DNA from: Streptomyces humicola
GTDB taxonomy: Bacteria > Actinomycetota > Actinomycetes > Streptomycetales > Streptomycetaceae
DNA length: 64,000 nucleotides
Reading direction: 5' to 3'
Assembly: GCF_024436035.1 (NCBI RefSeq)
Contig: NZ_JANFNG010000003.1
Location: 310,001 to 374,000 of the forward strand
The position numbers and the translations under genes are program-made. Of this stretch, positions 1 through 64,000 are shown one piece after another (the first letter of the stretch is position 1; every line of letters starts with the position of its first letter). The notes below the pieces were generated by a model. It ran no database searches. It saw nothing but the letters and a program-made list of their open reading frames with translations, and was not told the origin of the DNA.

Positions 1-359
1 GCCGCGTACGACTCGGCGTCCGCACGCACCTGGTTGGCCGCCCCCTCGGCCAGCTCACGGTGCTGCTCCGCGGCCCGGCGGGCCTCCTCGCGCAGGTCCT
101 TGGCCTCCTCCTCGGCGAGACGGAGGATCTTCTCCACGCGGGCACCGAGACCGGCGTACGACGGCTCGGCGTCGTTGATCTGTGCCTGGGCGTTCTGAGT
201 TTCGAGGTGGAGTTCCTCGATGCGCTTCTCCAGCGCGCTGATCCTGGCCAGGGCGCTGTCACGGTCGGCGACGAGCTTGGTGATGCGGTCGTCCACCTGT
301 CCGCGGTCGTATCCACGCCGCACGAGCTCGAAGCCGAAGGGGGAGGAAGTGTCGCTCAT
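1..359 (-). CDS. filP: FilP, filament-forming coiled-coil cytoskeletal protein (3' part beyond window)
   Basis: The visible N-terminal 119 residues begin MSDTSSPFGFELVRRGYD and contain the DivIVA-like start (GFELVRRGYD, then QVDDRITKL), followed by a charged heptad coiled coil rich in E, A and R. This matches the FilP family of Streptomyces, which forms intermediate-filament-like structures, works with DivIVA and Scy at hyphal tips and supports hyphal rigidity. The gene is truncated by the left window edge, so length and C-terminus cannot be judged. It lies 101 nt downstream of scy in the same orientation, the expected arrangement. The ATG at 357-359 is the only start giving the conserved N-terminus. 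Confidence 0.9.
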   Translation of the reverse strand, partial: MSDTSSPFGFELVRRGYDRGQVDDRITKLVADRDSALARISALEKRIEELHLETQNAQAQINDAEPSYAGLGARVEKILRLAEEEAKDLREEARRAAEQHRELAEGAANQVRADAESYA

Positions 360-460
360 GGGGTTCCTGTCAAAGAGACCGGTGAGGTGATAGAGGGAAT
401 CCTAGGGTGCCGGACGGCGTGTCATCGAGCGGATGTCCGTAAGGTCTGGAGAATGTCCCC

Positions 461-3400
461 TCAATCGAGTGGAGCGTCCTCGGACCGCTTGCCACTCGAA
501 CGAGCGGTTCCGGCGCCGGCGCCCGCCCTGACGGGCCCCGTCTGGTTCGGTACGCCAGGAGCCTTCTTACCTCCACCCGCCGGTGCCTCAAACGACTCCA
601 GCGCCTCCAGGACATCCTGCACCCGGGAGATTTCCGCGTTGATGTCCTCTCGACGGCGCTTGAGTACGTCCAGCTCACGACGACCCTCCTCGACGATCCG
701 TTGCGCCTCCGAGCGCGCCTGGGCCACCGTGCGCTCCGCCGCCCGTTCGGCCTCCGCCCTCTTCTGCTCGGCCTCCTTGAGCAGTCCCTCGGCCTTCTTC
801 ACCGCGGCGATACGGATCCTGCCGGCCTCCGCGGACGCCTCGGCGGACAGCTCGGCCGCCTTCTTCTCCGCCTCCTCGACCAGATTGCGTGCCTTCTCCT
901 CAGCCTCTGTCAACTGCTCGGTGGCGGCTGCCACGAGCTTGTCGACGCGTTCGCCCGCGGACTTCATCGCCTCCGCGGACTCCTTGCGGGCCCGCTCGTG
1001 CAACTCCTCGACCTCGGCCTCCACGCGGGCGCGCAGCTCCTCGGAGCGCTCCCGGATCGCGGTTGCGTCCCGGCGGGCCTCGGCAAGCAACGTGTCGGCG
1101 TCCGCACGGGAACGCTCCACCCGGGAATTGGCCTCCGCCGTCGCCTCACTGACGAGACGTTCGGCCTCGGCGCGCGCCGCGCCGACCATCGCGTCCGCCT
1201 GCTCCTCGGCCGCCGTGGCCTTGCGCACGGCGTCGGCCTGGGCCTCGGCGGCGATGCGCTCGGCCTCCGCCGTCGCCTCGGAGAGCAGCTCGTCGGCCTG
1301 CTGGGCGGCTTCGCTGCGCTTGCGGTCGGCGTCGGCGCGGGCCTCGTCGCGGATCCGGTCGGCCTCGGCCGCCGCGGCCGCGGCGTGCTCCTCCGCGTCG
1401 CGGCGCGTCTGCTCCGCCTCCTGGGCGATGCGTTCGGCGTCCTGGGCCGCGCGGGTGACCCGCTCGTCGGCGTCGGTGCGCAGCCGTCCGGCCTCCTCGG
1501 CCGCGCCCGCGACCAAGTCGTCGGCCTGCTGGGCGGCTTCGCTGCGCTTGCGGTCGGCGTCGGCGCGGGCCTCGTCGCGGATCCGGTCGGCCTCGGCCAT
1601 CGCCTCGGCGACGGTCCGCTCGGCGAGGGCCTTCGCCGCCTCCGCCTCCTCGTGGGCCTCGCGACGGAGGCGCACCGCGTCCTGGCCGGCCCGTTCCCGC
1701 TCGGCGTTGGCGTCCGCGTGCAGCCGGTCGGCCTCTGCGCGGGCTTCGGTGCGGACCCGCTCCGCCGCGTGCTCGGCCGCCGAGCGCAGCCCCGCGATCT
1801 CCTCCTCGGCCTGCTCGTGCAGCCCGGCGACCGCGTCGCGCACCTGCTGTGCCGTCTGCTCGGCCGCGGCCACCAGTTCGGCAGAGCGCTGCTCGGCCTC
1901 GGCGACGAGCCGCTCGGCCTCGGCGCCGGCGTCCTCGACACGCTTACGGGCCGACGCGAGCAGTTCCTCGCTCTGTTCACGCGCACCGGAGCGCTCCTGC
2001 TCGGCCTCGCGCCGGGCGTCCGCCAGCAGCTCCTCGGCCTCACGGCGGCGCCGGGCCGCCTCCTCGCGGGCCGCGGCGAGCGCCTCGGTGGCCTCGGTCT
2101 CCGTCCGTTCCGCGGCGGCGGCCGCCTCCGCCCGCATCCGGTCGGCGGCCTCGCGCGCCTGGCTGCGCAGCTCCTCGGCCTCTGCGGCGGCCTCGCTGCG
2201 CAGCCGCACCGCGACGGACTCGCCCTCGGCACGGGCCTGCGAGGCGTCGGAGGCGGCCTCGGTGCGCAGCCGTTCGGCCTCCGCCTCGGCGTCGGCCTGC
2301 AGTGCGCGGATCCGCTCGGCGGCCTCCGACCTGATCCGGTCGGCCTCCTCGGCCGCCTCCCGGCGCAGCCGTTCGGCCTCGGCCCCCGCCTCGCGGAGCG
2401 TCTCGTCCGCGGCGGTCAGCCGCTGCCTGAGCTCCGAGCGCTGCCGGTCGAGCTCCTCGCGGGCTTCCTCGTGGAGGCGGCGCGCCGCCTCCACGGCGTC
2501 GGTGCGCACCCGCCCGGCGTCGCTCTCCGCCTCCTGCCGGACCTGGCTCGCGGCCTCCTCGGCCTCGGCACGCAGCGACTCGGCCTCGGCGCGGGCCCGT
2601 TCCAGGGCCTCCTCGGCCTGGCGGCGCAGGGCGGAGGCGCGCTCGATCGCCTCGGTGCGCACCCGCTCGGACTCGGTGGTGGCGGACTGCCGCAGCTCGT
2701 CGGCGTCGCCGCGGGCCTTGGTCAGCAGCTCCTCGGCCTTGTTGGCGGCCTCCTCGATCTGCTGCAGCGCCTCGCGGCGCGCCTCGCCGCGGATCCGCTC
2801 GCCCTCGGCGACCGCCTCCGCGCGCAGCTGCTCGGCCTCGCCCCGCAGCCGCCGCGCCTCCTCCTGCAGTTCGACGGTCTTGGCCCGGTACTCCTTGGTG
2901 TCGTCCTTGGCCGCGCCCTTGAGCTGCTCGGCGGTCTCGGCCGCCTCGGCGCGCATCCGTTCGGCCTCGGCTTCCGCCTCGCGGCGGATCCGTTCGGCCT
3001 CTTCGGCGGCGGCCCGGGTTGCGGCCTGGGCGTCCTCGGTCGCCTTGGCGAGGACCTCTTCGGCGCTGCGGGCGGCCTTGGCGAGCTGGGCGGCGGCGTC
3101 CTCCGCGGCGGCGGAGCGCGCGGCCTCTGCGGTCTCGGCGACCAGCCGTTCCGCCTCGGCGCGTGCGTCGTCACGCACCTGTTCGGCCTCGGCCTTGAGG
3201 CCCTCGGCCTCCTTGGTGGCCTCGGCGACCAGGCGAGCGATCTCGGCGCGGGCGGTACGGGTGCGCTGCTCGTTCTCGGCCTCGGCGCCGGAGAGACGCT
3301 TGGCCGCCGTCTCCTCCGCCTCGGCGCGGATCCGTTCGGCCTCGGTGCGGGCCTCGCGCAGCGCGGTCTCGGCATCGGCCAGCGCCGTCTCGGCGCGCCG

Positions 3401-4195
3401 GGTCAGCTCGCCGGCTTCCCGCCTGGCCTCCTCGGACTCCGCGCGGGCGCCGGTGCGCAGCTGGTCGGCGTGGTCGGTGGCCTCCTGGGCCTGCGTGGAG
3501 GCGGCGGTGAGCAGCCGCTCGGCGTCGGTACGGGCGCGCCGCAGGATCGCTTCGGCTTCGGCGCGGGCCTCGGAGGCGGACGACTCCAGCCGTTCGCGGG
3601 CCTGTTCGGTCAGGCGGGCCGCCTCGGCGCGCGCCGCGGCAAGCGCCGCCTCCGCCTCGTTCCGCGACTCGTCGAGCAGCCTGCGGGCCTGGGACTCGGT
3701 GCGGGAGCGCAGCTGCTCGGCCCAGGCGACGTTCTCGTTGACGTGCGACTCGACGGTCGAGCGGCGCTCGGCCAGCTCCTCGTCGAGGCGGCGGCGGCGA
3801 GCGACCGCCTCCTCGTGCCACTGGGCTTCGAGCTGGGACTGGCGCTCGGCCTGCTCCTGGAGCATCCGCTGGGTCTTGGCGCGGGCCTCGCGCAGCTCGC
3901 GTTCGGCGTCGGCGCGCAGCTGGTCGGCCTGGATCTGGGCGTTGCGCAGCAGCTGCTCGGCCTGGTGGCTGATGTTCTCGTAACCACGCGGCTGGGTGAT
4001 TCGGCGGCGCGCCTCGTGCAGCTTGGCGCGCAACACCTCCACCTGGTAGCCCAGGTCGTCTGCGTGGTCGACGGCCTTGTCCCGCTCTTTCCGAAGCCGT
4101 TCCATCTCGGCCTCGAACTGCGAGAGGTGGTCGTCAGCCTCGTAGCCGTCGTAGCCCCGCACTCCGCGGTCCCATCCGTCTCCTGGACTGCTCAC
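461..4195 (-). CDS. scy: Scy, giant coiled-coil polarisome scaffold protein
   Basis: A 1244-residue protein made almost wholly of A/E/R-rich coiled coil in repeating blocks of the type AEAERL-RxEAxxxA, with a short N-terminal globular start (DHLSQFEAEMERLRKE) and a low-complexity C-terminal tail (GGGKKAPGVP...). Scy organises the apical polarity complex of Streptomyces with DivIVA and FilP, determining where new tips form. The length is close to the roughly 1300 residues I recall for S. coelicolor Scy. The start is uncertain: GTG at 4195 is the furthest upstream, but GTG at 4162 (VRGYDGYE...) aligns better with the family N-terminus and has an AGGAG 17 nt before it. Long reading frames on the opposite strand are composition artefacts. 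Confidence 0.92.
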   Translation of the reverse strand: MSSPGDGWDRGVRGYDGYEADDHLSQFEAEMERLRKERDKAVDHADDLGYQVEVLRAKLHEARRRITQPRGYENISHQAEQLLRNAQIQADQLRADAERELREARAKTQRMLQEQAERQSQLEAQWHEEAVARRRRLDEELAERRSTVESHVNENVAWAEQLRSRTESQARRLLDESRNEAEAALAAARAEAARLTEQARERLESSASEARAEAEAILRRARTDAERLLTAASTQAQEATDHADQLRTGARAESEEARREAGELTRRAETALADAETALREARTEAERIRAEAEETAAKRLSGAEAENEQRTRTARAEIARLVAEATKEAEGLKAEAEQVRDDARAEAERLVAETAEAARSAAAEDAAAQLAKAARSAEEVLAKATEDAQAATRAAAEEAERIRREAEAEAERMRAEAAETAEQLKGAAKDDTKEYRAKTVELQEEARRLRGEAEQLRAEAVAEGERIRGEARREALQQIEEAANKAEELLTKARGDADELRQSATTESERVRTEAIERASALRRQAEEALERARAEAESLRAEAEEAASQVRQEAESDAGRVRTDAVEAARRLHEEAREELDRQRSELRQRLTAADETLREAGAEAERLRREAAEEADRIRSEAAERIRALQADAEAEAERLRTEAASDASQARAEGESVAVRLRSEAAAEAEELRSQAREAADRMRAEAAAAAERTETEATEALAAAREEAARRRREAEELLADARREAEQERSGAREQSEELLASARKRVEDAGAEAERLVAEAEQRSAELVAAAEQTAQQVRDAVAGLHEQAEEEIAGLRSAAEHAAERVRTEARAEADRLHADANAERERAGQDAVRLRREAHEEAEAAKALAERTVAEAMAEADRIRDEARADADRKRSEAAQQADDLVAGAAEEAGRLRTDADERVTRAAQDAERIAQEAEQTRRDAEEHAAAAAAEADRIRDEARADADRKRSEAAQQADELLSEATAEAERIAAEAQADAVRKATAAEEQADAMVGAARAEAERLVSEATAEANSRVERSRADADTLLAEARRDATAIRERSEELRARVEAEVEELHERARKESAEAMKSAGERVDKLVAAATEQLTEAEEKARNLVEEAEKKAAELSAEASAEAGRIRIAAVKKAEGLLKEAEQKRAEAERAAERTVAQARSEAQRIVEEGRRELDVLKRRREDINAEISRVQDVLEALESFEAPAGGGKKAPGVPNQTGPVRAGAGAGTARSSGKRSEDAPLD
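1290..1598 (-). repeat. 81-nt perfect direct repeat inside scy (1290-1370 and 1518-1598)
   Basis: Positions 1290-1370 and 1518-1598 are identical over 81 nt, offset by 228 nt (76 codons). They encode the same stretch (ADRIRDEARADADRKR...), around residues 866-892 and 942-968 of Scy. Other Scy blocks are similar only at protein level, so exact nucleotide identity suggests a recent internal duplication or gene conversion. Confidence 0.9.
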
Positions 4196-4376
4196 CCGCC
4201 AACCGGGTGAGCTCTCGGGTGAACATAGCCATTCCGGAGAATGGTGTCAGATCCACACCGCGGATCGGGCCCGTACCCCGTTTCGTCCCCGTGCCCATCC
4301 TGCGACCGTCTCCCCGGTCGGCCTGGACAACTGTACCGGGGAGCGGCCGACTGGTCAGGAGTCTTAAGGCACCCGG

Positions 4377-4805
4377 TCAGTGGTCCTCGGCCGCTGTGAC
4401 CAGCTCGGTGAGGACTCCGTGGCAGTCCTTGGGGTGGAGGAAGGTGATGCGGGAGCCCATGGATCCGCGGCGGGGCTCGTCGTAGAGCACGCGGACCCCC
4501 TTCGAACGGATGTCCGCGGCTGCACCGTCGACGTCCGCGGTGCCGAAGGCGATGTGGTGGACGCCCTCGCCGTTCTTGGCCAGCCACTTGCCGACCGCGG
4601 AGTCCTCGCGGGTCGGCTCCAGCAGCTGGAGGTAGGAGGCGCCGCCGTCCGAGGTCTCGTTGATCTTGAGCATGGCCTCGCGTACGCCCTGCTCCTCGTT
4701 GACCTCGGTGTGGAACACCTCGAAGCCGTACGTGGCACGGTAGAACTCAACAGTTTTGTCGAGGTCGAAACAGGCGATCCCGATGTGGTCGATGCGCGTC
4801 AGCAT
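4377..4805 (-). CDS. mce: Methylmalonyl-CoA epimerase
   Basis: A 142-residue vicinal-oxygen-chelate (glyoxalase fold) protein. It interconverts (2R)- and (2S)-methylmalonyl-CoA in the cytoplasm, linking propionyl-CoA carboxylation to the B12-dependent mutase. The four expected metal ligands are present: H7 (RIDHIG), Q60 (YLQLLEP), H84 (VHHIAF) and E134 (LTEL), matching His12/Gln65/His91/Glu141 of the Propionibacterium enzyme. The length is typical. The gene is divergent from the thiolase at 4946, and meaB follows that, so the neighbourhood concerns acyl-CoA and methylmalonyl-CoA metabolism. The C-terminus is complete (TAAEDH). The gap to the scy start is 181 nt. Confidence 0.95.
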
Positions 4806-4903
4806 GGTTCAAGTGCACCGCTCACATGCATGGTCACGCAACGTGCGCGCGATCACATGTCGCAGCCGGTGACCGGAAGCCGTACCCGTCAGTACATTGG
4901 CCC

Positions 4904-4917
4904 TTAACCCTCGTTAA
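4904..4917. promoter_or_regulatory. Inverted repeat in mce/thiolase divergent promoter region
   Basis: TTAAC-CCTC-GTTAA (5-4-5) lies 29 nt before the thiolase ATG, in the 140-nt divergent region shared with mce. A site this close to the start could be a repressor operator. The short arms make it only suggestive, and no matching regulator can be named. Confidence 0.3.
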
Positions 4918-4945
4918 CCTCCTCCCTTCGCAAAGGGGCCGCGCC

Positions 4946-6163
4946 ATGACCAGTCAGGCCAGTCAGGCTGAGAAGTCCGTGATCGTTGCAGGCGCCCGGA
5001 CGCCGATGGGCCGCCTGCTCGGCGCTCTGCGCACGTTCTCCGGTGCGGATCTGGGCGGGTTCGCCATCAAGGCGGCGCTGGACCGCGCAGGCATCGGCGG
5101 CGACCAGGTGCAGTACGTGATCATGGGCCAGGTGCTGCAGGCGGGCGCCGGCCAGATCCCGGCCCGTCAGGCCGCGGTCAAGGCCGGTATCCCGATGAAC
5201 GTCCCGGCGCTCACCGTCAACAAGGTCTGCCTCTCCGGGCTCGACGCGATCGCGCTGGCCGACCAGCTGATCCGGGCCGGCGAGTTCGACATCGTCGTCG
5301 CGGGCGGCCAGGAGTCCATGACCAACGCGCCGCACCTGCTGCCGAAGTCCCGTGAGGGGTTCAAGTACGGCGCCGTGGAGATGCTCGACGCGATGGCCTA
5401 CGACGGCCTCACCGACGCGTTCGAGAACGTCGCAATGGGCGAGTCGACCGAGAAGCACAACACCCGCCTCGGCATCGGCCGCGCGGAGCAGGACGAGTTC
5501 GCGGCCCTGTCCCACCAGCGGGCCGCGGCCGCGCAGAAGAACGGCATCTTCGACGCGGAGATCACGCCGGTCGAGATCCCGCAGCGCAAGGGCGAGCCGG
5601 TGGTCTGCAGCAAGGACGAAGGCATCCGGGCGGAGACGACGGCCGAGTCGCTGGGCAAGCTGCGGCCCGCGTTCGCCAAGGACGGCACGATCACCGCCGG
5701 CACCTCCTCGCAGATCTCCGACGGCGCGGCGGCCGTGGTCGTGATGAGCAAGCGGCGGGCCGAGGAACTGGGCCTGGAGTGGATCGCGGAGATCGGTGCG
5801 CACGGGAACGTGGCGGGTCCGGACAACTCGCTGCAGTCGCAGCCGTCCAACGCGATCAAGCACGCGCTGAAGAAGGAGGGGCTGACCGTCGACGACCTCG
5901 ACCTGATCGAGATCAACGAGGCGTTCGCGGCGGTCGCCGTGCAGTCCATGAAGGACCTTGGTGTGACCCCCGAAAGGGTGAACGTCAACGGCGGCGCGAT
6001 CGCACTGGGTCACCCGATCGGGATGTCCGGGGCGCGGCTGGCGCTGCACCTCGCCCTGGAGCTGAAGCGCCGCGGCGGCGGCGTCGGTGCGGCTGCCCTG
6101 TGCGGCGGCGGCGGCCAGGGCGACGCGCTGATCCTTCGCGTCCCCGGAAACCAGGGCGCCTGA
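4946..6163 (+). CDS. Acetyl-CoA C-acetyltransferase (thiolase)
   Basis: A 405-residue thiolase with all three catalytic residues: the nucleophile C95 (NKVCLSG), H356 ([10 protein letters not shown]) and the acid/base C386 (ALCGGGGQG), plus the NEAFA motif at 324-328. The enzyme condenses two acetyl-CoA to acetoacetyl-CoA or runs in the degradative direction, and feeds the ethylmalonyl-CoA or beta-oxidation routes. The ATG at 4946 is chosen because AAAGGGGCC lies just upstream and the protein then starts at the family N-terminus; an upstream in-frame start at 4826 would add 40 unconserved residues. It is divergent from mce and followed by a strong hairpin and then meaB. Confidence 0.93.
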
Positions 6164-6211
6164 CGGGGTCTGACGGCACCTGACGCCGCAGGTCCCGGGC
6201 ACGGGGAGAAT

Positions 6212-6235
6212 CGGGGGCCGGGTGCCCGGCCCCCG
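6212..6235 (+). terminator. Hairpin between thiolase gene and meaB
   Basis: CGGGGGCCGGG (6212-6222) and CCCGGCCCCCG (6225-6235) form a perfect 11-bp stem with no U-tract, 28 nt before the meaB start. It is probably a thiolase terminator or a read-through attenuator for meaB. Confidence 0.6.
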
Positions 6236-6262
6236 TACGAACGAAGTGAGGAGCACAGCACG

Positions 6263-7243
6263 GTGGACGTCCAAGGGTTGGTCGCGCAGGCCCGGGAGGG
6301 CCGGCCCCGTGCCGTGGCCCGCTTGATCTCGCTCGTCGAGGGGGCGTCGCCGCAGCTGCGCGAGGTCATGGCCACCCTGGCCCCGCTCACCGGCGGTGCC
6401 TACGTCGTCGGCCTCACCGGTTCGCCGGGCGTGGGGAAATCGACCTCGACGTCGGCCCTCGTCACGGCGTACCGCAAGCGCGGCAAGCGCGTGGGCGTGC
6501 TCGCGGTCGACCCCTCGTCGCCGTTCTCGGGCGGGGCGCTGCTCGGGGACCGGGTGCGGATGTCGGAGCACGCCTCCGACCCCGGCGTCTACATCCGGTC
6601 CATGGCCACCCGAGGCCATCTGGGCGGACTCGCGTGGGCCGCGCCGCAGGCGATCCGCGTGCTCGACGCAGCGGGCTGCGAGGTGATCCTCGTGGAGACC
6701 GTCGGTGTCGGGCAGTCGGAGGTGGAGATCGCCGCGCAGGCCGACACCTCGGTGGTGCTGCTGGCACCGGGCATGGGCGACGGGATTCAGGCGGCGAAGG
6801 CCGGGATCCTGGAGATCGGCGACGTGTACGTGGTCAACAAGGCGGACCGGGACGGCGCCGACGCGACGGCCCGCGAGCTCAACCACATGCTGGGGCTCGG
6901 CGAGTCCCGCGCCCCGGGCGACTGGCGTCCGCCGATCGTCAAGACGGTCGCGGCGCGCGCCGAGGGCATCGACGAGGTGGTCGAGGCGCTGGAGAAGCAC
7001 CGCGCGTGGATGGAGGAGCGTGGCGTGCTCGCCGAACGGCGGCTGCGCCGGGCCGCGCTGGAGGTGGAGCACATCGCCGTGACGGCGCTGCGTGAGCGCA
7101 TAGGTGACCTCAGCGGCGACCAGCACCTCGACGCGCTGGCCGAGCGCATCGTCGCCGGTGCGCTCGACCCCTACGCGGCTGCCGACGAGCTGATCGCCGG
7201 TCTGACCGGTGACCAGGGCCCGGGAGCCCGCCGGCCCGCCTAG
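6263..7243 (+). CDS. meaB: MeaB/ArgK-type G3E GTPase, methylmalonyl-CoA mutase chaperone
   Basis: A 326-residue SIMIBI-class GTPase with the P-loop GSPGVGKS at residues 53-60, the AVDPSSPFSGGALLGDRVRM region, the ETVGVGQSE motif and the NKAD base-recognition motif. MeaB proteins gate delivery of adenosylcobalamin to methylmalonyl-CoA mutase and guard the enzyme against inactivation. It could equally serve the isobutyryl-CoA mutase encoded at 10.8 kb. The GTG start at 6263 follows GTGAGGAG. The stop overlaps the end of the convergent MarR gene by 4 nt. The length is normal for the family. Confidence 0.93.
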   Translation: MDVQGLVAQAREGRPRAVARLISLVEGASPQLREVMATLAPLTGGAYVVGLTGSPGVGKSTSTSALVTAYRKRGKRVGVLAVDPSSPFSGGALLGDRVRMSEHASDPGVYIRSMATRGHLGGLAWAAPQAIRVLDAAGCEVILVETVGVGQSEVEIAAQADTSVVLLAPGMGDGIQAAKAGILEIGDVYVVNKADRDGADATARELNHMLGLGESRAPGDWRPPIVKTVAARAEGIDEVVEALEKHRAWMEERGVLAERRLRRAALEVEHIAVTALRERIGDLSGDQHLDALAERIVAGALDPYAAADELIAGLTGDQGPGARRPA

Positions 7244-7716
7244 CTCTGGACCCGCACGGTGCGCAGGTGCTTGGCCACCGGGGCCAGCGCCTGCTGGAGC
7301 GCGTCGAGCTCATTGGGTGACAGCAGGTCGATGAAATGTTCGCGCACGGACGCGACGTGGTGCGGTGCGACCTTCTTCATCGTGTCCCAACCGTGGTCGG
7401 TGAGGACGGCGAACAGGCCGCGCCGGTCCGACTCGCAGTTCTCACGACGGACCAGGCCCGCGTTCTCCATGCGCGTGATCTGGTGGGAGAGCCGGCTCTT
7501 GGACTGCAGCGTGGCGCGGGCGAGATCGCTCATCCGCATCCGGTGGTCGTCGGCCTCGGAGAGGTTGACGAGGATCTCGTAGTCGTTGTTGGTCAGTCCG
7601 AACGGCTGCAGATCCCGTTCGGTCTGATAGGTCAACAGCCGGCACACCTCCAAGTGAGTGCGCCATGCCTGCTGCTCGGTGTCGGTGAGCCAGCGGACGC
7701 CGTTCTCGGTCTCCAT
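7240..7716 (-). CDS. MarR-family transcriptional regulator
   Basis: A 158-residue winged-helix MarR protein. The central region has the LTNNDYEILVNLSEA helix, the recognition helix area (QSKSRLSHQITRME) and the wing (RRENCESDRRG). Such proteins bind short palindromes as dimers and are released by small aromatic or acyl ligands. The upstream region carries a matching inverted repeat (7755-7777), suggesting autoregulation. It is convergent with meaB, ends overlapping by 4 nt. The regulated pathway cannot be read from the sequence. Confidence 0.9.
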   Translation of the reverse strand: METENGVRWLTDTEQQAWRTHLEVCRLLTYQTERDLQPFGLTNNDYEILVNLSEADDHRMRMSDLARATLQSKSRLSHQITRMENAGLVRRENCESDRRGLFAVLTDHGWDTMKKVAPHHVASVREHFIDLLSPNELDALQQALAPVAKHLRTVRVQS

Positions 7717-7733
7717 GGGGGGATTCTACCTAA

Positions 7734-7777
7734 AGTGTTGAAAAACGGACTAGTAACACTATTGTGCCACTAGTGTT
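7734..7777. promoter_or_regulatory. Probable MarR operator
   Basis: AACACTA-N9-TAGTGTT (7755-7777) is a perfect 7-bp inverted repeat. A further AGTGTT at 7734-7739 pairs with the same AACACT arm across 15 nt. The cluster sits 18-61 nt upstream of the marR ATG (7716) in an AT-richer patch and fits autorepression. Confidence 0.6.
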
Positions 7778-7870
7778 CGACGGCTCCCTGAAGGCTACCG
7801 TGTGAAGTGCTCGCGTCACAGTGCGTCGGAGATCGGTGACTCCGGGGGGTCGGCCGCGCCTTCCGCGCCG

Positions 7871-8656
7871 TTACACCGACGCCCGCTCACCGGCGGCCTG
7901 CTCCCCGGCGGCCCGCTCCACCTCGAGCAGCGAAGCACCCCGTCGCTCCGCCTCGAACGCCGCCGCCCCGCCGCGCAGCCCGAACAACCGCTTGGCGAGC
8001 AGGATGTAGAGCACCGCGAGGACATTGAGCACCAGCGTGCCGATTTTGAGGTAGCTGACCTTCTCGGTGAGCTCGTAGATCTCCAGCGGCAGGAAGGCGG
8101 CGGTCGCCACCACCGTCAGATACTCCGCCCAGCGCTTGGCGAGCCACAGACCGACGCCCTCGATCCCCTCGATCACCGCGTATCCCAGCAGCGCGCCGGC
8201 CACGATCAGCAGCGTGGAGTGCTTGTACTGGAAGGTCTTCTGGATGGTGTCGACGACGGGGGAGTGATCGAGGTCGTAGTGGAAGTGCTCGGCGACCGGA
8301 CGGAAGGCCGTCAGGTCGTTGGAGAACAGCTGGCGCACTGCGTCCTGCGAGTTGCTGAACTTCCACACCGCCACCGCGGCCAGGGCGATGAACACGAAGC
8401 GCAGCACGCGCTCGACGGCGAGCACCCGCAGGATGAACAGATCGCGCAGCGCCCGTCCCCGCGGCACCGGCGGCGCGTCTCCCGCCGGTCCGCGAGCCTG
8501 CGGTTCGCCCAGCGCGAAGTCGCCGCAGCGCAGGCACTGCCAGGCGTCCCCGAGCGCCGTCTGCGCGTGCAGACGCTCGCGCAGATGCTGCTCGCTCGGC
8601 GCGTACGTGACATGGCCGCGCCGGGCGCAGGTCCGTCGGTTCCAGTCCAGCTTCAT
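7871..8656 (-). CDS. DUF2127 family membrane protein with N-terminal zinc-ribbon-like motif
   Basis: A 261-residue membrane protein. The cytoplasmic N-terminus carries C10-X4-H15 and C41-X2-C44 (CLRCGD), a plausible zinc site. About four hydrophobic segments follow: roughly residues 85-98, 148-166, 180-195 and 205-221. The order and the FxYxxxSxLLIVAG...YAVIEGIEGVGLWLAKRWAEY region match DUF2127 proteins, whose function is unknown. The C-terminal tail is charged and Ala/Glu-rich. It has its own promoter region and no obvious operon partner. Confidence 0.8.
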   Translation of the reverse strand: MKLDWNRRTCARRGHVTYAPSEQHLRERLHAQTALGDAWQCLRCGDFALGEPQARGPAGDAPPVPRGRALRDLFILRVLAVERVLRFVFIALAAVAVWKFSNSQDAVRQLFSNDLTAFRPVAEHFHYDLDHSPVVDTIQKTFQYKHSTLLIVAGALLGYAVIEGIEGVGLWLAKRWAEYLTVVATAAFLPLEIYELTEKVSYLKIGTLVLNVLAVLYILLAKRLFGLRGGAAAFEAERRGASLLEVERAAGEQAAGERASV

Positions 8657-8699
8657 CGTCGTCCCCCGTGGTCAAGGCCGATCACATCAACCATCGATG

Positions 8700-8887
8700 C
8701 TAGGCCCTGCCCGGGCGATTTTCGTGGGCCCGCGACGCCTACGGCGAGGTCAGCCGCTGCCGCGGCGGGCGCACCTCGCTGCGGTGCCGGGCTCGCCCAC
8801 CACGCCGCGCCGGCACTGCCCTCGGCGGGGGTAGCCCTGCACCCGACGAGCGGGCTGATCCGCGAAGATCGCCCGGACAGGGCCTCG
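8700..8887. repeat. Nested palindromic element in 336-nt intergenic region
   Basis: The 8657-8992 gap has no credible gene. Its outer arms 8700-8724 and 8863-8887 are inverted copies matching at 22 of 25 positions (core AGGCCCTG, CCGGGCGAT). Inside are GCGAGGT/ACCTCGC (8744-8750 and 8773-8779) and GTGCCGG/CCGGCAC (8784-8790 and 8810-8816). Possibilities are a REP- or MITE-like element, a bidirectional terminator, or a structured RNA. Confidence 0.6.
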
Positions 8888-8992
8888 TGGTGACCACCGA
8901 CACACCGCCCCGCGCCGAGGGACCGGTGCAGGACTGGGACAATGGCAGGAATTGTGCGCCGTGAAACTCCCCGTGACGATTGAGGACCCCTC

Positions 8993-9340
8993 GTGGACGT
9001 GAAGACCGCCGCCGCCCTGCGCCGCCTGCGCATCATCTCCATCGCCGAGGCCATCTCCTTCCTCGCACTGCTGATCTTCGGCTCGCTGCTGAGCCGCATC
9101 ACCGACATCAACCTCGTGATGCCGCTCGGCATGATCCACGGCGTGCTCTTCATCCTGTACCTGCTCTTCCTCGCCGACGTGTGGAACAAGGCGAAGTGGC
9201 CGCTCGGGCGCGTCGGACTGTTCTTCCTCTTCGCCGTACTGCCCACCGGCGGCTTCTTCGGCGACCGCAGGATCCGCCGCGAGGAGGAGGCCGGCGCGAT
9301 CGCCGCCAGGGCGCGCAGGGAGGGAGTGGTGAACGCGTGA
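8993..9340 (+). CDS. DUF3817 family small membrane protein (first copy)
   Basis: A 115-residue protein with three hydrophobic segments (about 15-33, 41-62 and 75-90) and the family pattern [22 protein letters not shown]...LPTGGFF. DUF3817 proteins are conserved in actinobacteria and have no known function. The GTG at 8993 follows TGAGGA. The stop overlaps the start of the next gene (GTGA, 4 nt), so the two are co-translated. A diverged paralogue lies at 10294. Confidence 0.85.
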
Positions 9341-9633
9341 TCGTCGCCTTCTCCGTCACCCCGCTCGGCGTCGGCGAGGACGTGGGCGAGTACGTGGCCG
9401 ACGCGGTGCGCGTGGTGCGTGAGTCCGGGCTGCCGAACCGCACCGACGCGATGTTCACCTCCGTCGAGGGCGAGTGGGACGAGGTGATGGACGTCGTCAA
9501 GCGCGCCGTCGCCGTCGTCGAGGCGCGCGCCCCGCGTGTCTCGCTCGTTCTGAAGGCCGACATCAGGCCCGGCGTCACCGACGGGCTGACGGGCAAGGTG
9601 GAAGCGGTCGAGCGGCGCCTCGCCGAGCAGTAG
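9337..9633 (+). CDS. MTH1187-type thiamine-binding domain protein
   Basis: A 98-residue ferredoxin-fold protein of the DUF77/MTH1187 family ([24 protein letters not shown]..., [18 protein letters not shown]). Family members bind thiamine-like ligands or form small oligomeric sensors; no enzymatic role is established. The GTG start overlaps the upstream DUF3817 stop by 4 nt, and the frame gives a full family-length protein from this start. Confidence 0.85.
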
Positions 9634-9733
9634 GCAGCAGTAGGCGCGCGCACGCCTCGGACCGCGTGCGGGCCGCCTGCCCGGATCGTGGAACGGCTCT
9701 GGCCTGCATATGACCCCCCGGTAGGCTCGGGGC

Positions 9734-10243
9734 GTGCCGAAGCCGTTGAGCCTGCCTTTCGACCCCATCGCGCGCGCCGACGAACTGTGGCGCCGCCGCT
9801 GGGGCGCCGTGCCGTCGATGGCAGCGATCACGTCGGTCATGCGTGCGCAGCAGATCCTGCTCAGCCAGGTCGACGCCATCGTCAAACCGTACGGACTGAC
9901 CTTCGCCCGTTACGAGGCGCTGGTGCTGCTCACCTTCAGCCAGGCCGGCGAACTGCCCATGTCCAAGATCGGTGAACGCCTGATGGTTCACCCGACCTCC
10001 GTCACCAACACCGTCGACCGCCTCGTCAGATCCGGCCTCGTCGACAAGAGGCCCAACCCCAACGACGGCCGCGGCACGCTTGCCTCCATCACCGACAAGG
10101 GCCGCGAGGTGGTCGAGGCGGCCACCCGCGACCTGATGGCGATGGATTTCGGTCTCGGGGTCTACGACGACGAGGAGTGCGCGGAGATCTTCGCGCTGCT
10201 GCGGCCGCTGCGGATAGCGGCGGGGGACTTCACGGGGGAGTGA
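9734..10243 (+). CDS. MarR-family transcriptional regulator
   Basis: A 169-residue MarR protein: dimerisation helices (DELWRRRWG...), a winged helix with KIGERLMVHPTSVTNTVDRLVRSGLV, and the wing KRPNPNDGRGT followed by LASITDKG. The start is GTG at 9734. It lies 100 nt after the MTH1187 gene and 50 nt before the second DUF3817 gene, all on the plus strand, so it may control the small membrane proteins or icmA downstream. No ligand can be inferred. Confidence 0.9.
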   Translation: MPKPLSLPFDPIARADELWRRRWGAVPSMAAITSVMRAQQILLSQVDAIVKPYGLTFARYEALVLLTFSQAGELPMSKIGERLMVHPTSVTNTVDRLVRSGLVDKRPNPNDGRGTLASITDKGREVVEAATRDLMAMDFGLGVYDDEECAEIFALLRPLRIAAGDFTGE

Positions 10244-10293
10244 GGCGGGGGTCCCGCGAGGAGCTCCAGGAGGGCCGCGTACGCTCGTCTGCC

Positions 10294-10632
10294 ATGAAGC
10301 AGAGTGTCCTGACCCGGTACCGCGTGATGGCGTATGTCACGGGTGTCCTTTTGATCCTGCTGACGATCGGCGTGATCGCCAAGTACCTGCTGCACGTCAA
10401 CGGTGCGGCCGGGTTCGTCGGCATCGTGGGCATCGCGCACGGCTGGCTCTACATCGTCTACCTGGTCTTCGCCTTCGACATGGGCAGCAAGGCCAAGATG
10501 CCGTTCGCCAGGCTGCTATGGGTGCTGCTCGCCGGCACCGTGCCGACCGCGGCGTTCTTCGTCGAGCGCGGGGTCACCCGCGAGCTGGAGCCGCTGGTGC
10601 GGGACGCGTCCCCGGAGCCGGTCAAGGTCTGA
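10294..10632 (+). CDS. DUF3817 family small membrane protein (second copy)
   Basis: A 112-residue protein with three hydrophobic segments and the same skeleton as the protein at 8993 (G-AHGWLYIVYLVFAFD-KAKMP-ARL...VPTAAFFVER). The ATG at 10294 follows CAGGAGGGC. Its function is unknown. It sits between a MarR gene and the palindrome-controlled icmA promoter. Confidence 0.85.
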   Translation: MKQSVLTRYRVMAYVTGVLLILLTIGVIAKYLLHVNGAAGFVGIVGIAHGWLYIVYLVFAFDMGSKAKMPFARLLWVLLAGTVPTAAFFVERGVTRELEPLVRDASPEPVKV

Positions 10633-10674
10633 GGCCCCCGAGGCCGCCCCTTGTGCGTCCGCTCTCTCTCACCG

Positions 10675-10702
10675 ACAATTACTAGGACGTCCTAGTAATT
10701 GT
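10675..10702. promoter_or_regulatory. Perfect 28-bp palindrome upstream of icmA
   Basis: ACAATTACTAGGAC followed by its exact reverse complement forms a perfect 28-bp dyad, AT-rich at the edges, 61 nt before the icmA ATG. It is far longer than expected by chance and lies where a repressor would block the promoter. It does not resemble the 14-bp palindrome in front of the nearby TetR gene. Confidence 0.8.
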
Positions 10703-10763
10703 TTGCGTGCCACTGGAGGCCCGCGACCCGGGCGCCGGAGGCGAAGAGAGGCGGAGACACCGC

Positions 10764-12464
10764 ATGGATGCTGCAGCCATCGAGGAGGGACGCCGCCGCT
10801 GGCAGGCGCGTTACGACGCCGCCCGCAAGCGTGACGCGGACTTCAGTACGCTCTCCGGCGATCCCGTGGAGCCCGTCTACGGTCCCCCCGAAGGCGGTAC
10901 CGTGCCCGGGTTCGAGCGGATCGGCTGGCCGGGAGAGTACCCGTTCACCCGGGGCCTGTATCCGACCGGCTACCGCGGGCGCACCTGGACCATCCGCCAG
11001 TTCGCCGGCTTCGGCAACGCCGAGCAGACCAACGAGCGCTACAAGATGATCCTGGGCAACGGCGGCGGCGGGCTCTCCGTCGCGTTCGACATGCCCACCC
11101 TGATGGGGCGCGACTCCGACGACCCGCGCTCGCTCGGCGAGGTCGGCCACTGCGGGGTGGCCATCGACTCCGCCGCCGACATGGAGGTCCTCTTCAAGGA
11201 CATCCCGCTCGGGGACGTCACCACCTCCATGACCATCAGCGGCCCCGCCGTCCCCGTCTTCTGCATGTACCTCGTCGCCGCCGAACGCCAGGGCGTCGAC
11301 CCGTCCGTCCTCAACGGCACGCTGCAGACCGACATCTTCAAGGAGTACATCGCCCAGAAGGAGTGGCTCTTCGAGCCCGAGCCCCATCTGCGCCTCATCG
11401 GCGACCTGATGGAGCACTGCGCGGCCCGCATCCCCGCGTACAAGCCGCTGTCGGTCTCCGGCTACCACATCCGCGAGGCGGGCTCGACGGCCGCCCAGGA
11501 GCTCGCCTACACCCTCGCCGACGGCTTCGGCTACGTGGAACTCGGTCTCTCCCGCGGTCTCGACGTCAACACCTTCGCGCCCGGCCTGTCGTTCTTCTTC
11601 GACGCGCACGTCGACTTCTTCGAGGAGATCGCCAAGTTCCGTGCGGCGCGGCGCATCTGGGCGCGCTGGATGCGCGACGTGTACGGCGCGACGAGCGAGA
11701 AGGCGCAGTGGCTGCGCTTCCACACCCAGACCGCGGGCGTCTCGCTCACCGCCCAGCAGCCCTACAACAACGTCGTGCGCACCGCTGTCGAGGCGCTCGC
11801 CGCCGTGCTCGGCGGCACCAACTCGCTGCACACCAACGCCCTCGACGAGACCCTCGCGCTGCCGAGCGAGCAGGCGGCCGAGATCGCCCTGCGCACCCAG
11901 CAGGTGCTGATGGAGGAGACGGGCGTGGCCAACGTGGCCGACCCGCTGGGCGGTTCGTGGTACGTCGAGGCGCTGACCGACCGCATCGAGGCCGACGCCG
12001 AGAAGATCTTCGACAGGATCAAGGAACTGGGCGCACGGGCCGTGCCGACCGGTGAGCACCCCATCGGCCCCATCACGTCGGGCATTCTGCGCGGCATCGA
12101 GGACGGCTGGTTCACCGGCGAGATCGCCGAGGCCTCCTTCCGCTATCAACAGGCCCTGGAGAAGGGCGACAAGCGCGTCGTCGGCGTCAACTGCCACACC
12201 GGCTCGGTCACCGGCGACCTGGAGATTCTGCGGGTCAGCCACGAGGTCGAGCGCGAGCAGGTGCGGGTGCTCGCCGACCGCAAGGCGGGCCGCGACGACG
12301 CGGCCGTACGCAGGGCGCTGGACGCGATGGTCGCGGCCGCGCACGGTGGGAGCAACATGATCGAGCCGATGCTCGACGCGGTACGCGCCGAGGCGACCCT
12401 GGGCGAGATCTGCGGCGCGCTGCGCGAGGAGTGGGGGAGTTACACCGAGCCGGCGCGCTTCTGA
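10764..12464 (+). CDS. icmA: Isobutyryl-CoA mutase large subunit
   Basis: A 566-residue B12-dependent acyl-CoA mutase catalytic subunit lacking the C-terminal cobalamin-binding domain, as expected when IcmB is a separate protein encoded elsewhere. Two residues mark isobutyryl- rather than methylmalonyl-CoA specificity: F80 (TIRQFAGF, Tyr in methylmalonyl mutase) and Q198 (EYIAQKE, Arg in methylmalonyl mutase). The enzyme interconverts isobutyryl-CoA and n-butyryl-CoA, joining valine breakdown to butyryl-CoA used for polyketide starters and the ethylmalonyl pathway. The ATG at 10764 gives exactly 566 residues, the known IcmA length. The end overlaps the convergent TetR gene by 25 nt. Confidence 0.94.
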
Positions 12465-13111
12465 TCAGGCTGGCCGGCGGCCGCCTCCGTACGGATCTGC
12501 TGCATCGCCGCCGGCAGGCCGCCGATCAGCAGCGCGGTGAAGGTGCGGGCCCAGGAGGTGTCCACCGGCTCGCCGCTGACCAGCGTGCGGTGCACCACCG
12601 CGCCCGCGATCACGTCGAAGATCAGGTCCGCGTTGCGGGCCGCCGCGTCCTCCCCGGCCTTGTCGTCGGAGTCGAGCGGCAGCTCGCCGCGGGCCTGGGC
12701 GCGCTCCCGGCCCAGCTCGACGAGGCGCTTCTGGCGGTCGACGATGGCGTGCCGGATGCGCAGGCGCAGCGCCTCGTCGTGCGTCGACTCGGCGACCACG
12801 GCCATCAGGGCGGTCTTGGTCTCCGGACGGTCGAGCAGCGCCCCGAACTCCATCACCACGCCTTCGACGTCGGCGGCGAGGCTGCCGCGGTCGGGCAGCT
12901 GGAGTTCGTCGAAGAGCGCGGCGACCGCGTCGAGCACCAGCTCGTTCTTGTTGGCCCAGCGGCGGTACAGGGTGGTCTTGGCGACTCCGGCGCGCTCGGC
13001 GACATGGCCCATCGTCAGCTTTCCCCAGCCGACGTCGACCAGCGCGGATCGTGTCGCGTCGAGTATGGCCTCATCCGCCTCGGCGTTTCGAGGTCGTCCC
13101 GTGCGGCTCAT
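12440..13111 (-). CDS. TetR-family transcriptional regulator
   Basis: A 223-residue TetR protein from the ATG at 13111 (MSRTGRPRNAEADEAILDAT). The N-terminal HTH is typical: LTMGHVAERAGVAKTTLYRRWANKNELV. The C-terminal all-helical domain presumably binds a small ligand. A GTG at 13162 would add 17 residues, but that would put the palindrome at 13122-13135 inside the gene; the start after the palindrome fits better. The gene is tail-to-tail with icmA, sharing 25 nt, so the two transcripts would be antisense at their ends. Confidence 0.88.
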   Translation of the reverse strand: MSRTGRPRNAEADEAILDATRSALVDVGWGKLTMGHVAERAGVAKTTLYRRWANKNELVLDAVAALFDELQLPDRGSLAADVEGVVMEFGALLDRPETKTALMAVVAESTHDEALRLRIRHAIVDRQKRLVELGRERAQARGELPLDSDDKAGEDAAARNADLIFDVIAGAVVHRTLVSGEPVDTSWARTFTALLIGGLPAAMQQIRTEAAAGQPDQKRAGSV

Positions 13112-13121
13112 CCAGGCGACC

Positions 13122-13135
13122 CTACCGCGCGGTAG
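13122..13135. promoter_or_regulatory. 14-bp palindrome before tetR
   Basis: CTACCGCGCGGTAG is a perfect palindrome 11 nt upstream of the TetR start codon. Its size and place are typical of a TetR-family autoregulatory operator. Confidence 0.65.
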
Positions 13136-13361
13136 CCGGTGGTCGCCGGTGAGGGAAATCACGCCCGAGTCGGCCGTAGCTATTGCGGGGGCGGGTACTC
13201 ATGGAGTTACGCTACGAGCCGTAGCGAAAGAGCGATGACCACAAGCGACGACCACGGGCGTGGGTGGGGACCCACGCCAACGGGTAGTGATGCATGGGCC
13301 GACACCGTCGGCGGGCAGGGCGTGTTCACGATAATCCCGGCGAGGGGGGAGGATTGGCCTT

Positions 13362-14318
13362 ATGCAGCCACGGAACATGTCCATGAGCGGCGTGGTCGAC
13401 CTCGCCGCGGTGAAGGCGGCGGGTGAGGCCAAGCAGAAGGCCGAGCAAGCCCGCCGGGAGCAGAGCGCCCGCGGGGGCGGGCAGAGCACCGGCCCCGCGC
13501 AGCTGGTGATCGACGTCACCGAGGAGACCTTCGAGAGCGAGGTCCTCCAGCGGTCCGCCGAGGTCCCGGTCGTGATCGATTTCTGGGCGGAGTGGTGCGA
13601 GCCGTGCAAGCAGCTCGGCCCGATGCTCGAACGCCTCGCCCAGTCGTATGCGGGGCGGATCGTGCTCGCCAAGATCGACGTCGACGCCAACCAGCTGCTC
13701 TTCCAGCAGTTCGGTGTCCAGGGCATTCCCGCGGTCTTCGCGGTGCTGGGCGGCCAGGCGATGCCGCTCTTCCAGGGCGCGGCGCCGGAAGCGCAGGTGC
13801 GCGAAGTGCTCGACCAGCTGATCGCGGTGGCCGAGCAGCGGTTCGGTATCACCGGCATCCAGGTCGACGGCGAGGCCGCCGCGGCCGAGGCGCCCAAGGC
13901 ACCGGAGAATCCCGTTCTGGCAGCCGCCCACGAGGCGCTCGACCGCGGTGATCTCGGCGGCGCCGTCAACGCATACAAAAACGTCCTGTCCGACGACCCG
14001 GCCAACGTCGAGGCGAAGCTGGGTCTCGCCCAGGCCGAGCTGCTGCGCCGGGTGCAGGACAAGGACCCGCAGGCCGTGCGCAAGGCGGCGGCCGAGAGCC
14101 CGGCGGATGTCGACGCCCAGATCGACGCGGCCGACCTGGACATGGTCGGCGGCCACGTGGAGGACGCCTTCGGCCGGCTGGTCGAGACCGTGCGGCGCAC
14201 GGCGGGCGAGGACCGCGATCGTGCCCGGGTCCACCTGCTCGAACTGTTCGATGTCGTCGGCTCGGACGACCCGCGGGTGAGCCAGGCCCGCACCACGCTT
14301 GCGCGCGTGCTGTTCTGA
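13362..14318 (+). CDS. Thioredoxin-domain protein with C-terminal TPR-like region (CnoX/YbbN-like)
   Basis: A 318-residue cytoplasmic protein. Residues 1-45 are a charged, Gln/Ala-rich leader. Residues 48-155 are a thioredoxin fold with the active site WCEPC (C79 and C82) and the cis-proline at 123 (GIPAVF). Residues 175-318 are helical with TPR-like repeats (NPVLAAAHEALDRGDLGGAVNAY). This architecture matches the YbbN/CnoX group, which acts as a chaperone-like or redox-linked holdase. GGGGGGAGGA precedes the ATG. A strong terminator follows at 14363-14400, so it is monocistronic. Confidence 0.88.
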   Translation: MQPRNMSMSGVVDLAAVKAAGEAKQKAEQARREQSARGGGQSTGPAQLVIDVTEETFESEVLQRSAEVPVVIDFWAEWCEPCKQLGPMLERLAQSYAGRIVLAKIDVDANQLLFQQFGVQGIPAVFAVLGGQAMPLFQGAAPEAQVREVLDQLIAVAEQRFGITGIQVDGEAAAAEAPKAPENPVLAAAHEALDRGDLGGAVNAYKNVLSDDPANVEAKLGLAQAELLRRVQDKDPQAVRKAAAESPADVDAQIDAADLDMVGGHVEDAFGRLVETVRRTAGEDRDRARVHLLELFDVVGSDDPRVSQARTTLARVLF

Positions 14319-14362
14319 CGTGGGCACTCACCGTGAGTGGTCGTTGATGATTTAGCGACCTG

Positions 14363-14400
14363 GCGGCCGCGTTTATCAAATCTTGATAAAACGCGGCCGC
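14363..14400 (+). terminator. Strong intrinsic-type terminator after the thioredoxin-like gene
   Basis: The arms GCGGCCGCGTTTATCAA (14363-14379) and TTGATAAAACGCGGCCGC (14383-14400) pair over 17 bp with one bulged A and a 3-nt loop. It lies 45 nt after the stop codon. Confidence 0.85.
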
Positions 14401-14525
14401 CGTTACCTGTAGTAAGCCGCGGCGATCTTGCTGTCCGGTCACGTCCGGGTGTGTCTGAATTTGGCCACCCCCTTTTATGTACGCTCTGTGTCCGTCCTCC
14501 ACTTGTCGGACGCACGTCGGTTATC

Positions 14526-14547
14526 CCGCCGTTACTCGGCGGTAACG
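14526..14547. promoter_or_regulatory. Overlapping inverted repeats in DUF6230 promoter region
   Basis: CGTTAC-TCGGCG-GTAACG (14530-14547) overlaps CCGCCG-TTACT-CGGCGG (14526-14542). Either could be a protein-binding dyad. As RNA the two hairpins would be mutually exclusive. Confidence 0.4.
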
Positions 14548-14678
14548 ACCCCCCTTGTGTCGCGGCTTGGAATCGACAACGATCGGCGGCGCTCGGTCCA
14601 TTCACACAGTTCCGCCCCCACCGGAGCCGCTGCGAAGGGTCCCCACCGAGCGGGCACGCGGCAACTGCCGTCGTGCTC

Positions 14679-14721
14679 TTGGGCAGGGGGGTACTTGTCC
14701 GACCGGACAGGTCCTGCCCAA
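14679..14721 (+). other. Long hairpin in DUF6230 leader
   Basis: The outer arms TTGGGCAGG (14679-14687) and CCTGCCCAA (14713-14721) are perfect complements. Inside, TGTCCG (14696-14701) faces CGGACA (14704-14709), with further pairing 14693-14695 to 14710-14712. A GGGGT bulge lies on the 5' side. It ends 194 nt before the DUF6230 ATG. Confidence 0.6.
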
Positions 14722-14915
14722 CAGCAGGTTGCGCGAGAGCGTGGCCAGTGGTTGTCGCTCGGGGGTGATCGCCGGTGCTTCGGGCACGGGCCGTCCTGCA
14801 GGTACGACGGTCCCCGACGACGGCGCTCTCCTTCCCGAGGACGTAGCACTTCTCCCATCCCAGGCCCGGATCGCGCATCCAGGCCGGAGATGTACGTCCG
14901 AGAAGGAGGAAAGTC

Positions 14916-15539
14916 ATGGAGTCCAACACGGCTCGTGGCGGGACCAGATGGAAGCGGTTCGCCGTCGTCATGGTGCCGAGCGTTGCTGCCACGGCCGCGA
15001 TAGGTGTCGCCCTTGCACAGGGCGCTCTCGCGGCATCGTTCAGCCTCTCCGGCCAGCAGTTCAAGGTCAGCACCGACAAGCTCGTCGGTCAGGGCTTCCT
15101 GCAGTACGGGGCCGTTGACGCGCTGCACAACGGCCAGCAGGTTCCGGTCGCGGTCTCGGCGTTCAAGAGCGCCCAGATCACCAACCTGTGCCAGTCGGTC
15201 GTCGTTCCCGTCCCGATGTTCGGCGACTTCTCGATGAAGCTGACCGCCGGCGGCAGCGGTACTCCGGTCCAGGCGCAGAACCTCTACATCGACCTGGACC
15301 AGCTGAACGCCGACGCCCAGTTCAACAACATCAATATCGGTGTTGCCGCAGGCGACAGCACCAAGGGCCCCGGCATGAAGGGCGGCAACGAGAAGGCGGA
15401 CCCGGGCTCCTTCGCCCAGGAAGCCGACTCGGCGACGCTGACCGGTGTCAAGCAGACCGCCTGGGCGACCAGCGCGGGAACGTTCAAGCTCAGCGGCCTG
15501 CAGATGAAGGTCAGCAAGGGCGACAACGAGTGCTTCTGA
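14916..15539 (+). CDS. DUF6230 family secreted/envelope protein
   Basis: A 207-residue protein with a basic N-terminus (RWKRF), a hydrophobic segment at about 16-38 and a likely cleavage after ALA-39 (GALA-ASF). The mature part is Gly/Ser/Asn-rich beta-type sequence (FSLSGQQFKVSTDKL, LYIDLDQLNADAQF) with two cysteines near residues 92 and 206 that could form a disulfide. Homologues are labelled DUF6230, sometimes mis-called cholesterol esterase; no catalytic motif is visible. A strong RBS (AAGGAGGAAA) precedes the ATG. It heads a three-gene operon with DUF6114 and a Ser-rich protein. Confidence 0.85.
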   Translation: MESNTARGGTRWKRFAVVMVPSVAATAAIGVALAQGALAASFSLSGQQFKVSTDKLVGQGFLQYGAVDALHNGQQVPVAVSAFKSAQITNLCQSVVVPVPMFGDFSMKLTAGGSGTPVQAQNLYIDLDQLNADAQFNNINIGVAAGDSTKGPGMKGGNEKADPGSFAQEADSATLTGVKQTAWATSAGTFKLSGLQMKVSKGDNECF

Positions 15540-15651
15540 GCCGCTGACGCGCTCGTACGCACATCGACGGCCGGGTGAGGGACGGGACCTCGTCCCTCGC
15601 TCGTGCCGTCGCAACTGAACCACCATTGCCGGTCGCAGGGAGCTGTTTACG

Positions 15652-16203
15652 ATGAGCGCCGAGTCGCAGATGAGCGCCAAGCCGCACGGACTGCTTGACC
15701 GAATCGGCAGTTGGCGCCGGTCCTTCCGTTCGTGGCGTGATCAGCGCCCGTTCTGGGCGGGGCTGCTGACGCTGCTGGGCGGACTGCCGATCATGTATTT
15801 GCCCTACGCCAACCTGACCCTCGGCCAGTTGACGATCCGCATGGCCACCACGGCCGGTTCCGGATCGTTGATCATCGGCGTACTGCTGGTGGTGCTCGGC
15901 ATCACCATGTGGTTCCAGTCGGCGGCCCGATTCTTCGCCGGCGTCGCCGCGATCCTGCTGGCGCTGGTCTCGCTGGTCGTCTCCAACTTCGGAGGCTTCC
16001 TGGTCGGCTTCCTGCTGGCGCTGATAGGCGGCGGCCTGTCGATCGCGTGGGCGCCCGGCACCACGGCGCCGGACGCCGCGGGCGAGGGCGCCACGCCCCC
16101 GGGACCCGCGGGCGACGGCGGCGGTGGCCACGAGAGGACCCCGGAGCCCGCCTGGTCGGCGTTCGGGGACGACAAGTCGCTGAACGGGAGGCACCGTGCG
16201 TGA
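15652..16203 (+). CDS. DUF6114 family integral membrane protein
   Basis: A 183-residue protein with a basic cytoplasmic start (RSWRDQRPFWAG) and four hydrophobic segments between residues 35 and 140, then a hydrophilic Pro/Gly-rich tail (DAAGEGATPPGPAG). This matches DUF6114 membrane proteins, whose function is unknown. The spacing to the DUF6230 gene is 112 nt, and its stop overlaps the next gene by 8 nt, so membrane and secreted components are produced together. Confidence 0.85.
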   Translation: MSAESQMSAKPHGLLDRIGSWRRSFRSWRDQRPFWAGLLTLLGGLPIMYLPYANLTLGQLTIRMATTAGSGSLIIGVLLVVLGITMWFQSAARFFAGVAAILLALVSLVVSNFGGFLVGFLLALIGGGLSIAWAPGTTAPDAAGEGATPPGPAGDGGGGHERTPEPAWSAFGDDKSLNGRHRA

Positions 16204-17416
16204 CGATGCTCTGCCGGAGGACCAGGTCGCCGAGGGCGACGGTTCCGGTACGAGAACGGGGCCGCGCCACGCGGCTCCCCGCAAGTCGCTGCTGACCCGT
16301 GCCAACGCCTCGGCGGGCAAGGCGATAGCGATGGCCGCCATGCCGACCGCCGTGATCATGGGCATGGGACTCACGCCGCGCCTCGCCTCGGCCGACGAAC
16401 TGCCCAAGAACCCCTTCTCGGGCGACAGTTGCGTCAGCCAGTCCGACTCGCCCTCGCCGTCGAGCTCGGCGTCGGCTTCCCCCTCCGCGACGCCCTCGCC
16501 GTCCGCCTCCCCGTCGACCTCGCCGACGCCGTCAGCCTCGCCGAAGGCTTCGACACAGGCCAAGGCACCGGGCGCGTCGAAGTCGTCGGGGTCCTCGTCG
16601 GCCGGCAGCACGTCGAACACGACGAACTCCGGGGGCGGGCTGCTCGGCGGACTCAGCAACACGCTCTCCGGCCTGGGCAACACCCTCACCGGGGGCGGCG
16701 GCTCGTCGTCCGCGTCGCCCACGCCCAGCGCCTCGCCGTCGGCGAGCTCGTCGGGCAGCGGCAGCAGCGGCCTGCTGGGCTCGGTGACGAAGACGGTGAG
16801 CAAGACCACGGGCTCGGTCGCCTCGACCGCCAAGGGCGCCACGGACTCCGTGACCAAGACGGTCTCCAACGCGGCCTCCGCGCTCCCCACGGCCTCGTCG
16901 TCGTCCTCCGGGAACGGCACGCCGTACCCGTGCCCGACCTACAACGCCAAGGCGCTCGCCGACGCGGGCCTTGAGCAGACGCCGGAGCTGCTGCCCAACC
17001 AGCCCTGGGTGCTCAAGACCTCCCTGCTGACCCTGACCGGCCTGGACTACCACGGCGTCGTGAAGGTGAAGACGGAGAACGGCAGCGTCAAGGACGTGCT
17101 GAAGTTCACGGCCACCGCCGTGGACATCAAGGACCTCCACCAGATTCAGGACGGCTCCAACGGCACGTACAACCATGTCAAGGCCGCCCCGGGCAGTACG
17201 TCGACGATCCGCAACGGCACGGTGACGATGTACACCCAGGAGCTGAAGGGCGACCTCTTCGGGCTCATCCCGGTCACCTTCAGCCCCGACAGCCCGCCGC
17301 CGGTCAACGTTCCGTTCGCGTTCTTCACCAACGTCACGGTCACGCAGGCCGGGCAGTTCGGCGGCACGCTCACCGTGCCGGGCATGGACGCCTACGGAAA
17401 CACCTCGCCGGACTAG
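16196..17416 (+). CDS. Ser/Pro-rich secreted protein of the DUF6230-DUF6114 operon
   Basis: A 406-residue protein starting at GTG 16196 after GGAGGCACC. The N-terminal 40 residues are hydrophilic and cytoplasmic-like, followed by a hydrophobic stretch (43-60) and a probable signal cleavage after LASA (residue 66). Residues 80-240 form a Ser/Pro/Ala/Thr linker (SPSPSS, GLLGGLSNTL, TKTVSK repeats), bounded by C79 and C246. The C-terminal 160 residues are a compact beta-rich domain (PWVLKTSLLTLTGLDYHG...VTMYTQELKGDLFGLIPVTFSPDSPPPVNVPF). No catalytic motif is recognised. The linker suggests a domain held out through the cell wall. Confidence 0.8.
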   Translation: MRDDALPEDQVAEGDGSGTRTGPRHAAPRKSLLTRANASAGKAIAMAAMPTAVIMGMGLTPRLASADELPKNPFSGDSCVSQSDSPSPSSSASASPSATPSPSASPSTSPTPSASPKASTQAKAPGASKSSGSSSAGSTSNTTNSGGGLLGGLSNTLSGLGNTLTGGGGSSSASPTPSASPSASSSGSGSSGLLGSVTKTVSKTTGSVASTAKGATDSVTKTVSNAASALPTASSSSSGNGTPYPCPTYNAKALADAGLEQTPELLPNQPWVLKTSLLTLTGLDYHGVVKVKTENGSVKDVLKFTATAVDIKDLHQIQDGSNGTYNHVKAAPGSTSTIRNGTVTMYTQELKGDLFGLIPVTFSPDSPPPVNVPFAFFTNVTVTQAGQFGGTLTVPGMDAYGNTSPD

Positions 17417-17430
17417 TCCGGGAGCCGCAG

Positions 17431-17478
17431 AACGGCGGTGGGCGCCTCACCGGTCACCGGGTGGCGCCCACCGCCGTT
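17431..17478 (+). terminator. Terminator of the DUF6230 operon
   Basis: A perfect 16-bp stem: AACGGCGGTGGGCGCC (17431-17446) and GGCGCCCACCGCCGTT (17463-17478), loop 16 nt. It starts 15 nt after the stop and also faces the end of galE, so it may act in both directions. Confidence 0.85.
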
Positions 17479-17522
17479 CGCTTCTGCGCCCGCTCACAGT
17501 TTCGCTCGTCTGCGTGCGCGCC

Positions 17523-18494
17523 CTACGCGTCGTGCCGGGCCCGCCATCCCGCCCATGCCGAGGAGATCATCTCGTCCACGCCGTACTGCGCCGACCAGCC
17601 CAGCTCGGAGCGGATGCGCTCCGCCGAGGCCACCACGCGCGCCGGGTCGCCGGGCCGTCGCCCCTCGACCTTCGGCTCCACGGCCTCGTGGCCGGTGATC
17701 GTGCGGATCCGGCCGACCATCTCGGTCACGGAGACGCCCTCGCCGCGTCCGATGTTGACCGTCAGATCGCCCGTCGCCCCCGCCGCCAGCCGCCGCGCGG
17801 CGGCGAGGTGTGCCGAGGCGATGTCCTGGACATGGATGTAGTCGCGGATGCAGGTGCCGTCGGGTGTCGGGTAGTCGTCCCCGAAGATCAGCGGAGCCAG
17901 GCCCTGGTCGAGCTTCTCGAAGACCATCGGCACCAGGTTGAAGATGCCGACGTCCGCCAGCTCAGGCTGCGCCGCCCCCGCGACGTTGAAGTACCGCAGG
18001 CACGTGGTGGCGAGGCCGTGCGCCTTCCCTGTCGCCCGAACGAGCCACTCGCCGGCCAGCTTGGTCTCTCCGTACGGGTTGATCGGGGCGCAGGGCGTGT
18101 CCTCTGTCACAAGGTCGACGTCGGGCATGCCGTAGACCGCCGCGGAGGAGGAGAAGACGAAGTGCTGCAGGCCGGCGTCGATGACCGCACTGAGCAGCAC
18201 CTCCAGGCCGTGCACGTTCTCCCGGTAGTACAGCAGCGGCTCGGCGACCGACTGCGGGACCTGCTTCTTCGCGGCGAGGTGCACCACACCTGTCACACTG
18301 TGCTCGGCGATGGTGCGGTCCAGCAGCTCGCGGTCGAGGGTGGACCCCTTCACCAGCGGAATGGACTCTGGCAGCCGCTCCCGGATACCGGTCGAAAGGT
18401 CGTCGAGCACGACGACGCGCTCGCCTGCGTCCGCCATGGCATGCGCCACGTGCGACCCGATGTAGCCTGCACCACCTGTGATCAACCACGTCAT
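17523..18494 (-). CDS. galE: UDP-glucose 4-epimerase
   Basis: A 323-residue extended short-chain dehydrogenase. NAD is bound by GGAGYIG (residues 7-13); catalysis uses FSSSAAVYG (114-122) and Y141-X3-K145 (YGETK). It interconverts UDP-glucose and UDP-galactose for galactose use and cell-wall glycans. The ATG at 18494 places GGAGYIG at the standard N-terminal position; an upstream start would add 15 unconserved residues. It is divergent from the glycosyltransferase genes starting at 18606, suggesting supply of UDP-galactose to that pathway. Confidence 0.93.
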   Translation of the reverse strand: MTWLITGGAGYIGSHVAHAMADAGERVVVLDDLSTGIRERLPESIPLVKGSTLDRELLDRTIAEHSVTGVVHLAAKKQVPQSVAEPLLYYRENVHGLEVLLSAVIDAGLQHFVFSSSAAVYGMPDVDLVTEDTPCAPINPYGETKLAGEWLVRATGKAHGLATTCLRYFNVAGAAQPELADVGIFNLVPMVFEKLDQGLAPLIFGDDYPTPDGTCIRDYIHVQDIASAHLAAARRLAAGATGDLTVNIGRGEGVSVTEMVGRIRTITGHEAVEPKVEGRRPGDPARVVASAERIRSELGWSAQYGVDEMISSAWAGWRARHDA

Positions 18495-18605
18495 GCCCGA
18501 CAGCCTAAAGGGCGTCGCTCTGCCGTAGGATTTCAGCACTTAAAAATTCATCTTCCGTCTGCAACCCGTCCCACACTCGCCGCGTCTTACAGGAATCGTC
18601 ACTCC

Positions 18606-20879
18606 ATGACCCACTCCACGGCGTTCAGCGTCAGCGTCAGCGTCATCGTCACCGCCCGCGACGCGCAGGGGCACCTGAGGGAGTGCCTCGACAGCATCCT
18701 TCGACAAGAAGGGCAAACCGGGCATTTCGCTCCGGTGCTGGATGTCATCGGCGTCGACAACGCCTCCACCGACGCCACGGCCGCCATCTTCGACGAGTAC
18801 GCAGACCGCGACGAACGTGTGAAGGTGATCCACCTCCCGCACCGGCTCACCGCGGGCGAAGCGAGGGACACGGGCGTCCAACAGGCGAACGGCGGCTATC
18901 TGCTCTTCCTCGACGGGCGCGACATCCTCCTCCCGGGCGCGCCGGCCGCACTCGCCCGGCGCGTCGCCGAGGCCGGCGAGCCGGACGTCGTCCTCTTCGA
19001 CCATGTGCGCGCCCACTGGTCGAACCCCGCGATCCCCAGCGGTGACGCGAAACACTTCCAAGAGCTGGGCCGGGACGCGTTCGGTCTTGCCGCACACCCC
19101 GAGGTGCTGCAGGTCACCGCGAGCCTCGCCAACCGGCTCGTCCGCACCGGTTTCTACCGGGACCACCTCGACCTGTTCACCAACGACGACTACGAACCGG
19201 CCCTCCCCGGCATCGGCAGTCTGCTCGTCGCCGAGCGCATCGCGATCCACGACGCGATCTGCGTACGGGTGCGCGAGCCGGAGGCCACGGCGCCCGAGGG
19301 GCACTTGACCCTCTTCCCGCAGTACGAGCGGCTGTGGGAGCTGCTGGAGCGCCCGTCGTTCACCGCCGAGCACCGCCTGCTCGTCTTCAACAGCCAGATC
19401 CAGCGGTACCTGAAGGTGCTGACCCTGCCCGGGCTGAGCGAGCGCGATCAGGCAGAGTTCTTCCGCGCAGCCGCCCAGCACTTCCGGCGTTTCAGGCCCG
19501 TCGGCTACACCCGCCCGGCCAATCTCAACGGCGTGCGCCACTCGATGCTGGAGCGCGGCTCGTTCTCCGGCTACCGGGCGCTGCAGGCGGCCAACCGCAG
19601 GCGTCGGGGGCTGCGCACGGTGGCCGTCAAGGCCAAGCAGGTACTCGGCGAGAAGGCGCGTGACGGCGCCTACCGCGAGCTGATGCGGCTGCCGCTTGAG
19701 GAGGACCTTGCGGTCTTCTCCGCCTACTGGGATCGCGGGCTGGCCTGCAGCCCCGCCGCGATCTCCGTCAAGCTGGCCGAACTCGCCCCGAACATCCGGC
19801 AGTTGTGGGTGGTGCGCCGCGCCAACGTGCCGCTGGTCCCGCCGGGCATCGACTACATCGTGCCCGGCACCCGCCGCTACTGGCTGGCGATGGCCCGCGC
19901 CAAATACTTCGTCAACAACGTCAACTTCCCGGACACCATCCTCAAGCGGCCCGGCCAGATCCACGTCCAGACCCATCACGGCACCCCCCTCAAGCGAATG
20001 GGCGTCGACCAGATCCCCTTCCCCGCCACCTCCCGCGGCGAGAACTACGAAGCACTGCTGGAGCGGTGCGCCCGCTGGGACTTCTCCGTCTCCGCCAACC
20101 AGCACTCCACCGAGACCTGGCAGCGCGCCTATCCCGTGCCGTTCACCTCGCTGGACTACGGCTACCCGCGCAACGACGTCTTCTACAGCGCAAGCGCCGA
20201 GGACGTGCTGCGTGTGCGTGAGCGGCTGGGCATCGCCCCGGGACGCAAGGCGGTGCTGTACTGCCCCACCCACCGCGACTACGAGGCCGAGTGGACCCCG
20301 CGCCTGGACCTGGAGCGGCTGGCGGCACGCCTCGGCGACGACTTCGTGCTGCTGGTGCGCGGACACTACTTCTACGACCGCGGGCTGTCCCCGCTGGAGG
20401 ACCTGCACCGGCGCGGGGTGATCATCGATGTGTCCACCTACGACTCGGTCGAGGAGCTCTGCCTCGCCTCCGACGCCTTGATCACCGACTACTCCTCGGT
20501 GATGTTCGACTACGCCAACCTGGACCGGCCGATCGTGGTGTTCGCCGACGACTGGGAGACCTACTCGGTCACCCGCGGCGTCTACTTCGACCTGACCACG
20601 ACCAGCCCCGGCGCGGTCGCCCGCAGCCAGGACGAGGTCGAGGAGCTGTTCGCGTCGGGCGCCTGGTGCGACGAGGCGGCGGCGGCCGACCGCGCCGCGT
20701 TCCGCCGCAAGTTCTGCGAGTTCGACGACGGGAACGCAGCCGAGCGCGTTGTACGCCATGTTTTTCTCAATGAGAGGGGCCTGGGGGAGAAGGGCGTGCC
20801 GCCGATCGTCCCCGTCGACCAGCGCACCCCCGCGCCCACTCCCGACAAGGCCGCCGCGCTGGGCCCGCTGGACGGGTGA
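18606..20879 (+). CDS. GT2 glycosyltransferase fused to CDP-glycerol/polyol-phosphate transferase
   Basis: A 757-residue bifunctional protein. Residues 5-300 are a GT2 fold (VSVIVTARDAQGHLRECLDS, DNASTDAT) in which the metal-binding loop reads LFLDGRD rather than the usual DSDD. Residues 380-720 match CDP-glycerol glycerophosphotransferases: THHGTPLKRMG near 456 and TDYSSVMFDYANLDRPIVVF near 625. Such proteins build teichoic or related poly(polyol phosphate) wall polymers at the cytoplasmic membrane face. The start ATG follows CAGGAATCG after an AT-rich leader. The end overlaps by 4 nt an alternative GTG start of the next GT2 gene. Confidence 0.87.
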   Translation: MTHSTAFSVSVSVIVTARDAQGHLRECLDSILRQEGQTGHFAPVLDVIGVDNASTDATAAIFDEYADRDERVKVIHLPHRLTAGEARDTGVQQANGGYLLFLDGRDILLPGAPAALARRVAEAGEPDVVLFDHVRAHWSNPAIPSGDAKHFQELGRDAFGLAAHPEVLQVTASLANRLVRTGFYRDHLDLFTNDDYEPALPGIGSLLVAERIAIHDAICVRVREPEATAPEGHLTLFPQYERLWELLERPSFTAEHRLLVFNSQIQRYLKVLTLPGLSERDQAEFFRAAAQHFRRFRPVGYTRPANLNGVRHSMLERGSFSGYRALQAANRRRRGLRTVAVKAKQVLGEKARDGAYRELMRLPLEEDLAVFSAYWDRGLACSPAAISVKLAELAPNIRQLWVVRRANVPLVPPGIDYIVPGTRRYWLAMARAKYFVNNVNFPDTILKRPGQIHVQTHHGTPLKRMGVDQIPFPATSRGENYEALLERCARWDFSVSANQHSTETWQRAYPVPFTSLDYGYPRNDVFYSASAEDVLRVRERLGIAPGRKAVLYCPTHRDYEAEWTPRLDLERLAARLGDDFVLLVRGHYFYDRGLSPLEDLHRRGVIIDVSTYDSVEELCLASDALITDYSSVMFDYANLDRPIVVFADDWETYSVTRGVYFDLTTTSPGAVARSQDEVEELFASGAWCDEAAAADRAAFRRKFCEFDDGNAAERVVRHVFLNERGLGEKGVPPIVPVDQRTPAPTPDKAAALGPLDG

Positions 20880-20938
20880 GCCGCACGGCGTCACACCCTA
20901 AGCTCGCCTTGCCACGTAGAAGTTCCCCGGAGGACCCC

Positions 20939-22621
20939 ATGGCCCCGACGGCCCCTGACGTCACGGTCACCGTCATCGTCTACAACGACGCCGAACGACT
21001 CCCGCGCGCGGTGGAGTCCTTGCGTCGTCAGACGCTGCGCAACATCGAGATCATCATCAGCGACGACCACTCGACGGACAACACACCCGAGGTGGCGAAG
21101 GCCCTGGCGGCGCAGGACGACCGGATCGTCTACAACCGGCTGCCGCAGAACAGCGGCGGCTGCAGTGCGCCGCGCAACTCGGCGATCGGGATCGCCCGTG
21201 CCCCGTTCCTGATGTTCCTCGACAGCGACGACGAACTGCCGGAGCGTGCCTGCGAGATGCTGCTGAACGAGCTGCGCGCCGACGACACCGTGGACTTCGC
21301 GATGGGCGGCGTCGAGCGGGTGCGCACGGACACCGGCTCCGTCTCGTCCTGGCACCCGCACCTGTTCACCAAGAAGCGCACGGTGCGCGGCATCCGGCAG
21401 CAGCCCGGGATGCTCTTCGAGCACCTGTCGACCAACAAGATGTACCGGCGCGAGTTCATCGACCGCCATCAGCTGCGCTTCCCCGAGGGCATCCACTACG
21501 AGGACCAGCTCTTCTCGGCCCAGGCCTACTGCCTGGCGCGCGCCTTCGCCGTGCTCCCGGACCCGGTCTACCGCTGGTACATCTCACCGTTCGAGGCGGT
21601 CGACTCGCTGTCGATCTCCAACCAGCGCCACCGCATCGAGAACGTCCGCGACCGCGTCAACGTGGCTCGCCTCATCGACGACTTCCTCGTCGAGAGCGGC
21701 CACGAGGAGATCAAGGCCGACAAGGACTTCAAGTTCCTCAAGCACGACCTGCGGATGTACACCGGCGACCTGCCCTACCGCACCACCGACTGGATCAAGC
21801 AGTTCGCCGACGAGGTCTCCCCGTACCTGGCGACTCTCGCCCCGGAGGCGTTCCAGCGGCTGCCGCGCGACCAGCGCGTCGTGATCCAGCTGGTGCGCAG
21901 CGGACGGTACGAGGAGGCGCAGCTCGCCGCCCGCGGCGTGGGACGTGACGTGGCGCCCCGGGAGATCACCGAGGACGGCGACGGGCGCGTCTACTGGGGT
22001 CCGGTTGTCCCCGCCGACCCTCAGGCGGCGCGCGAGCTGGACGTGACCGATCTGGAGCTGCACGACCGGCCGTTCCGCACCACGATGCTCCGCCATGAGA
22101 TCACCCGCGTCGAGCCGGGCACGGGATCGCGCGTCACCCTCGACGTGCGCACCTACGACCCGGGCGCCCAGCTGCCGATGGGCCCGGTCGTCGCCACCGT
22201 CCACCTGGCGCCCACCGAGGACCACCGGCTGAGCACATCCTTCCGCCTCGACCCGGTCCGCCCGGGCCTCTTCGAGGGCCAGGTGACGCTGGACCTGGCG
22301 GCCGTTCCGCTGCCACCACACGGCTTCGCGGGGATCCGCCACCCGGTGCTGGCGATCACTCAGCACAAGCAGCACAACACCGGCCTGCTCCTTGCCCCGT
22401 TGGAGTTCCCGACGATGCGCAAGAAGATCGCGTACCGCCACGGCCTCGCCGAGCACATGGTCACGGTCGAGCCGGAGGGCCACGGCGCCGGGCGGCTGCA
22501 GGTGGTCTGGGAGCGCGCGGGACTGCTGGCAAAGGCCGAACCGCACCTGCCCGCCATCAACAAGGTCGTGGGACCGGGGCTGAAGCGGGCGCGCGGACTG
22601 GTCCGTGGCCTGATGAAGTGA
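20939..22621 (+). CDS. GT2 family glycosyltransferase
   Basis: A 560-residue protein with an N-terminal GT-A domain: VTVIVYNDAERLPRAVESLRRQ, SDDHSTDNT, SAPRNSAIG and the DxD-like LDSDDELPE near residues 93-98. The remaining 300 residues hold helical and beta-rich regions without a second recognisable catalytic domain. It likely adds sugars to the same wall polymer as the upstream fusion enzyme. The ATG at 20939 is preferred because CGGAGGACCCC lies directly upstream; the GTG at 20876 overlaps the previous stop but has no better site. Confidence 0.85.
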   Translation: MAPTAPDVTVTVIVYNDAERLPRAVESLRRQTLRNIEIIISDDHSTDNTPEVAKALAAQDDRIVYNRLPQNSGGCSAPRNSAIGIARAPFLMFLDSDDELPERACEMLLNELRADDTVDFAMGGVERVRTDTGSVSSWHPHLFTKKRTVRGIRQQPGMLFEHLSTNKMYRREFIDRHQLRFPEGIHYEDQLFSAQAYCLARAFAVLPDPVYRWYISPFEAVDSLSISNQRHRIENVRDRVNVARLIDDFLVESGHEEIKADKDFKFLKHDLRMYTGDLPYRTTDWIKQFADEVSPYLATLAPEAFQRLPRDQRVVIQLVRSGRYEEAQLAARGVGRDVAPREITEDGDGRVYWGPVVPADPQAARELDVTDLELHDRPFRTTMLRHEITRVEPGTGSRVTLDVRTYDPGAQLPMGPVVATVHLAPTEDHRLSTSFRLDPVRPGLFEGQVTLDLAAVPLPPHGFAGIRHPVLAITQHKQHNTGLLLAPLEFPTMRKKIAYRHGLAEHMVTVEPEGHGAGRLQVVWERAGLLAKAEPHLPAINKVVGPGLKRARGLVRGLMK

Positions 22622-22624
22622 GAC

Positions 22625-22650
22625 GAGGGGGCCGGACCTCCGGCCCCCTC
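22625..22650. terminator. Bidirectional terminator between convergent genes
   Basis: GAGGGGGCCGGA (22625-22636) and TCCGGCCCCCTC (22639-22650) make a perfect 12-bp stem between the converging GT2 gene and the membrane protein gene. Confidence 0.8.
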
Positions 22651-22667
22651 CGCCGATCGGCGACCGC

Positions 22668-24263
22668 TCAGCGGACGATCTTGAAGAGCAGCTCGCCCTT
22701 CGGCCCCTTCTCGACCAGCTGGAGCGCCGGGTCGTGTTCGCTCAGGCCGCCGTCGTGGGCGGTCTGCAGCACCCAGCCCACGTGGTATGCGTGCAGCAGC
22801 GCCAGCCTCTCCTCACGCGTGGTCGTCGGCGAGAAGTAGGCCTTGGTGTCCTTCGCCCGCTGCGCCGTGTCCTTGAGGAAGAAGTCCGGATAGCCCGACT
22901 CGACGGTGTACGGACCGTACGCGGGCAGTTGTCGCAGCGGGAAGTAGTCCTCGGTCATCACGACCCCGCCGTACGGAACATGCTTGGTCACCCAGGCGAA
23001 GGATCCCCACGTCTTCTGCGTCGGGGCCTTGCCGATGACCGGAAGCGACTTCGTCGGCAGTACATAGCTCAGCGTCCCCGCCTGCGCCCAGCAGCCCATC
23101 AGCAGCGCCGCGCCGGCAACCGTGCCGAGGATCGCCCGGTTGTCCCGGTCGGGTGCTTCGACGCACTCAACCGCCAGGGCGAGCTGGGCGGAGATCAGCA
23201 CCGCGGGCAGGATCCGTCCGTACGAGTAGTGGCCGGTGATCCCGCCGACGGCGAAGACCAGGACGCCGAGCGCGAAGAGCAGCACCAGCGGGTCGCGCCG
23301 GTCGCGGCGGAAGCGCATCCACAGCGCGACCACCCCGACGAGCACAAGCCCGTAGTGCGAGAACAGGTGCTCGTACAGCGGCTTGTGGACGGAGTCGAGA
23401 CCGCCGACGCCGAGCAGTGAAAGGAACGAGTAGTACGGCCAGACCAGCAGGATCGCCAGCGCGAGCGCCGCGGCCACGGCGACCCGCAGCCACACCGCGA
23501 GGGCGGGGAAGGGGCGCGCGCCGAGCAGCAGCGCCAGCAGCCCGCAGACGGCAACCACGCCGGTGAACTGGTGGACGAGCATGACGAGCGCGAGCAGCAC
23601 GCCGAGCCCGAGGAACGCGGGCAGCTTCCAGCCGCGCGTCAGCGCCTTGCGCAGCAGCGCCCACAGGTGCAACGAGGCGCCGAGCGCGAACGTGCTCGGG
23701 TAGGCGAGGCAGAGCGCGAGCGAGGTGAGCCCCGGGAAGCCGCTCCAGGTGAACAGTCCCCAGCCCATCAGGAGCGTCATGGACAGGATCGCCAGCGGCA
23801 CCGCCGCGCGCCGCCGGGTCAGCGTGCGCACGAAGTGGTGGATGCCGGTGACCAGCAACACCAGGTCGACCAGGGCGGCGAAGTGCAGCACGCCGAAGGT
23901 CGAAACGCCGGTGACCTGGCCGATGACGGCGAGAGCGGCCATCCACGGCGAGTAGTACGGGCTCGCCACATCCGCGTTGACCAGCGGGTCGCCCGGGTTG
24001 CCCAGATCGTGCCGCAGCCGTTCGATCGTCGCGGCGTGAATGCCGAGATCGCCCGCCCACGGCAGCCGTATGACCATGAGCGCGAGCAGGACGACGATCA
24101 GCCCGGCGGCGACGGCAACGCCCTTCCACAGCCGGTTCGCCCGCACCCAGCTCACCCGCGTGTCCCTGCGGAGGCGCGACAGCCGGCCGGCCGCGGCGTC
24201 GGTGCCCCGCGGCTCGGCCGGCTCGGCGGCGCTCTTGGCGCCCTTGTCAGCCGCGACGCGCAC
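22668..24263 (-). CDS. Large multi-pass membrane protein, possible GT-C type glycosyltransferase
   Basis: A 531-residue protein with about eleven hydrophobic segments. The first extracytoplasmic loop (LPWAGDLGIHAATIERLRHD...ASPYYSPWMAAL) contains an acidic residue shortly after the first membrane span, the usual place for the catalytic acid of GT-C enzymes that use polyprenyl-phosphate sugars. The C-terminal 130 residues are soluble. The GTG start overlaps the polyprenol-phosphate-mannose synthase gene by 17 nt, which suggests that the two cooperate. No family name can be given with confidence. Confidence 0.7.
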   Translation of the reverse strand: MRVAADKGAKSAAEPAEPRGTDAAAGRLSRLRRDTRVSWVRANRLWKGVAVAAGLIVVLLALMVIRLPWAGDLGIHAATIERLRHDLGNPGDPLVNADVASPYYSPWMAALAVIGQVTGVSTFGVLHFAALVDLVLLVTGIHHFVRTLTRRRAAVPLAILSMTLLMGWGLFTWSGFPGLTSLALCLAYPSTFALGASLHLWALLRKALTRGWKLPAFLGLGVLLALVMLVHQFTGVVAVCGLLALLLGARPFPALAVWLRVAVAAALALAILLVWPYYSFLSLLGVGGLDSVHKPLYEHLFSHYGLVLVGVVALWMRFRRDRRDPLVLLFALGVLVFAVGGITGHYSYGRILPAVLISAQLALAVECVEAPDRDNRAILGTVAGAALLMGCWAQAGTLSYVLPTKSLPVIGKAPTQKTWGSFAWVTKHVPYGGVVMTEDYFPLRQLPAYGPYTVESGYPDFFLKDTAQRAKDTKAYFSPTTTREERLALLHAYHVGWVLQTAHDGGLSEHDPALQLVEKGPKGELLFKIVR

Positions 24264-25077
24264 GGGACGAATCCAAACGCAGCTTCCAGGGCAGGACGGC
24301 CGACTCGAACTGGACGGCGGCCGTCATCTTGGAGGCGCCGATCTGGCGCTCCTCGAAGTGGATCGGGACCTCGACGCCCGTGTAACCGGTGCGCACGGCC
24401 TGGTACTTCAGCTCCACCTGGAAGCTGTAGCCGTTGCTGCGCACCTCCGCGAGCCGCATCGCGGTGACCACGTCGGCGCGCCACATCGCGAAGCCGGCCG
24501 TCACGTCGCGCAGCCCGGTGTGGAGCACGGCGCTGACGTACGCGTTGGCCCAGCGGGAGAGCAGCCTGCGGTGCAGGCCCCACTCCTCGGCGAGCCGGCC
24601 GCCGGCCACGTACCGGCTGCCGACGACGAAGCCCGCGCCGGTGGCCAGGGCCGTCCCCAGCATCTGCGGCACGTACTCGACCGGGTGGCTGCCGTCGGCG
24701 TCCATCTGCAGCACGTACTGCGCGCCCTCGGCGACCGCTTGGTCCATGCCCGCTGCGTAGGCGCGGCCGAGGCCGTCCTTGGCGGTGCGGTGCAGGACGG
24801 TGATGCGGGTGCGGTCCGCGCTGTTGTACTGCTTGGCGAGCGTCTCGGCGACCTCGCCGGTGCCGTCAGGGCTGTTGTCGTCCACCACCAGCAGTCGCAG
24901 CCCCTCCAGGTCGAGGCCCATCAGTGCCTCGGCCATCTTCGGGAGGTTGTCCGCCTCGTTGTAGGTGGGCATCACCACGGTCAGCGGGATGCGGCCCCAC
25001 TCCGGCGGCAGCGGCTGCGGCCGGCGCAGCGTGGCGTCGGCGCCGGTGGTCTGCGCGGGCATCCTCGTAGCACTCAT
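24247..25077 (-). CDS. Polyprenol monophosphomannose synthase
   Basis: A 276-residue GT2 enzyme of the DPM1 type: VVMPTYNEADNL, VVDDNSPDGTGEVAE, the metal site QMDADGSHP, and the C-terminal VEVPIHFEERQIGASKM signature. It moves mannose from GDP-mannose to polyprenyl phosphate at the membrane face, giving the donor for extracytoplasmic mannosylation. No membrane domain is attached. It sits between a GDP-mannose-type pyrophosphorylase gene (30 nt upstream) and a large membrane protein (17-nt overlap), a logical pathway order. Confidence 0.9.
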   Translation of the reverse strand: MSATRMPAQTTGADATLRRPQPLPPEWGRIPLTVVMPTYNEADNLPKMAEALMGLDLEGLRLLVVDDNSPDGTGEVAETLAKQYNSADRTRITVLHRTAKDGLGRAYAAGMDQAVAEGAQYVLQMDADGSHPVEYVPQMLGTALATGAGFVVGSRYVAGGRLAEEWGLHRRLLSRWANAYVSAVLHTGLRDVTAGFAMWRADVVTAMRLAEVRSNGYSFQVELKYQAVRTGYTGVEVPIHFEERQIGASKMTAAVQFESAVLPWKLRLDSSRARRG

Positions 25078-25107
25078 AAGGGTGTCTTCTCTGTCGGGCC
25101 GCGGCCG

Positions 25108-26187
25108 TCAGGGCTTGGGGGAGAAGCGGATCGCGGCGGCGGGGATCTGCGAGTGGCACCACACCCGCGCCCCGCTGAGCAGTTCGTTGTCCTCGCCGAC
25201 CTCGGCCCGGTCTCCGACGACGGCACCTTCCAACACCGTACGCGAACCGACCCGGGCTCCGGCGCCGACGAGCGAGGCCCGCACCTGGGCGCCCGCCTCG
25301 ATCACCGCGTCGTCGAGCACGACGCAGCCGTCGACCACGGCGTCCGCCGCGATCCGCGCTCCGGCGCCGACGACCGTGCCGCCGGTGAGCTTGGCGCCGT
25401 CGGCCACCTCGGCGCCGGGAAGCACCAGGTAGTCGCCGGTCGGCCCGGGGACGGCGGGGGAGGGAACCACGCCGCGCACCAGGTCGGCGGAGGCCTGGAT
25501 GAGCGCCGCGGGCTTACCCAGGTCCAACCAGTACGTCTTGTCGACCACGCCGTGCAGGTGGGCGCCGGAGGCGAGCAGCCCGGGGAAGGTCTCACGCTCG
25601 ACGGAGACCACGCGCCCGGCCGGGATGGTGTCGATGACGGAGCGGCGGAAGACGTAGCACCCGGCGTTGACCTGGTCGGTGACGATCTCCTCGGGACGCT
25701 GCGGCTTCTCGGTGAACGCCTGCACACGACCATCGGGGTCGGTCGGGACGAGCCCGAAGGCGCTGGGGTCCTCGACGCGGGTCAGGTGGAGGGAGACGTC
25801 CGCGCCGGCCGCCTGGTGGCTGCGGACCAGGCCAGCGATGTCGAGGCCGGTGAGAATGTCGCCGTTGAAGACCAGGACGGGCGCGTCCGGCCCCGACTCC
25901 AGAGCGGAGGCGGCGTTGCGGATCGCACCGCCGGTGCCGAGCGGCTCGTCCTCGTGGATGTAGGTGATCTTCAGGCCCAGTGCCGAGCCGTCACCGAAGT
26001 ACGGCTCGAAGACTTCGGCGAGGTAGGAGGTGGCGAGCACCACGTGCTCGACGCCCGCAGCCTGGGCCCTGGCGAGCTGGTGCGCGAGGAAGGGCACTCC
26101 GGCGGTGGGAACCATCGGCTTGGGGGTGTATTCCGTGACGGGGCGCAGACGGGACCCCTTCCCGCCGACCAGGAGGATCGCTTCCAC
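25108..26187 (-). CDS. Mannose-1-phosphate guanylyltransferase-like NDP-sugar pyrophosphorylase
   Basis: A 359-residue enzyme. Residues 1-230 are a nucleotidyltransferase fold with GGKGSRLRPVTEYTPKPMVP and VFNGDIL; residues 245-345 are a left-handed beta-helix of hexapeptide repeats (TVVGAGARIAADAVVDGCVV). Such proteins make GDP-mannose (or another NDP-sugar) from sugar-1-phosphate and NTP. The adjacent polyprenol-phosphate-mannose synthase favours GDP-mannose, but sequence alone does not settle the nucleotide. It is 254 nt after the start of the upstream mannosyltransferase-like gene, so it may have its own promoter. Confidence 0.85.
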   Translation of the reverse strand: MEAILLVGGKGSRLRPVTEYTPKPMVPTAGVPFLAHQLARAQAAGVEHVVLATSYLAEVFEPYFGDGSALGLKITYIHEDEPLGTGGAIRNAASALESGPDAPVLVFNGDILTGLDIAGLVRSHQAAGADVSLHLTRVEDPSAFGLVPTDPDGRVQAFTEKPQRPEEIVTDQVNAGCYVFRRSVIDTIPAGRVVSVERETFPGLLASGAHLHGVVDKTYWLDLGKPAALIQASADLVRGVVPSPAVPGPTGDYLVLPGAEVADGAKLTGGTVVGAGARIAADAVVDGCVVLDDAVIEAGAQVRASLVGAGARVGSRTVLEGAVVGDRAEVGEDNELLSGARVWCHSQIPAAAIRFSPKP

Positions 26188-26441
26188 TAACAGTTACCTC
26201 AATCACAGTTGGTCGATGTGCGAATGGCGATGCTACCGGGGCCGCGTGTGCGCCACGCATGGATCACATGCGGGCCACGTATGGCCGACGGGAGCGTCGG
26301 ACGCGCGATGCTACGCGAAGGGCGCCGTGACGCGAAAACCCGTTGCGCCGGAAGCACAGTTGTGCACCCCACTGAGTCAGACGGTTCGTGGTGGTGTCAC
26401 GTTCCGTTCATCAGGTCGCGGAATGGCAAAGGATCGACTGC

Positions 26442-27707
26442 TCACGGTGACATCTTGAACAGGACGAGCAGACCGACCGCGTACCACCCCGCGAAGATCG
26501 CCCCGCACACGTACAGCCCGCCCTGGACGAGCCGTGGCAGCCGGGCCACCGGTTTGGCCACAAGCAGCAGCATGATCGGCAGGAACGGCAGCATGAACCG
26601 CGGCTTGGACAGCGGCGAGCCAGGCGTGCCCACCATCAGCTCCCAGGCGCCGGCGAGCGCGAGCACCAGCGCCCACGGGATGTGGCGGTCCATCGCCAGT
26701 GCCACGACCGCCACCGCGACCAGCAGGATCAGCGCGAGCACCAGCGGGTAGCGGATGTCGATGTGCTGGTAGAAGACGACGCGCTTGAGGAACCTGAGCG
26801 TGCCCCAGCCGAAGTCGAAGGACTGGCCCCACGCCTTCTCCGCCTCGAACCAGCCGTTGAGCTGCCCGATCCTGCTGCCCAAGTAGAGCCAGCTGAAGAC
26901 CAGTCCGAGCGGGGCGATGATCATCGCGAGCCACGGGCGCCGGCCGCCGCGCCGGTGCAGCAGCGACCAGGCGGCGGTGAGCACCAGGACGCCCACGAGC
27001 ACGGAGGCGGTCGGCCGGATGGTGCCGGCCACCACGCACAGCACGGCCGCGGGGATCCAGCGGCGGGCGACGAGCGCGACGAGCGTCCACATCAGTGCGG
27101 CGCTGAAGCAGGCCTCGGAGTACGGCACCCACAGCGCGAACGCGTACGGCGAACAGGCCCACAGGCCCACGCACGCGTAGCCGGCCCGGCGGCCGACGAG
27201 CGACCGCGACAACGTGTGCACGCCGGCGGCGGCCACCGCGCCGGCGACCCAGGAGACGAGCACGCCGGCGTAGGGGAAGGCGAGGGCGCCGAGAAAGACG
27301 AGGTGGACGCCGCGGATCAGCGCGGGGACGAGCGGGAAGAATGCGAGGGTGTTGAAGGTCGGCGTGCCGTCGGGGCGGTACGTCAGGTGGTTGGGGTAGC
27401 CGCCCTCGGCGATCTTGAGGTAGTTCTCGCTGTCCCAGCGGCGGAGCACATGGTCGGCGGAGTAGCCCAGATGGTGACTGATCACCATCAGCAGGCCGAA
27501 GCCGACCGCGGAGAGCGCGAGATAGATCCCGGCCGCGTTGAGCGCCTCACGGCGGTCGAAACGTATTGTCACCGGTTCGCGGCGCAGCAGGGTGTCAAGG
27601 CGTGCGACGACCCCGCGCTTGGGCTGCGTTCCCGGCGTCCCCTGCTGGGCCGGCACGGATCCCGAGGTCGTTCCCGAGGCCTCGGGGGGATTGGTCACGT
27701 CGACCAT
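26442..27707 (-). CDS. PIG-V-like membrane mannosyltransferase
   Basis: A 421-residue membrane protein with about nine to eleven spans. The loop after the first span carries RRWDSENYLKIAEGGYP, the RWDS-YLxIA pattern of PIG-V-type GT-C mannosyltransferases, followed by FFPLVPALIR. These enzymes use polyprenyl-phosphate-mannose outside the membrane. Gene order next to a GDP-mannose-type pyrophosphorylase and Ppm synthase supports a mannosyl-transfer role. The acceptor (protein, lipid or wall polymer) is unknown. The hydrophilic first 40 residues are Pro/Gly/Thr-rich and cytoplasmic. Confidence 0.83.
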   Translation of the reverse strand: MVDVTNPPEASGTTSGSVPAQQGTPGTQPKRGVVARLDTLLRREPVTIRFDRREALNAAGIYLALSAVGFGLLMVISHHLGYSADHVLRRWDSENYLKIAEGGYPNHLTYRPDGTPTFNTLAFFPLVPALIRGVHLVFLGALAFPYAGVLVSWVAGAVAAAGVHTLSRSLVGRRAGYACVGLWACSPYAFALWVPYSEACFSAALMWTLVALVARRWIPAAVLCVVAGTIRPTASVLVGVLVLTAAWSLLHRRGGRRPWLAMIIAPLGLVFSWLYLGSRIGQLNGWFEAEKAWGQSFDFGWGTLRFLKRVVFYQHIDIRYPLVLALILLVAVAVVALAMDRHIPWALVLALAGAWELMVGTPGSPLSKPRFMLPFLPIMLLLVAKPVARLPRLVQGGLYVCGAIFAGWYAVGLLVLFKMSP

Positions 27708-27908
27708 GGGGGTTTACTCCGGGGTCAAGCAGTCGGGCGAAATAGCGAATGAGTACCTTAGGTCAAAGCGGGTGCGGGATGAAATCCCGGGCGAATTCAG
27801 ACAGTGCCGACACAGTGCCTACGGTGGCCTGCGGCGGGACCGCGAGCTGCGGGCCAGAGCCCGGGAGCAGCGTAACCCCCTCGGCGCGGACGTGGGGACG
27901 CTTCCGCC

Positions 27909-27933
27909 GGGTGACCCCCGGCCGGGGTCACCC
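27909..27933 (-). terminator. Terminator after pyk
   Basis: GGGTGACCCC (27909-27918) and GGGGTCACCC (27924-27933) pair perfectly around CGGCC. It lies 12 nt beyond the pyk stop on the minus strand, ending the pta-ackA-pyk transcript before the mannosyltransferase gene. Confidence 0.8.
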
Positions 27934-27944
27934 CGCTGTGTACG

Positions 27945-29375
27945 TCAGCTCTCCCTGCCGCCGCCCAGGTGGTGCACCCGGACCAGGTTGGTCGTGCCGG
28001 GGACGCCGGGCGGGGAGCCCGCCGTGATGATCACCGTGTCGCCCTTGTCGTAGGCGCTGATCTTGAGCATCTCCTGGTCGACGAGGTCGACCATCGCGTC
28101 GGTGTGGTCCACGTGCTGGACGAGGTGCGGCTGCACGCCCCACGTCAGCGCCAGCTGGTTGCGCGTCGAGGGGTCGGTGGTGAACGCCAGCACCGGCTCC
28201 GGCACCCGGTAGCGGGCGAGCCGCCGCGCGGTGTCACCCGACTTGGTGAAGGCGACCAGCGCCTTCGCGTCGAGGAAGTCGGCGAGCTCCGCGGCCGCAC
28301 GGGCCACCGCGCCGCCCTGCGTGCGCGGCTTCTTGCCCGGCGCGAGCGGCTGCAGGCCGCGGCAGAGCAGCTCGGTCTCGGCCGCCTCGACGATCCGGGA
28401 CATCGTCTTGACCGTCTCGATGGGGTACTTGCCGACCGAGGACTCGGCCGAGAGCATCACCGCGTCCGCGCCGTCGAGCACGGCGTTGGCCACGTCGGAG
28501 GCCTCGGCGCGGGTCGGCCGCGAGTTGTTGATCATCGACTCCATCATCTGGGTCGCGACGATCACCGGCTTCGCGTTGCGCCGGCACAGCTCGATCAGCC
28601 GCTTCTGGACGACGGGCACCTTCTCCAGCGGGTACTCCACGGCGAGGTCACCGCGGGCGACCATCACCGCGTCGAACGCCGCGACCACGGCCTCCATGTT
28701 GTCGACCGCCTGCGGCTTCTCGACCTTGGCGATCACCGGGACACGGCGGCCCACCTCGTCCATGACGCGGCGCACGTCCCGTACGTCGTTGGCGTCCCGT
28801 ACGAAGGAGAGCGCGACCATGTCCGCGCCCATGCGCAGCGCGAACTTGAGGTCCTCGACGTCCTTCCCGGACAGCGCCGGCACGTTGACGGCCGCGCCGG
28901 GCAGGTTGATGCCCTTGTGGTCGGAGATCACGCCGCCCTCGACCACCAGGCAGCGCACCTGCGGGCCGGAGACCTCGATCACCTGCAGTGCGACATTGCC
29001 GTCGTTGATCAGGACCGGGTCGCCCTTGCGGACATCGCCGGGCAGGCCCTTGTACGTCGTACCGCAGATGGAGCGGTCGCCGGGCACGTCCTCGGTGGTG
29101 ATGGTGAACTCGTCACCCGCCACGAGCTCGACCGGGCCGTCCGCGAAGGTCTCCAGGCGGATCTTCGGGCCCTGCAGGTCGGCGAGGACGCCCACCGCGC
29201 GGCCGGTCTCGTCGGAGACCTTGCGGACCCGGTGGTAACGCTCCTCGTGCTCGGCGTGCGTGCCGTGGCTGAAGTTGAAGCGGGCCACGTTCATTCCGGC
29301 CTCGACCAGTGCTTTGAGCTGGTCGTAGGAGTCGACGGCGGGACCCAGGGTGCAGACGATTTTGGCTCGGCGCAT
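27945..29375 (-). CDS. pyk: Pyruvate kinase
   Basis: A 476-residue enzyme starting MRRAKIVCTLGPA. Active-site motifs are present: NVARFNFSHG, LADLQGPKIR, the lysine motif VIAKVEKPQAVDN, VARGDLAVE and ATQMMESM. It converts phosphoenolpyruvate and ADP to pyruvate and ATP. The length is normal. The ATG at 29375 is preceded by AGGATCG; a longer reading frame upstream has no support. It is 37 nt downstream of ackA, so glycolytic ATP formation and acetyl-phosphate metabolism share a transcript. Streptomyces usually have two pyruvate kinases; this is one of them. Confidence 0.95.
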   Translation of the reverse strand: MRRAKIVCTLGPAVDSYDQLKALVEAGMNVARFNFSHGTHAEHEERYHRVRKVSDETGRAVGVLADLQGPKIRLETFADGPVELVAGDEFTITTEDVPGDRSICGTTYKGLPGDVRKGDPVLINDGNVALQVIEVSGPQVRCLVVEGGVISDHKGINLPGAAVNVPALSGKDVEDLKFALRMGADMVALSFVRDANDVRDVRRVMDEVGRRVPVIAKVEKPQAVDNMEAVVAAFDAVMVARGDLAVEYPLEKVPVVQKRLIELCRRNAKPVIVATQMMESMINNSRPTRAEASDVANAVLDGADAVMLSAESSVGKYPIETVKTMSRIVEAAETELLCRGLQPLAPGKKPRTQGGAVARAAAELADFLDAKALVAFTKSGDTARRLARYRVPEPVLAFTTDPSTRNQLALTWGVQPHLVQHVDHTDAMVDLVDQEMLKISAYDKGDTVIITAGSPPGVPGTTNLVRVHHLGGGRES

Positions 29376-29412
29376 GTGGACGATCCTATCGATGATTTGT
29401 TTCGGCCCGGAA

Positions 29413-30690
29413 TTATGCCCTGACGAGCGAGTAGGCCCCCCGCGCGATCTCCAGTTCCTCGTTGGTGGGCACGACGGCGACCGCGACCCGGCTGCCGTCT
29501 GCGGAAACAAGCCGCGCATTGCCGGCGCGCAAGGCATTGCGCACCGCGTCGATCTCGATGCCCAGCGGTTCCAGACCGCGCAGAGCGGCCTCGCGAACAG
29601 CGGGTGAATTCTCGCCGACGCCCGCGGTGAAGGCTATGGCGTCGACCCGCCCGAGCACCGCCGCATACGCGCCGACGTACTTGCGCAGCCGGTGGATGTA
29701 GATGTCGAAGGCGAGCTGCGCCTCCGCGTCGCCCTCGGCCATCCGCCGGCCGATCTCGCGGAAGTCGTTGTCGCCGCACAGTCCGAGCAGACCGCTGCGC
29801 TTGTTGAGCAGGGTGTCGATCTCCTCGACCGGCATGCCGCCGACCCGGGCGAGATGGAAGATCACCGCGGGGTCGATGTCGCCGGAGCGGGTGCCCATCA
29901 CCAGGCCCTCGAGCGGGGTGAGGCCCATCGAGGTGTCGACGCAACGGCCCGCCTCGATCGCGCAGGCGGAGGCGCCGTTGCCCAGGTGCAGCACGATGAC
30001 GTTGACCTCGGACGGATCCTTGCCGAGCAGCGCCGCCGTCGCACGCGAGACGTATGCGTGCGAGGTGCCGTGGAAGCCGTAGCGCCGCACGCCGTGCCGG
30101 TCGGCCGTGGCACGGTCGATCGCGTAGCGCGCCGCCGCCTCCGGCATCGTCGCGTGGAAGGCGGTGTCGAAGACGGCGACCTGCGGCAGGTCGGGACGGA
30201 GGTCGCGGGCGACCTTGATACCGGTGACGTTGGCCGGGTTGTGCAGCGGCGCGAGCGGCACGAGCTTCTCGATCTCGGCGACGACCTCGTCGGTGATCAG
30301 CGTCGGCCCGGTGAAGCGGGTACCGCCGTGCACCACGCGGTGGCCGACGACGGCCAGCTGCGGCGAGTCGAGGCCGAGCCCCTGCGACGCCAGCTCGTCG
30401 GCGACCTGCTTCAGCGCGGCGGCGTGATCGGCGACCCCGCCCTCCTCCCCGATCCGCTCGACGATGCCGGAGGCCAGGCGGGTGCCGGAGTTGTCACCGT
30501 GGCGCGTAGCTCCTTTGATCGCGGTGGCGGGCGACGGGCGGGAGGTGGGCGACGGGTGGGCCATGTCGAGCAGCTGGTACTTCACCGACGAGGAGCCGGA
30601 GTTGAGGACGAGGACGCGGGATGCGGTCACGGGGGTCGGGGTTTCCTTCGCTGCGTTGACGTTGATCTGTGCGTTCATCGGCGCGTTCAT
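29413..30690 (-). CDS. ackA: Acetate kinase
   Basis: A 425-residue ASKHA-fold kinase with VLNSGSSSVKYQLL, VVHGG, the catalytic FDTAFHATMP region, GFHGTSHAYV, LHLGNGAS and GVGENSP. It forms acetyl phosphate from acetate and ATP or the reverse. It is slightly longer than most acetate kinases because of an insertion after residue 45 (PSPTSRPSPATA). The ATG overlaps the pta stop by one nucleotide (TGATG), indicating translational coupling. Together with Pta it interconverts acetyl-CoA and acetate. Confidence 0.95.
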   Translation of the reverse strand: MNAPMNAQINVNAAKETPTPVTASRVLVLNSGSSSVKYQLLDMAHPSPTSRPSPATAIKGATRHGDNSGTRLASGIVERIGEEGGVADHAAALKQVADELASQGLGLDSPQLAVVGHRVVHGGTRFTGPTLITDEVVAEIEKLVPLAPLHNPANVTGIKVARDLRPDLPQVAVFDTAFHATMPEAAARYAIDRATADRHGVRRYGFHGTSHAYVSRATAALLGKDPSEVNVIVLHLGNGASACAIEAGRCVDTSMGLTPLEGLVMGTRSGDIDPAVIFHLARVGGMPVEEIDTLLNKRSGLLGLCGDNDFREIGRRMAEGDAEAQLAFDIYIHRLRKYVGAYAAVLGRVDAIAFTAGVGENSPAVREAALRGLEPLGIEIDAVRNALRAGNARLVSADGSRVAVAVVPTNEELEIARGAYSLVRA

Positions 30691-32798
30691 CAGACCCGGG
30701 ACTCGCCCTGGGCCTGGATGGCGGTGATGGCCACGGTGTTGACGATGTCCTGCACCAGCGCGCCGCGGGACAGGTCGTTGACCGGCTTGCGCAGGCCCTG
30801 CAGGACCGGGCCGACGGCGATCGCGCCGGCCGAACGCTGCACGGCCTTGTAGGTGTTGTTGCCGGTGTTGAGGTCGGGGAAGATCAACACGGTGGCGCGG
30901 CCCGCGACCTTCGAGCCGGGCAGCTTGGTCGCCGCGACGTTGGCGTCCACCGCCGCGTCGTACTGGATCGGCCCGTCGACGAGCAGGTCGGGGCGGCGCT
31001 CACGGACGATGTCCGTGGCCTTGCGCACCTTGTCGACATCCGCGCCGGAGCCGGAGGTCCCAGTGGAGTACGACAGCATCGCCACCCGCGGCTCGACCCC
31101 GAACTGGGCGGCCGTCTCGGCGGACTGGATGGCGATGTCGGCGAGTTGCTCGGCGTCCGGGTCCGGGTTGACCGCGCAGTCGCCGTAGACGAGCACCTTG
31201 TCGGCGAGGCACATGAAGAAGACCGACGAGACGATCGCCGCCCCCGGCGAGGTCTTGATCACCTCGAAGGCGGGGCGGATGGTCGCCGCGGTGGAGTGGA
31301 CCGCGCCGGAGACCATGCCGTCGGCGAGTCCCTCATGCACCATCAGCGTGCCGAAGTACGACACGTCGGCGACGACGTCGTGGGCGAGCTCGACCGTCAT
31401 GCCCTTGTGGGCGCGCAGCCTCGCGTACAGCTCGGCGAAGTTCTCCCGAAGCTGCGAGGTCTGCGGATCGATGATCCGGGCGACCGCGCTCCCGCGGTGA
31501 TCCTCGGTGTCCAGGCCGAGGTTGATGCCCAGGTCCGCGACGCGCTTGCGGATGACGGACTCGTCGCCGAGGAGGGTCAGGTCGCAGACGTTGCGGCGCA
31601 GCAGCACCTCGGCGGCGCGCAGGATGCGCTCCTCGGTGCCCTCGGGGAGCACGACGTGGCGACGGCCCGATCGGGCCCGCTCGATCAGCTCATGCTCGAA
31701 CATCATCGGGGTGACGCGTTCGCTGCGGACGACCGAGAGCCGGCCGGTGAGCTCGGCGGTGTCGACATGCAGCTCGAACAGGCCGAGCGCGGTCTCCGCC
31801 TTGCGCGGGGTCGCGGCGGTGAGCTTGCCCTCCAGGGTGAACAGCTCCGCCGCGGTCGGGAACGACCCGCCCGGCACCGAGATCACCGGCGTGCCGGGGG
31901 CGAGCCGCTGGGCGAGCGCGACGATGTCGGTCCCGGGCCGCTCGTCGAGGGTGAGCAGGACGCCGGCGATGGCGGGCGAGCCCGCGGAGTGGGCGGCGAG
32001 CGCTCCGATGATCAGGTCGGCGCGGTCACCGGGCGTCACGACGAGGCAGCCGGGCGTCAGCGCGGGCAGGAAGACCGGCAGCATCGCGCCGCCGAAGACG
32101 AAGCCGAGGACGTTGCGGGCGAGCCCCGCGTCGTCGCCGAGCAGCACCTCGGCGCCGAGCGCCTGGACGACCTGGGCGACCGTCGGTGCCGACAGCGACG
32201 CCTCCTCGGGCAGGACGTAGACGGGCACGGGCAGCCGGTGGGCGAGTTGCTCTGCCGCCTCCTTCGCTGCGTCCGGGGCGACCCGGTTGGCGATCATGGC
32301 GAGGACGTCGCAGCCCTGCGCGGTGAAGGCGTGGTGGGCGTTGCGCACCTCGGCCGCCACCGACTCGGCGCCCTGGTGCATGCCGCCGACCACCGGGAGC
32401 ACGGAGGCGCCGAACTCGTTGGCGAGCCGGGCGTTGAGCGACAGCTCGGCGGGCAGCTGGGTGTCGGCGTAGTCGGAGCCGAGGACGAGGACGACCTCGT
32501 AGTCGCGGGCCACCGCGTGGAAGCGGTCGACGAGGCGGGAGACCAGCTCGTCGGTGCCCTGCTCGGCCTGGAGGGAGGCGGCTTCCTCGTAGCGCATCCC
32601 GTACACGGTGGCCGGGTCCTGGGAGAGCCGGTAGCGTGAGCGCAGAAGATCGAACATCCGGTCAGGGCCGTCGTGCATCAGAGGCCGGAACACCCCCACC
32701 CGGTCCACCTGGCGGGTCACTAGCTCCATGACCCCCAGCTCGACGACCTGCCGTCCGTCCCCGCGGCCTATGCCCGTTATGTACACGCTGCGCGTCAC
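30690..32798 (-). CDS. pta: Phosphate acetyltransferase
   Basis: A 702-residue long-form enzyme. Residues 1-210 are the P-loop-like N-terminal domain, in which the nucleotide loop is degenerate (ITGIGRGDGRQV, no GKS/T). A DRTGG-type middle domain follows at 215-330. Residues 375-700 are the catalytic domain (VVLPEGTEERILRAA, GLADGMVSGAVHSTAATIRPAF, YSTGTSGSGADV, PDLNTGNNTYKAVQRSA). It converts acetyl-CoA and phosphate to acetyl phosphate and CoA. It heads the pta-ackA-pyk operon, divergent from pfkA with a 272-nt promoter region. Confidence 0.95.
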   Translation of the reverse strand: MTRSVYITGIGRGDGRQVVELGVMELVTRQVDRVGVFRPLMHDGPDRMFDLLRSRYRLSQDPATVYGMRYEEAASLQAEQGTDELVSRLVDRFHAVARDYEVVLVLGSDYADTQLPAELSLNARLANEFGASVLPVVGGMHQGAESVAAEVRNAHHAFTAQGCDVLAMIANRVAPDAAKEAAEQLAHRLPVPVYVLPEEASLSAPTVAQVVQALGAEVLLGDDAGLARNVLGFVFGGAMLPVFLPALTPGCLVVTPGDRADLIIGALAAHSAGSPAIAGVLLTLDERPGTDIVALAQRLAPGTPVISVPGGSFPTAAELFTLEGKLTAATPRKAETALGLFELHVDTAELTGRLSVVRSERVTPMMFEHELIERARSGRRHVVLPEGTEERILRAAEVLLRRNVCDLTLLGDESVIRKRVADLGINLGLDTEDHRGSAVARIIDPQTSQLRENFAELYARLRAHKGMTVELAHDVVADVSYFGTLMVHEGLADGMVSGAVHSTAATIRPAFEVIKTSPGAAIVSSVFFMCLADKVLVYGDCAVNPDPDAEQLADIAIQSAETAAQFGVEPRVAMLSYSTGTSGSGADVDKVRKATDIVRERRPDLLVDGPIQYDAAVDANVAATKLPGSKVAGRATVLIFPDLNTGNNTYKAVQRSAGAIAVGPVLQGLRKPVNDLSRGALVQDIVNTVAITAIQAQGESRV

Positions 32799-33070
32799 GC
32801 GCGTTCTCCGTCCTGATCCTGCTTCGCGCCTGTTATGTCCCCCCTTGACGCTAGCGCGCCCGCCTGGGCGACGCCCGTCGGGGTCCCGTCCGCCTGGGGC
32901 GCGACAGGGGCTGCGGATGCGGGCGTGGGGGCTTCGCCGCAGAGTGCTTCTAGGCCCTCCCAGCGCTTCCAGGCGCTTCCAGGTGCCCGGTAGCGGCCTT
33001 CGAGAGGTCTCATAGAGGTACCGGCTGCAATCGGCTGCAGCAGGGGTACCACCTGGGGAGGCAGATCGCG

Positions 33071-34096
33071 ATGCGCATCGGGATCCTCACCGCCGGAGGC
33101 GACTGCCCCGGGCTCAACGCCGTGATCCGGTCGATCGTGCACCGGGGCATCGCCGAGCACAACGACGAGATCATCGGCTTCGAGGACGGCTTCAAGGGGC
33201 TGCTCGAAGGCCGCTACCGCCCGCTCGACCTCAATTCGGTGAGCGGGATCCTGGCCCGCGGCGGGACCATCCTCGGCTCGGCGAGGCTGGAGCGGGCCCG
33301 GCTGCGCGAGGCCGCGGACAATGCCGGGCAGCTGTGTGCGACGTATGCGATCGACGCGCTGATCCCGATCGGCGGCGAGGGGACGCTGACGGCCGCGCGG
33401 ATGCTCTCGGACGCCGGCATGCCCGTCGTCGGCGTGCCGAAGACGATCGACAACGACATCTCCGCAACCGACCGCACCTTCGGCTTCGACACCGCGGTGA
33501 CGGTCGCCACCGAGGCCATCGACCGGCTGAAGACCACCGCCGAATCCCACCAGCGGGTGATGGTGGTCGAAGTGATGGGCCGTCATACCGGCTGGATCGC
33601 ACTGGAGTCGGGGATGGCGGGCGGCGCACACGGCATCGTCGTGCCCGAGCGCCCCTTCGACCCGGCCGACATCTGCGCGATGGTCGAGGAACGCTTCGCG
33701 CGCGGCAAGAAGTTCGCGGTGGTCTGTGCGGCCGAGGGCGCCCACCCGGCCCAGGGAGCCATGACGTACGGCCACGGCGAGATCGATCCCTACGGCCACG
33801 AGCGTTTCATCGGCATCGGCAACCGGCTCGCGGCCGAGCTGGAGAAGCGCCTCGGCAAGGAGGCGCGGCCGGTCATCCTCGGCCACGTCCAGCGCGGCGG
33901 CGTCCCGACCGCGTACGACCGGGTCCTCGCCACGCGCTTCGGCTGGCACGCGGTCGAGGCCACCCACAAGGGCGCCTTCGGTCATATGACGGCACTGCGC
34001 GGGACGGCGATCGAGATGGTCGCGCTGAAGGACGCCATCAGCGAGCTCAAACACGTCCCGCCGGACCGCATGGACGAGGCGGAGTCGGTGTTCTGA
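33071..34096 (+). CDS. pfkA: ATP-dependent 6-phosphofructokinase
   Basis: A 341-residue enzyme with the N-terminal TAGGDCPGLNAVIR motif. Numbering coincides with the E. coli enzyme: GGEGT puts glycine at 104, the marker for ATP rather than pyrophosphate, while K124 (VPKTIDND) is the lysine found in actinobacterial group III enzymes. MGRHTGWIALESG binds fructose-6-phosphate, and GHVQRGG is at the C-terminal site. It commits sugar to glycolysis. It reads away from pta-ackA-pyk and converges on a sugar importer operon. AGGTACC and GGGGAGGCAG precede the ATG. Confidence 0.95.
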   Translation: MRIGILTAGGDCPGLNAVIRSIVHRGIAEHNDEIIGFEDGFKGLLEGRYRPLDLNSVSGILARGGTILGSARLERARLREAADNAGQLCATYAIDALIPIGGEGTLTAARMLSDAGMPVVGVPKTIDNDISATDRTFGFDTAVTVATEAIDRLKTTAESHQRVMVVEVMGRHTGWIALESGMAGGAHGIVVPERPFDPADICAMVEERFARGKKFAVVCAAEGAHPAQGAMTYGHGEIDPYGHERFIGIGNRLAAELEKRLGKEARPVILGHVQRGGVPTAYDRVLATRFGWHAVEATHKGAFGHMTALRGTAIEMVALKDAISELKHVPPDRMDEAESVF

Positions 34097-34115
34097 AGAG
34101 GCGCTAGAGGTCTCC

Positions 34116-34154
34116 GGCGGCACCGCGGGGGTCCAGCAGCCCCGCGACACCGCC
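34116..34154. terminator. Bidirectional terminator between pfkA and the sugar ABC operon
   Basis: CGCGGGG (34124-34130) pairs with CCCCGCG (34140-34146); outside it, GGCGG (34116-34120) pairs with CCGCC (34150-34154) across a 3-nt internal loop. It lies between two converging stop codons. Confidence 0.65.
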
Positions 34155-34188
34155 GCCCACGACGTCCGGCAGCTCAATCCCGCAGCCC

Positions 34189-35091
34189 TCACCCCTTGAG
34201 AGCTCCGCCCAGCGCGAACCCTCCGCCCAGCTTCCGGGAGATCAGCACGTACAGCACGATCACGGGCGTCGTGTAGAGCATCGAGAACGCAGCGAGCTGC
34301 CCGTAGGCCACCGTGCCGTACGAGCCGAAAAAGGTGTACAGGCTCACCGACGCCGGAAGCTGGTCGGGGGAGATCAGCAGCATGAACGGGACGAAGAAGT
34401 TCCCCCAGCATGCAATGAAGGTGAAGATCGTCACCACCATCACCCCGGGACCCATCAGCGGCAGCACCACCTTGCGCAGCGCCTGCATCGAAGAGGCGCC
34501 GTCCGTCCAGGCCGCCTCCTCCAGCGTGATCGGCACGCCGTCCATGAAGTTCTTCATCAGCCAGATGGCGATCGGCAGTTGCGTGGTGGCCAGGAAGAGC
34601 ATGGTGCCCCACATGGTGTCGATCAGATTGACCTGCACGAACAGGCCGTAGACCGGCACCATGATCGCCGTGATCGGCAGTGAGGTGGAGAAGAGAATCG
34701 TCAGCATGAACGGGCGGTTCAGCCTCGAGCGGTAGCGGCTGAGCGGATACGCGGCGAGCGCCGCCGCGACCACCGTCACCGCCGTCGCACCGCCGCACAG
34801 CACCAGGCTGTTGAGCATCGGCGTGAAGGTGGTGCCGGCGTTGAGGATCGCCGCGAAGTTGCCCAGCGTGAACGGGTGCGGGAGCTGGGTGCGCATCGTG
34901 GCGTGCCCGTTGAACGAGGACAGCAGCAGCCACAACAGCGGCAGGGCGAAGCAGACCGCCACCACCAGCAGCGCCGTGTCCGCCGCCAGCCGGGTGCGGA
35001 GGCGTCGCGTGCGCAATTTCGCGCTCCGGCTCGCCGTCGGCCGCGGCGCTGTGCCTGCCGCCTTCGCGAAGGGGAGGTTCGTTGCCGTCAT
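34189..35091 (-). CDS. Carbohydrate ABC transporter permease (MalG type)
   Basis: A 300-residue inner-membrane permease with six spans and the EAA loop ITLEEAAWTDGASSMQALRKVVLPLMGPG that contacts the ATPase. The start ATG at 35091 overlaps the upstream permease stop by 4 nt (ATGA). It forms the channel of a sugar importer with the next two proteins. No ATPase gene lies nearby; Streptomyces importers of this class commonly share the MsiK ATPase. Confidence 0.93.
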   Translation of the reverse strand: MTATNLPFAKAAGTAPRPTASRSAKLRTRRLRTRLAADTALLVVAVCFALPLLWLLLSSFNGHATMRTQLPHPFTLGNFAAILNAGTTFTPMLNSLVLCGGATAVTVVAAALAAYPLSRYRSRLNRPFMLTILFSTSLPITAIMVPVYGLFVQVNLIDTMWGTMLFLATTQLPIAIWLMKNFMDGVPITLEEAAWTDGASSMQALRKVVLPLMGPGVMVVTIFTFIACWGNFFVPFMLLISPDQLPASVSLYTFFGSYGTVAYGQLAAFSMLYTTPVIVLYVLISRKLGGGFALGGALKG

Positions 35092-35990
35092 ACCTCGGCC
35101 CTCATCAGGCGCAGGTAGATCACCGAGAAGAAGGCGCCGACGACCAGCAGCAGCAATGCCACCGCAGTGCCGTAGCCGATGAGGCTGTCCTGGAAGGCCT
35201 TCTCGTACATGAACAGCGGCAGCGTCTGGCTGCGGTTGCCGGGTCCGCCGCGCGTCATCACCCACAGCAGGCCGAACACCGACAACGTCTGCAGGGTGTT
35301 GAGCATCAGATTCGTGCCGATCGAGCGGCGGATCATCGGCAGCGTCACGTGCCACATCCGCTGCCATCCGCTCGCACCGTCGACCTCCGCCTGCTCGGTG
35401 ACGTCCTGCGGGATCTCGCCGAGCGCCGCCGAGTAGACCAGCATCGAGAACGCCGTGCCGCGCCAGACGTTGGCGAGCGAGACGGCGAGGATCGGCAGCG
35501 TGTACAGCCAGTTCTCGCGCGGCAGACGGAGCCATCCCAGGATGGCGTCGAGGCTGCCCTCCTGCCGGAAGAACGTGTACAGCAGAAAGCCCGCGACGAT
35601 CTCCGGCACCACCCAGGCGGCGATCACCACCGAGCCGGTGAGGGTGCGCACTGGGCGCGACGCCCTGCGCATCACCGTCGCCAGGCCCAGACCCAGCGTG
35701 TTCTGGCCGACGATCGACGACAGGAAGGTGAAGACGAGGGTGAGCACGACGGCGTTGCGGAAGCCGGGATCGGCGAAGGCGTGCCGGAAGTTGGCGAGCC
35801 CCACGAAGTGCGTTCCGGAGGCACCGGTCAGCTGCATGTCGGTGAAGGCGATGTAGATGCAGTACGCGATGGGGCCAGCGAGGAACAGCAGGAGCAGGAC
35901 GACGGACGGGACGACCGGCAGCCCGCGCAGCGTCGTGCGGCGCAGCCGGGCGGAGGCCGCCGGCGCCGTTGCCGTCGTCACCGCCGTCAC
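35088..35990 (-). CDS. Carbohydrate ABC transporter permease (MalF type)
   Basis: A 300-residue permease with six membrane spans and the EAA loop (VTEQAEVDGASGWQRMWHVTLPMI). The GTG at 35990 overlaps the binding-protein stop by 4 nt (GTGA), and its own stop overlaps the next permease ATG by 4 nt. It pairs with that permease to form the translocation pore. Confidence 0.93.
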   Translation of the reverse strand: MTAVTTATAPAASARLRRTTLRGLPVVPSVVLLLLFLAGPIAYCIYIAFTDMQLTGASGTHFVGLANFRHAFADPGFRNAVVLTLVFTFLSSIVGQNTLGLGLATVMRRASRPVRTLTGSVVIAAWVVPEIVAGFLLYTFFRQEGSLDAILGWLRLPRENWLYTLPILAVSLANVWRGTAFSMLVYSAALGEIPQDVTEQAEVDGASGWQRMWHVTLPMIRRSIGTNLMLNTLQTLSVFGLLWVMTRGGPGNRSQTLPLFMYEKAFQDSLIGYGTAVALLLLVVGAFFSVIYLRLMRAEV

Positions 35991-37336
35991 TGGCCGTCTC
36001 CCGCGGTGATGGAGGCCAGTTGCTGGTCGTACGCCTTGACGGCGTCGGCCGTCGACGACTGGCCGGTGACCACGGACTCCATCGCCTGGCCGATGGCCGT
36101 CGACACCTGCGGATAGACGGGCAGTGCCGGCCGGTAGTGGGTGTACTGCACCAGCTTGGTGAAGAAGTCGATGCCTGGCATCGATGTCAGATAGTTGTGG
36201 TCCGCTGCGACGTCCTTGCGGACGGCGATGTTCGCCGACCGGATGTCGTAGGTCGCCGCGTTCTGCTCGGTCTGCAGCGTCTTGACGAACTGGAAGGCGA
36301 GATCGGCGCGTTGCGACTTCGCCGGGATCGCCCAGGCCCAGCCGCCCGACATGCTCACAGCGCCCGGCGCCTGCCCGTACTCGGTCGGCATCGCCGCGGT
36401 GCCGAGCACCTGGCTCCACTGAGGCCACGGCTTGCCGCCGGTCGGCAGCCAGTTGTTGCCCATCCATGAGCCGTCGAGGTCGATGGCGACCTTGCCCTCC
36501 GGGAGCCATTCGGTGCCGACGACGGCCTGGACGTTGGGATCGTCGGCATCGGAGATGTCCGGGCCGAGCTTCTGCGAATAGACGGTGTGCATGAAGTCGA
36601 GCGCGTCGGTGAAGCCCTGGCCCGCGGGCACCCACTTCTTCGTCTGCGGGTTGTAGAGCGGGTCGGAGCCGGTGCCGTAGGCGAGCATCTCGAAGCCCTG
36701 CATCACCGAGGCCTCACCGGGCGACTTGCCGGTGTAGACGTTGAGCGGGATGACACCGGGCACCTTCGCCTTGATGGTGCGGGCGGCGGTGAGGATGTCG
36801 TTCCAGTCCTTCGGCTGCCAGGTCGAGGGCAGCCCGGCCCTGGCGAAGATGGTCTTGTTGAACCACAGTCCGCGGGTGTCTGTGCCGTCCGGCACCCCGT
36901 AGACCTTGCCGTCCTGGGCGGTGACGGAGGACTTCGCGGTGGCGAGGAACCGGCTCCAGTCGGACCAGGAGTTCACATAGCTGTCCAGCGGCTTGAGATA
37001 CCCCGCCTTGATGTCGGAGTTGATGAGGAAGGTGTCCTCGTAGACGAGGTCGGGCGCGGTGCGCGGGGAGCGCATCATCTGCTCGATCTTGGTGTAGTAG
37101 TCGTTCTCGGCCGCGGTGACCGGTATGAGGTCGACGTGCTTGCCCGGGTACTCCTTCTCGAACTTGCTCTTGACCAGGGCCAGGTAGTCGTCCATCACCC
37201 GGACGCTGTTGTCGGGGATGCGCTCGTAGGCGATCTTGATGGTGTTCGGGTCGCTGCTCGTGCTGGAGCAGGCGCTCAACGCGGTGGCTGCCAGGGCCAG
37301 GGCGGAGGCGGCGACGATGATCCTCGCAGGGCGCAT
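35987..37336 (-). CDS. Sugar ABC transporter substrate-binding lipoprotein
   Basis: A 449-residue family-1 solute-binding protein. The signal peptide ends with the lipobox LSAC at C23, so the mature protein is lipid-anchored on the outer membrane face. The body has typical features: KSKFEKEYPGKHVDL, YEDTFLINSDIKAGYLKPLDSY, GVPDGTDTRGLWFNKTIF, and DGSWMGNNW. The substrate is an oligosaccharide or sugar that cannot be identified from sequence. It is the first gene of the operon; a promoter and a LacI-type palindrome lie upstream. Confidence 0.93.
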   Translation of the reverse strand: MRPARIIVAASALALAATALSACSSTSSDPNTIKIAYERIPDNSVRVMDDYLALVKSKFEKEYPGKHVDLIPVTAAENDYYTKIEQMMRSPRTAPDLVYEDTFLINSDIKAGYLKPLDSYVNSWSDWSRFLATAKSSVTAQDGKVYGVPDGTDTRGLWFNKTIFARAGLPSTWQPKDWNDILTAARTIKAKVPGVIPLNVYTGKSPGEASVMQGFEMLAYGTGSDPLYNPQTKKWVPAGQGFTDALDFMHTVYSQKLGPDISDADDPNVQAVVGTEWLPEGKVAIDLDGSWMGNNWLPTGGKPWPQWSQVLGTAAMPTEYGQAPGAVSMSGGWAWAIPAKSQRADLAFQFVKTLQTEQNAATYDIRSANIAVRKDVAADHNYLTSMPGIDFFTKLVQYTHYRPALPVYPQVSTAIGQAMESVVTGQSSTADAVKAYDQQLASITAGDGQ

Positions 37337-37379
37337 GATGCACGTCCTCCCGGGAAAGGGTGGCTGCTGGATGCACGCG

Positions 37380-37409
37380 ACCGTAGGTGGCCGATTTACG
37401 CAGGGTCAA
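37380..37409 (-). promoter_or_regulatory. Predicted housekeeping promoter of the sugar importer operon
   Basis: On the minus strand TTGACC (37409-37404) is followed after 18 nt by TACGGT (37385-37380), resembling vegetative -35 and -10 elements, 44 nt upstream of the lipoprotein ATG. Confidence 0.45.
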
Positions 37410-37440
37410 TGCCCGTGCACGGGGATCCGCCGGATTGATG

Positions 37441-37450
37441 ACAACGTTGT
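37441..37450. promoter_or_regulatory. LacI-family-type operator palindrome
   Basis: ACAACGTTGT is a perfect palindrome with a central CG, the hallmark of LacI/GalR-type operators. It is 105 nt upstream of the binding-protein start and just before the -35 candidate. No LacI gene is in the window. Confidence 0.55.
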
Positions 37451-37518
37451 AAACGTCGGCCCGCCGACGAAGTCGGCCTGATGCCAGGTTGCCGGGCCTG
37501 CTGTGTGTGAACGGTGCG

Positions 37519-38208
37519 TCAGTTGTCCGGTGCCCACCGGTAGTTCAGCTCCGGGCGGCCCACCTGCCCGTACTGCGGTGCTCTGTGCGCACGGCCGGTG
37601 TTCACCAGGTGCTCGAGATAGCGGCGCGCCGTGATCCGCGAGACGCCGACCGCCTCGGCGGCCTGGCCCGCCGACACCCCCTCAGGCGACTGCCGCAGTG
37701 TGGCCGTCACCGCCTCCAGCGTCGACGCGCTCAGCCCCTTGGGCAGCACCGTGGCCGAATCGCGGCTGCGCAGCACCGACAGGGCGCGGTCCACCTCGTC
37801 CTGCCCGGCGGCCTCGCCGCCCGCCAGCTCGTCGCGGAACCGCGTCCACCGCTCCATCCGGTCGCGCAGCGCCGGAAAGGTGAAGGGCTTCAGCAGGTAC
37901 TGCACCACGCCGACCGACACGGCCTGCCGGACCACGTCCAGATCGCGTGCGGAGGTCACCGCGATCACGTCCGCGGCGTGCCCGGCCGCGCGCATCGACC
38001 GCACCACCTGCAGGCCGTGGCCGTCCGGGAGGTGCAGGTCGAGCAGGACCAGATCGACGGGGTGGCGCTCGACGAAGCGCAACGCCTCGGCACCGGAGTG
38101 CGCGATCCCGGCGACGGCGAAGCCGCTGAGCCGCTCGACGTACATCCGGTGGGCGTCCGCCGCCACGGGGTCGTCCTCGACGATCAGCACCTGGATCCGC
38201 TCACTCAC
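37519..38208 (-). CDS. CitB/DcuR-type response regulator
   Basis: A 229-residue response regulator. The receiver domain has the acidic pair E11-D12, the phospho-acceptor D57 (LVLLDLHLPDG), T85 and K107 (LLKPF). The C-terminal helix-turn-helix (VSAGQAAEAVGVSRITARRYLEHL) is of the CitB/DcuR type that controls uptake of di- and tricarboxylates. Its start overlaps the sensor kinase stop by 4 nt. The likely target is the MFS transporter gene upstream in the same orientation, or its own operon. Confidence 0.92.
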   Translation of the reverse strand: MSERIQVLIVEDDPVAADAHRMYVERLSGFAVAGIAHSGAEALRFVERHPVDLVLLDLHLPDGHGLQVVRSMRAAGHAADVIAVTSARDLDVVRQAVSVGVVQYLLKPFTFPALRDRMERWTRFRDELAGGEAAGQDEVDRALSVLRSRDSATVLPKGLSASTLEAVTATLRQSPEGVSAGQAAEAVGVSRITARRYLEHLVNTGRAHRAPQYGQVGRPELNYRWAPDN

Positions 38209-39860
38209 GCCCGCGCCCTCTCCGCCACCGGCAAGGTCACCGTGAACACCGCACCCACCTCCCGGTCGACGTGCACCGTACCCCCACCGCGGCGGGCGGC
38301 CTGCTCGACGAGGGCGAGGCCGATCCCGCGGCCCCGGTCGTCGGCGGCCTGCTTGGTGCTCCAGCCGCGCCGGAACACTTCCCGCAACTCCTCGGGTTCC
38401 ACTCCGCGCCCGGAATCGGCCACGCGCAGCAGCAACCGCCCGTCGTCGACCCGGGCCGTCACCTCGACGTACGGGCGCGGCGAGCCTGGGGAGCCGGCAG
38501 CCTCGATCGCCGCGTCCAGGGCGTTGTCGATCAGATTGCCGAGGACGGTGACCAGATCGCGGGCGCTCAGCGCAGGCGGCAGCATCCGGTCGTCGATGCG
38601 GCTGTCGGGTGTGATGCGGAAGTCGACGCCGCGCTCGTTGGCCTCCGCGGCCTTGCCGAGCAGCAGCGCGGCGAGCACCGGTTCGGCCACCGCGGCGACC
38701 ACCCGGTCGGTGAGTGCCTGGGCCAACTCCAGCTCGGCGGTGGCGAATTCGACCGCCTCGTCCGCGCGTCCGAGCTCGATGAGGGAGACCACGGTGTGCA
38801 GCCGGTTGGCGGCCTCGTGGGCCTGTGAGCGCAGCGCCTCGGTGAAACCGCGCTGGTTGTCCAGCTCGCCGGTGAGCGCCTGCAGTTCGGTGTGGTCGCG
38901 CAGCGTCACCACGGTGCCGCGTTGTTCGCCGCCCTCGACTGGCTGGGTGTTGACCACCACCACCCGCTCGTCGGTGAGATGCACCTCGTCGACCCTCGGC
39001 TCCGCGGCGAGCAGCGCGCCGGTGAGCGACGGTGGCAGCCGGAGCTCGGCGGCGTATCGTCCGACGGCGTCGGACGGCAGCGAGAGCAGCTCACGCGCCG
39101 CGTCGTTGCACAGGGCGATGCGCCGCTGCGCGTCGAGCAGGAGCAGGCCTTCCCGCACCGCGTGCAGGGTCGCCTGGTGGTAGTCGTACAGCCGGCTCAG
39201 CTCCTCCGCGCCCATGCCGTGGGTGTGGCGGCGCAGCCGCGATCCGATGAGGTACGTGCCGGTGCCGGTGACGGCCAGCGCGGCGAGCGCGAGCCCGAAC
39301 AGGGTGAGCAACTGGTCGCGCAGGTGGCTGTCGATGCTGTGCACGGTGATGCCCACGCTCACCAGCGCGCTGACCTTGCCGTGCGTGTCCCACACCGGTG
39401 TGACGACCCGGATGGAGCGGCCCAGGGTGCCCCGGTAGGTCTCGGTGAACGTGTGCCCGGCCAGCGCCTCGGCGCGGTGCCCGAGGAAGTGTCGGCCGAT
39501 CTCCGCAGGGTTGGGGTGGGTGAACCGTATCCCGCTCGGGCTCATGATCGTGATGAACGAGACGCCGGTGTCGCGGCGCACCTGCTCGGCGTACGGCTGG
39601 AGGACGGCGGTGGGATTCCGGCCGCCGACCGCCCGGCGGACGGTCGGCGTGTCCGCGATGGTGCGCGCCTCGCTGACGACCTGCTGGCGCGCGGTGTCGT
39701 CCGCCTCGTTCTGGGCGAAGACGTATGCCACGGCTGCACAGCCCAGCAGCACGGCCGCGATCACCGCGATCTGCATGGCGAGCAGCTGACCGGCCAGGCT
39801 GCGGGGACGCCTGGACGGGAGAGGCAGGCCCCGCCCGCGGCGAGGCCATGGTAGGTGCAT
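38205..39860 (-). CDS. CitA/DcuS-type sensor histidine kinase
   Basis: A 551-residue membrane kinase. It has membrane spans at about 22-50 and 184-206 enclosing a Cache/PAS-like sensor, including the carboxylate-kinase motif PSGIRFTHPNPAEIGRHF, then a cytoplasmic PAS region (220-310). The dimerisation helix carries the phospho-acceptor H348 (SQAHEAANRLH), followed by the ATPase boxes NLIDNALDAA, DSGRGV and GRGIGLALV. Ligands of this class are citrate, C4-dicarboxylates or similar acids. A terminator separates it from the MFS gene immediately upstream. Confidence 0.92.
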   Translation of the reverse strand: MHLPWPRRGRGLPLPSRRPRSLAGQLLAMQIAVIAAVLLGCAAVAYVFAQNEADDTARQQVVSEARTIADTPTVRRAVGGRNPTAVLQPYAEQVRRDTGVSFITIMSPSGIRFTHPNPAEIGRHFLGHRAEALAGHTFTETYRGTLGRSIRVVTPVWDTHGKVSALVSVGITVHSIDSHLRDQLLTLFGLALAALAVTGTGTYLIGSRLRRHTHGMGAEELSRLYDYHQATLHAVREGLLLLDAQRRIALCNDAARELLSLPSDAVGRYAAELRLPPSLTGALLAAEPRVDEVHLTDERVVVVNTQPVEGGEQRGTVVTLRDHTELQALTGELDNQRGFTEALRSQAHEAANRLHTVVSLIELGRADEAVEFATAELELAQALTDRVVAAVAEPVLAALLLGKAAEANERGVDFRITPDSRIDDRMLPPALSARDLVTVLGNLIDNALDAAIEAAGSPGSPRPYVEVTARVDDGRLLLRVADSGRGVEPEELREVFRRGWSTKQAADDRGRGIGLALVEQAARRGGGTVHVDREVGAVFTVTLPVAERARA

Positions 39861-39885
39861 GCCTTCCAGTGTGCACTGTGCACGA

Positions 39886-39917
39886 GGGTGTGCCCCCGGG
39901 CCGCCCGGGGCACACCC
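39886..39917 (-). terminator. Terminator between the MFS gene and the sensor kinase
   Basis: GGGTGTGCCCCCGGG (39886-39900) and CCCGGGGCACACCC (39904-39917) pair over 14 bp with one bulged C. On the minus strand it follows the MFS stop by 8 nt and precedes the kinase ATG. Confidence 0.8.
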
Positions 39918-39924
39918 GGGGCGG

Positions 39925-41223
39925 TCAGGAGTACGCGGCGGTGCGTTCCGGGGCAGCCGGCTCGGACCCGAACGAGATGCCCTTGGCCTCCTTGCCGGCG
40001 AGGGTCAGCACGGCGACGATGACCAACACCGGCACGATGGTCGCGGCGAGCGCGAAGGGATAGCCGTGGGATTTCGCCAGCGCCACCTGGATCGGCAGGT
40101 TGAAGGCGGCCAGGCAGTTGCCGAGCTGGTACGTCACGCCCGGGTAGAAGCCGCGGATGGCGTCCGGTGACAGCTCTGTGAGGTGGGCCGGGATGACACC
40201 CCACGCCCCCTGCACCATGAGCTGCATCAGGAACGAACCGAGGGCGAGCATGCCAGCGGTGTGCGAGTAGGCGAACAGCGGCACGACCGGCAGACCGAGC
40301 AGCGCACAGAAGACGATCATGTACCGGCGTCCGTAGCGCTCGGAGAGCGCACCCGCGATCAGTCCGCCGATGATGGCGCCGATGTTGTAGATCACCGCGA
40401 TCCAGCTCGCCGTCGTCGCCGACAGGTGGGCGCCGCCCTGGTCGGTGGCCTTCAGGAAGGTCGGGAAGACGTCCTGGGTGCCGTGACTCATCCAGTTGAA
40501 CGCGGTCATCAGCACGACGAGATAGGCGAACCGCCGGACCACCTTCCCGTTCAGCAGCACATCACGCATCGAGGTCCGCGTGACCCGCATGGACTCGCGG
40601 GTGTTCTCCCAGGCTTCGGACTCCTTCACCCGGGAGCGCACGATGAGGCTGATCAGGGCCGGGACGACGCTCAGCCCGAACAGCCAGCGCCACGAGAGGT
40701 GCAGCTCGGAGTGGACCAGCAGATAGGCGAGTGCGGCCAGCAGGTATCCGAAGGAGTAGCCCTCTTGCAGCAGGCCGGAGAAGAATCCCCGCCGCTCGGC
40801 CGGGATCTTCTCCATGGCCAGGGCCGCGCCGAGGCCCCACTCGCCGCCCATCCCGATCCCGTACAGCAGCCGCAGTACCAGCAGCACGGTGAAGTTGGGG
40901 GCGAAGGCGCACAGGAAACCGACCACCGAGTAGAAACAGACATCGACCATGAGCGGCAGTCGGCGGCCCGCACGGTCGGCCCACAGCCCGAACAGCAGCG
41001 CACCCAGCGGTCGCATCAGCAAGGTGGCCGTGCTCAGGAAGACCACCGTCTCCAGCGAGACGTGAAGGCTCTTGCTGATCTCGCCGTATACGAAAACGAC
41101 GATGAAGAAGTCGAATGCGTCCATCGTCCAGCCGAGCTGGGCCGCGATGAACGAGTTGCGCTGGTCTGCTGTGAGCCGGCGGCGAGGGGGCCTGGCCTCG
41201 CGCCCGCCGAGTAGCTGTCTCAT
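39925..41223 (-). CDS. MFS transporter, metabolite:H+ symporter type
   Basis: A 432-residue twelve-span permease. The conserved loop between spans 2 and 3 reads [14 protein letters not shown], and [16 protein letters not shown] and SERYGRR are present. The closest group is the carboxylate/sialate-type H+ symporters (NanT, ShiA and related). The neighbouring CitA/DcuS-like system suggests an organic acid substrate. The ATG at 41223 gives a soluble 25-residue N-terminus before span 1. A terminator follows directly. Confidence 0.88.
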
Positions 41224-41337
41224 GTCGGGGACCTCTCACCACGGGGTCGTGTGTGTTACCCGCCACAGCTTGAGGCCGCGAGGGCCGTCGGTCACCCTTG
41301 TGTTCTTTACGGTCATGAGAATGCACCGGAACGACCG

Positions 41338-42015
41338 TCACGGCGTTTCGTGGGCCGCTGGCAGGAAGGCCCAGAAATGGTCGAGGATCGCGGCGCGGTA
41401 GGGGGCGCTCTTGTCCTCCTTGGGCGCGGACGCGCTCCAGCTCAGCGAGGAGACCATCATCGCCTGGTACTCGGAGTGCAGCCGGGCGAGCGCCTCCTCG
41501 AGCTGCTCGCGGGGGAGCGGGACGAGGGCGCAGACCGGGCGGACGTATGCCTGCCAGCGGGTCTCCGCCGCCGAGCACAGGTAGCCGGCGAGCTTCTCCT
41601 CGCGCCCGGTGAGGTGAATCAGCTGGGGGACGGTGAGGCCGAGGGCATAGCGCAGGGCAGCGGTCTGGCGGTCGTTGCCGGTCCAGCGGTTGCGCTTCTC
41701 CATCCGCTCGTACTCGCCGGGCTGCATGCCGACCGCCCTCGCCAGGTCGACGACGGCCATGCTGCGGGCCCAGCGGAACTCGCGCAAGGTGGTCGGCTCG
41801 CCGAGCAGGTCGCTCGCCGAGCACCACAACGCGGCGGCCAGCGCGGTCAGTTCGCGCTCGTCGGGCAGGGCCGCGCCCCGCTCCCAGGCCAGGACGGTCT
41901 CGGGCGGGATCTGGAGTCCGTACGAGGCCCATATTCCATGGGAGACATGGGCGTGCGACATTCCAAGTTGTTGGCGATGTCGCCTTGCGGCAGCAGGATC
42001 GAAGGGCGGTGGCAC
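41338..42015 (-). CDS. Helix-turn-helix (XRE-like) transcriptional regulator
   Basis: A 225-residue protein with two HTH-like regions: residues 10-75 (GMSHAHVSHGIWASYGLQIPPETVLAWERG, ASDLLG) and 84-135 (VVDLARAVGMQPGEYERMEKRNRW). The C-terminal 80 residues are helical without a known ligand domain. The start is GTG at 42015. An inverted repeat GTTAC-N5-GTAAC lies 19 nt upstream and may be its operator. It is 114 nt upstream of the MFS gene on the same strand. Confidence 0.8.
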   Translation of the reverse strand: MPPPFDPAAARRHRQQLGMSHAHVSHGIWASYGLQIPPETVLAWERGAALPDERELTALAAALWCSASDLLGEPTTLREFRWARSMAVVDLARAVGMQPGEYERMEKRNRWTGNDRQTAALRYALGLTVPQLIHLTGREEKLAGYLCSAAETRWQAYVRPVCALVPLPREQLEEALARLHSEYQAMMVSSLSWSASAPKEDKSAPYRAAILDHFWAFLPAAHETP

Positions 42016-42033
42016 CGCGCCAGGGTACGGTCA

Positions 42034-42048
42034 GTTACCTTGCGTAAC
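42034..42048. promoter_or_regulatory. Inverted repeat before the XRE-like gene
   Basis: GTTAC-CTTGC-GTAAC, 19-33 nt upstream of the GTG start. It is a plausible autoregulatory operator and shares the GTTAC/GTAAC arms with the repeat at 14530-14547. Confidence 0.45.
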
Positions 42049-42072
42049 CTATGGTGGGATCCGATGAACCGG

Positions 42073-42088
42073 TGGCCGGATCCGGCCA
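42073..42088. terminator. 16-bp palindrome downstream of glgB
   Basis: TGGCCGGATCCGGCCA is a perfect palindrome 52-67 nt beyond the glgB stop. It may act as a terminator hairpin between glgB and the XRE-like gene. There is no loop, so its function is uncertain. Confidence 0.35.
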
Positions 42089-42139
42089 TCGACTTCGGAT
42101 GAACGTACAAATCGGACGCCAATTGTCCGCCGATAAGCG

Positions 42140-44682
<2,543 letters not shown>

Positions 44683-44686
<4 letters not shown>

Positions 44687-46149
44687 GGTCGGGTCCTCCT
44701 CGAGAGGCGGGCGAAGGGGGCCGCGGGTCGGCACAGCCGTTCGATTGCGGCCATGGGGATGGGCAGCCAGTCGGGTCGGTGACGGGCCTCGTAGACGACT
44801 TCGTACACAGCTTTGTCGGTTTCGTAGGCACGCAGCAGCACAGGTGAGTCGTTCGGGTCACTGCCCGACCGTTCGGCGTAGCCCGCGACGAAGGCGGCGC
44901 GATGGCGATCGGCCCACTCCGCGGCGTACGGCGATGCCGGATCGCGGTGCCGTGCCGCATAGTCGAACGACCGCAGCATGCCCGCGACGTCCTGGACGGG
45001 GGAGTGCGGGCGCCGCCGCTCCGTGAGCGGCCGCGCCGGCTCCCCCTCGAAGTCGATGAGCACCCAGCCCTGCGCCGGCGTCCACAGCGCCTGGCCCAGA
45101 TGGAGATCGCCGTGGATGCGCTGGGCCCGCACCGTCCCTCCGTCCGAGCCGAACGTCACGAGGTCGCGGAAGGCGTCGAGCAGGCCCGTCCGGTACGGGG
45201 CGAGCGCCGGCACGGCGGCCACCGTGGCATCGAGGCGCTCGGCCATGGAGGTGGCGAGCCGCTGGATCTGCGGGCGGCGCAGCAGCGTCGTCGGCAGCGC
45301 GTCGGCGAGCGCCGTGTGCACCTCGGCAGTGGCGCGTCCGAGCGCCCGTGCGTGATCGGTGAAGTCCGCGCCGGCCACCGCACCGTCGACAGCGCGCAGC
45401 GCGAGCTCCCAGCCGTCGGACGAGCCGGGCAGGTAGCGCTGCAACACGCCGAGGGTCGCGGGCTCCTCATGCAGCCCGGTCGCCTCGAACCATGCCACGG
45501 GCGCGGCCACGCGGGCCGAGCCCACCCGTGCGAGGGCGAGCGAGAGCTCCAGGTCCGGGTTGCAGCCGGGCGAGATGCGCCGGAACAGCTTGAGGATGAA
45601 CGTATCTCCATAAATGACCGACGAGTTGGACTGCTCGGCCACCGACAGCCGGGGCGCAAGCCCTGACGGGATCACGGCGTCCGGCTCCGCCGAGAACCGC
45701 AGATGCCCGTCCGATCCCGAGGTGCGCATCCGCTCCAGCAGGAGCGTCGCAAGGCGCGGGTCGTGTAGTCCCTCGTAGAGGGTGAGCCCGTCGAGACGGC
45801 CGCCCACTGCACGTCCGATCAGCGCGGACGCGAGTGCGGGGGGCAGCAGCTCCCGGGTGCCGACGAGGAGTTGGTAGCAGTCGGGCGGGCAGTCGGGCTG
45901 GTGCACGTCGAGCAGCAGATGGAGCAGCGCGGGCGCGTCGGCGCCCCCGTCGGCCGGCAGCAGTTCCGTCGCGCAGACCAGGCCGAATCCGGTGATCGGC
46001 CTGCCCTTCCCGGCGAACCACCGCTGCCGCGGCAGCCATTCCCGCAGCAGCGGCGTGAGCGACCGCAGCAGCCCGGACGCCTCCGGGGCCGACGCGCGGG
46101 CGGCTGACGTCACGGTGGTGATGGGACGAAGCCACGAGGTGTCCGACAT
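44683..46149 (-). CDS. pep2: Maltokinase
   Basis: A 488-residue kinase of the aminoglycoside-phosphotransferase-like fold. The N-terminal cap ([18 protein letters not shown]) is typical of maltokinases; FILKLFRR holds the ATP lysine, [10 protein letters not shown] the catalytic Asp and IDFEGEP the metal Asp. It phosphorylates maltose from TreS to maltose-1-phosphate for GlgE. GAGGAAGGGACGTC precedes the ATG at 46149. It is translationally coupled to glgB (GTGA overlap) and lies 269 nt downstream of treS, so an internal promoter is possible. Confidence 0.93.
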
Positions 46150-46418
46150 GACGTCCCTTCCTCGGGGGGCGCGCGCCCGTCCAATGCGGTGATGGCATCT
46201 GCACTCACGTCGAGAGGTGCACGGGGCGGCGCGAGCAGGGCGCCGGTGACGGCACCGGTGAGCCTGCCCGCGCCCCACGGCGCGAAACTGCCGTGCCCGC
46301 GCCGGGACGTACACCCCGCCTTTTTCGTTCGCTTCTCCGTCTGCGCGGCGAAGATGCGGCTATCGCGGCCGGGTGCGGCCCGTCTGCCGCGCGTACGTCG
46401 CTCACAGCCGTATCCGCG

Positions 46419-48130
<1,712 letters not shown>

Positions 48131-48134
<4 letters not shown>

Positions 48135-50149
48135 TTGGGTGACCCTCCGATCGGTGAGGACGGTCGCAGGGACAGCACGTGCGCGGGCGTGACGCCCGGC
48201 TCAAGGCGCACATAGTTGTCCCTGCCCCAGTGGTAGGTCTCGCCGGTGAGCTCGTCGCGCACCGGGATGGAGTCGTGCCAGTCGAGGCCGAGTTCCGGCA
48301 TGTTCAACGAGATGGTCGCTTCGCGGGTATCGCGCGTGTCGAGGTTGACCACGACGAGTACGGTGTCGTAGGTGTCGGGTTCTGTGCCCGTTCCCCCGGC
48401 GGTCCGCACCCGCTTGGAGTAGACGACGACCGAGTCGTTGTCACTGTGGTGAAACCGCAGGTTACGCAGGTGTTGCAGGGCAGGATGACGGCGGCGCAGC
48501 CGGTTGAGCCGGGTGATCAACGGGGCGATGGAGCGACCCTCGGCCTCGGCCCTGGCCCAGTCGCGGGGGCGCAGCTCGTACTTCTCCGAGTTGAGGTACT
48601 CCTCACTGCCCTCTCGTACGGGGGTGTTCTCACACAGCTCGAAGCCCGAGTACATCCCCCATGTGGGTGACAGTGTGGCGGCGAGGACGGCCCGCGCCTC
48701 GAACGCCGGGCGGCCGCCGTGCTGCAGATAGGCGTGCAGGATGTCGGGGGTGTTGACGAAGAGATTGGGCCGCATGTAAGCGGCGGCCTCACCCGCCAAC
48801 TCCTCCAGGTAGTCGGTGAGTTCGTCCTTGGTGTTGCGCCAGGTGAAATAGGTGTACGACTGCTGGAAACCGATCGAGGCAAGGGTGTGCATCATCGCCG
48901 GGCGGGTGAAGGCCTCGGCGAGGAAGATCACGTCGGGGTCGGTGCGCTGGATCTCGCCGAGCACCTTCTCCCAGAAGACCACCGGCTTTGTGTGCGGATT
49001 ATCCACCCGGAAGATCCGCACGCCGTGGCTCATCCAGTGGCGCAGCACGCGTAGCGTCTCGGCGACGAGCCCCGGCATGTCGGTGTCGAAGGCGAGCGGG
49101 TAGATGTCCTGGTACTTCTTCGGCGGGTTCTCGGCGTGCGCGATGGAGCCGTCCGCCCGGTGCACGAACCATTCAGGGTGCTTGTCCACCCAGGGGTGGT
49201 CAGGGGAGCACTGCAGCGCGAAGTCGAGCGCCACTTCGAGCCGCAGCTCGTGGGCGCGGGCGACGAACGCGTCGAAGTCCTCGATGGTGCCCAGATCGGG
49301 GTGGATGGCGTCGTGCCCGCCCTCGGCGGAGCCGATGGCCCACGTCGAGCCCACGTCGTAGGGCCCCGCGGAGAGCGCGTTGTTGCGGCCCTTGCGGTAC
49401 GAGGCGCCGATCGGGTGAATCGGCGGCAGATACACCACGTCGAACCCCATCGCCGCGATCGACGGGAGCCGCTCGGCAGCGGTACGGAAGGTGCCGGAGC
49501 GCGGCGGGGCGCCCTCCTCGGTCACCGCGCCCTCGGAGCGCGGGAAGAACTCGTACCAGGAGCCGAACAGGGCTCGCTGACGCTCCACCAGCAGCGGCAG
49601 CGGGCGGGAGGAGGTGACCAGGTCCCGCAACGGGAAGCACGCGAGTACCCCGGTGACCTCCGGCGTCAGCGCGGCGGCGAGCCGCACCGCCGGTGCGAGC
49701 TCCTTGTCTTGCAGTGTGTCGAGGGCTTCGAGCACCACGGCCCGGCCGTCCTTCTTGGGCACGCCGGCCGCCGCGCGCTCCAGCAGAGCGGCTCCCTCGG
49801 CGAGCACGAGACCGGTGTCGATGCCGGCCGGGATCTTGATGGACGCGGTGTGCCGCCAGGTGGCCAGCGGATCGGACCAGGCCTCGACGCTGTACGTCCA
49901 GCGGCCCTCCGACGTCGCCGTCACCTCGGCGCCCCAGCGGTCGGTGCCGGGCGCCAGTTCCCGCATCGGTGTCCACGGACCGCTGCGACCCGCGGGGTCA
50001 CGGAGCACCACATTGGCGGCGACCGCGTCGTGCCCCTCGCGGAAGACGGTCGCCGTGACGTCGAAAGGTTCGCCCACCACGGCCTTGGCGGGGCGGCGTC
50101 CGCACTCAACCAGCGGGCGGACGTCCAGGACAGGGATGCGACCGATCAT
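48131..50149 (-). CDS. glgE: GlgE, alpha-1,4-glucan:maltose-1-phosphate maltosyltransferase
   Basis: A 672-residue GH13_3 enzyme. The nucleophile is D383 (FRVDNPHTK) and the acid/base E412 (FLAEAFTRP); their 29-residue spacing matches D394/E423 of the S. coelicolor enzyme. It extends alpha-1,4-glucan by maltosyl units from maltose-1-phosphate. The N-terminal beta domain ([20 protein letters not shown]) and the helical insert are present. The ATG at 50149 gives the known N-terminus [12 protein letters not shown] and follows AGGTGAGCC. It heads the operon, divergent from glgP. Confidence 0.95.
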
Positions 50150-50581
50150 TGGCTCACCTGGGCTTGCGTCGTTGCGTGGTCTCGGTGCCCCCTGTGCCTT
50201 TTCTATCTGCTCCCTCGATTGTGTACGGGCGTGCATGGCCGCTCCAGTTCGCGTTCACTCAAGTGGACGTTGCGCGAAGCGCTCGTTTGAGGGTGGTGGT
50301 GGGCGATGGGGGAGGCTGCGTGGGAGGATGCGCTGGTGTGGGCTGTGGCATGGTCGGGGGCGTGGCTGCGAGGAGCCTTCCCCAGGCTTACCGCGCCGCA
50401 ACCTGTTTGGGCAGGGCGTACTCGCGCGTAGGAATGTGGGACGTCAGATACGGATGAGTAGCCGCGAAAGTGGGGGGCCGTTAGGTCGTTCGGGGGAATC
50501 CTGGCCGGATCGAGGCTTGGGGACGGCTATTGCGGGGCACAGGGGCGAAATGCGTGGCCGCGCGCCGCTACCGTCGAGAGC
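50150..50581. promoter_or_regulatory. 432-nt divergent regulatory region between glgE and glgP
   Basis: No gene is supported here. It must hold promoters for both glgE (minus) and glgP (plus). CTCAA (50258-50262) and TTGAG (50287-50291) form an inverted repeat around GCGC-GAA-GCGC (50272-50282), a possible regulator site 109-142 nt upstream of glgE. The glgP-proximal half is G-rich with no clear -10/-35 pair visible to me. Confidence 0.45.
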
Positions 50582-53230
50582 GTGAAGGCTATCCGTCGTT
50601 TCACTGTCCGTACAGTTCTCCCCGAACCTCTGGTGCCGCTCCGCGAGCTGGCACAGAATTTGCGATGGTCCTGGCACCCGGAAACCCGTGAGCTGCTCCA
50701 GTCCGTCGACCCCGGCGGCTGGCAGGCGGCGGGCGGTGACCCGGTGCGGCTGCTCGGTGCGGTCCCCGCGGAGCGGCTCGACGCGCTCGCCCGGGACCGC
50801 AGGTTCCTGCGGCGGCTCGGCGCCGTCGCAGAGGACCTGACCGATTACCTCACCAATCCCCGTTGGTACCAGGCGGCTCAAGGGGACGGCGCCGAACTGC
50901 CCTCCGCAATCGCCTACTTCTCACCCGAGTTCGGCATCACCGCGGCCCTGCCCCAGTACTCCGGCGGTCTCGGCATCCTCGCCGGCGACCACCTCAAGGC
51001 GGCGAGCGACCTCGGCGTCCCGCTGCTCGGCGTGGGGCTGCTGTACCGGCACGGGTACTTCCGCCAGACGCTCTCGCGCGAGGGCTGGCAGCAGGAGCAC
51101 TATCCCGTCCTCGACCCGCATGAACTGCCGCTGACGCTGCTGCGCGAGGACAGCGGCGTGCCCGCGCCCGTCGTCCTCTCGCTCCCCGGCGGACGCTCGC
51201 TGCGGGCGCACATCTGGAAGGCACAGGTCGGACGGGTCCCGCTGCTGCTCCTCGACTCGGACGTGGAGGAGAACAACCAGAGCGAACGCGAGGTCACCGA
51301 CCGGCTCTACGGCGGCGGGAGCGGGCACCGCCTGCTGCAGGAGATGCTGCTGGGCATCGGCGGTGTCCGAGCGGTCCGCGCATACTGCAGGATCACCGGA
51401 CACCCCGCACCCGAGGTGTTCCACACCAACGAGGGACATGCCGGCTTCCTCGGCCTGGAGCGGATCCGGGAACTGATCAGTGTGCCCAGCGGCTCGGGCG
51501 GGGGGCTCGGGTTCGACGCCGCACTCGAATCCGTCCGCGCCGGAACCGTCTTCACCACCCACACCCCCGTCCCCGCCGGCATCGACCGCTTCGACCGGGA
51601 ACTCGTCGCCCGTCACTTCGGCGACGACGACGGCGAGCTGCCGGGCGTCGACGTCGCCCGGGTGCTCGACCTCGGCACGGAGACCTACACCGGCGGCGAC
51701 CCACAGGTGTTCAACATGGCCGTGATGGGACTGCGCCTCGCCCAGCGGGCCAACGGCGTCAGCATCCTGCACGGGGCGGTCAGCCGCAAGATGTTCGCAG
51801 GCCTGTGGCCCGGGTTCGACCCGGAGGAGGTGCCCATCACCTCGATCACCAACGGCGTCCACGCACCCACCTGGGTCGCGCCCGAGGTGATGCGGCTCGG
51901 CACCCGCCAGATCGGCGTCCAGCGCACCGAGGACGCGCTCGCCGTCGGCGGCGCCGCCCGCTGGGAGGCGGTCGCCGACATCCCCGACTCGGCGATCTGG
52001 GAGCTGCGCAGGACGCTGCGCGAGCAGCTCGTCGAGGAGGTGCGCACCAGGCTGCGCGCGTCGTGGCGGCAGCGCGGCGCCGGGCTCGTCGAACTCGGCT
52101 GGACCGATCAGGTGCTCGACCCGGACGTGCTCACCATCGGCTTCGCCCGCCGCGTGCCCTCGTACAAGCGGCTGACGCTGATGCTGCGCGATCCCGAGCG
52201 CCTCACCGGACTGCTGCTCCATCCGGAGCGGCCGGTGCAGATCGTGGTGGCGGGCAAGGCGCACCCGGCCGACGACGGCGGCAAGCGGCTGATCCAGGAG
52301 CTGGTGCGGTTCGCCGACGACCCGAAGGTGCGCCACCGGATCGTCTTCCTGCCCGACTACGGCATGGCCATGGCGCAGCGGCTCTACCCCGGATGCGACG
52401 TCTGGCTGAACAACCCGCTGCGGCCGCTCGAAGCGTGCGGCACCTCGGGGATGAAGGCGGCGCTCAACGGCTGCCTCAACCTGTCGGTGCTCGACGGCTG
52501 GTGGGACGAGTGGTTCGACGGCGACAACGGCTGGTCCATCCCGACCGCGGACGGCTACTCCGGCAGTGATCCGGACCGCCGCGACGACATCGAGGCCGCG
52601 GCGCTCTACGACCTGATCGAGAACCAGGTCGCGCCGCGCTTCTACGACGTCGGCGAGCGCGGCCTGCCGGAACGCTGGATCGAGATGGTCCGCCACACCC
52701 TGGTCACCCTGGGTCCCAAGGTGCTGGCAGGACGGATGGTGCGCGAGTACGTGGAGGAGCTCTACGCGCCCGCCGCGCGCGCCCACCGCTCGGTCGACCC
52801 GCAGGCCGCCCGGGAGCTCGCGGACTGGAAGGCGGAGGTGCGCCGCCAGTGGGGGCGCGTCGCCATCGACCATGTGGAGACGGGATCGGTCGGCGGCACA
52901 CCGGAGCTGGGCTCCTCGCTCGCACTGCGGGTGCAGGTCACCCTCGGCGACCTGGATCCGCGCGACGTGGACGTCCAGGTGGTCGCCGGGCGCGTCGACG
53001 AGTCCGACAGCATTGCCGATCCGGCGGTCGTCTCGCTCAAACCGGCCGGCCGGCCCGATCTGGACGGCCGCTGGCTGTACGAGGGGCCACTCTCCCTCGA
53101 CCGCACCGGGCCGTTCGGCTACACGGTGCGGGTGCTGCCCGCTCATCCGCTGCTCGCGTCCCCCGCGGAGCTGGGCCTGATCGCGGTGCCGGCGGAGACC
53201 GCCGGGATGACGGCCGGGCTGCTGCGGTAG
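50582..53230 (+). CDS. glgP: Alpha-glucan (glycogen/maltodextrin) phosphorylase
   Basis: An 882-residue phosphorylase of the actinobacterial/archaeal type, with an N-terminal DUF3417-like region (LPEPLVPLRELAQNLRWSWHPETRELL). The body has FSPEFGITAALPQYSGGLGILAGDH, EVFHTNEGHAGFLGLERI, SYKRLTL and the PLP-binding K625 in ACGTSGMKAALNG. It releases glucose-1-phosphate from alpha-1,4-glucan with phosphate. In GlgE-type clusters related enzymes can also use maltose-1-phosphate-linked glucans. The start is GTG at 50582. It is transcribed away from glgE. Confidence 0.92.
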   Translation: MKAIRRFTVRTVLPEPLVPLRELAQNLRWSWHPETRELLQSVDPGGWQAAGGDPVRLLGAVPAERLDALARDRRFLRRLGAVAEDLTDYLTNPRWYQAAQGDGAELPSAIAYFSPEFGITAALPQYSGGLGILAGDHLKAASDLGVPLLGVGLLYRHGYFRQTLSREGWQQEHYPVLDPHELPLTLLREDSGVPAPVVLSLPGGRSLRAHIWKAQVGRVPLLLLDSDVEENNQSEREVTDRLYGGGSGHRLLQEMLLGIGGVRAVRAYCRITGHPAPEVFHTNEGHAGFLGLERIRELISVPSGSGGGLGFDAALESVRAGTVFTTHTPVPAGIDRFDRELVARHFGDDDGELPGVDVARVLDLGTETYTGGDPQVFNMAVMGLRLAQRANGVSILHGAVSRKMFAGLWPGFDPEEVPITSITNGVHAPTWVAPEVMRLGTRQIGVQRTEDALAVGGAARWEAVADIPDSAIWELRRTLREQLVEEVRTRLRASWRQRGAGLVELGWTDQVLDPDVLTIGFARRVPSYKRLTLMLRDPERLTGLLLHPERPVQIVVAGKAHPADDGGKRLIQELVRFADDPKVRHRIVFLPDYGMAMAQRLYPGCDVWLNNPLRPLEACGTSGMKAALNGCLNLSVLDGWWDEWFDGDNGWSIPTADGYSGSDPDRRDDIEAAALYDLIENQVAPRFYDVGERGLPERWIEMVRHTLVTLGPKVLAGRMVREYVEELYAPAARAHRSVDPQAARELADWKAEVRRQWGRVAIDHVETGSVGGTPELGSSLALRVQVTLGDLDPRDVDVQVVAGRVDESDSIADPAVVSLKPAGRPDLDGRWLYEGPLSLDRTGPFGYTVRVLPAHPLLASPAELGLIAVPAETAGMTAGLLR

Positions 53231-53280
53231 GGGTAGGGGGCGCTCGGGCGGGGAGCGTGGAGGCGGTGCGCAATGACGCG

Positions 53281-53307
53281 CGCCGCCTCCGCCGCCTCCG
53301 CCGCCTC
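53281..53307. repeat. Three tandem copies of a 9-bp unit
   Basis: CGCCGCCTC is repeated three times without change in the glgP-amtB gap. It is likely a replication-slippage product. Confidence 0.85.
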
Positions 53308-53355
53308 CGCAGGCCTGAGACAGCGGCGGTGAGGAACAATTTGCGCGCCCGCAAT

Positions 53356-53377
53356 GTGACCGGAACCACTCGGAAAC
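53356..53377 (+). promoter_or_regulatory. Possible GlnR-type box before amtB
   Basis: GGAAC-N6-GAAAC (53362-53377), preceded by GTGAC (53356-53360), resembles the actinobacterial GlnR pattern GTNAC-N6-GAAAC with one mismatch, 73-94 nt before the transporter start. The fit is weak. Confidence 0.3.
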
Positions 53378-53449
53378 CGATCAAGGACGACTCTGCGGTG
53401 CGTCACGCCGCAAGAGCGGCACCGCTTCTCCCGAGGGAGATGATCGACG

Positions 53450-54919
53450 GTGATCCCTTATCCGAGCTGGCTCAACTCTGGTGACAATACATGGCAGCTG
53501 GTCGCTGCCACTCTCGTGGGACTGATGAGTCTTCCGGGCATCGCGGTGCTCTACGGGGGTCTTGTCCAGCGCAAATGGGTGGTGAACACCATGCTCATGG
53601 CGTTCACCGCCTTCTCCCTCGTGCTCGTGTGCTGGGTGCTGTGGGAATTCAAGATGGGATTCGGACAGTCCTGGGCTCCCAGCAGCTGGTGGGGGATATT
53701 CGGGTCCTTCATCGGAAAGCCGGGTCCGATCACCGGGTCGCACGCCGAGATGCAGCAGGCGAACATCCCTCTGCTCAGCAGCGGCATGCCGGCCTTCCGC
53801 TTTCCGCAGACCACGCTTGCCTACTTCCAGTTCGTCTTCGCCGCGATCACGCCGCTGCTCTTCCTCGGCAGCGTGATCGGCCGGATGAGTTTCAAGGTGT
53901 GGCTGCTTTTCGTCCCCCTGTGGTCGACGATTGTCTACAGCGTCGACGCCTTCCTGCTGTGGGGCGGCGGCTGGTGGGCGCAGAAGGGCGCCCTCGACTA
54001 CTCCGGCGGTTATGTGATCCACCTGTCCGCCGGCGTCTCCGGGTTCGTCGCGGCAGCGGTGATCGGGCCTCGGCTAGCCCGCGACCGTTCGCACGCCGTG
54101 CCCAACAACCTGCCGATGATCGCTGTCGGCGCCGGCATCCTGTGGCTCGGCTGGAACGGCTTCAACGGCGGCGACATGTACTTCGGTGGCCAGAACGCCG
54201 CGGCCGCTGTGCTCAACACCAACCTCGCCACCGCCGTCGCCCTGCTGACCTGGCTGATCTGGGACATGCTCGCCGGACCACAGCGCAAGCCCACCTTCCT
54301 CGGCGCCATCAACGGCATGATCACGGGTCTGGTCGCCATCACCCCGGCAGCCGGGTTCGTCACCGGCTACGGGGCGATCTTCATCGGCCTGATCTCCTCG
54401 ACGATCGTCTGGTTCGCGTGGAACAAGCTCTCCAAGGTCTGGCCGTTCAACCGGGTGGACGACGCCCTCGGCGTGATCTACACCCACGGTATCGCGGGGC
54501 TCTCCGGTGGTCTGCTCGTAGGTGTCTTCGCCTCCTCCGCGATGGCCGTCTACTACGGCAAGGACGGCAAGTCGATCGCCGTGTCCGCCAGCGGCTGGCT
54601 CGACGGCAACCCCCAGCAGCTGTGGAAGCAGGCCGGGGCCGCTGCCACGGTGATCGTCTGGTCCGCCGTCATGACCTTCCTCATCCTCAAGTTCCTCGGC
54701 CTGTTCATGAAGCTGCGGGCCCCGGACGAGGTACTGGAGTCCGGCGACCTCGCCATCCATGACGAGGAGGCCTACCCGACGGAGACCGCGGTCGCCGTCG
54801 GCGTCGGCGCCGCAGCCGAGGCGAAACCGGCGGGCGCCACGGCCGTCACGGCCACAGGCTCGCCGGGCGAGCGGGTGGAAGCGGCCAGGCGCTCCGGCGA
54901 CCCCGGCTCAACGGCCTGA
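53450..54919 (+). CDS. amtB: Ammonium transporter (Amt family)
   Basis: A 489-residue membrane protein with eleven spans. The two pore histidine motifs are present (DYSGGYVIHLSAGVSG and YTHGIAGLSGG), with the conserved Asp of DYSGG. The extracytoplasmic loop after span 2 is expanded (FKMGFGQSWAPSSWWGIFG...). The cytoplasmic tail is long and acidic/Ala-rich from about residue 425. It imports ammonium. The GTG at 53450 follows GAGGGAGATGATCGAC. A PII-like gene follows after 10 nt, the usual amtB-glnK pairing in reversed order. Confidence 0.92.
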   Translation: MIPYPSWLNSGDNTWQLVAATLVGLMSLPGIAVLYGGLVQRKWVVNTMLMAFTAFSLVLVCWVLWEFKMGFGQSWAPSSWWGIFGSFIGKPGPITGSHAEMQQANIPLLSSGMPAFRFPQTTLAYFQFVFAAITPLLFLGSVIGRMSFKVWLLFVPLWSTIVYSVDAFLLWGGGWWAQKGALDYSGGYVIHLSAGVSGFVAAAVIGPRLARDRSHAVPNNLPMIAVGAGILWLGWNGFNGGDMYFGGQNAAAAVLNTNLATAVALLTWLIWDMLAGPQRKPTFLGAINGMITGLVAITPAAGFVTGYGAIFIGLISSTIVWFAWNKLSKVWPFNRVDDALGVIYTHGIAGLSGGLLVGVFASSAMAVYYGKDGKSIAVSASGWLDGNPQQLWKQAGAAATVIVWSAVMTFLILKFLGLFMKLRAPDEVLESGDLAIHDEEAYPTETAVAVGVGAAAEAKPAGATAVTATGSPGERVEAARRSGDPGSTA

Positions 54920-54929
54920 GCGGGCCCCG

Positions 54930-55265
54930 ATGAGGCTGGTCACCGCGGTACTCCCCCCGCACCGGGTGCCCGACGTCGTCAAGGCCCTGCAGTCCTTCGG
55001 TGTGCGAGGCCTGACCGTCAGCGAGGTGCAGGGCTACGACGGATACACGGCGCGGACCGAGGTCTACCGCGGCGCTCGATACCGCGTCGATGTGACCCCG
55101 CTGCTCCGCCTCGACGTCCTCACCCTCGACTTCGACGCCGCCGACCTCGTCCGTGTGATCCGCTCGGCCGGGGCCCGCGGCACGGGGGGCGGAGTGGTGT
55201 GGACGGTGCCGGTGGACAACGTTGTACGGATCCGAACGAGGGAGAGCGGACCCGACGCGGTGTAG
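54930..55265 (+). CDS. Atypical PII-like nitrogen regulatory protein
   Basis: A 111-residue PII-fold protein starting MRLVTAVLPPHRVPDVVKAL. The T-loop region keeps the tyrosine (TEVYRG, Y46, equivalent to Tyr51) and YRVDVTP. The ATP B-loop, normally TGKIGDGK, reads GARGTGGGV, so both lysines are missing and only one Arg remains; the C-terminal RIRT (R100, R102) is kept. This suggests altered ATP/2-oxoglutarate response. It follows amtB by 10 nt and presumably docks onto that transporter. Confidence 0.85.
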   Translation: MRLVTAVLPPHRVPDVVKALQSFGVRGLTVSEVQGYDGYTARTEVYRGARYRVDVTPLLRLDVLTLDFDAADLVRVIRSAGARGTGGGVVWTVPVDNVVRIRTRESGPDAV

Positions 55266-55296
55266 GACAGGGCTCGGCGGCTCGCACCGGCACCGG

Positions 55297-57147
55297 TCAC
55301 ACCAGGCTGTCCTCCCAGGCCTGGTGGAGGCCGGCGAACCGGCCGTCGCCGCCGATGAGTTCGGCCGGGGAGCCGTCCTCGACGATCCGGCCGGACTCCA
55401 TCACCAGCACCCGGTCGGCGATCTCGACCGTCGACAGGCGGTGCGCGATGATCACAGCGGTGCGGCCGCGCAGAACCGTGCGCATCGCGCGCTGCACCGC
55501 CCGCTCACCGGGCACGTCGAGCGATGAGGTCGCCTCGTCGAGGATGAGCACGCCGGGATCGGCGAGCAGCGCGCGGGCGAACGCCACCAACTGCCGCTGA
55601 CCGGCCGAGATCCGGCCGCCCCGCTTGCGTACGTCAGTGTCATAGCCGTCCGGAAGCGCGGCGATGAAGTCGTGGGCGCCGATAGCTTTCGCCGCCCCCT
55701 CGATCTCGTCGGGGGTCGCGTCCGGGTTGCCGAGCGCGATGTTCTCCGCCACCGTCCCCGAGAAGAGGAACGATTCCTGAGTCACCATCACGACACCCCG
55801 CCGCAGCTCGGGCCCGGCGAGCTCACGCAGGTCCACACCGTCGAGCGTGACCCGGCCGCCCGTCGGGTCGTAGAAGCGGGCGAGCAGCTTGGCGAGCGTG
55901 GACTTGCCCGCACCCGTCGCCCCGACGACGGCGATGGTCTGCCCCGCAGGCAGCGTCAGGTCGAAGCGCGGCAGCACCTCACCGCCCGTACGGTAGGCGA
56001 AGCGCACCCCCTCGAAGGCAACCGCCCTCCCGGGCCGCCCCGCTTCGCGCTGCGGGAGCGCACGCGGCGCGGACGGCTCCGGAACCGAGGGGCTCTGGGC
56101 GAGCAGCCCCGCGATCTTGTCGAGCGAAGCGGCCGCAGACTGCCAGGAGTTGAGGAACATCCCCAGCGGGTCGATCGGCGCGTACAGCCGCCGCAGATAC
56201 AGCACGAAGGCGGCGAGCACCCCGAGTTCGAGCGAGCCGGACGCCACGCGGTAGGCGCCCCAGAGCACCACAAGCGTTACCGATGTGTTGGCGATCAGCC
56301 AGGAGCTGACGGTGAACCGGCCCATCTCCAGTATCGCGTCACCGTTGGCCCGCCGGTGGACGCGGTTGAGCGCATTGAACGCCTCGTCGTTGGCGCTCTC
56401 CCTGCGGAACGCCTGAACCGGCCGGATGCCGTTCATGGTCTCGGTGAAGCGGACGATGACCGCGGCCATCGCAGCGGACCGGGCGGTGTAGGCACGTTTG
56501 GAGCGGCGCCGGAAGCGCTGGACGGAGACCACCAGCGGAATCGCCGTCGCCAGCGCGAACAGCCCGAGCCCCCAGTCGAGATAGACCAGCACACCCGCGA
56601 TGAACAGCACCGACAGGCCGACATTGAGCAGCTCCTGCAGCCCCTCGGTGAGCAGCTCGCGGATCGCCTCCACGTCGGAGGTGGCGCGGGCGATGATCCG
56701 GCCCGAGGTGTAGCGCTCGTGGAAGTCCAGGCCCAGCGCCTGGGCATGGCGGAAGATCCTGCCGCGCAGTTCGAGCAGCACATCCTGGCTGACGATGCCT
56801 GCGACGCGGATGAAGGTGCGCTGCAGTACCCCCGCGACGATCGCCGCGCCCACGTATCCGCCGGCCACGGCGAACAGCGGGCCGCTGTCGTGCCTGCCGA
56901 GCGCCGGGATGGCCCGGTCGATCGCCATCGCCACGATCAGCGGCCCGGCCTGCACGGCGGCCTGCTGGATCACCAGCACCACCGCGGCGAACCACACCCG
57001 TGCCCTGTGCGGACCGGCGAGCTCGCGCAGCAGCGCGCGGGAGGCGCCGCGCGGCGACGGCAGCAGATCGCGGTCGTAGGGGTCGTCCGCCGCCGCGCCG
57101 CGTTCGTCGTCGGCCTGGTCGGTGGGCGGTTGCGTGACGGAGGTCAT
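55297..57147 (-). CDS. ABC exporter half-transporter with canonical catalytic glutamate
   Basis: A 616-residue half-transporter of the multidrug/lipid exporter type: six spans (about 45-340) and a nucleotide domain with Walker A GATGAGKST, Q-loop MVTQESFLFSGT, Walker B LILDEATSSLD with E538, and the H-loop AHRLST. The signature is ISAGQRQ rather than LSGGQ. The ATG at 57147 overlaps the stop of the partner gene by 4 nt, so the two form a heterodimer. The substrate is unknown. Confidence 0.92.
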   Translation of the reverse strand: MTSVTQPPTDQADDERGAAADDPYDRDLLPSPRGASRALLRELAGPHRARVWFAAVVLVIQQAAVQAGPLIVAMAIDRAIPALGRHDSGPLFAVAGGYVGAAIVAGVLQRTFIRVAGIVSQDVLLELRGRIFRHAQALGLDFHERYTSGRIIARATSDVEAIRELLTEGLQELLNVGLSVLFIAGVLVYLDWGLGLFALATAIPLVVSVQRFRRRSKRAYTARSAAMAAVIVRFTETMNGIRPVQAFRRESANDEAFNALNRVHRRANGDAILEMGRFTVSSWLIANTSVTLVVLWGAYRVASGSLELGVLAAFVLYLRRLYAPIDPLGMFLNSWQSAAASLDKIAGLLAQSPSVPEPSAPRALPQREAGRPGRAVAFEGVRFAYRTGGEVLPRFDLTLPAGQTIAVVGATGAGKSTLAKLLARFYDPTGGRVTLDGVDLRELAGPELRRGVVMVTQESFLFSGTVAENIALGNPDATPDEIEGAAKAIGAHDFIAALPDGYDTDVRKRGGRISAGQRQLVAFARALLADPGVLILDEATSSLDVPGERAVQRAMRTVLRGRTAVIIAHRLSTVEIADRVLVMESGRIVEDGSPAELIGGDGRFAGLHQAWEDSLV

Positions 57148-58967
57148 CGGGCCGTACTCCCTTCGGCATCGGCGGGCGCGCGGTGTGCCCCGTCGGATCC
57201 CGACATCAGCCATCGGTACTCGGCGCTGATGCCCAGCAGTTCGCGGTGGGTGCCGACCGCCGCGATCCGGCCGTCGGCGAGCAGCGCCACCCGGTCGGCG
57301 AGCATCACGGTCGACGGCCGGTGGGCGACGACGAGGGCGGTGGTGGTGGCGAGCACCTGCCGAAGCGCCGCCTCCACCAAGGCCTCCGTGTGCACGTCGA
57401 GCGCCGACAGCGGGTCGTCGAGGACGAGAAAGCGCGGGCGCCCTACCACCGCCCGGGCCAGCGCGAGCCGTTGCCGCTGTCCGCCGGACAGGCTCAGCCC
57501 CTGCTCGCCCACCTGGGTCTCCACGCCCTGTGGCAGCTCGTGCACGAAGCCGCACTGGGCGATCTCCAGGGCGCGCAGCAGATCCGCATCGCTCGCCTCC
57601 TCCGCGCCCATCAGCACGTTCTCGCGCACGCTCGCCGAGAACAGAGTCGGCTCCTCGAACGCGGTCGAGACCAGGGCCCGCAGCCGGGCGCGGGTCATCC
57701 CGGCCGTATCCGCGCCGTCGAGGGTGATGCGGCCGCCTGTCGCCTCGTACAGCCTTGGGATAAGCGCGGTCAGCGAGGTCTTTCCGGAGCCGGTGGCGCC
57801 GACGAGCGCCATCGTCTCGCCGGTGCGGATGTGCAGGTCGACGCCGGTGAGCAGGTCGGGCGAGTGCGGCGGAGCATCCGGGTAGCGGAATCTGACGCCG
57901 CTGAAGCGGATCCCGCCGGAGCCGGAGGTCTCCTCCTCGTCGTTCCCGGTCTCGGGCGGCTCGGCCGCGTCCATCACCTCGAAGTAGCGGTCCGACGCGG
58001 TCGCCGACTCGTTGCTGATCGACAGCAGCCAGCCGATCGACTCGATCGGCCAGCGCAGGGCCAGCGCGGTGGAGAGGAAGGCGACGAGAGTGCCCGCCGA
58101 CAGCGAGCCGTGGGCGACCTGCACACAGCCGACGAAGAGCGCCGCACCGAGCGCCATGTCCGGCAGCCCGGTGATCAGCGCCCAGATGTCGGCGAGCAGC
58201 CAGGCCTTGCGAAGTTCGGTGCCGCGCAGTTCGTGCGACTGGCGGCGGAAGGCGCGCGCCTGGCTGCGGTGGCGCCCGAACGCCTTGATGATGCGGATGC
58301 CGAGCACCGACTCCTCGACCAGTGTGGTCAGATCGCCGATCTGGTCCTGGGCGCGGCGCGCCGCGAGCGAGTACCGCGCCTCGAAGTACGCACACATGAC
58401 CACCAGCGGGACCGCAGGCACCAGCAGCACCAGGCCGAGCGTCCACTGCTGGCTCAACAGGATCCCGAAGCCGACGAGGATCGTCGTGGAGTTGACGGCG
58501 AGGAAGACCAGCGGGAACGTCAGGAACATCCTGACGATCTGCAGGTCGTTGGTGCCGCGCGAGAGCAACTGACCCGATCCCCACCGATCGTGGAAGGCGA
58601 CCGGAAGCCGCTGCAGATGCCGGTACAGGTCCGCTCGCATCCGTGCTTCGAGCCCTGCCATCGGCCGTGCCACCAGCCACCGCCGCACCCCGAACAGGCC
58701 CGCCTCCAGCAGCCCGAGCAGCAGCACCAGCCCGCCGCCGAGCCACACCCCGGAAGGATCCCGGCGCGCGACCGGCCCGTCCACGATCCACTTCAGCACC
58801 AGCGGGATCAGCAACGACAGGCACGACGCGACCACCGCCACGCACGCGGAGCCGAAGAGCCGAAGCCCCACCGGCCTGACGTACGGCCACAGCCTGACCA
58901 GCGACCGCACCGCGGATCTGTCCCCCGCGGGCCGTTCCTCGGTTGATGTCAACGTTGTCTCGGCCAC
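57144..58967 (-). CDS. ABC exporter half-transporter with degenerate Walker B
   Basis: A 607-residue partner of the next gene. It has six spans, Walker A GATGSGKTS, signature LSLSGGQRQR and H-loop AHRPST, but Walker B reads LVLDDPLSALD: the catalytic Glu is Asp (D518). With its partner this predicts one consensus and one degenerate ATP site, as in TM287/288. The only usable start is GTG 58967 (VAETTLTSTEE); the ribosome binding site is poor. It lies 44 nt after glgX on the opposite side of a short gap. Confidence 0.92.
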   Translation of the reverse strand: MAETTLTSTEERPAGDRSAVRSLVRLWPYVRPVGLRLFGSACVAVVASCLSLLIPLVLKWIVDGPVARRDPSGVWLGGGLVLLLGLLEAGLFGVRRWLVARPMAGLEARMRADLYRHLQRLPVAFHDRWGSGQLLSRGTNDLQIVRMFLTFPLVFLAVNSTTILVGFGILLSQQWTLGLVLLVPAVPLVVMCAYFEARYSLAARRAQDQIGDLTTLVEESVLGIRIIKAFGRHRSQARAFRRQSHELRGTELRKAWLLADIWALITGLPDMALGAALFVGCVQVAHGSLSAGTLVAFLSTALALRWPIESIGWLLSISNESATASDRYFEVMDAAEPPETGNDEEETSGSGGIRFSGVRFRYPDAPPHSPDLLTGVDLHIRTGETMALVGATGSGKTSLTALIPRLYEATGGRITLDGADTAGMTRARLRALVSTAFEEPTLFSASVRENVLMGAEEASDADLLRALEIAQCGFVHELPQGVETQVGEQGLSLSGGQRQRLALARAVVGRPRFLVLDDPLSALDVHTEALVEAALRQVLATTTALVVAHRPSTVMLADRVALLADGRIAAVGTHRELLGISAEYRWLMSGSDGAHRAPADAEGSTAR

Positions 58968-59011
58968 AGTTCGAGAGACTACGGGCGACCACTGACAATG
59001 CTCACCTGGTT

Positions 59012-61327
59012 TTAGGCCCGTCCGGGCGACCTCGGGGAGACCGCCCGCAGCAGCAGCACCGAGCGCTCCGCAACCGTGACCGCCGCACCCGCCGCAAGCA
59101 CCACGGGCGCATGCTCCCCTCCTGAGGTGTCGACGAGGACCTCGTAGCGGTGCGCCCACGGCGGCCCGGGGAGGACGAAGCCGACCGGCTCGGCGGCGGC
59201 ATGGAGGATGACCAGAAAGCTGTCGTCGGTGATCCGCCGCCCGAGCGGATCGCCCTGTGCGATGTCCCGGCCGGACAGATACATGCCAAGTGTGGTGGCG
59301 GCGCTGAACCAGTCGCCCTCCGTCATCTCCCGGCCCTCGGGCGTGAACCATGCCAGATCCCGCAACCCGCCGGGCCTCTGCGGCCGCCCGGAGAAGAACA
59401 CCCGCCGCCGCAGCACCGGATGGCGGCGGCGCAGCGCGATCAGCCGGCACACGAGCTCGAACAGCTCACGCCACGAGTCGTCCTCGGGATCGTCGAGCAG
59501 CGACCAGTCGACCCAGCTCGTCTCGTTGTCCTGGCAGTACGCATTGTTGTTGCCGCCCTGCGTACGGCCCATCTCGTCGCCGGCGCACAGCATCGGCACC
59601 CCCGTCGACAGCAGCAGCGTCGCCAGCAGATTGCGCAGTTGGCGGCGGCGCAACGCGTTGATGCCCGGATCATCGGTTTCGCCCTCGCAACCGCAGTTCC
59701 ACGAACGGTTGTCGTTGGTGCCGTCCTGGTTCTCCTCGCCGTTGGCCTCGTTGTGCTTGCACTCGTAGCTGACGAGGTCGCGCAGGGTGAACCCGTCGTG
59801 CGCGGTGACGAAGTTGACCGATGCGTACGGGCGGCGCCCGCCCCACGCGTACAGGTCGCTCGACCCGGACAGCCGGTAGCCGAGGTCGGCCAGACCGGGG
59901 CTGGCGCCGCGCCAGAAGTCACGGACCGCGTCGCGGTAGCGGTCGTTCCACTCCGTCCACAGTGGCGGGAAGGCCCCCACCTGATACCCGCCGGAGCCGA
60001 CGTCCCACGGCTCGGCGATCAGCTTCACGCGCCGCAGCACCGGGTCCTGGGCGACGACGGCGAGGAACGGCGAGAGCATGTCCGGATCGTCGGTGGCACG
60101 CATCGGCCGCGCAAGCGCCGCCGCCAGGTCGAAGCGGAAGCCGTCGACGCCCATCTCCGTCACCCAGTACCGCAGGCTGTCGGTGATCAGGCGCAGCACG
60201 TGCGGCCGCACGACATGGAGGGTGTTGCCGCAGCCGGTGTAGTCGGCATAGCGGCGGGCGTCCTGCTGGAGCCGGTAGTAGGCACGGTTGTCGATGCCGC
60301 GCAGCGACAGGGTCGGCCCGAGCTCGTTGCCCTCGGCGGTGTGGTTGTAGACGACGTCGAGGATGACCTCGATGCCTGCCGCGTGCAGCGCCCGCACCAT
60401 GCGCTTGAATTCGCCGACCTGCTCGCCGCGGGTGCCGGAGGCGGAGTACGCGGCGTGCGGCGCGAAGTAGCCGATCGAGTTGTAGCCCCAGTAGTTGCGC
60501 AGGCTCCGCCGCAGCAGATGGTCCTCGTGCGCGAACTGGTGCACCGGAAGCAGCTCGACGGCGGTGACGCCGAGGCGCTCCAGATGAGCGATGGCCGCCG
60601 GGTGGGCGAGCCCGGCGTAGGTGCCGCGCAGCTGAGGGGGGATGCCGGGGTGACGCATGGTGAAGCCGCGTACGTGCAGCTCGTAGATGACCGAGTCGGA
60701 CCAGGGCGTCTTGGGGCGCCGGTCGTCGGACCAGTCGTCGTCGTCCTGGACGACGACGCCCTTGGGGACGAACGGGGCCGAGTCACGGTTGTCGCGGACG
60801 GTGTCGGCGACCGGCCGCTCCGGCCAGTCGCGGGCATGCCCGTAAACGTGCGGCGGCAGGGCGAACTCGCCGTCCACGGCGCGTGCGTACGGGTCGAGCA
60901 GCAGCTTCGCCGGATTCCAGCGGCCGCCGGTCCATGGGTCCCAGCGGCCGTGCACGCGGTAGCCGTAGGCGTGGCCCGGCATCACGCCAGGGACGAATCC
61001 GTGCCAGACCTCATGGGTGAGCTCGGTCAGCTCGACCCGCGTCTCGGTGCCGTCCGGGTCGAACAGGCACAGCTCGACGGCCTCCGCGCCGGCCGCCCAC
61101 AGCGCGAAGTTCGTCCCCGGCGTGGCGTCCGGCCCGAGGTGGAACCGGGCGCCGAGCGGCTGTGGGCTGCCCGGCCAGACCGGCCGCGTGCGCGGCACGG
61201 CCTGCGCGCCGCCCGCCTGCCCGTTGCTGCCCTGGGCGGAAGGGGGCGGCGCTGTCCGGTGCTCGTTGCCGCCGGCCGGGGCGTGGGTAGGGGCGTCGGT
61301 CTGCTCCCGCTCGGGTGCGCTCGACAC
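59012..61327 (-). CDS. glgX: Glycogen debranching enzyme, GH13 isoamylase type
   Basis: A 771-residue enzyme with a disordered 45-residue N-terminus and a CBM48 domain ([34 protein letters not shown]). Its GH13 barrel has [12 protein letters not shown], the nucleophile motif [13 protein letters not shown], the acid/base in IAEPWDVG and the third acid in [14 protein letters not shown]. It hydrolyses alpha-1,6 branches of phosphorylase-trimmed glucan. GGGAGG precedes the GTG at 61327. It completes, with glgP, the breakdown branch of the alpha-glucan system although separated from it by transport genes. Confidence 0.94.
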
Positions 61328-61436
61328 GTGTCAGCCTCCCGCGGCTCTCCAGGGCCCCGCGCGGCGTCCCGTTGCCGCGCGCGGGTCCCGTTCTCCTTGA
61401 TGTCCTTCCCGGTTCGATGCCGGTAGTCACAGGGGT

Positions 61437-61488
61437 CCCCCATGCCCGAAGGGCCGGGGGAGGTGCCCCATGCCCAAGGGCCAGGGAG
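61437..61488. repeat. Two tandem near-identical hairpin repeats
   Basis: CCCCATGCCCGAAGGGCC (from 61438) is followed by CCCCATGCCCAAGGGCCA (from 61466). Each can fold through GCCC/GGGC and flanking C/G runs. They lie between glgX and the L,D-transpeptidase start and may be a terminator pair or a small intergenic repeat. Confidence 0.6.
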
Positions 61489-61518
61489 TTTCCCCAGGGC
61501 AGCCGATGTCGTTGACCG

Positions 61519-62718
61519 GTGGTGAGGACTTCGGTGGCGCAGTGGGCGCGCCGGCTGCGCATCAGCCGGCGCATGGCGGTGGCGGGCGCGTTGGTGGTGG
61601 CCGGGATCGCCGCGGTGACGGCCTTCGGCGTGGGCGCGGGCGACGACGGTATCGGCGTCTCCCGCGCTCGGATCACGATCGCCGCCTTGCCCGGGGCGGA
61701 CGTCGCGTCGTCCCCGTTCTCCGTCGCCGTCGACCGCGGTGCGCTGCGTGGCATCCGGGTGACGGATCCCGCCGGGCGGCCGGTGCCGGGCCGCATCGCG
61801 CGGGACGGGCGCTCGTGGCGCCCGCTGGCCCCGCTGGCGCGCGGCACCCGTTACACCGCCGAGGCGCTCGCGGTGGACGCGGACGGACGCACAGCCGTCG
61901 CCCGCGCGGCCTTCACCACGCTGCGCGATCACTTCACCGGGCGCTACAACACCGGGCAGGACCAGACCGTCGGCACCGGAATGATCATCTCCATCGAGTT
62001 CAGCCGGCCGCTCACCGACCGGGCCGCCGTACAGCACGCGATCACCGTCACGGCGCGCCCGGCGGTCCTGGCCGCCCCGCACTGGTTCGGCGCCCGGCGC
62101 CTCGACTTCCGTCCGCAGCGCTACTGGACGCCGGGCACACGGGTCACGCTGAGCCTGCGGCTGCGCGGCGTCGAGGGGGCGCCCGGGGTGTACGGCGTCC
62201 AGGACGAGGACGTGAACTTCGTCGTCGGACGGGAACAGACCACCACCGTCGATGCCAGGGCGCACACCCTGACGGTGCGCCACGGCAACCAGGTGGTGCG
62301 CGTCCTGCCGGTGAGCGCGGGCGGTGGCGACCACCCCACGTACGACGGCGTCATGGTGATCTCCGAGAAGCACCCGATGACCCGCATGAACGGCCAGACG
62401 GTGGGGTTCGGCGGCGTCTACGACATCCAGGACGTGCCGCATGCGTTGCGTCTCACCGACTCCGGCACCTTCGTGCACGGCAATTACTGGTCCGACGACA
62501 CGGTGTTCGGCAATGACAACACCAGCCACGGCTGCATCGGGCTGCAGGACGTGAAGGGCGGTGGTGACGGACGCACCCCCGCGGCCTGGTACTTCGACAA
62601 CGCGCTCATCGGCGACACCGTCGAGGTGACGAACGGCGGCGGGCCGACGGTCGCCCCGGACAACGGTCTCAGCGGCTGGAACATGCCCTGGCCGCAGTGG
62701 ATCGCGGGCGCCTCCTGA
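61519..62718 (+). CDS. L,D-transpeptidase with Ig-like domains (YkuD)
   Basis: A 399-residue exported enzyme. It has a cytoplasmic start and one hydrophobic segment (20-40), two Ig-like beta domains (about 50-250) and a C-terminal YkuD domain with H320 (FVHGNYW), H337 and the catalytic C339 in SHGCIGL. It forms 3-3 peptide cross-links in peptidoglycan or attaches proteins to it. Two GTG codons (61519 and 61522) are possible starts. No lipobox is visible, so it is either signal-anchored or secreted. Confidence 0.9.
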   Translation: MVRTSVAQWARRLRISRRMAVAGALVVAGIAAVTAFGVGAGDDGIGVSRARITIAALPGADVASSPFSVAVDRGALRGIRVTDPAGRPVPGRIARDGRSWRPLAPLARGTRYTAEALAVDADGRTAVARAAFTTLRDHFTGRYNTGQDQTVGTGMIISIEFSRPLTDRAAVQHAITVTARPAVLAAPHWFGARRLDFRPQRYWTPGTRVTLSLRLRGVEGAPGVYGVQDEDVNFVVGREQTTTVDARAHTLTVRHGNQVVRVLPVSAGGGDHPTYDGVMVISEKHPMTRMNGQTVGFGGVYDIQDVPHALRLTDSGTFVHGNYWSDDTVFGNDNTSHGCIGLQDVKGGGDGRTPAAWYFDNALIGDTVEVTNGGGPTVAPDNGLSGWNMPWPQWIAGAS

Positions 62719-62816
62719 GCGCCTTCCGGGGCCCGCCCGCCGCGTGAGCGGCCGGTACGGAACGGTGACACTCCTTTTGCCCCCCGCGAGCCATTCGTGT
62801 GGTTATCTATCGGCGA

Positions 62817-62864
62817 GCATGTCGGACGCGTCCTTGCCCTCCGCGGCAACCACGACGGACATGC
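62817..62864 (+). other. Structured leader before the second L,D-transpeptidase
   Basis: GCATGTC (62817-62823) faces GACATGC (62858-62864); inside, GGACGCGTCC (62824-62833) is a perfect palindrome. The 247-nt gap holds no gene. I could not match it to a ydaO (cyclic-di-AMP) riboswitch consensus, which is common before wall genes. Confidence 0.35.
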
Positions 62865-62965
62865 GGGGGATCAGGGCGACCTGTGCCGGGAAGGATCACC
62901 CCAGGGCCCGTGTGGCACACGCACCCGGGACGAGGTCACGTCCGGTCGGGCGAGGGGAGAGCAAG

Positions 62966-64000
62966 GTGAAGCGACACCACACGCCGTCAGCACGGCGGAC
63001 GATGCCGGCGATACGCCCGGCGCCGGGCGCCACGGGGGGTCTGCTGGCGCTGGTGCTCGGCGTGGTGCTGCTGCTGGCCACCGCGTGCGGCGGCTCCGGC
63101 CAGCCGAAGAGCGGCAGTACGGCGGCGCAGCCGGGCGCGGGAGCGGGGTCGGGCGATCTGCAGGCATCCCAGGCCGTGGTGGACGTGACGCCCGGTGACG
63201 GCGCCACCGATGTCGCGACGAGCGGAGCGCTGAAGGTCAGCGTCTCGCAGGGGAAGCTGACCTCGGTCCAAGTCAAGGACTCCAAGGGGGACGTCGTCGC
63301 GGGCACCGTCTCGTCGAACGGCACGAGCTGGACGCCGAACACCAACCTGAGCGTGTCGACCCAGTACACCGTCGACGCGGTTGCCAAGGACTCCCAGGGG
63401 CGCGAGTCGGCCAAGCACGCCTCCTTCACCACCGTCGTGCCAAAGGACACCTTCGTCGGCTACTTCAACGTCGACCCCGGTGCCACCTACGGCGTCGGCG
63501 AAGAGGTGTCGCTCAGCTTCAACCAGCCGATCGCCGACGAGAAGGCGGTCGAGGACGCGCTGACGGTCACCTCCAGCCCGTCCGTCCCGGTCGTCGGGCA
63601 CTGGTTCGGCGACCAGCGCCTCGACTTCCGTCCGCAGAGCTACTGGGCGCCCGGCACCCAGGTCACGCTCCATCTGCGGCTGGACGGCGTCGAGGGCTCG
63701 CCCGGCGTCTACGGGATACAGTCCAAGGACGTCTCGTTCTCCATCGGCCGCAACCAGGTCAGTTACGTCGACGCGAACACGCACATGATGCGCGTCACCC
63801 AGGACGGCAGGACGATCAAGACCATCCCGATAACCGCCGGCCAGCCAGGAAAGACCACCTACAACGGGGCCATGGTCATCAGCGAGAAGGACGTGGTGAC
63901 GGAGATGAACGGCACCACGGTGGGGTACGGGGGCGAATACGACATCAAGGACGTGCCGCACGCGATGCGCCTCACGCAGTCCGGCACCTTCATCCACGGC
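62966..64000 (+). CDS. L,D-transpeptidase lipoprotein, paralogue of the upstream gene (3' end beyond window)
   Basis: The 345 visible residues begin VKRHHTPSARRTMPAIRP. A signal peptide ends in LLATAC at about residue 42, a relaxed actinobacterial lipobox, so the protein is probably a lipoprotein. Two Ig-like domains follow, closely resembling the preceding enzyme (GHWFGDQRLDFRPQSYWAPGTQVTLHLRLDGVEG), then the YkuD domain up to SGTFIHG; the active-site cysteine lies outside the window. GAGGGGAGAGCAAG precedes the GTG at 62966. Confidence 0.9.
   Translation, partial: MKRHHTPSARRTMPAIRPAPGATGGLLALVLGVVLLLATACGGSGQPKSGSTAAQPGAGAGSGDLQASQAVVDVTPGDGATDVATSGALKVSVSQGKLTSVQVKDSKGDVVAGTVSSNGTSWTPNTNLSVSTQYTVDAVAKDSQGRESAKHASFTTVVPKDTFVGYFNVDPGATYGVGEEVSLSFNQPIADEKAVEDALTVTSSPSVPVVGHWFGDQRLDFRPQSYWAPGTQVTLHLRLDGVEGSPGVYGIQSKDVSFSIGRNQVSYVDANTHMMRVTQDGRTIKTIPITAGQPGKTTYNGAMVISEKDVVTEMNGTTVGYGGEYDIKDVPHAMRLTQSGTFIHG

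Follow-up and report, generated by a model that had tools for sequence, protein, structure and literature searches.

The three genes at positions 14916 to 17416 of the window (the whole 64,000-nucleotide stretch of Streptomyces humicola DNA that was analysed) are real and form one unit, and the RNA leader that precedes them is conserved more strongly than any other feature of the locus. The unit is tentatively interpreted as encoding an RNA-led surface complex in which two copies of a beta domain would bind, and perhaps hydrolyse, lipid esters. The operon proteins go by placeholder designations or by the name of an enzyme for which the sequence gives poor backing, and a search of the open-licence literature found no description of the operon, of a DUF6114 fusion or of the extended leader.

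Organisation and distribution of the three-gene unit

Gene 1 (14916-15539, + strand) encodes a 207-residue protein that is a member of DUF6230 by the Pfam gathering cut-off (PF19741, 206 bits against 27.5), and gene 2 (15652-16203, + strand) encodes a 183-residue member of DUF6114 by the same measure (PF19609, 121.4 bits against 27.9). Gene 3 (16196-17416, + strand) is an open reading frame of 406 residues without a family match, and no NCBIfam match above cut-off was obtained for any of the three proteins. Genes 1 and 2 are separated by 112 bp, while gene 3 begins inside gene 2, with 8 nt shared; the three-gene operon proposed in an earlier, sequence-only reading was borne out, with all reading frames confirmed. 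Downstream of gene 3, before a convergent epimerase-like gene, lies a perfect 17-nt inverted repeat with a 16-nt spacer (17430-17446 and 17463-17479, + strand). This repeat had been taken for a 16-bp terminator; its perfect symmetry was confirmed, while a scan for T-run terminators detected none at the 3' end of the operon.

A gene for a thioredoxin-TPR protein is located 597 bp upstream of the operon, and an inverted repeat (14362-14401) follows it, between that gene and the operon. By eye the N-terminus of this protein has no evident signal peptide or hydrophobic signal stretch, and the protein looks cytosolic and separate from the operon. Because it is cytosolic-looking and hairpin-separated, it is uninformative on extracytoplasmic disulfides and was rejected as a disulfide partner: the thioredoxin-like gene noticed earlier is real, and its suggested relevance to disulfides was not upheld.

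The distribution of the unit was examined in a class sample of 197 genomes, 16 from Streptomycetaceae and 181 others. Every DUF6114 match above cut-off (59/59) had a DUF6230 match at most 291 bp away, and 63 of the 65 DUF6230 matches had DUF6114 inside 2 kb, so that across these actinobacteria the two families are hardly ever apart. The full three-gene unit was found in 16/16 Streptomycetaceae, and the first two genes extend into another class. A plasmid search returned 5 distant records, each below 60% identity. The set of 80 named loci comprises the best of 570 confirmed ones and is therefore skewed towards close relatives.

The part corresponding to protein 3 is joined to DUF6114 in a single frame in 17 of the 36 loci holding both parts, one of the 17 being a paralogue in the same genome. 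Where the two are unfused, the gene 3 start codon closest to the upstream stop lies at -10 to +5 nt from that stop in 79/79 loci (those with both domains found, from 81 examined). The earlier suggestion of an assembly rather than separate genes thus survived the co-occurrence test, and the products of the operon may meet in a physical complex. Simple co-transcription of genes whose products never come into contact is very unlikely: DUF6230-DUF6114 pairs with no recognised third part do occur (L126, L114, L043 and L044), but the fusion of genes 2 and 3, their frame coupling and the close adjacency across classes all count against it.

The three proteins and their possible function

The model of the DUF6230 protein (mean pLDDT 88.3) contained an N-terminal hydrophobic helix at residues 12-34 followed by an all-beta domain at about residues 41-207, in keeping with the beta-type nature predicted for it. 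Foldseek found no close fold among solved structures (best E 0.028, probability 0.07), a second fold comparison found nothing close among solved folds (best Z 3.6), a comparison with viral models found no close fold (best E 8.2e-3, probability 0.11), and no relative was present among PDB sequences (best E 1.1). No ligand site was found for the domain. Third-base entropy at four-fold sites was 1.02 bits over residues 8-40, compared with 1.25, 1.00 and 1.05 bits elsewhere in the gene; since this resembles the rest of the gene, the N-terminal coding stretch seems to be conserved as protein, and an RNA effect on it was set aside. Of 67 DUF6230-type domains detected, 52 entered the alignment on which conservation within the family was assessed, and a second alignment held 35 of 36 C-terminal domains of protein 3. 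The exclusions were the fusions to wall enzymes, a number of divergent tandem copies, L131 and the L041 C-domain. Cys92 and a cysteine near the C-terminus of DUF6230 were both present in 46/52 sequences, both missing in 6/52 and mixed in 0/52.

The DUF6114 protein probably consists of four membrane helices, as four helices of membrane length were present when a fused homologue (L109) was modelled, in agreement with the four spans expected from sequence. Likenesses to claudins, TARPs and copper-storage proteins (Z 8.2-10.8) were rejected as weak, the four-helix arrangement being a common one.

Protein 3 is made up of a conserved N-terminal hydrophobic segment, a Ser-rich stalk and a C-terminal DUF6230-like domain. 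The stalk comprises the 166 residues between Cys79 and Cys246 (16433-16930, + strand), with Ser 54, Gly 22, Thr 21, Ala 20 and Pro 16, and bears out the long Ser-rich linker described earlier. Relatives of protein 3 have two cysteines in 75/79 cases and three in 4/79; together with the co-varying pair in DUF6230, this upholds the cysteine pairs noted in two of the three proteins.

The C-terminal domain (16988-17386, + strand) was compared with DUF6230 by profile-profile alignment, single-pass searches and a homologue model. Alignment of its profile with DUF6230 using hhalign gave E 9.8e-4 and a probability of 21.8% over residues 42-197, nearly the whole domain. When 6190 frames were searched in a single pass, the DUF6230 profile, beyond its own family, first reached Rubrobacter-type fusions and a single C-domain, while the C-domain profile placed three DUF6230 proteins at the top. 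These reciprocal hits were few and weak (1/36 C-domain proteins at E<1), with unrelated frames appearing next at E 1.5-2.4. The strand order of the DUF6230 model was like that of the C-domain in the homologue's model, both being confident; the fold search with the C-domain is not decisive, because the domain was folded only within a 457-residue homologue. As PF19741 gave no match to the whole of protein 3 at E 10 and the kinship is remote, the domain is termed a relative of DUF6230 and not a member. Remote relationship of the two domains is thus supported but not proven; given it, a single domain seems to be encoded twice in the operon, once as a free protein and once tethered to the membrane. 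The evidence for this kinship, with that for the fusion of protein 3 to protein 2 in other loci, allows three uncharacterised proteins to be treated as a single testable system.

A possible link to lipids comes from Streptomyces coelicolor. In L042 and L045 the DUF6230 gene lies three genes ahead of pyk, and pyk2 is SCO5423; on this gene order SCO5420 was identified as the DUF6230 orthologue, while in L047 extra genes separate the operon from pyk. SCO5420 carries the annotation of a cholesterol esterase and was raised almost 37-fold on Tween40 (PMC7494193), which the earlier label of unknown function overlooks. Lipids do not stand out in other expression reports: S. albulus has a DUF6230 gene among its moderate constitutive promoters (PMC12835213), a 'putative cholesterol esterase' known by its annotation name only is up on xylose and xylobiose, and another, also known by name only and without a listed S. 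coelicolor homologue, appears in a nitrogen-response table. A cholesterol-oxidase-like gene adjoins the unit in 7/14 fetched loci, all of one family of which one locus was family-scanned. With contexts grouped by eye, a lipid gene was present in 9 of about 20 distinct contexts compared with 4/20 control regions; the controls were hand-picked from 8 genomes and the query genes were chosen after the loci had been viewed, so this neighbourhood is not statistically secure.

The annotation and the Tween induction of SCO5420 would also be accounted for if DUF6230 were a true secreted, non-classical cholesterol or Tween esterase, with DUF6114 and protein 3 serving for its export, anchoring or display. 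This is rather improbable. No His column was conserved in DUF6230, any column containing His in at most 14/52 sequences and 7/52 domains having none at all; a family-wide Ser-His pair is therefore absent and the 'cholesterol esterase' label of SCO5420 is weakened. Gly, Phe, Ala, Pro and Leu occupy many of the best-conserved positions, although most sequences retain C92 and D126, and the second domain copy diverges even further. Alpha/beta-hydrolase chains were absent from the listed fold matches and the domain was modelled as all-beta, an absent match of this kind excluding no family.

It is also unlikely, if less so, that the unit forms a wall-attached structural or sensing complex to which lipids are incidental. 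One family, taken to be Rubrobacter and belonging to another class, has a DUF6230-like domain at the head of a protein that also carries SLT_2 transglycosylase and M23 peptidase domains. A relative of this fusion was present in 7/7 loci of that family (one of them family-scanned), and the single-pass DUF6230 profile picked up three such fusions at E 0.002-0.037. The stalk of protein 3 is long and suited to wall crossing, and the N-terminal segments are conserved above the exposed domains. Weighing against such a complex are the confinement of the wall-enzyme fusion to this one family and the Tween induction of SCO5420 (PMC7494193).

In the preferred reading of a lipid-binding surface complex, the DUF6230 protein would be exported via its conserved N-terminal segment, DUF6114 would provide the four-helix membrane protein, and protein 3 would hold the other, more divergent copy at the end of its long Ser-rich stalk; in other lineages protein 3 forms the C-terminal portion of DUF6114. 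Outside the cell, the most likely ligands of the beta domains would be hydrophobic esters or lipids, which they would perhaps also hydrolyse, and the captured lipids may be handed towards the membrane; both the surface exposure and the lipid substrate are inferred.

The RNA leader

The region upstream of gene 1 contains a che1 RNA, a family reportedly described by Weinberg et al. in 2017. The match (14680-14774, + strand; Rfam RF02935) scored 92.1 bits against a gathering score of 54.1 (E 3.2e-14) and spans all 91 model positions, with two hairpins and a conserved single strand. These hairpins are supported by nine pairs that differ on both sides among 66 sequences. The sequence-only reading had missed the leader.

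Three blocks of the leader are almost invariant, as counted over the 92 loci holding all three from 96 examined (L142 was wrongly scored as a miss, its start being misplaced). Block c, the 3' part of che1 (14748-14773, + strand), was free of substitutions in 86/92 loci, block e, outside the Rfam model (14826-14861, + strand), in 71/92, and block g (14886-14912, + strand) in 85/92. Block g includes the ribosome-binding site GAAGGAGG, which had been called one of the strongest in the window and indeed looks strong by eye.

The leader is able to pair with this site. The strand of block e at 14828-14834 can pair with 14902-14908, which is the ribosome site, and that at 14839-14845 with 14893-14899; both complements in this order within 30 nt were seen in 0/4000 shuffles. 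In 66 of the 96 leaders, the helices between blocks e and g (helices 4-6) were paired in 98-100% of cells with zero pairs changed on both sides, and one pair of the ribosome-site hairpin was broken in 6/66 sequences. Folding of every sixth of those 66 gave an anti-site pairing of at least 0.72 in only 5/11. A hairpin covering the ribosome site is thus supported but not proven, and the leader, through che1 and this hairpin, may tune translation of gene 1 as a switch.

The leader could instead be a trans-acting small RNA, a set of protein-binding sites or a small-protein gene, which is somewhat unlikely. Rfam classes che1 as 'Gene; sRNA', blocks e and g exceed the invariance needed for pairing, and the che1-bearing intergenic region of S. 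clavuligerus is reported to have the capacity to encode a 145-residue protein (PMC11678152). The ATG at 14890 in block g, however, is in the DUF6230 frame in L042 and L045 and out of frame in the window, 26 nt off. Blocks e and g are complementary over the ribosome site, and che1 is listed as a cis element validated by RNA-seq in S. lividans (PMC8079986). Under stricter search filters che1 was present in 16/16 Streptomycetaceae and 0/181 other genomes of the class sample, at a constant position 254-315 nt from the DUF6230 domain in 16/16 genomes.

A bolder combination of these elements is improbable as a whole. DUF6230 would be a new all-beta lipid- or ester-handling domain without a solved relative, working as a pair of which one is released and the other stalk-held by a four-helix membrane protein, and capturing hydrophobic nutrients through the thick wall. 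In Streptomycetaceae it would be governed by a single RNA switch with che1 as the sensing half and the ribosome-site hairpin as the output half, possibly docked via CUCGGG in block c and CCCGAG in block e. The association with the operon gives the orphan che1 family a defined target and a hypothesis.

Comparison with known systems

Extracytoplasmic thiol-oxidoreductase systems have an exported thioredoxin-fold partner, which the upstream thioredoxin-TPR protein does not appear to be. DUF6230 is linked to the actinomycete cholesterol esterases (Xiang 2007) via the annotation of SCO5420, and differs from the Ser-His-Asp serine hydrolases in having no conserved catalytic His. The DUF6114 copy (PF19609) of the window is separate from the C-domain, whereas in other families and in its own paralogue the two are fused. 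Compared with che1 as modelled in RF02935, the conserved leader continues for about 140 nt past the model to the start codon, with two extra near-invariant blocks. Riboswitch-type leaders can sequester the ribosome site. The leader described here resembles them in having a conserved module upstream together with a hairpin that could mask the site, and differs in that the covering hairpin has no compensatory changes.

Co-occurrence and layout of the three genes

The three genes of the unit are co-directional: a DUF6230 gene (PF19741, 14916-15539; 206 bits, cut-off 27.5), a DUF6114 gene (PF19609, 15652-16203; 121.4 bits, cut-off 27.9) and an unassigned frame (16196-17416), whose product, protein 3, gave no match over any Pfam or NCBIfam cut-off. 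The second and third genes overlap by 8 nt, and a perfect 17-nt inverted repeat lies 3' of the third. The genome carrying the window is 7.07 Mb. Among the matches listed, the best named relative of the DUF6230 protein came from a Streptomycetaceae MAG (88%), followed by Streptantibioticus (80-85%) and Streptomyces species.

Profile searches across genomes showed that DUF6230 and DUF6114 are paired. A phylum sample of 149 genomes yielded DUF6230 in 10 and DUF6114 in 12, and the 10 all carried both; for the two remaining DUF6114 genomes (L053, L055) the adjoining partner was recovered by an iterated DUF6230 profile built for this analysis. Across a class sample of 197 genomes, 38 gave a DUF6230 match and 37, every one within the 38, a DUF6114 match over cut-off, with 3 further genomes giving a sub-cut-off DUF6114 match only. 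By position, 59/59 DUF6114 matches over cut-off in the class sample lay within 291 bp of a DUF6230 match, and 63/65 DUF6230 matches had DUF6114 at most 2 kb away, the two unpaired cases being a genome with no DUF6114 match (G222) and a degenerate fragment (G280:C6). The latter (L133 5385-5899) is apparently a remnant of a DUF6230-DUF6114 pair. Second DUF6230 copies in three genomes (G300:C7, G211:C8, G270:C1) contained one internal TGA per match, which may simply be their own stop codon, since the matches reach profile position 144 and close copies end at 140.

The C-terminal domain of protein 3 (16988-17386) was detected at E 0.01 in 33/197 genomes, including 16/16 Streptomycetaceae; its matches in G199 and G212, genomes without the other genes of the unit, were weak. 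Among the 36 loci holding this domain, 17 carried DUF6114 and the C-terminal domain in one uninterrupted frame. At window-type loci the two are separate genes with coupled frames. Of 81 loci examined, L169 and L241, on contigs ending close by, lacked one domain match; at 79/79 loci with both domains found, the third gene started -10 to +5 nt from the upstream stop, the start being taken by script as the start codon closest to that stop. Protein 3 belongs with DUF6114. The sequence-only reading had proposed a three-gene secreted or wall-spanning assembly: the pairing across genomes and the fusion of the second and third genes establish the unit as real, and the assembly was rightly suspected.

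The genome that carries the window has one of the 17 fused frames itself, in a paralogous cluster (L041 5085-8853; G000:C33:252255-255850) that also holds two tandem DUF6230 genes; alpha-oxoamine synthase-like and MMPL-type transporter-like genes, named by eye, stand upstream.

The DUF6230 domain and its likeness in protein 3

The DUF6230 model was all-beta, with strands of up to about 20 residues, and a structure search gave no convincing match among solved structures or viral models. No histidine was conserved, the best column holding it in 14/52 sequences and 7/52 having none in the domain. Cys92 and a cysteine near the C-terminus were both present in 46/52 sequences and both absent in 6/52, a co-presence that fits a disulfide. 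The hydrophobic N-terminal export segment (14937-15035) was nearly invariant over 81 Streptomycetaceae sequences. It was more conserved than the domain, at 0.11 vs 0.82 bits in these 81 close sequences and 1.52 vs 1.94 in 52 diverse ones. Synonymous sites in this stretch vary about as in the rest of the gene, and therefore the constraint acts on the protein. Conservation above that of the attached domain would be unusual in an ordinary cleaved signal peptide, and suggests that the segment is retained or specialised.

Protein 3 likewise has a highly conserved N-terminal segment, which over 79 sequences includes an invariant Ala-x-Ala (A64, A66). Exactly two cysteines were present in 75/79, on either side of a Ser-rich stalk that is 166 residues long in the window (16433-16930).

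A second DUF6230-like domain seems to be present in protein 3. Compared profile to profile, its C-terminal domain and DUF6230 gave a near full-length alignment (E 9.8e-4, probability 21.8%). Single-pass profile searches were run in both directions over 6190 reading frames; stronger numbers from an earlier iterated search were left aside because iteration mixed the two families. Beyond its members, the DUF6230 profile retrieved two further DUF6230 frames, in L131 (E 5.8e-41) and the L133 fragment (E 1.3e-13), then a wall-enzyme fusion in L053 (E 0.002), the C-terminal domain of the fused L121 protein (E 0.0065), two more wall-enzyme fusions (E 0.027 and 0.037), an unrelated frame (E 2.4) and two window-type proteins 3 (E 4.1 and 4.2). 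The three best hits of the C-terminal domain profile were DUF6230 proteins (E 2.7e-5, 0.099, 0.15), followed by an unrelated window frame (1.5); the L131 protein (4886-5611) was recognised by both profiles. The DUF6230 profile thus reaches 1/36 C-terminal domains at E <1; it is the order of the hits that is telling, and the individual scores are weak. By eye, from listed elements, the order of long strands was similar in the window DUF6230 model (mean pLDDT 88.3) and in the C-terminal domain as modelled within the fused homologue in L109 (block means mostly 93-98).

The RNA leader

Alignment of 12 upstream regions revealed blocks conserved far above their surroundings. They include an Rfam match to che1 RNA (14680-14774), for which Weinberg 2017 is reportedly the source paper, and blocks e (14826-14861) and g (14886-14912) beyond that match. 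With stricter filters, che1 was found over cut-off once per genome in 16/16 Streptomycetaceae of the class sample and in 0/181 others, 254-315 nt from the DUF6230 domain in every case; one genome had a second, sub-cut-off match. An Rfam search of 11 loci gave no match at gathering score in 10 paralogous or other-family loci and a che1 match in the eleventh, the main locus L042.

Block c (14748-14773, the 3' part of che1) and blocks e and g were all present, with at most 5 substitutions each, in 92/96 loci, a set mostly of close relatives (80 from the best 80 of 570 DUF6230-protein matches). Zero substitutions were found among the 92 in 86 for c, 71 for e and 85 for g; of the remaining four loci, L142 was a script misplacement and three lacked c or e. 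The ribosome site and a second 7-mer of g each have a complement in block e. Both complements, in the right order and at most 30 nt apart, occurred in 0/4000 shuffles (singly 1.5% and 1.1%), for 7-mers picked after being seen. In 66 of the leaders the che1 hairpins had 9 pairs changed on both sides. The e-g helices were 98-100% formed, with no pair changed on both sides and one pair broken in 6. When 11 leaders were folded, the ribosome site paired with block e at 0.72-0.86 in five leaders, 0.43-0.46 in two and 0.00-0.20 in four; some low values may be misplacements, because the script located the site by a short pattern and used its final occurrence. The window leader was more stably folded than its shuffles (z -2.1), 7/200 of which did as well. 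An e-g hairpin over the ribosome site is thus a plausible candidate. An ATG at 14890, within block g (stretch to the gene start, 14890-14915), is out of frame with DUF6230 in the window and in frame in L042 and L045, and start-site annotation may differ between species.

Gene neighbourhood and published context

In L042 and L045, the two best-ordered Streptomyces-type loci, the gene order is meaA, tetR, thioredoxin-TPR, the three genes, pyk and further central-carbon genes. A thioredoxin gene was present in 17 fetched loci, including L121 of another family. In the window a convergent gene resembling, by eye, a UDP-sugar epimerase (17523-18539) follows the operon at the place of pyk in those two loci, which suggests a rearrangement in this lineage.

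A gene for a cholesterol-oxidase-like GMC oxidoreductase adjoined the unit in 7/14 fetched loci of one family (L111, L113, L116, L122, L123, L125 and a contig-end fragment in L118), and in the one locus scanned scored 558 bits against NF058674, under the cut-off of 850. Beta-oxidation genes, an acyl-CoA ligase, an mpaB-type oxygenase or a fatty-acid desaturase lay nearby in other loci. Lipid genes were present in about 9/20 contexts, grouped by eye, vs 4/20 control regions chosen by hand, a neighbourhood that is suggestive only. A lipid function is our best guess for the unit, and a tentative one.

A DUF6230-like domain stood N-terminal to SLT_2 and M23 wall-enzyme domains, assigned by family scan of L050, in a protein of that locus (2509-5040) with relatives in L049 and L051-L055, from genomes we take to be Rubrobacter. 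These fusions lie close to a DUF6230-DUF6114 pair, a TetR gene (7/7) and a fadB-like gene (6/7). Close to a second Streptomyces DUF6230-DUF6114 locus stands a secreted protein (L043 3245-4306, L046 8045-9094), whose mature start resembles, by eye, AA10 oxidative chitin or cellulose enzymes.

Xiang 2007, cited in PMC4098958, by its title reportedly concerns a novel actinomycete cholesterol esterase family. SCO5420 of S. coelicolor was equated with the DUF6230 gene by gene order, because in L042 and L045 (genes named by eye) the latter stands third ahead of pyk and, in PMC7494193, pyk2 is SCO5423; at L047 other genes intervene between the unit and pyk. The same paper lists 'cholesterol esterase (SCO5420)' as almost 37-fold up on Tween40. 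In S. lividans, PMC8079986 lists che1 as an RNA-seq validated cis element before SLIV_11405, 'Cholesterol metabolism'. A DUF6230 gene of S. albulus appears among moderate constitutive promoters in PMC12835213, a listing that does not suggest tight control in that species. PMC11678152 calls che1 an RNA structure common in Streptomyces, with a function not known, and adds that in S. clavuligerus the che1-bearing intergenic region might also encode a 145-residue protein. New here are the apparent kinship and the fusion of the unit's parts, and the RNA leader.
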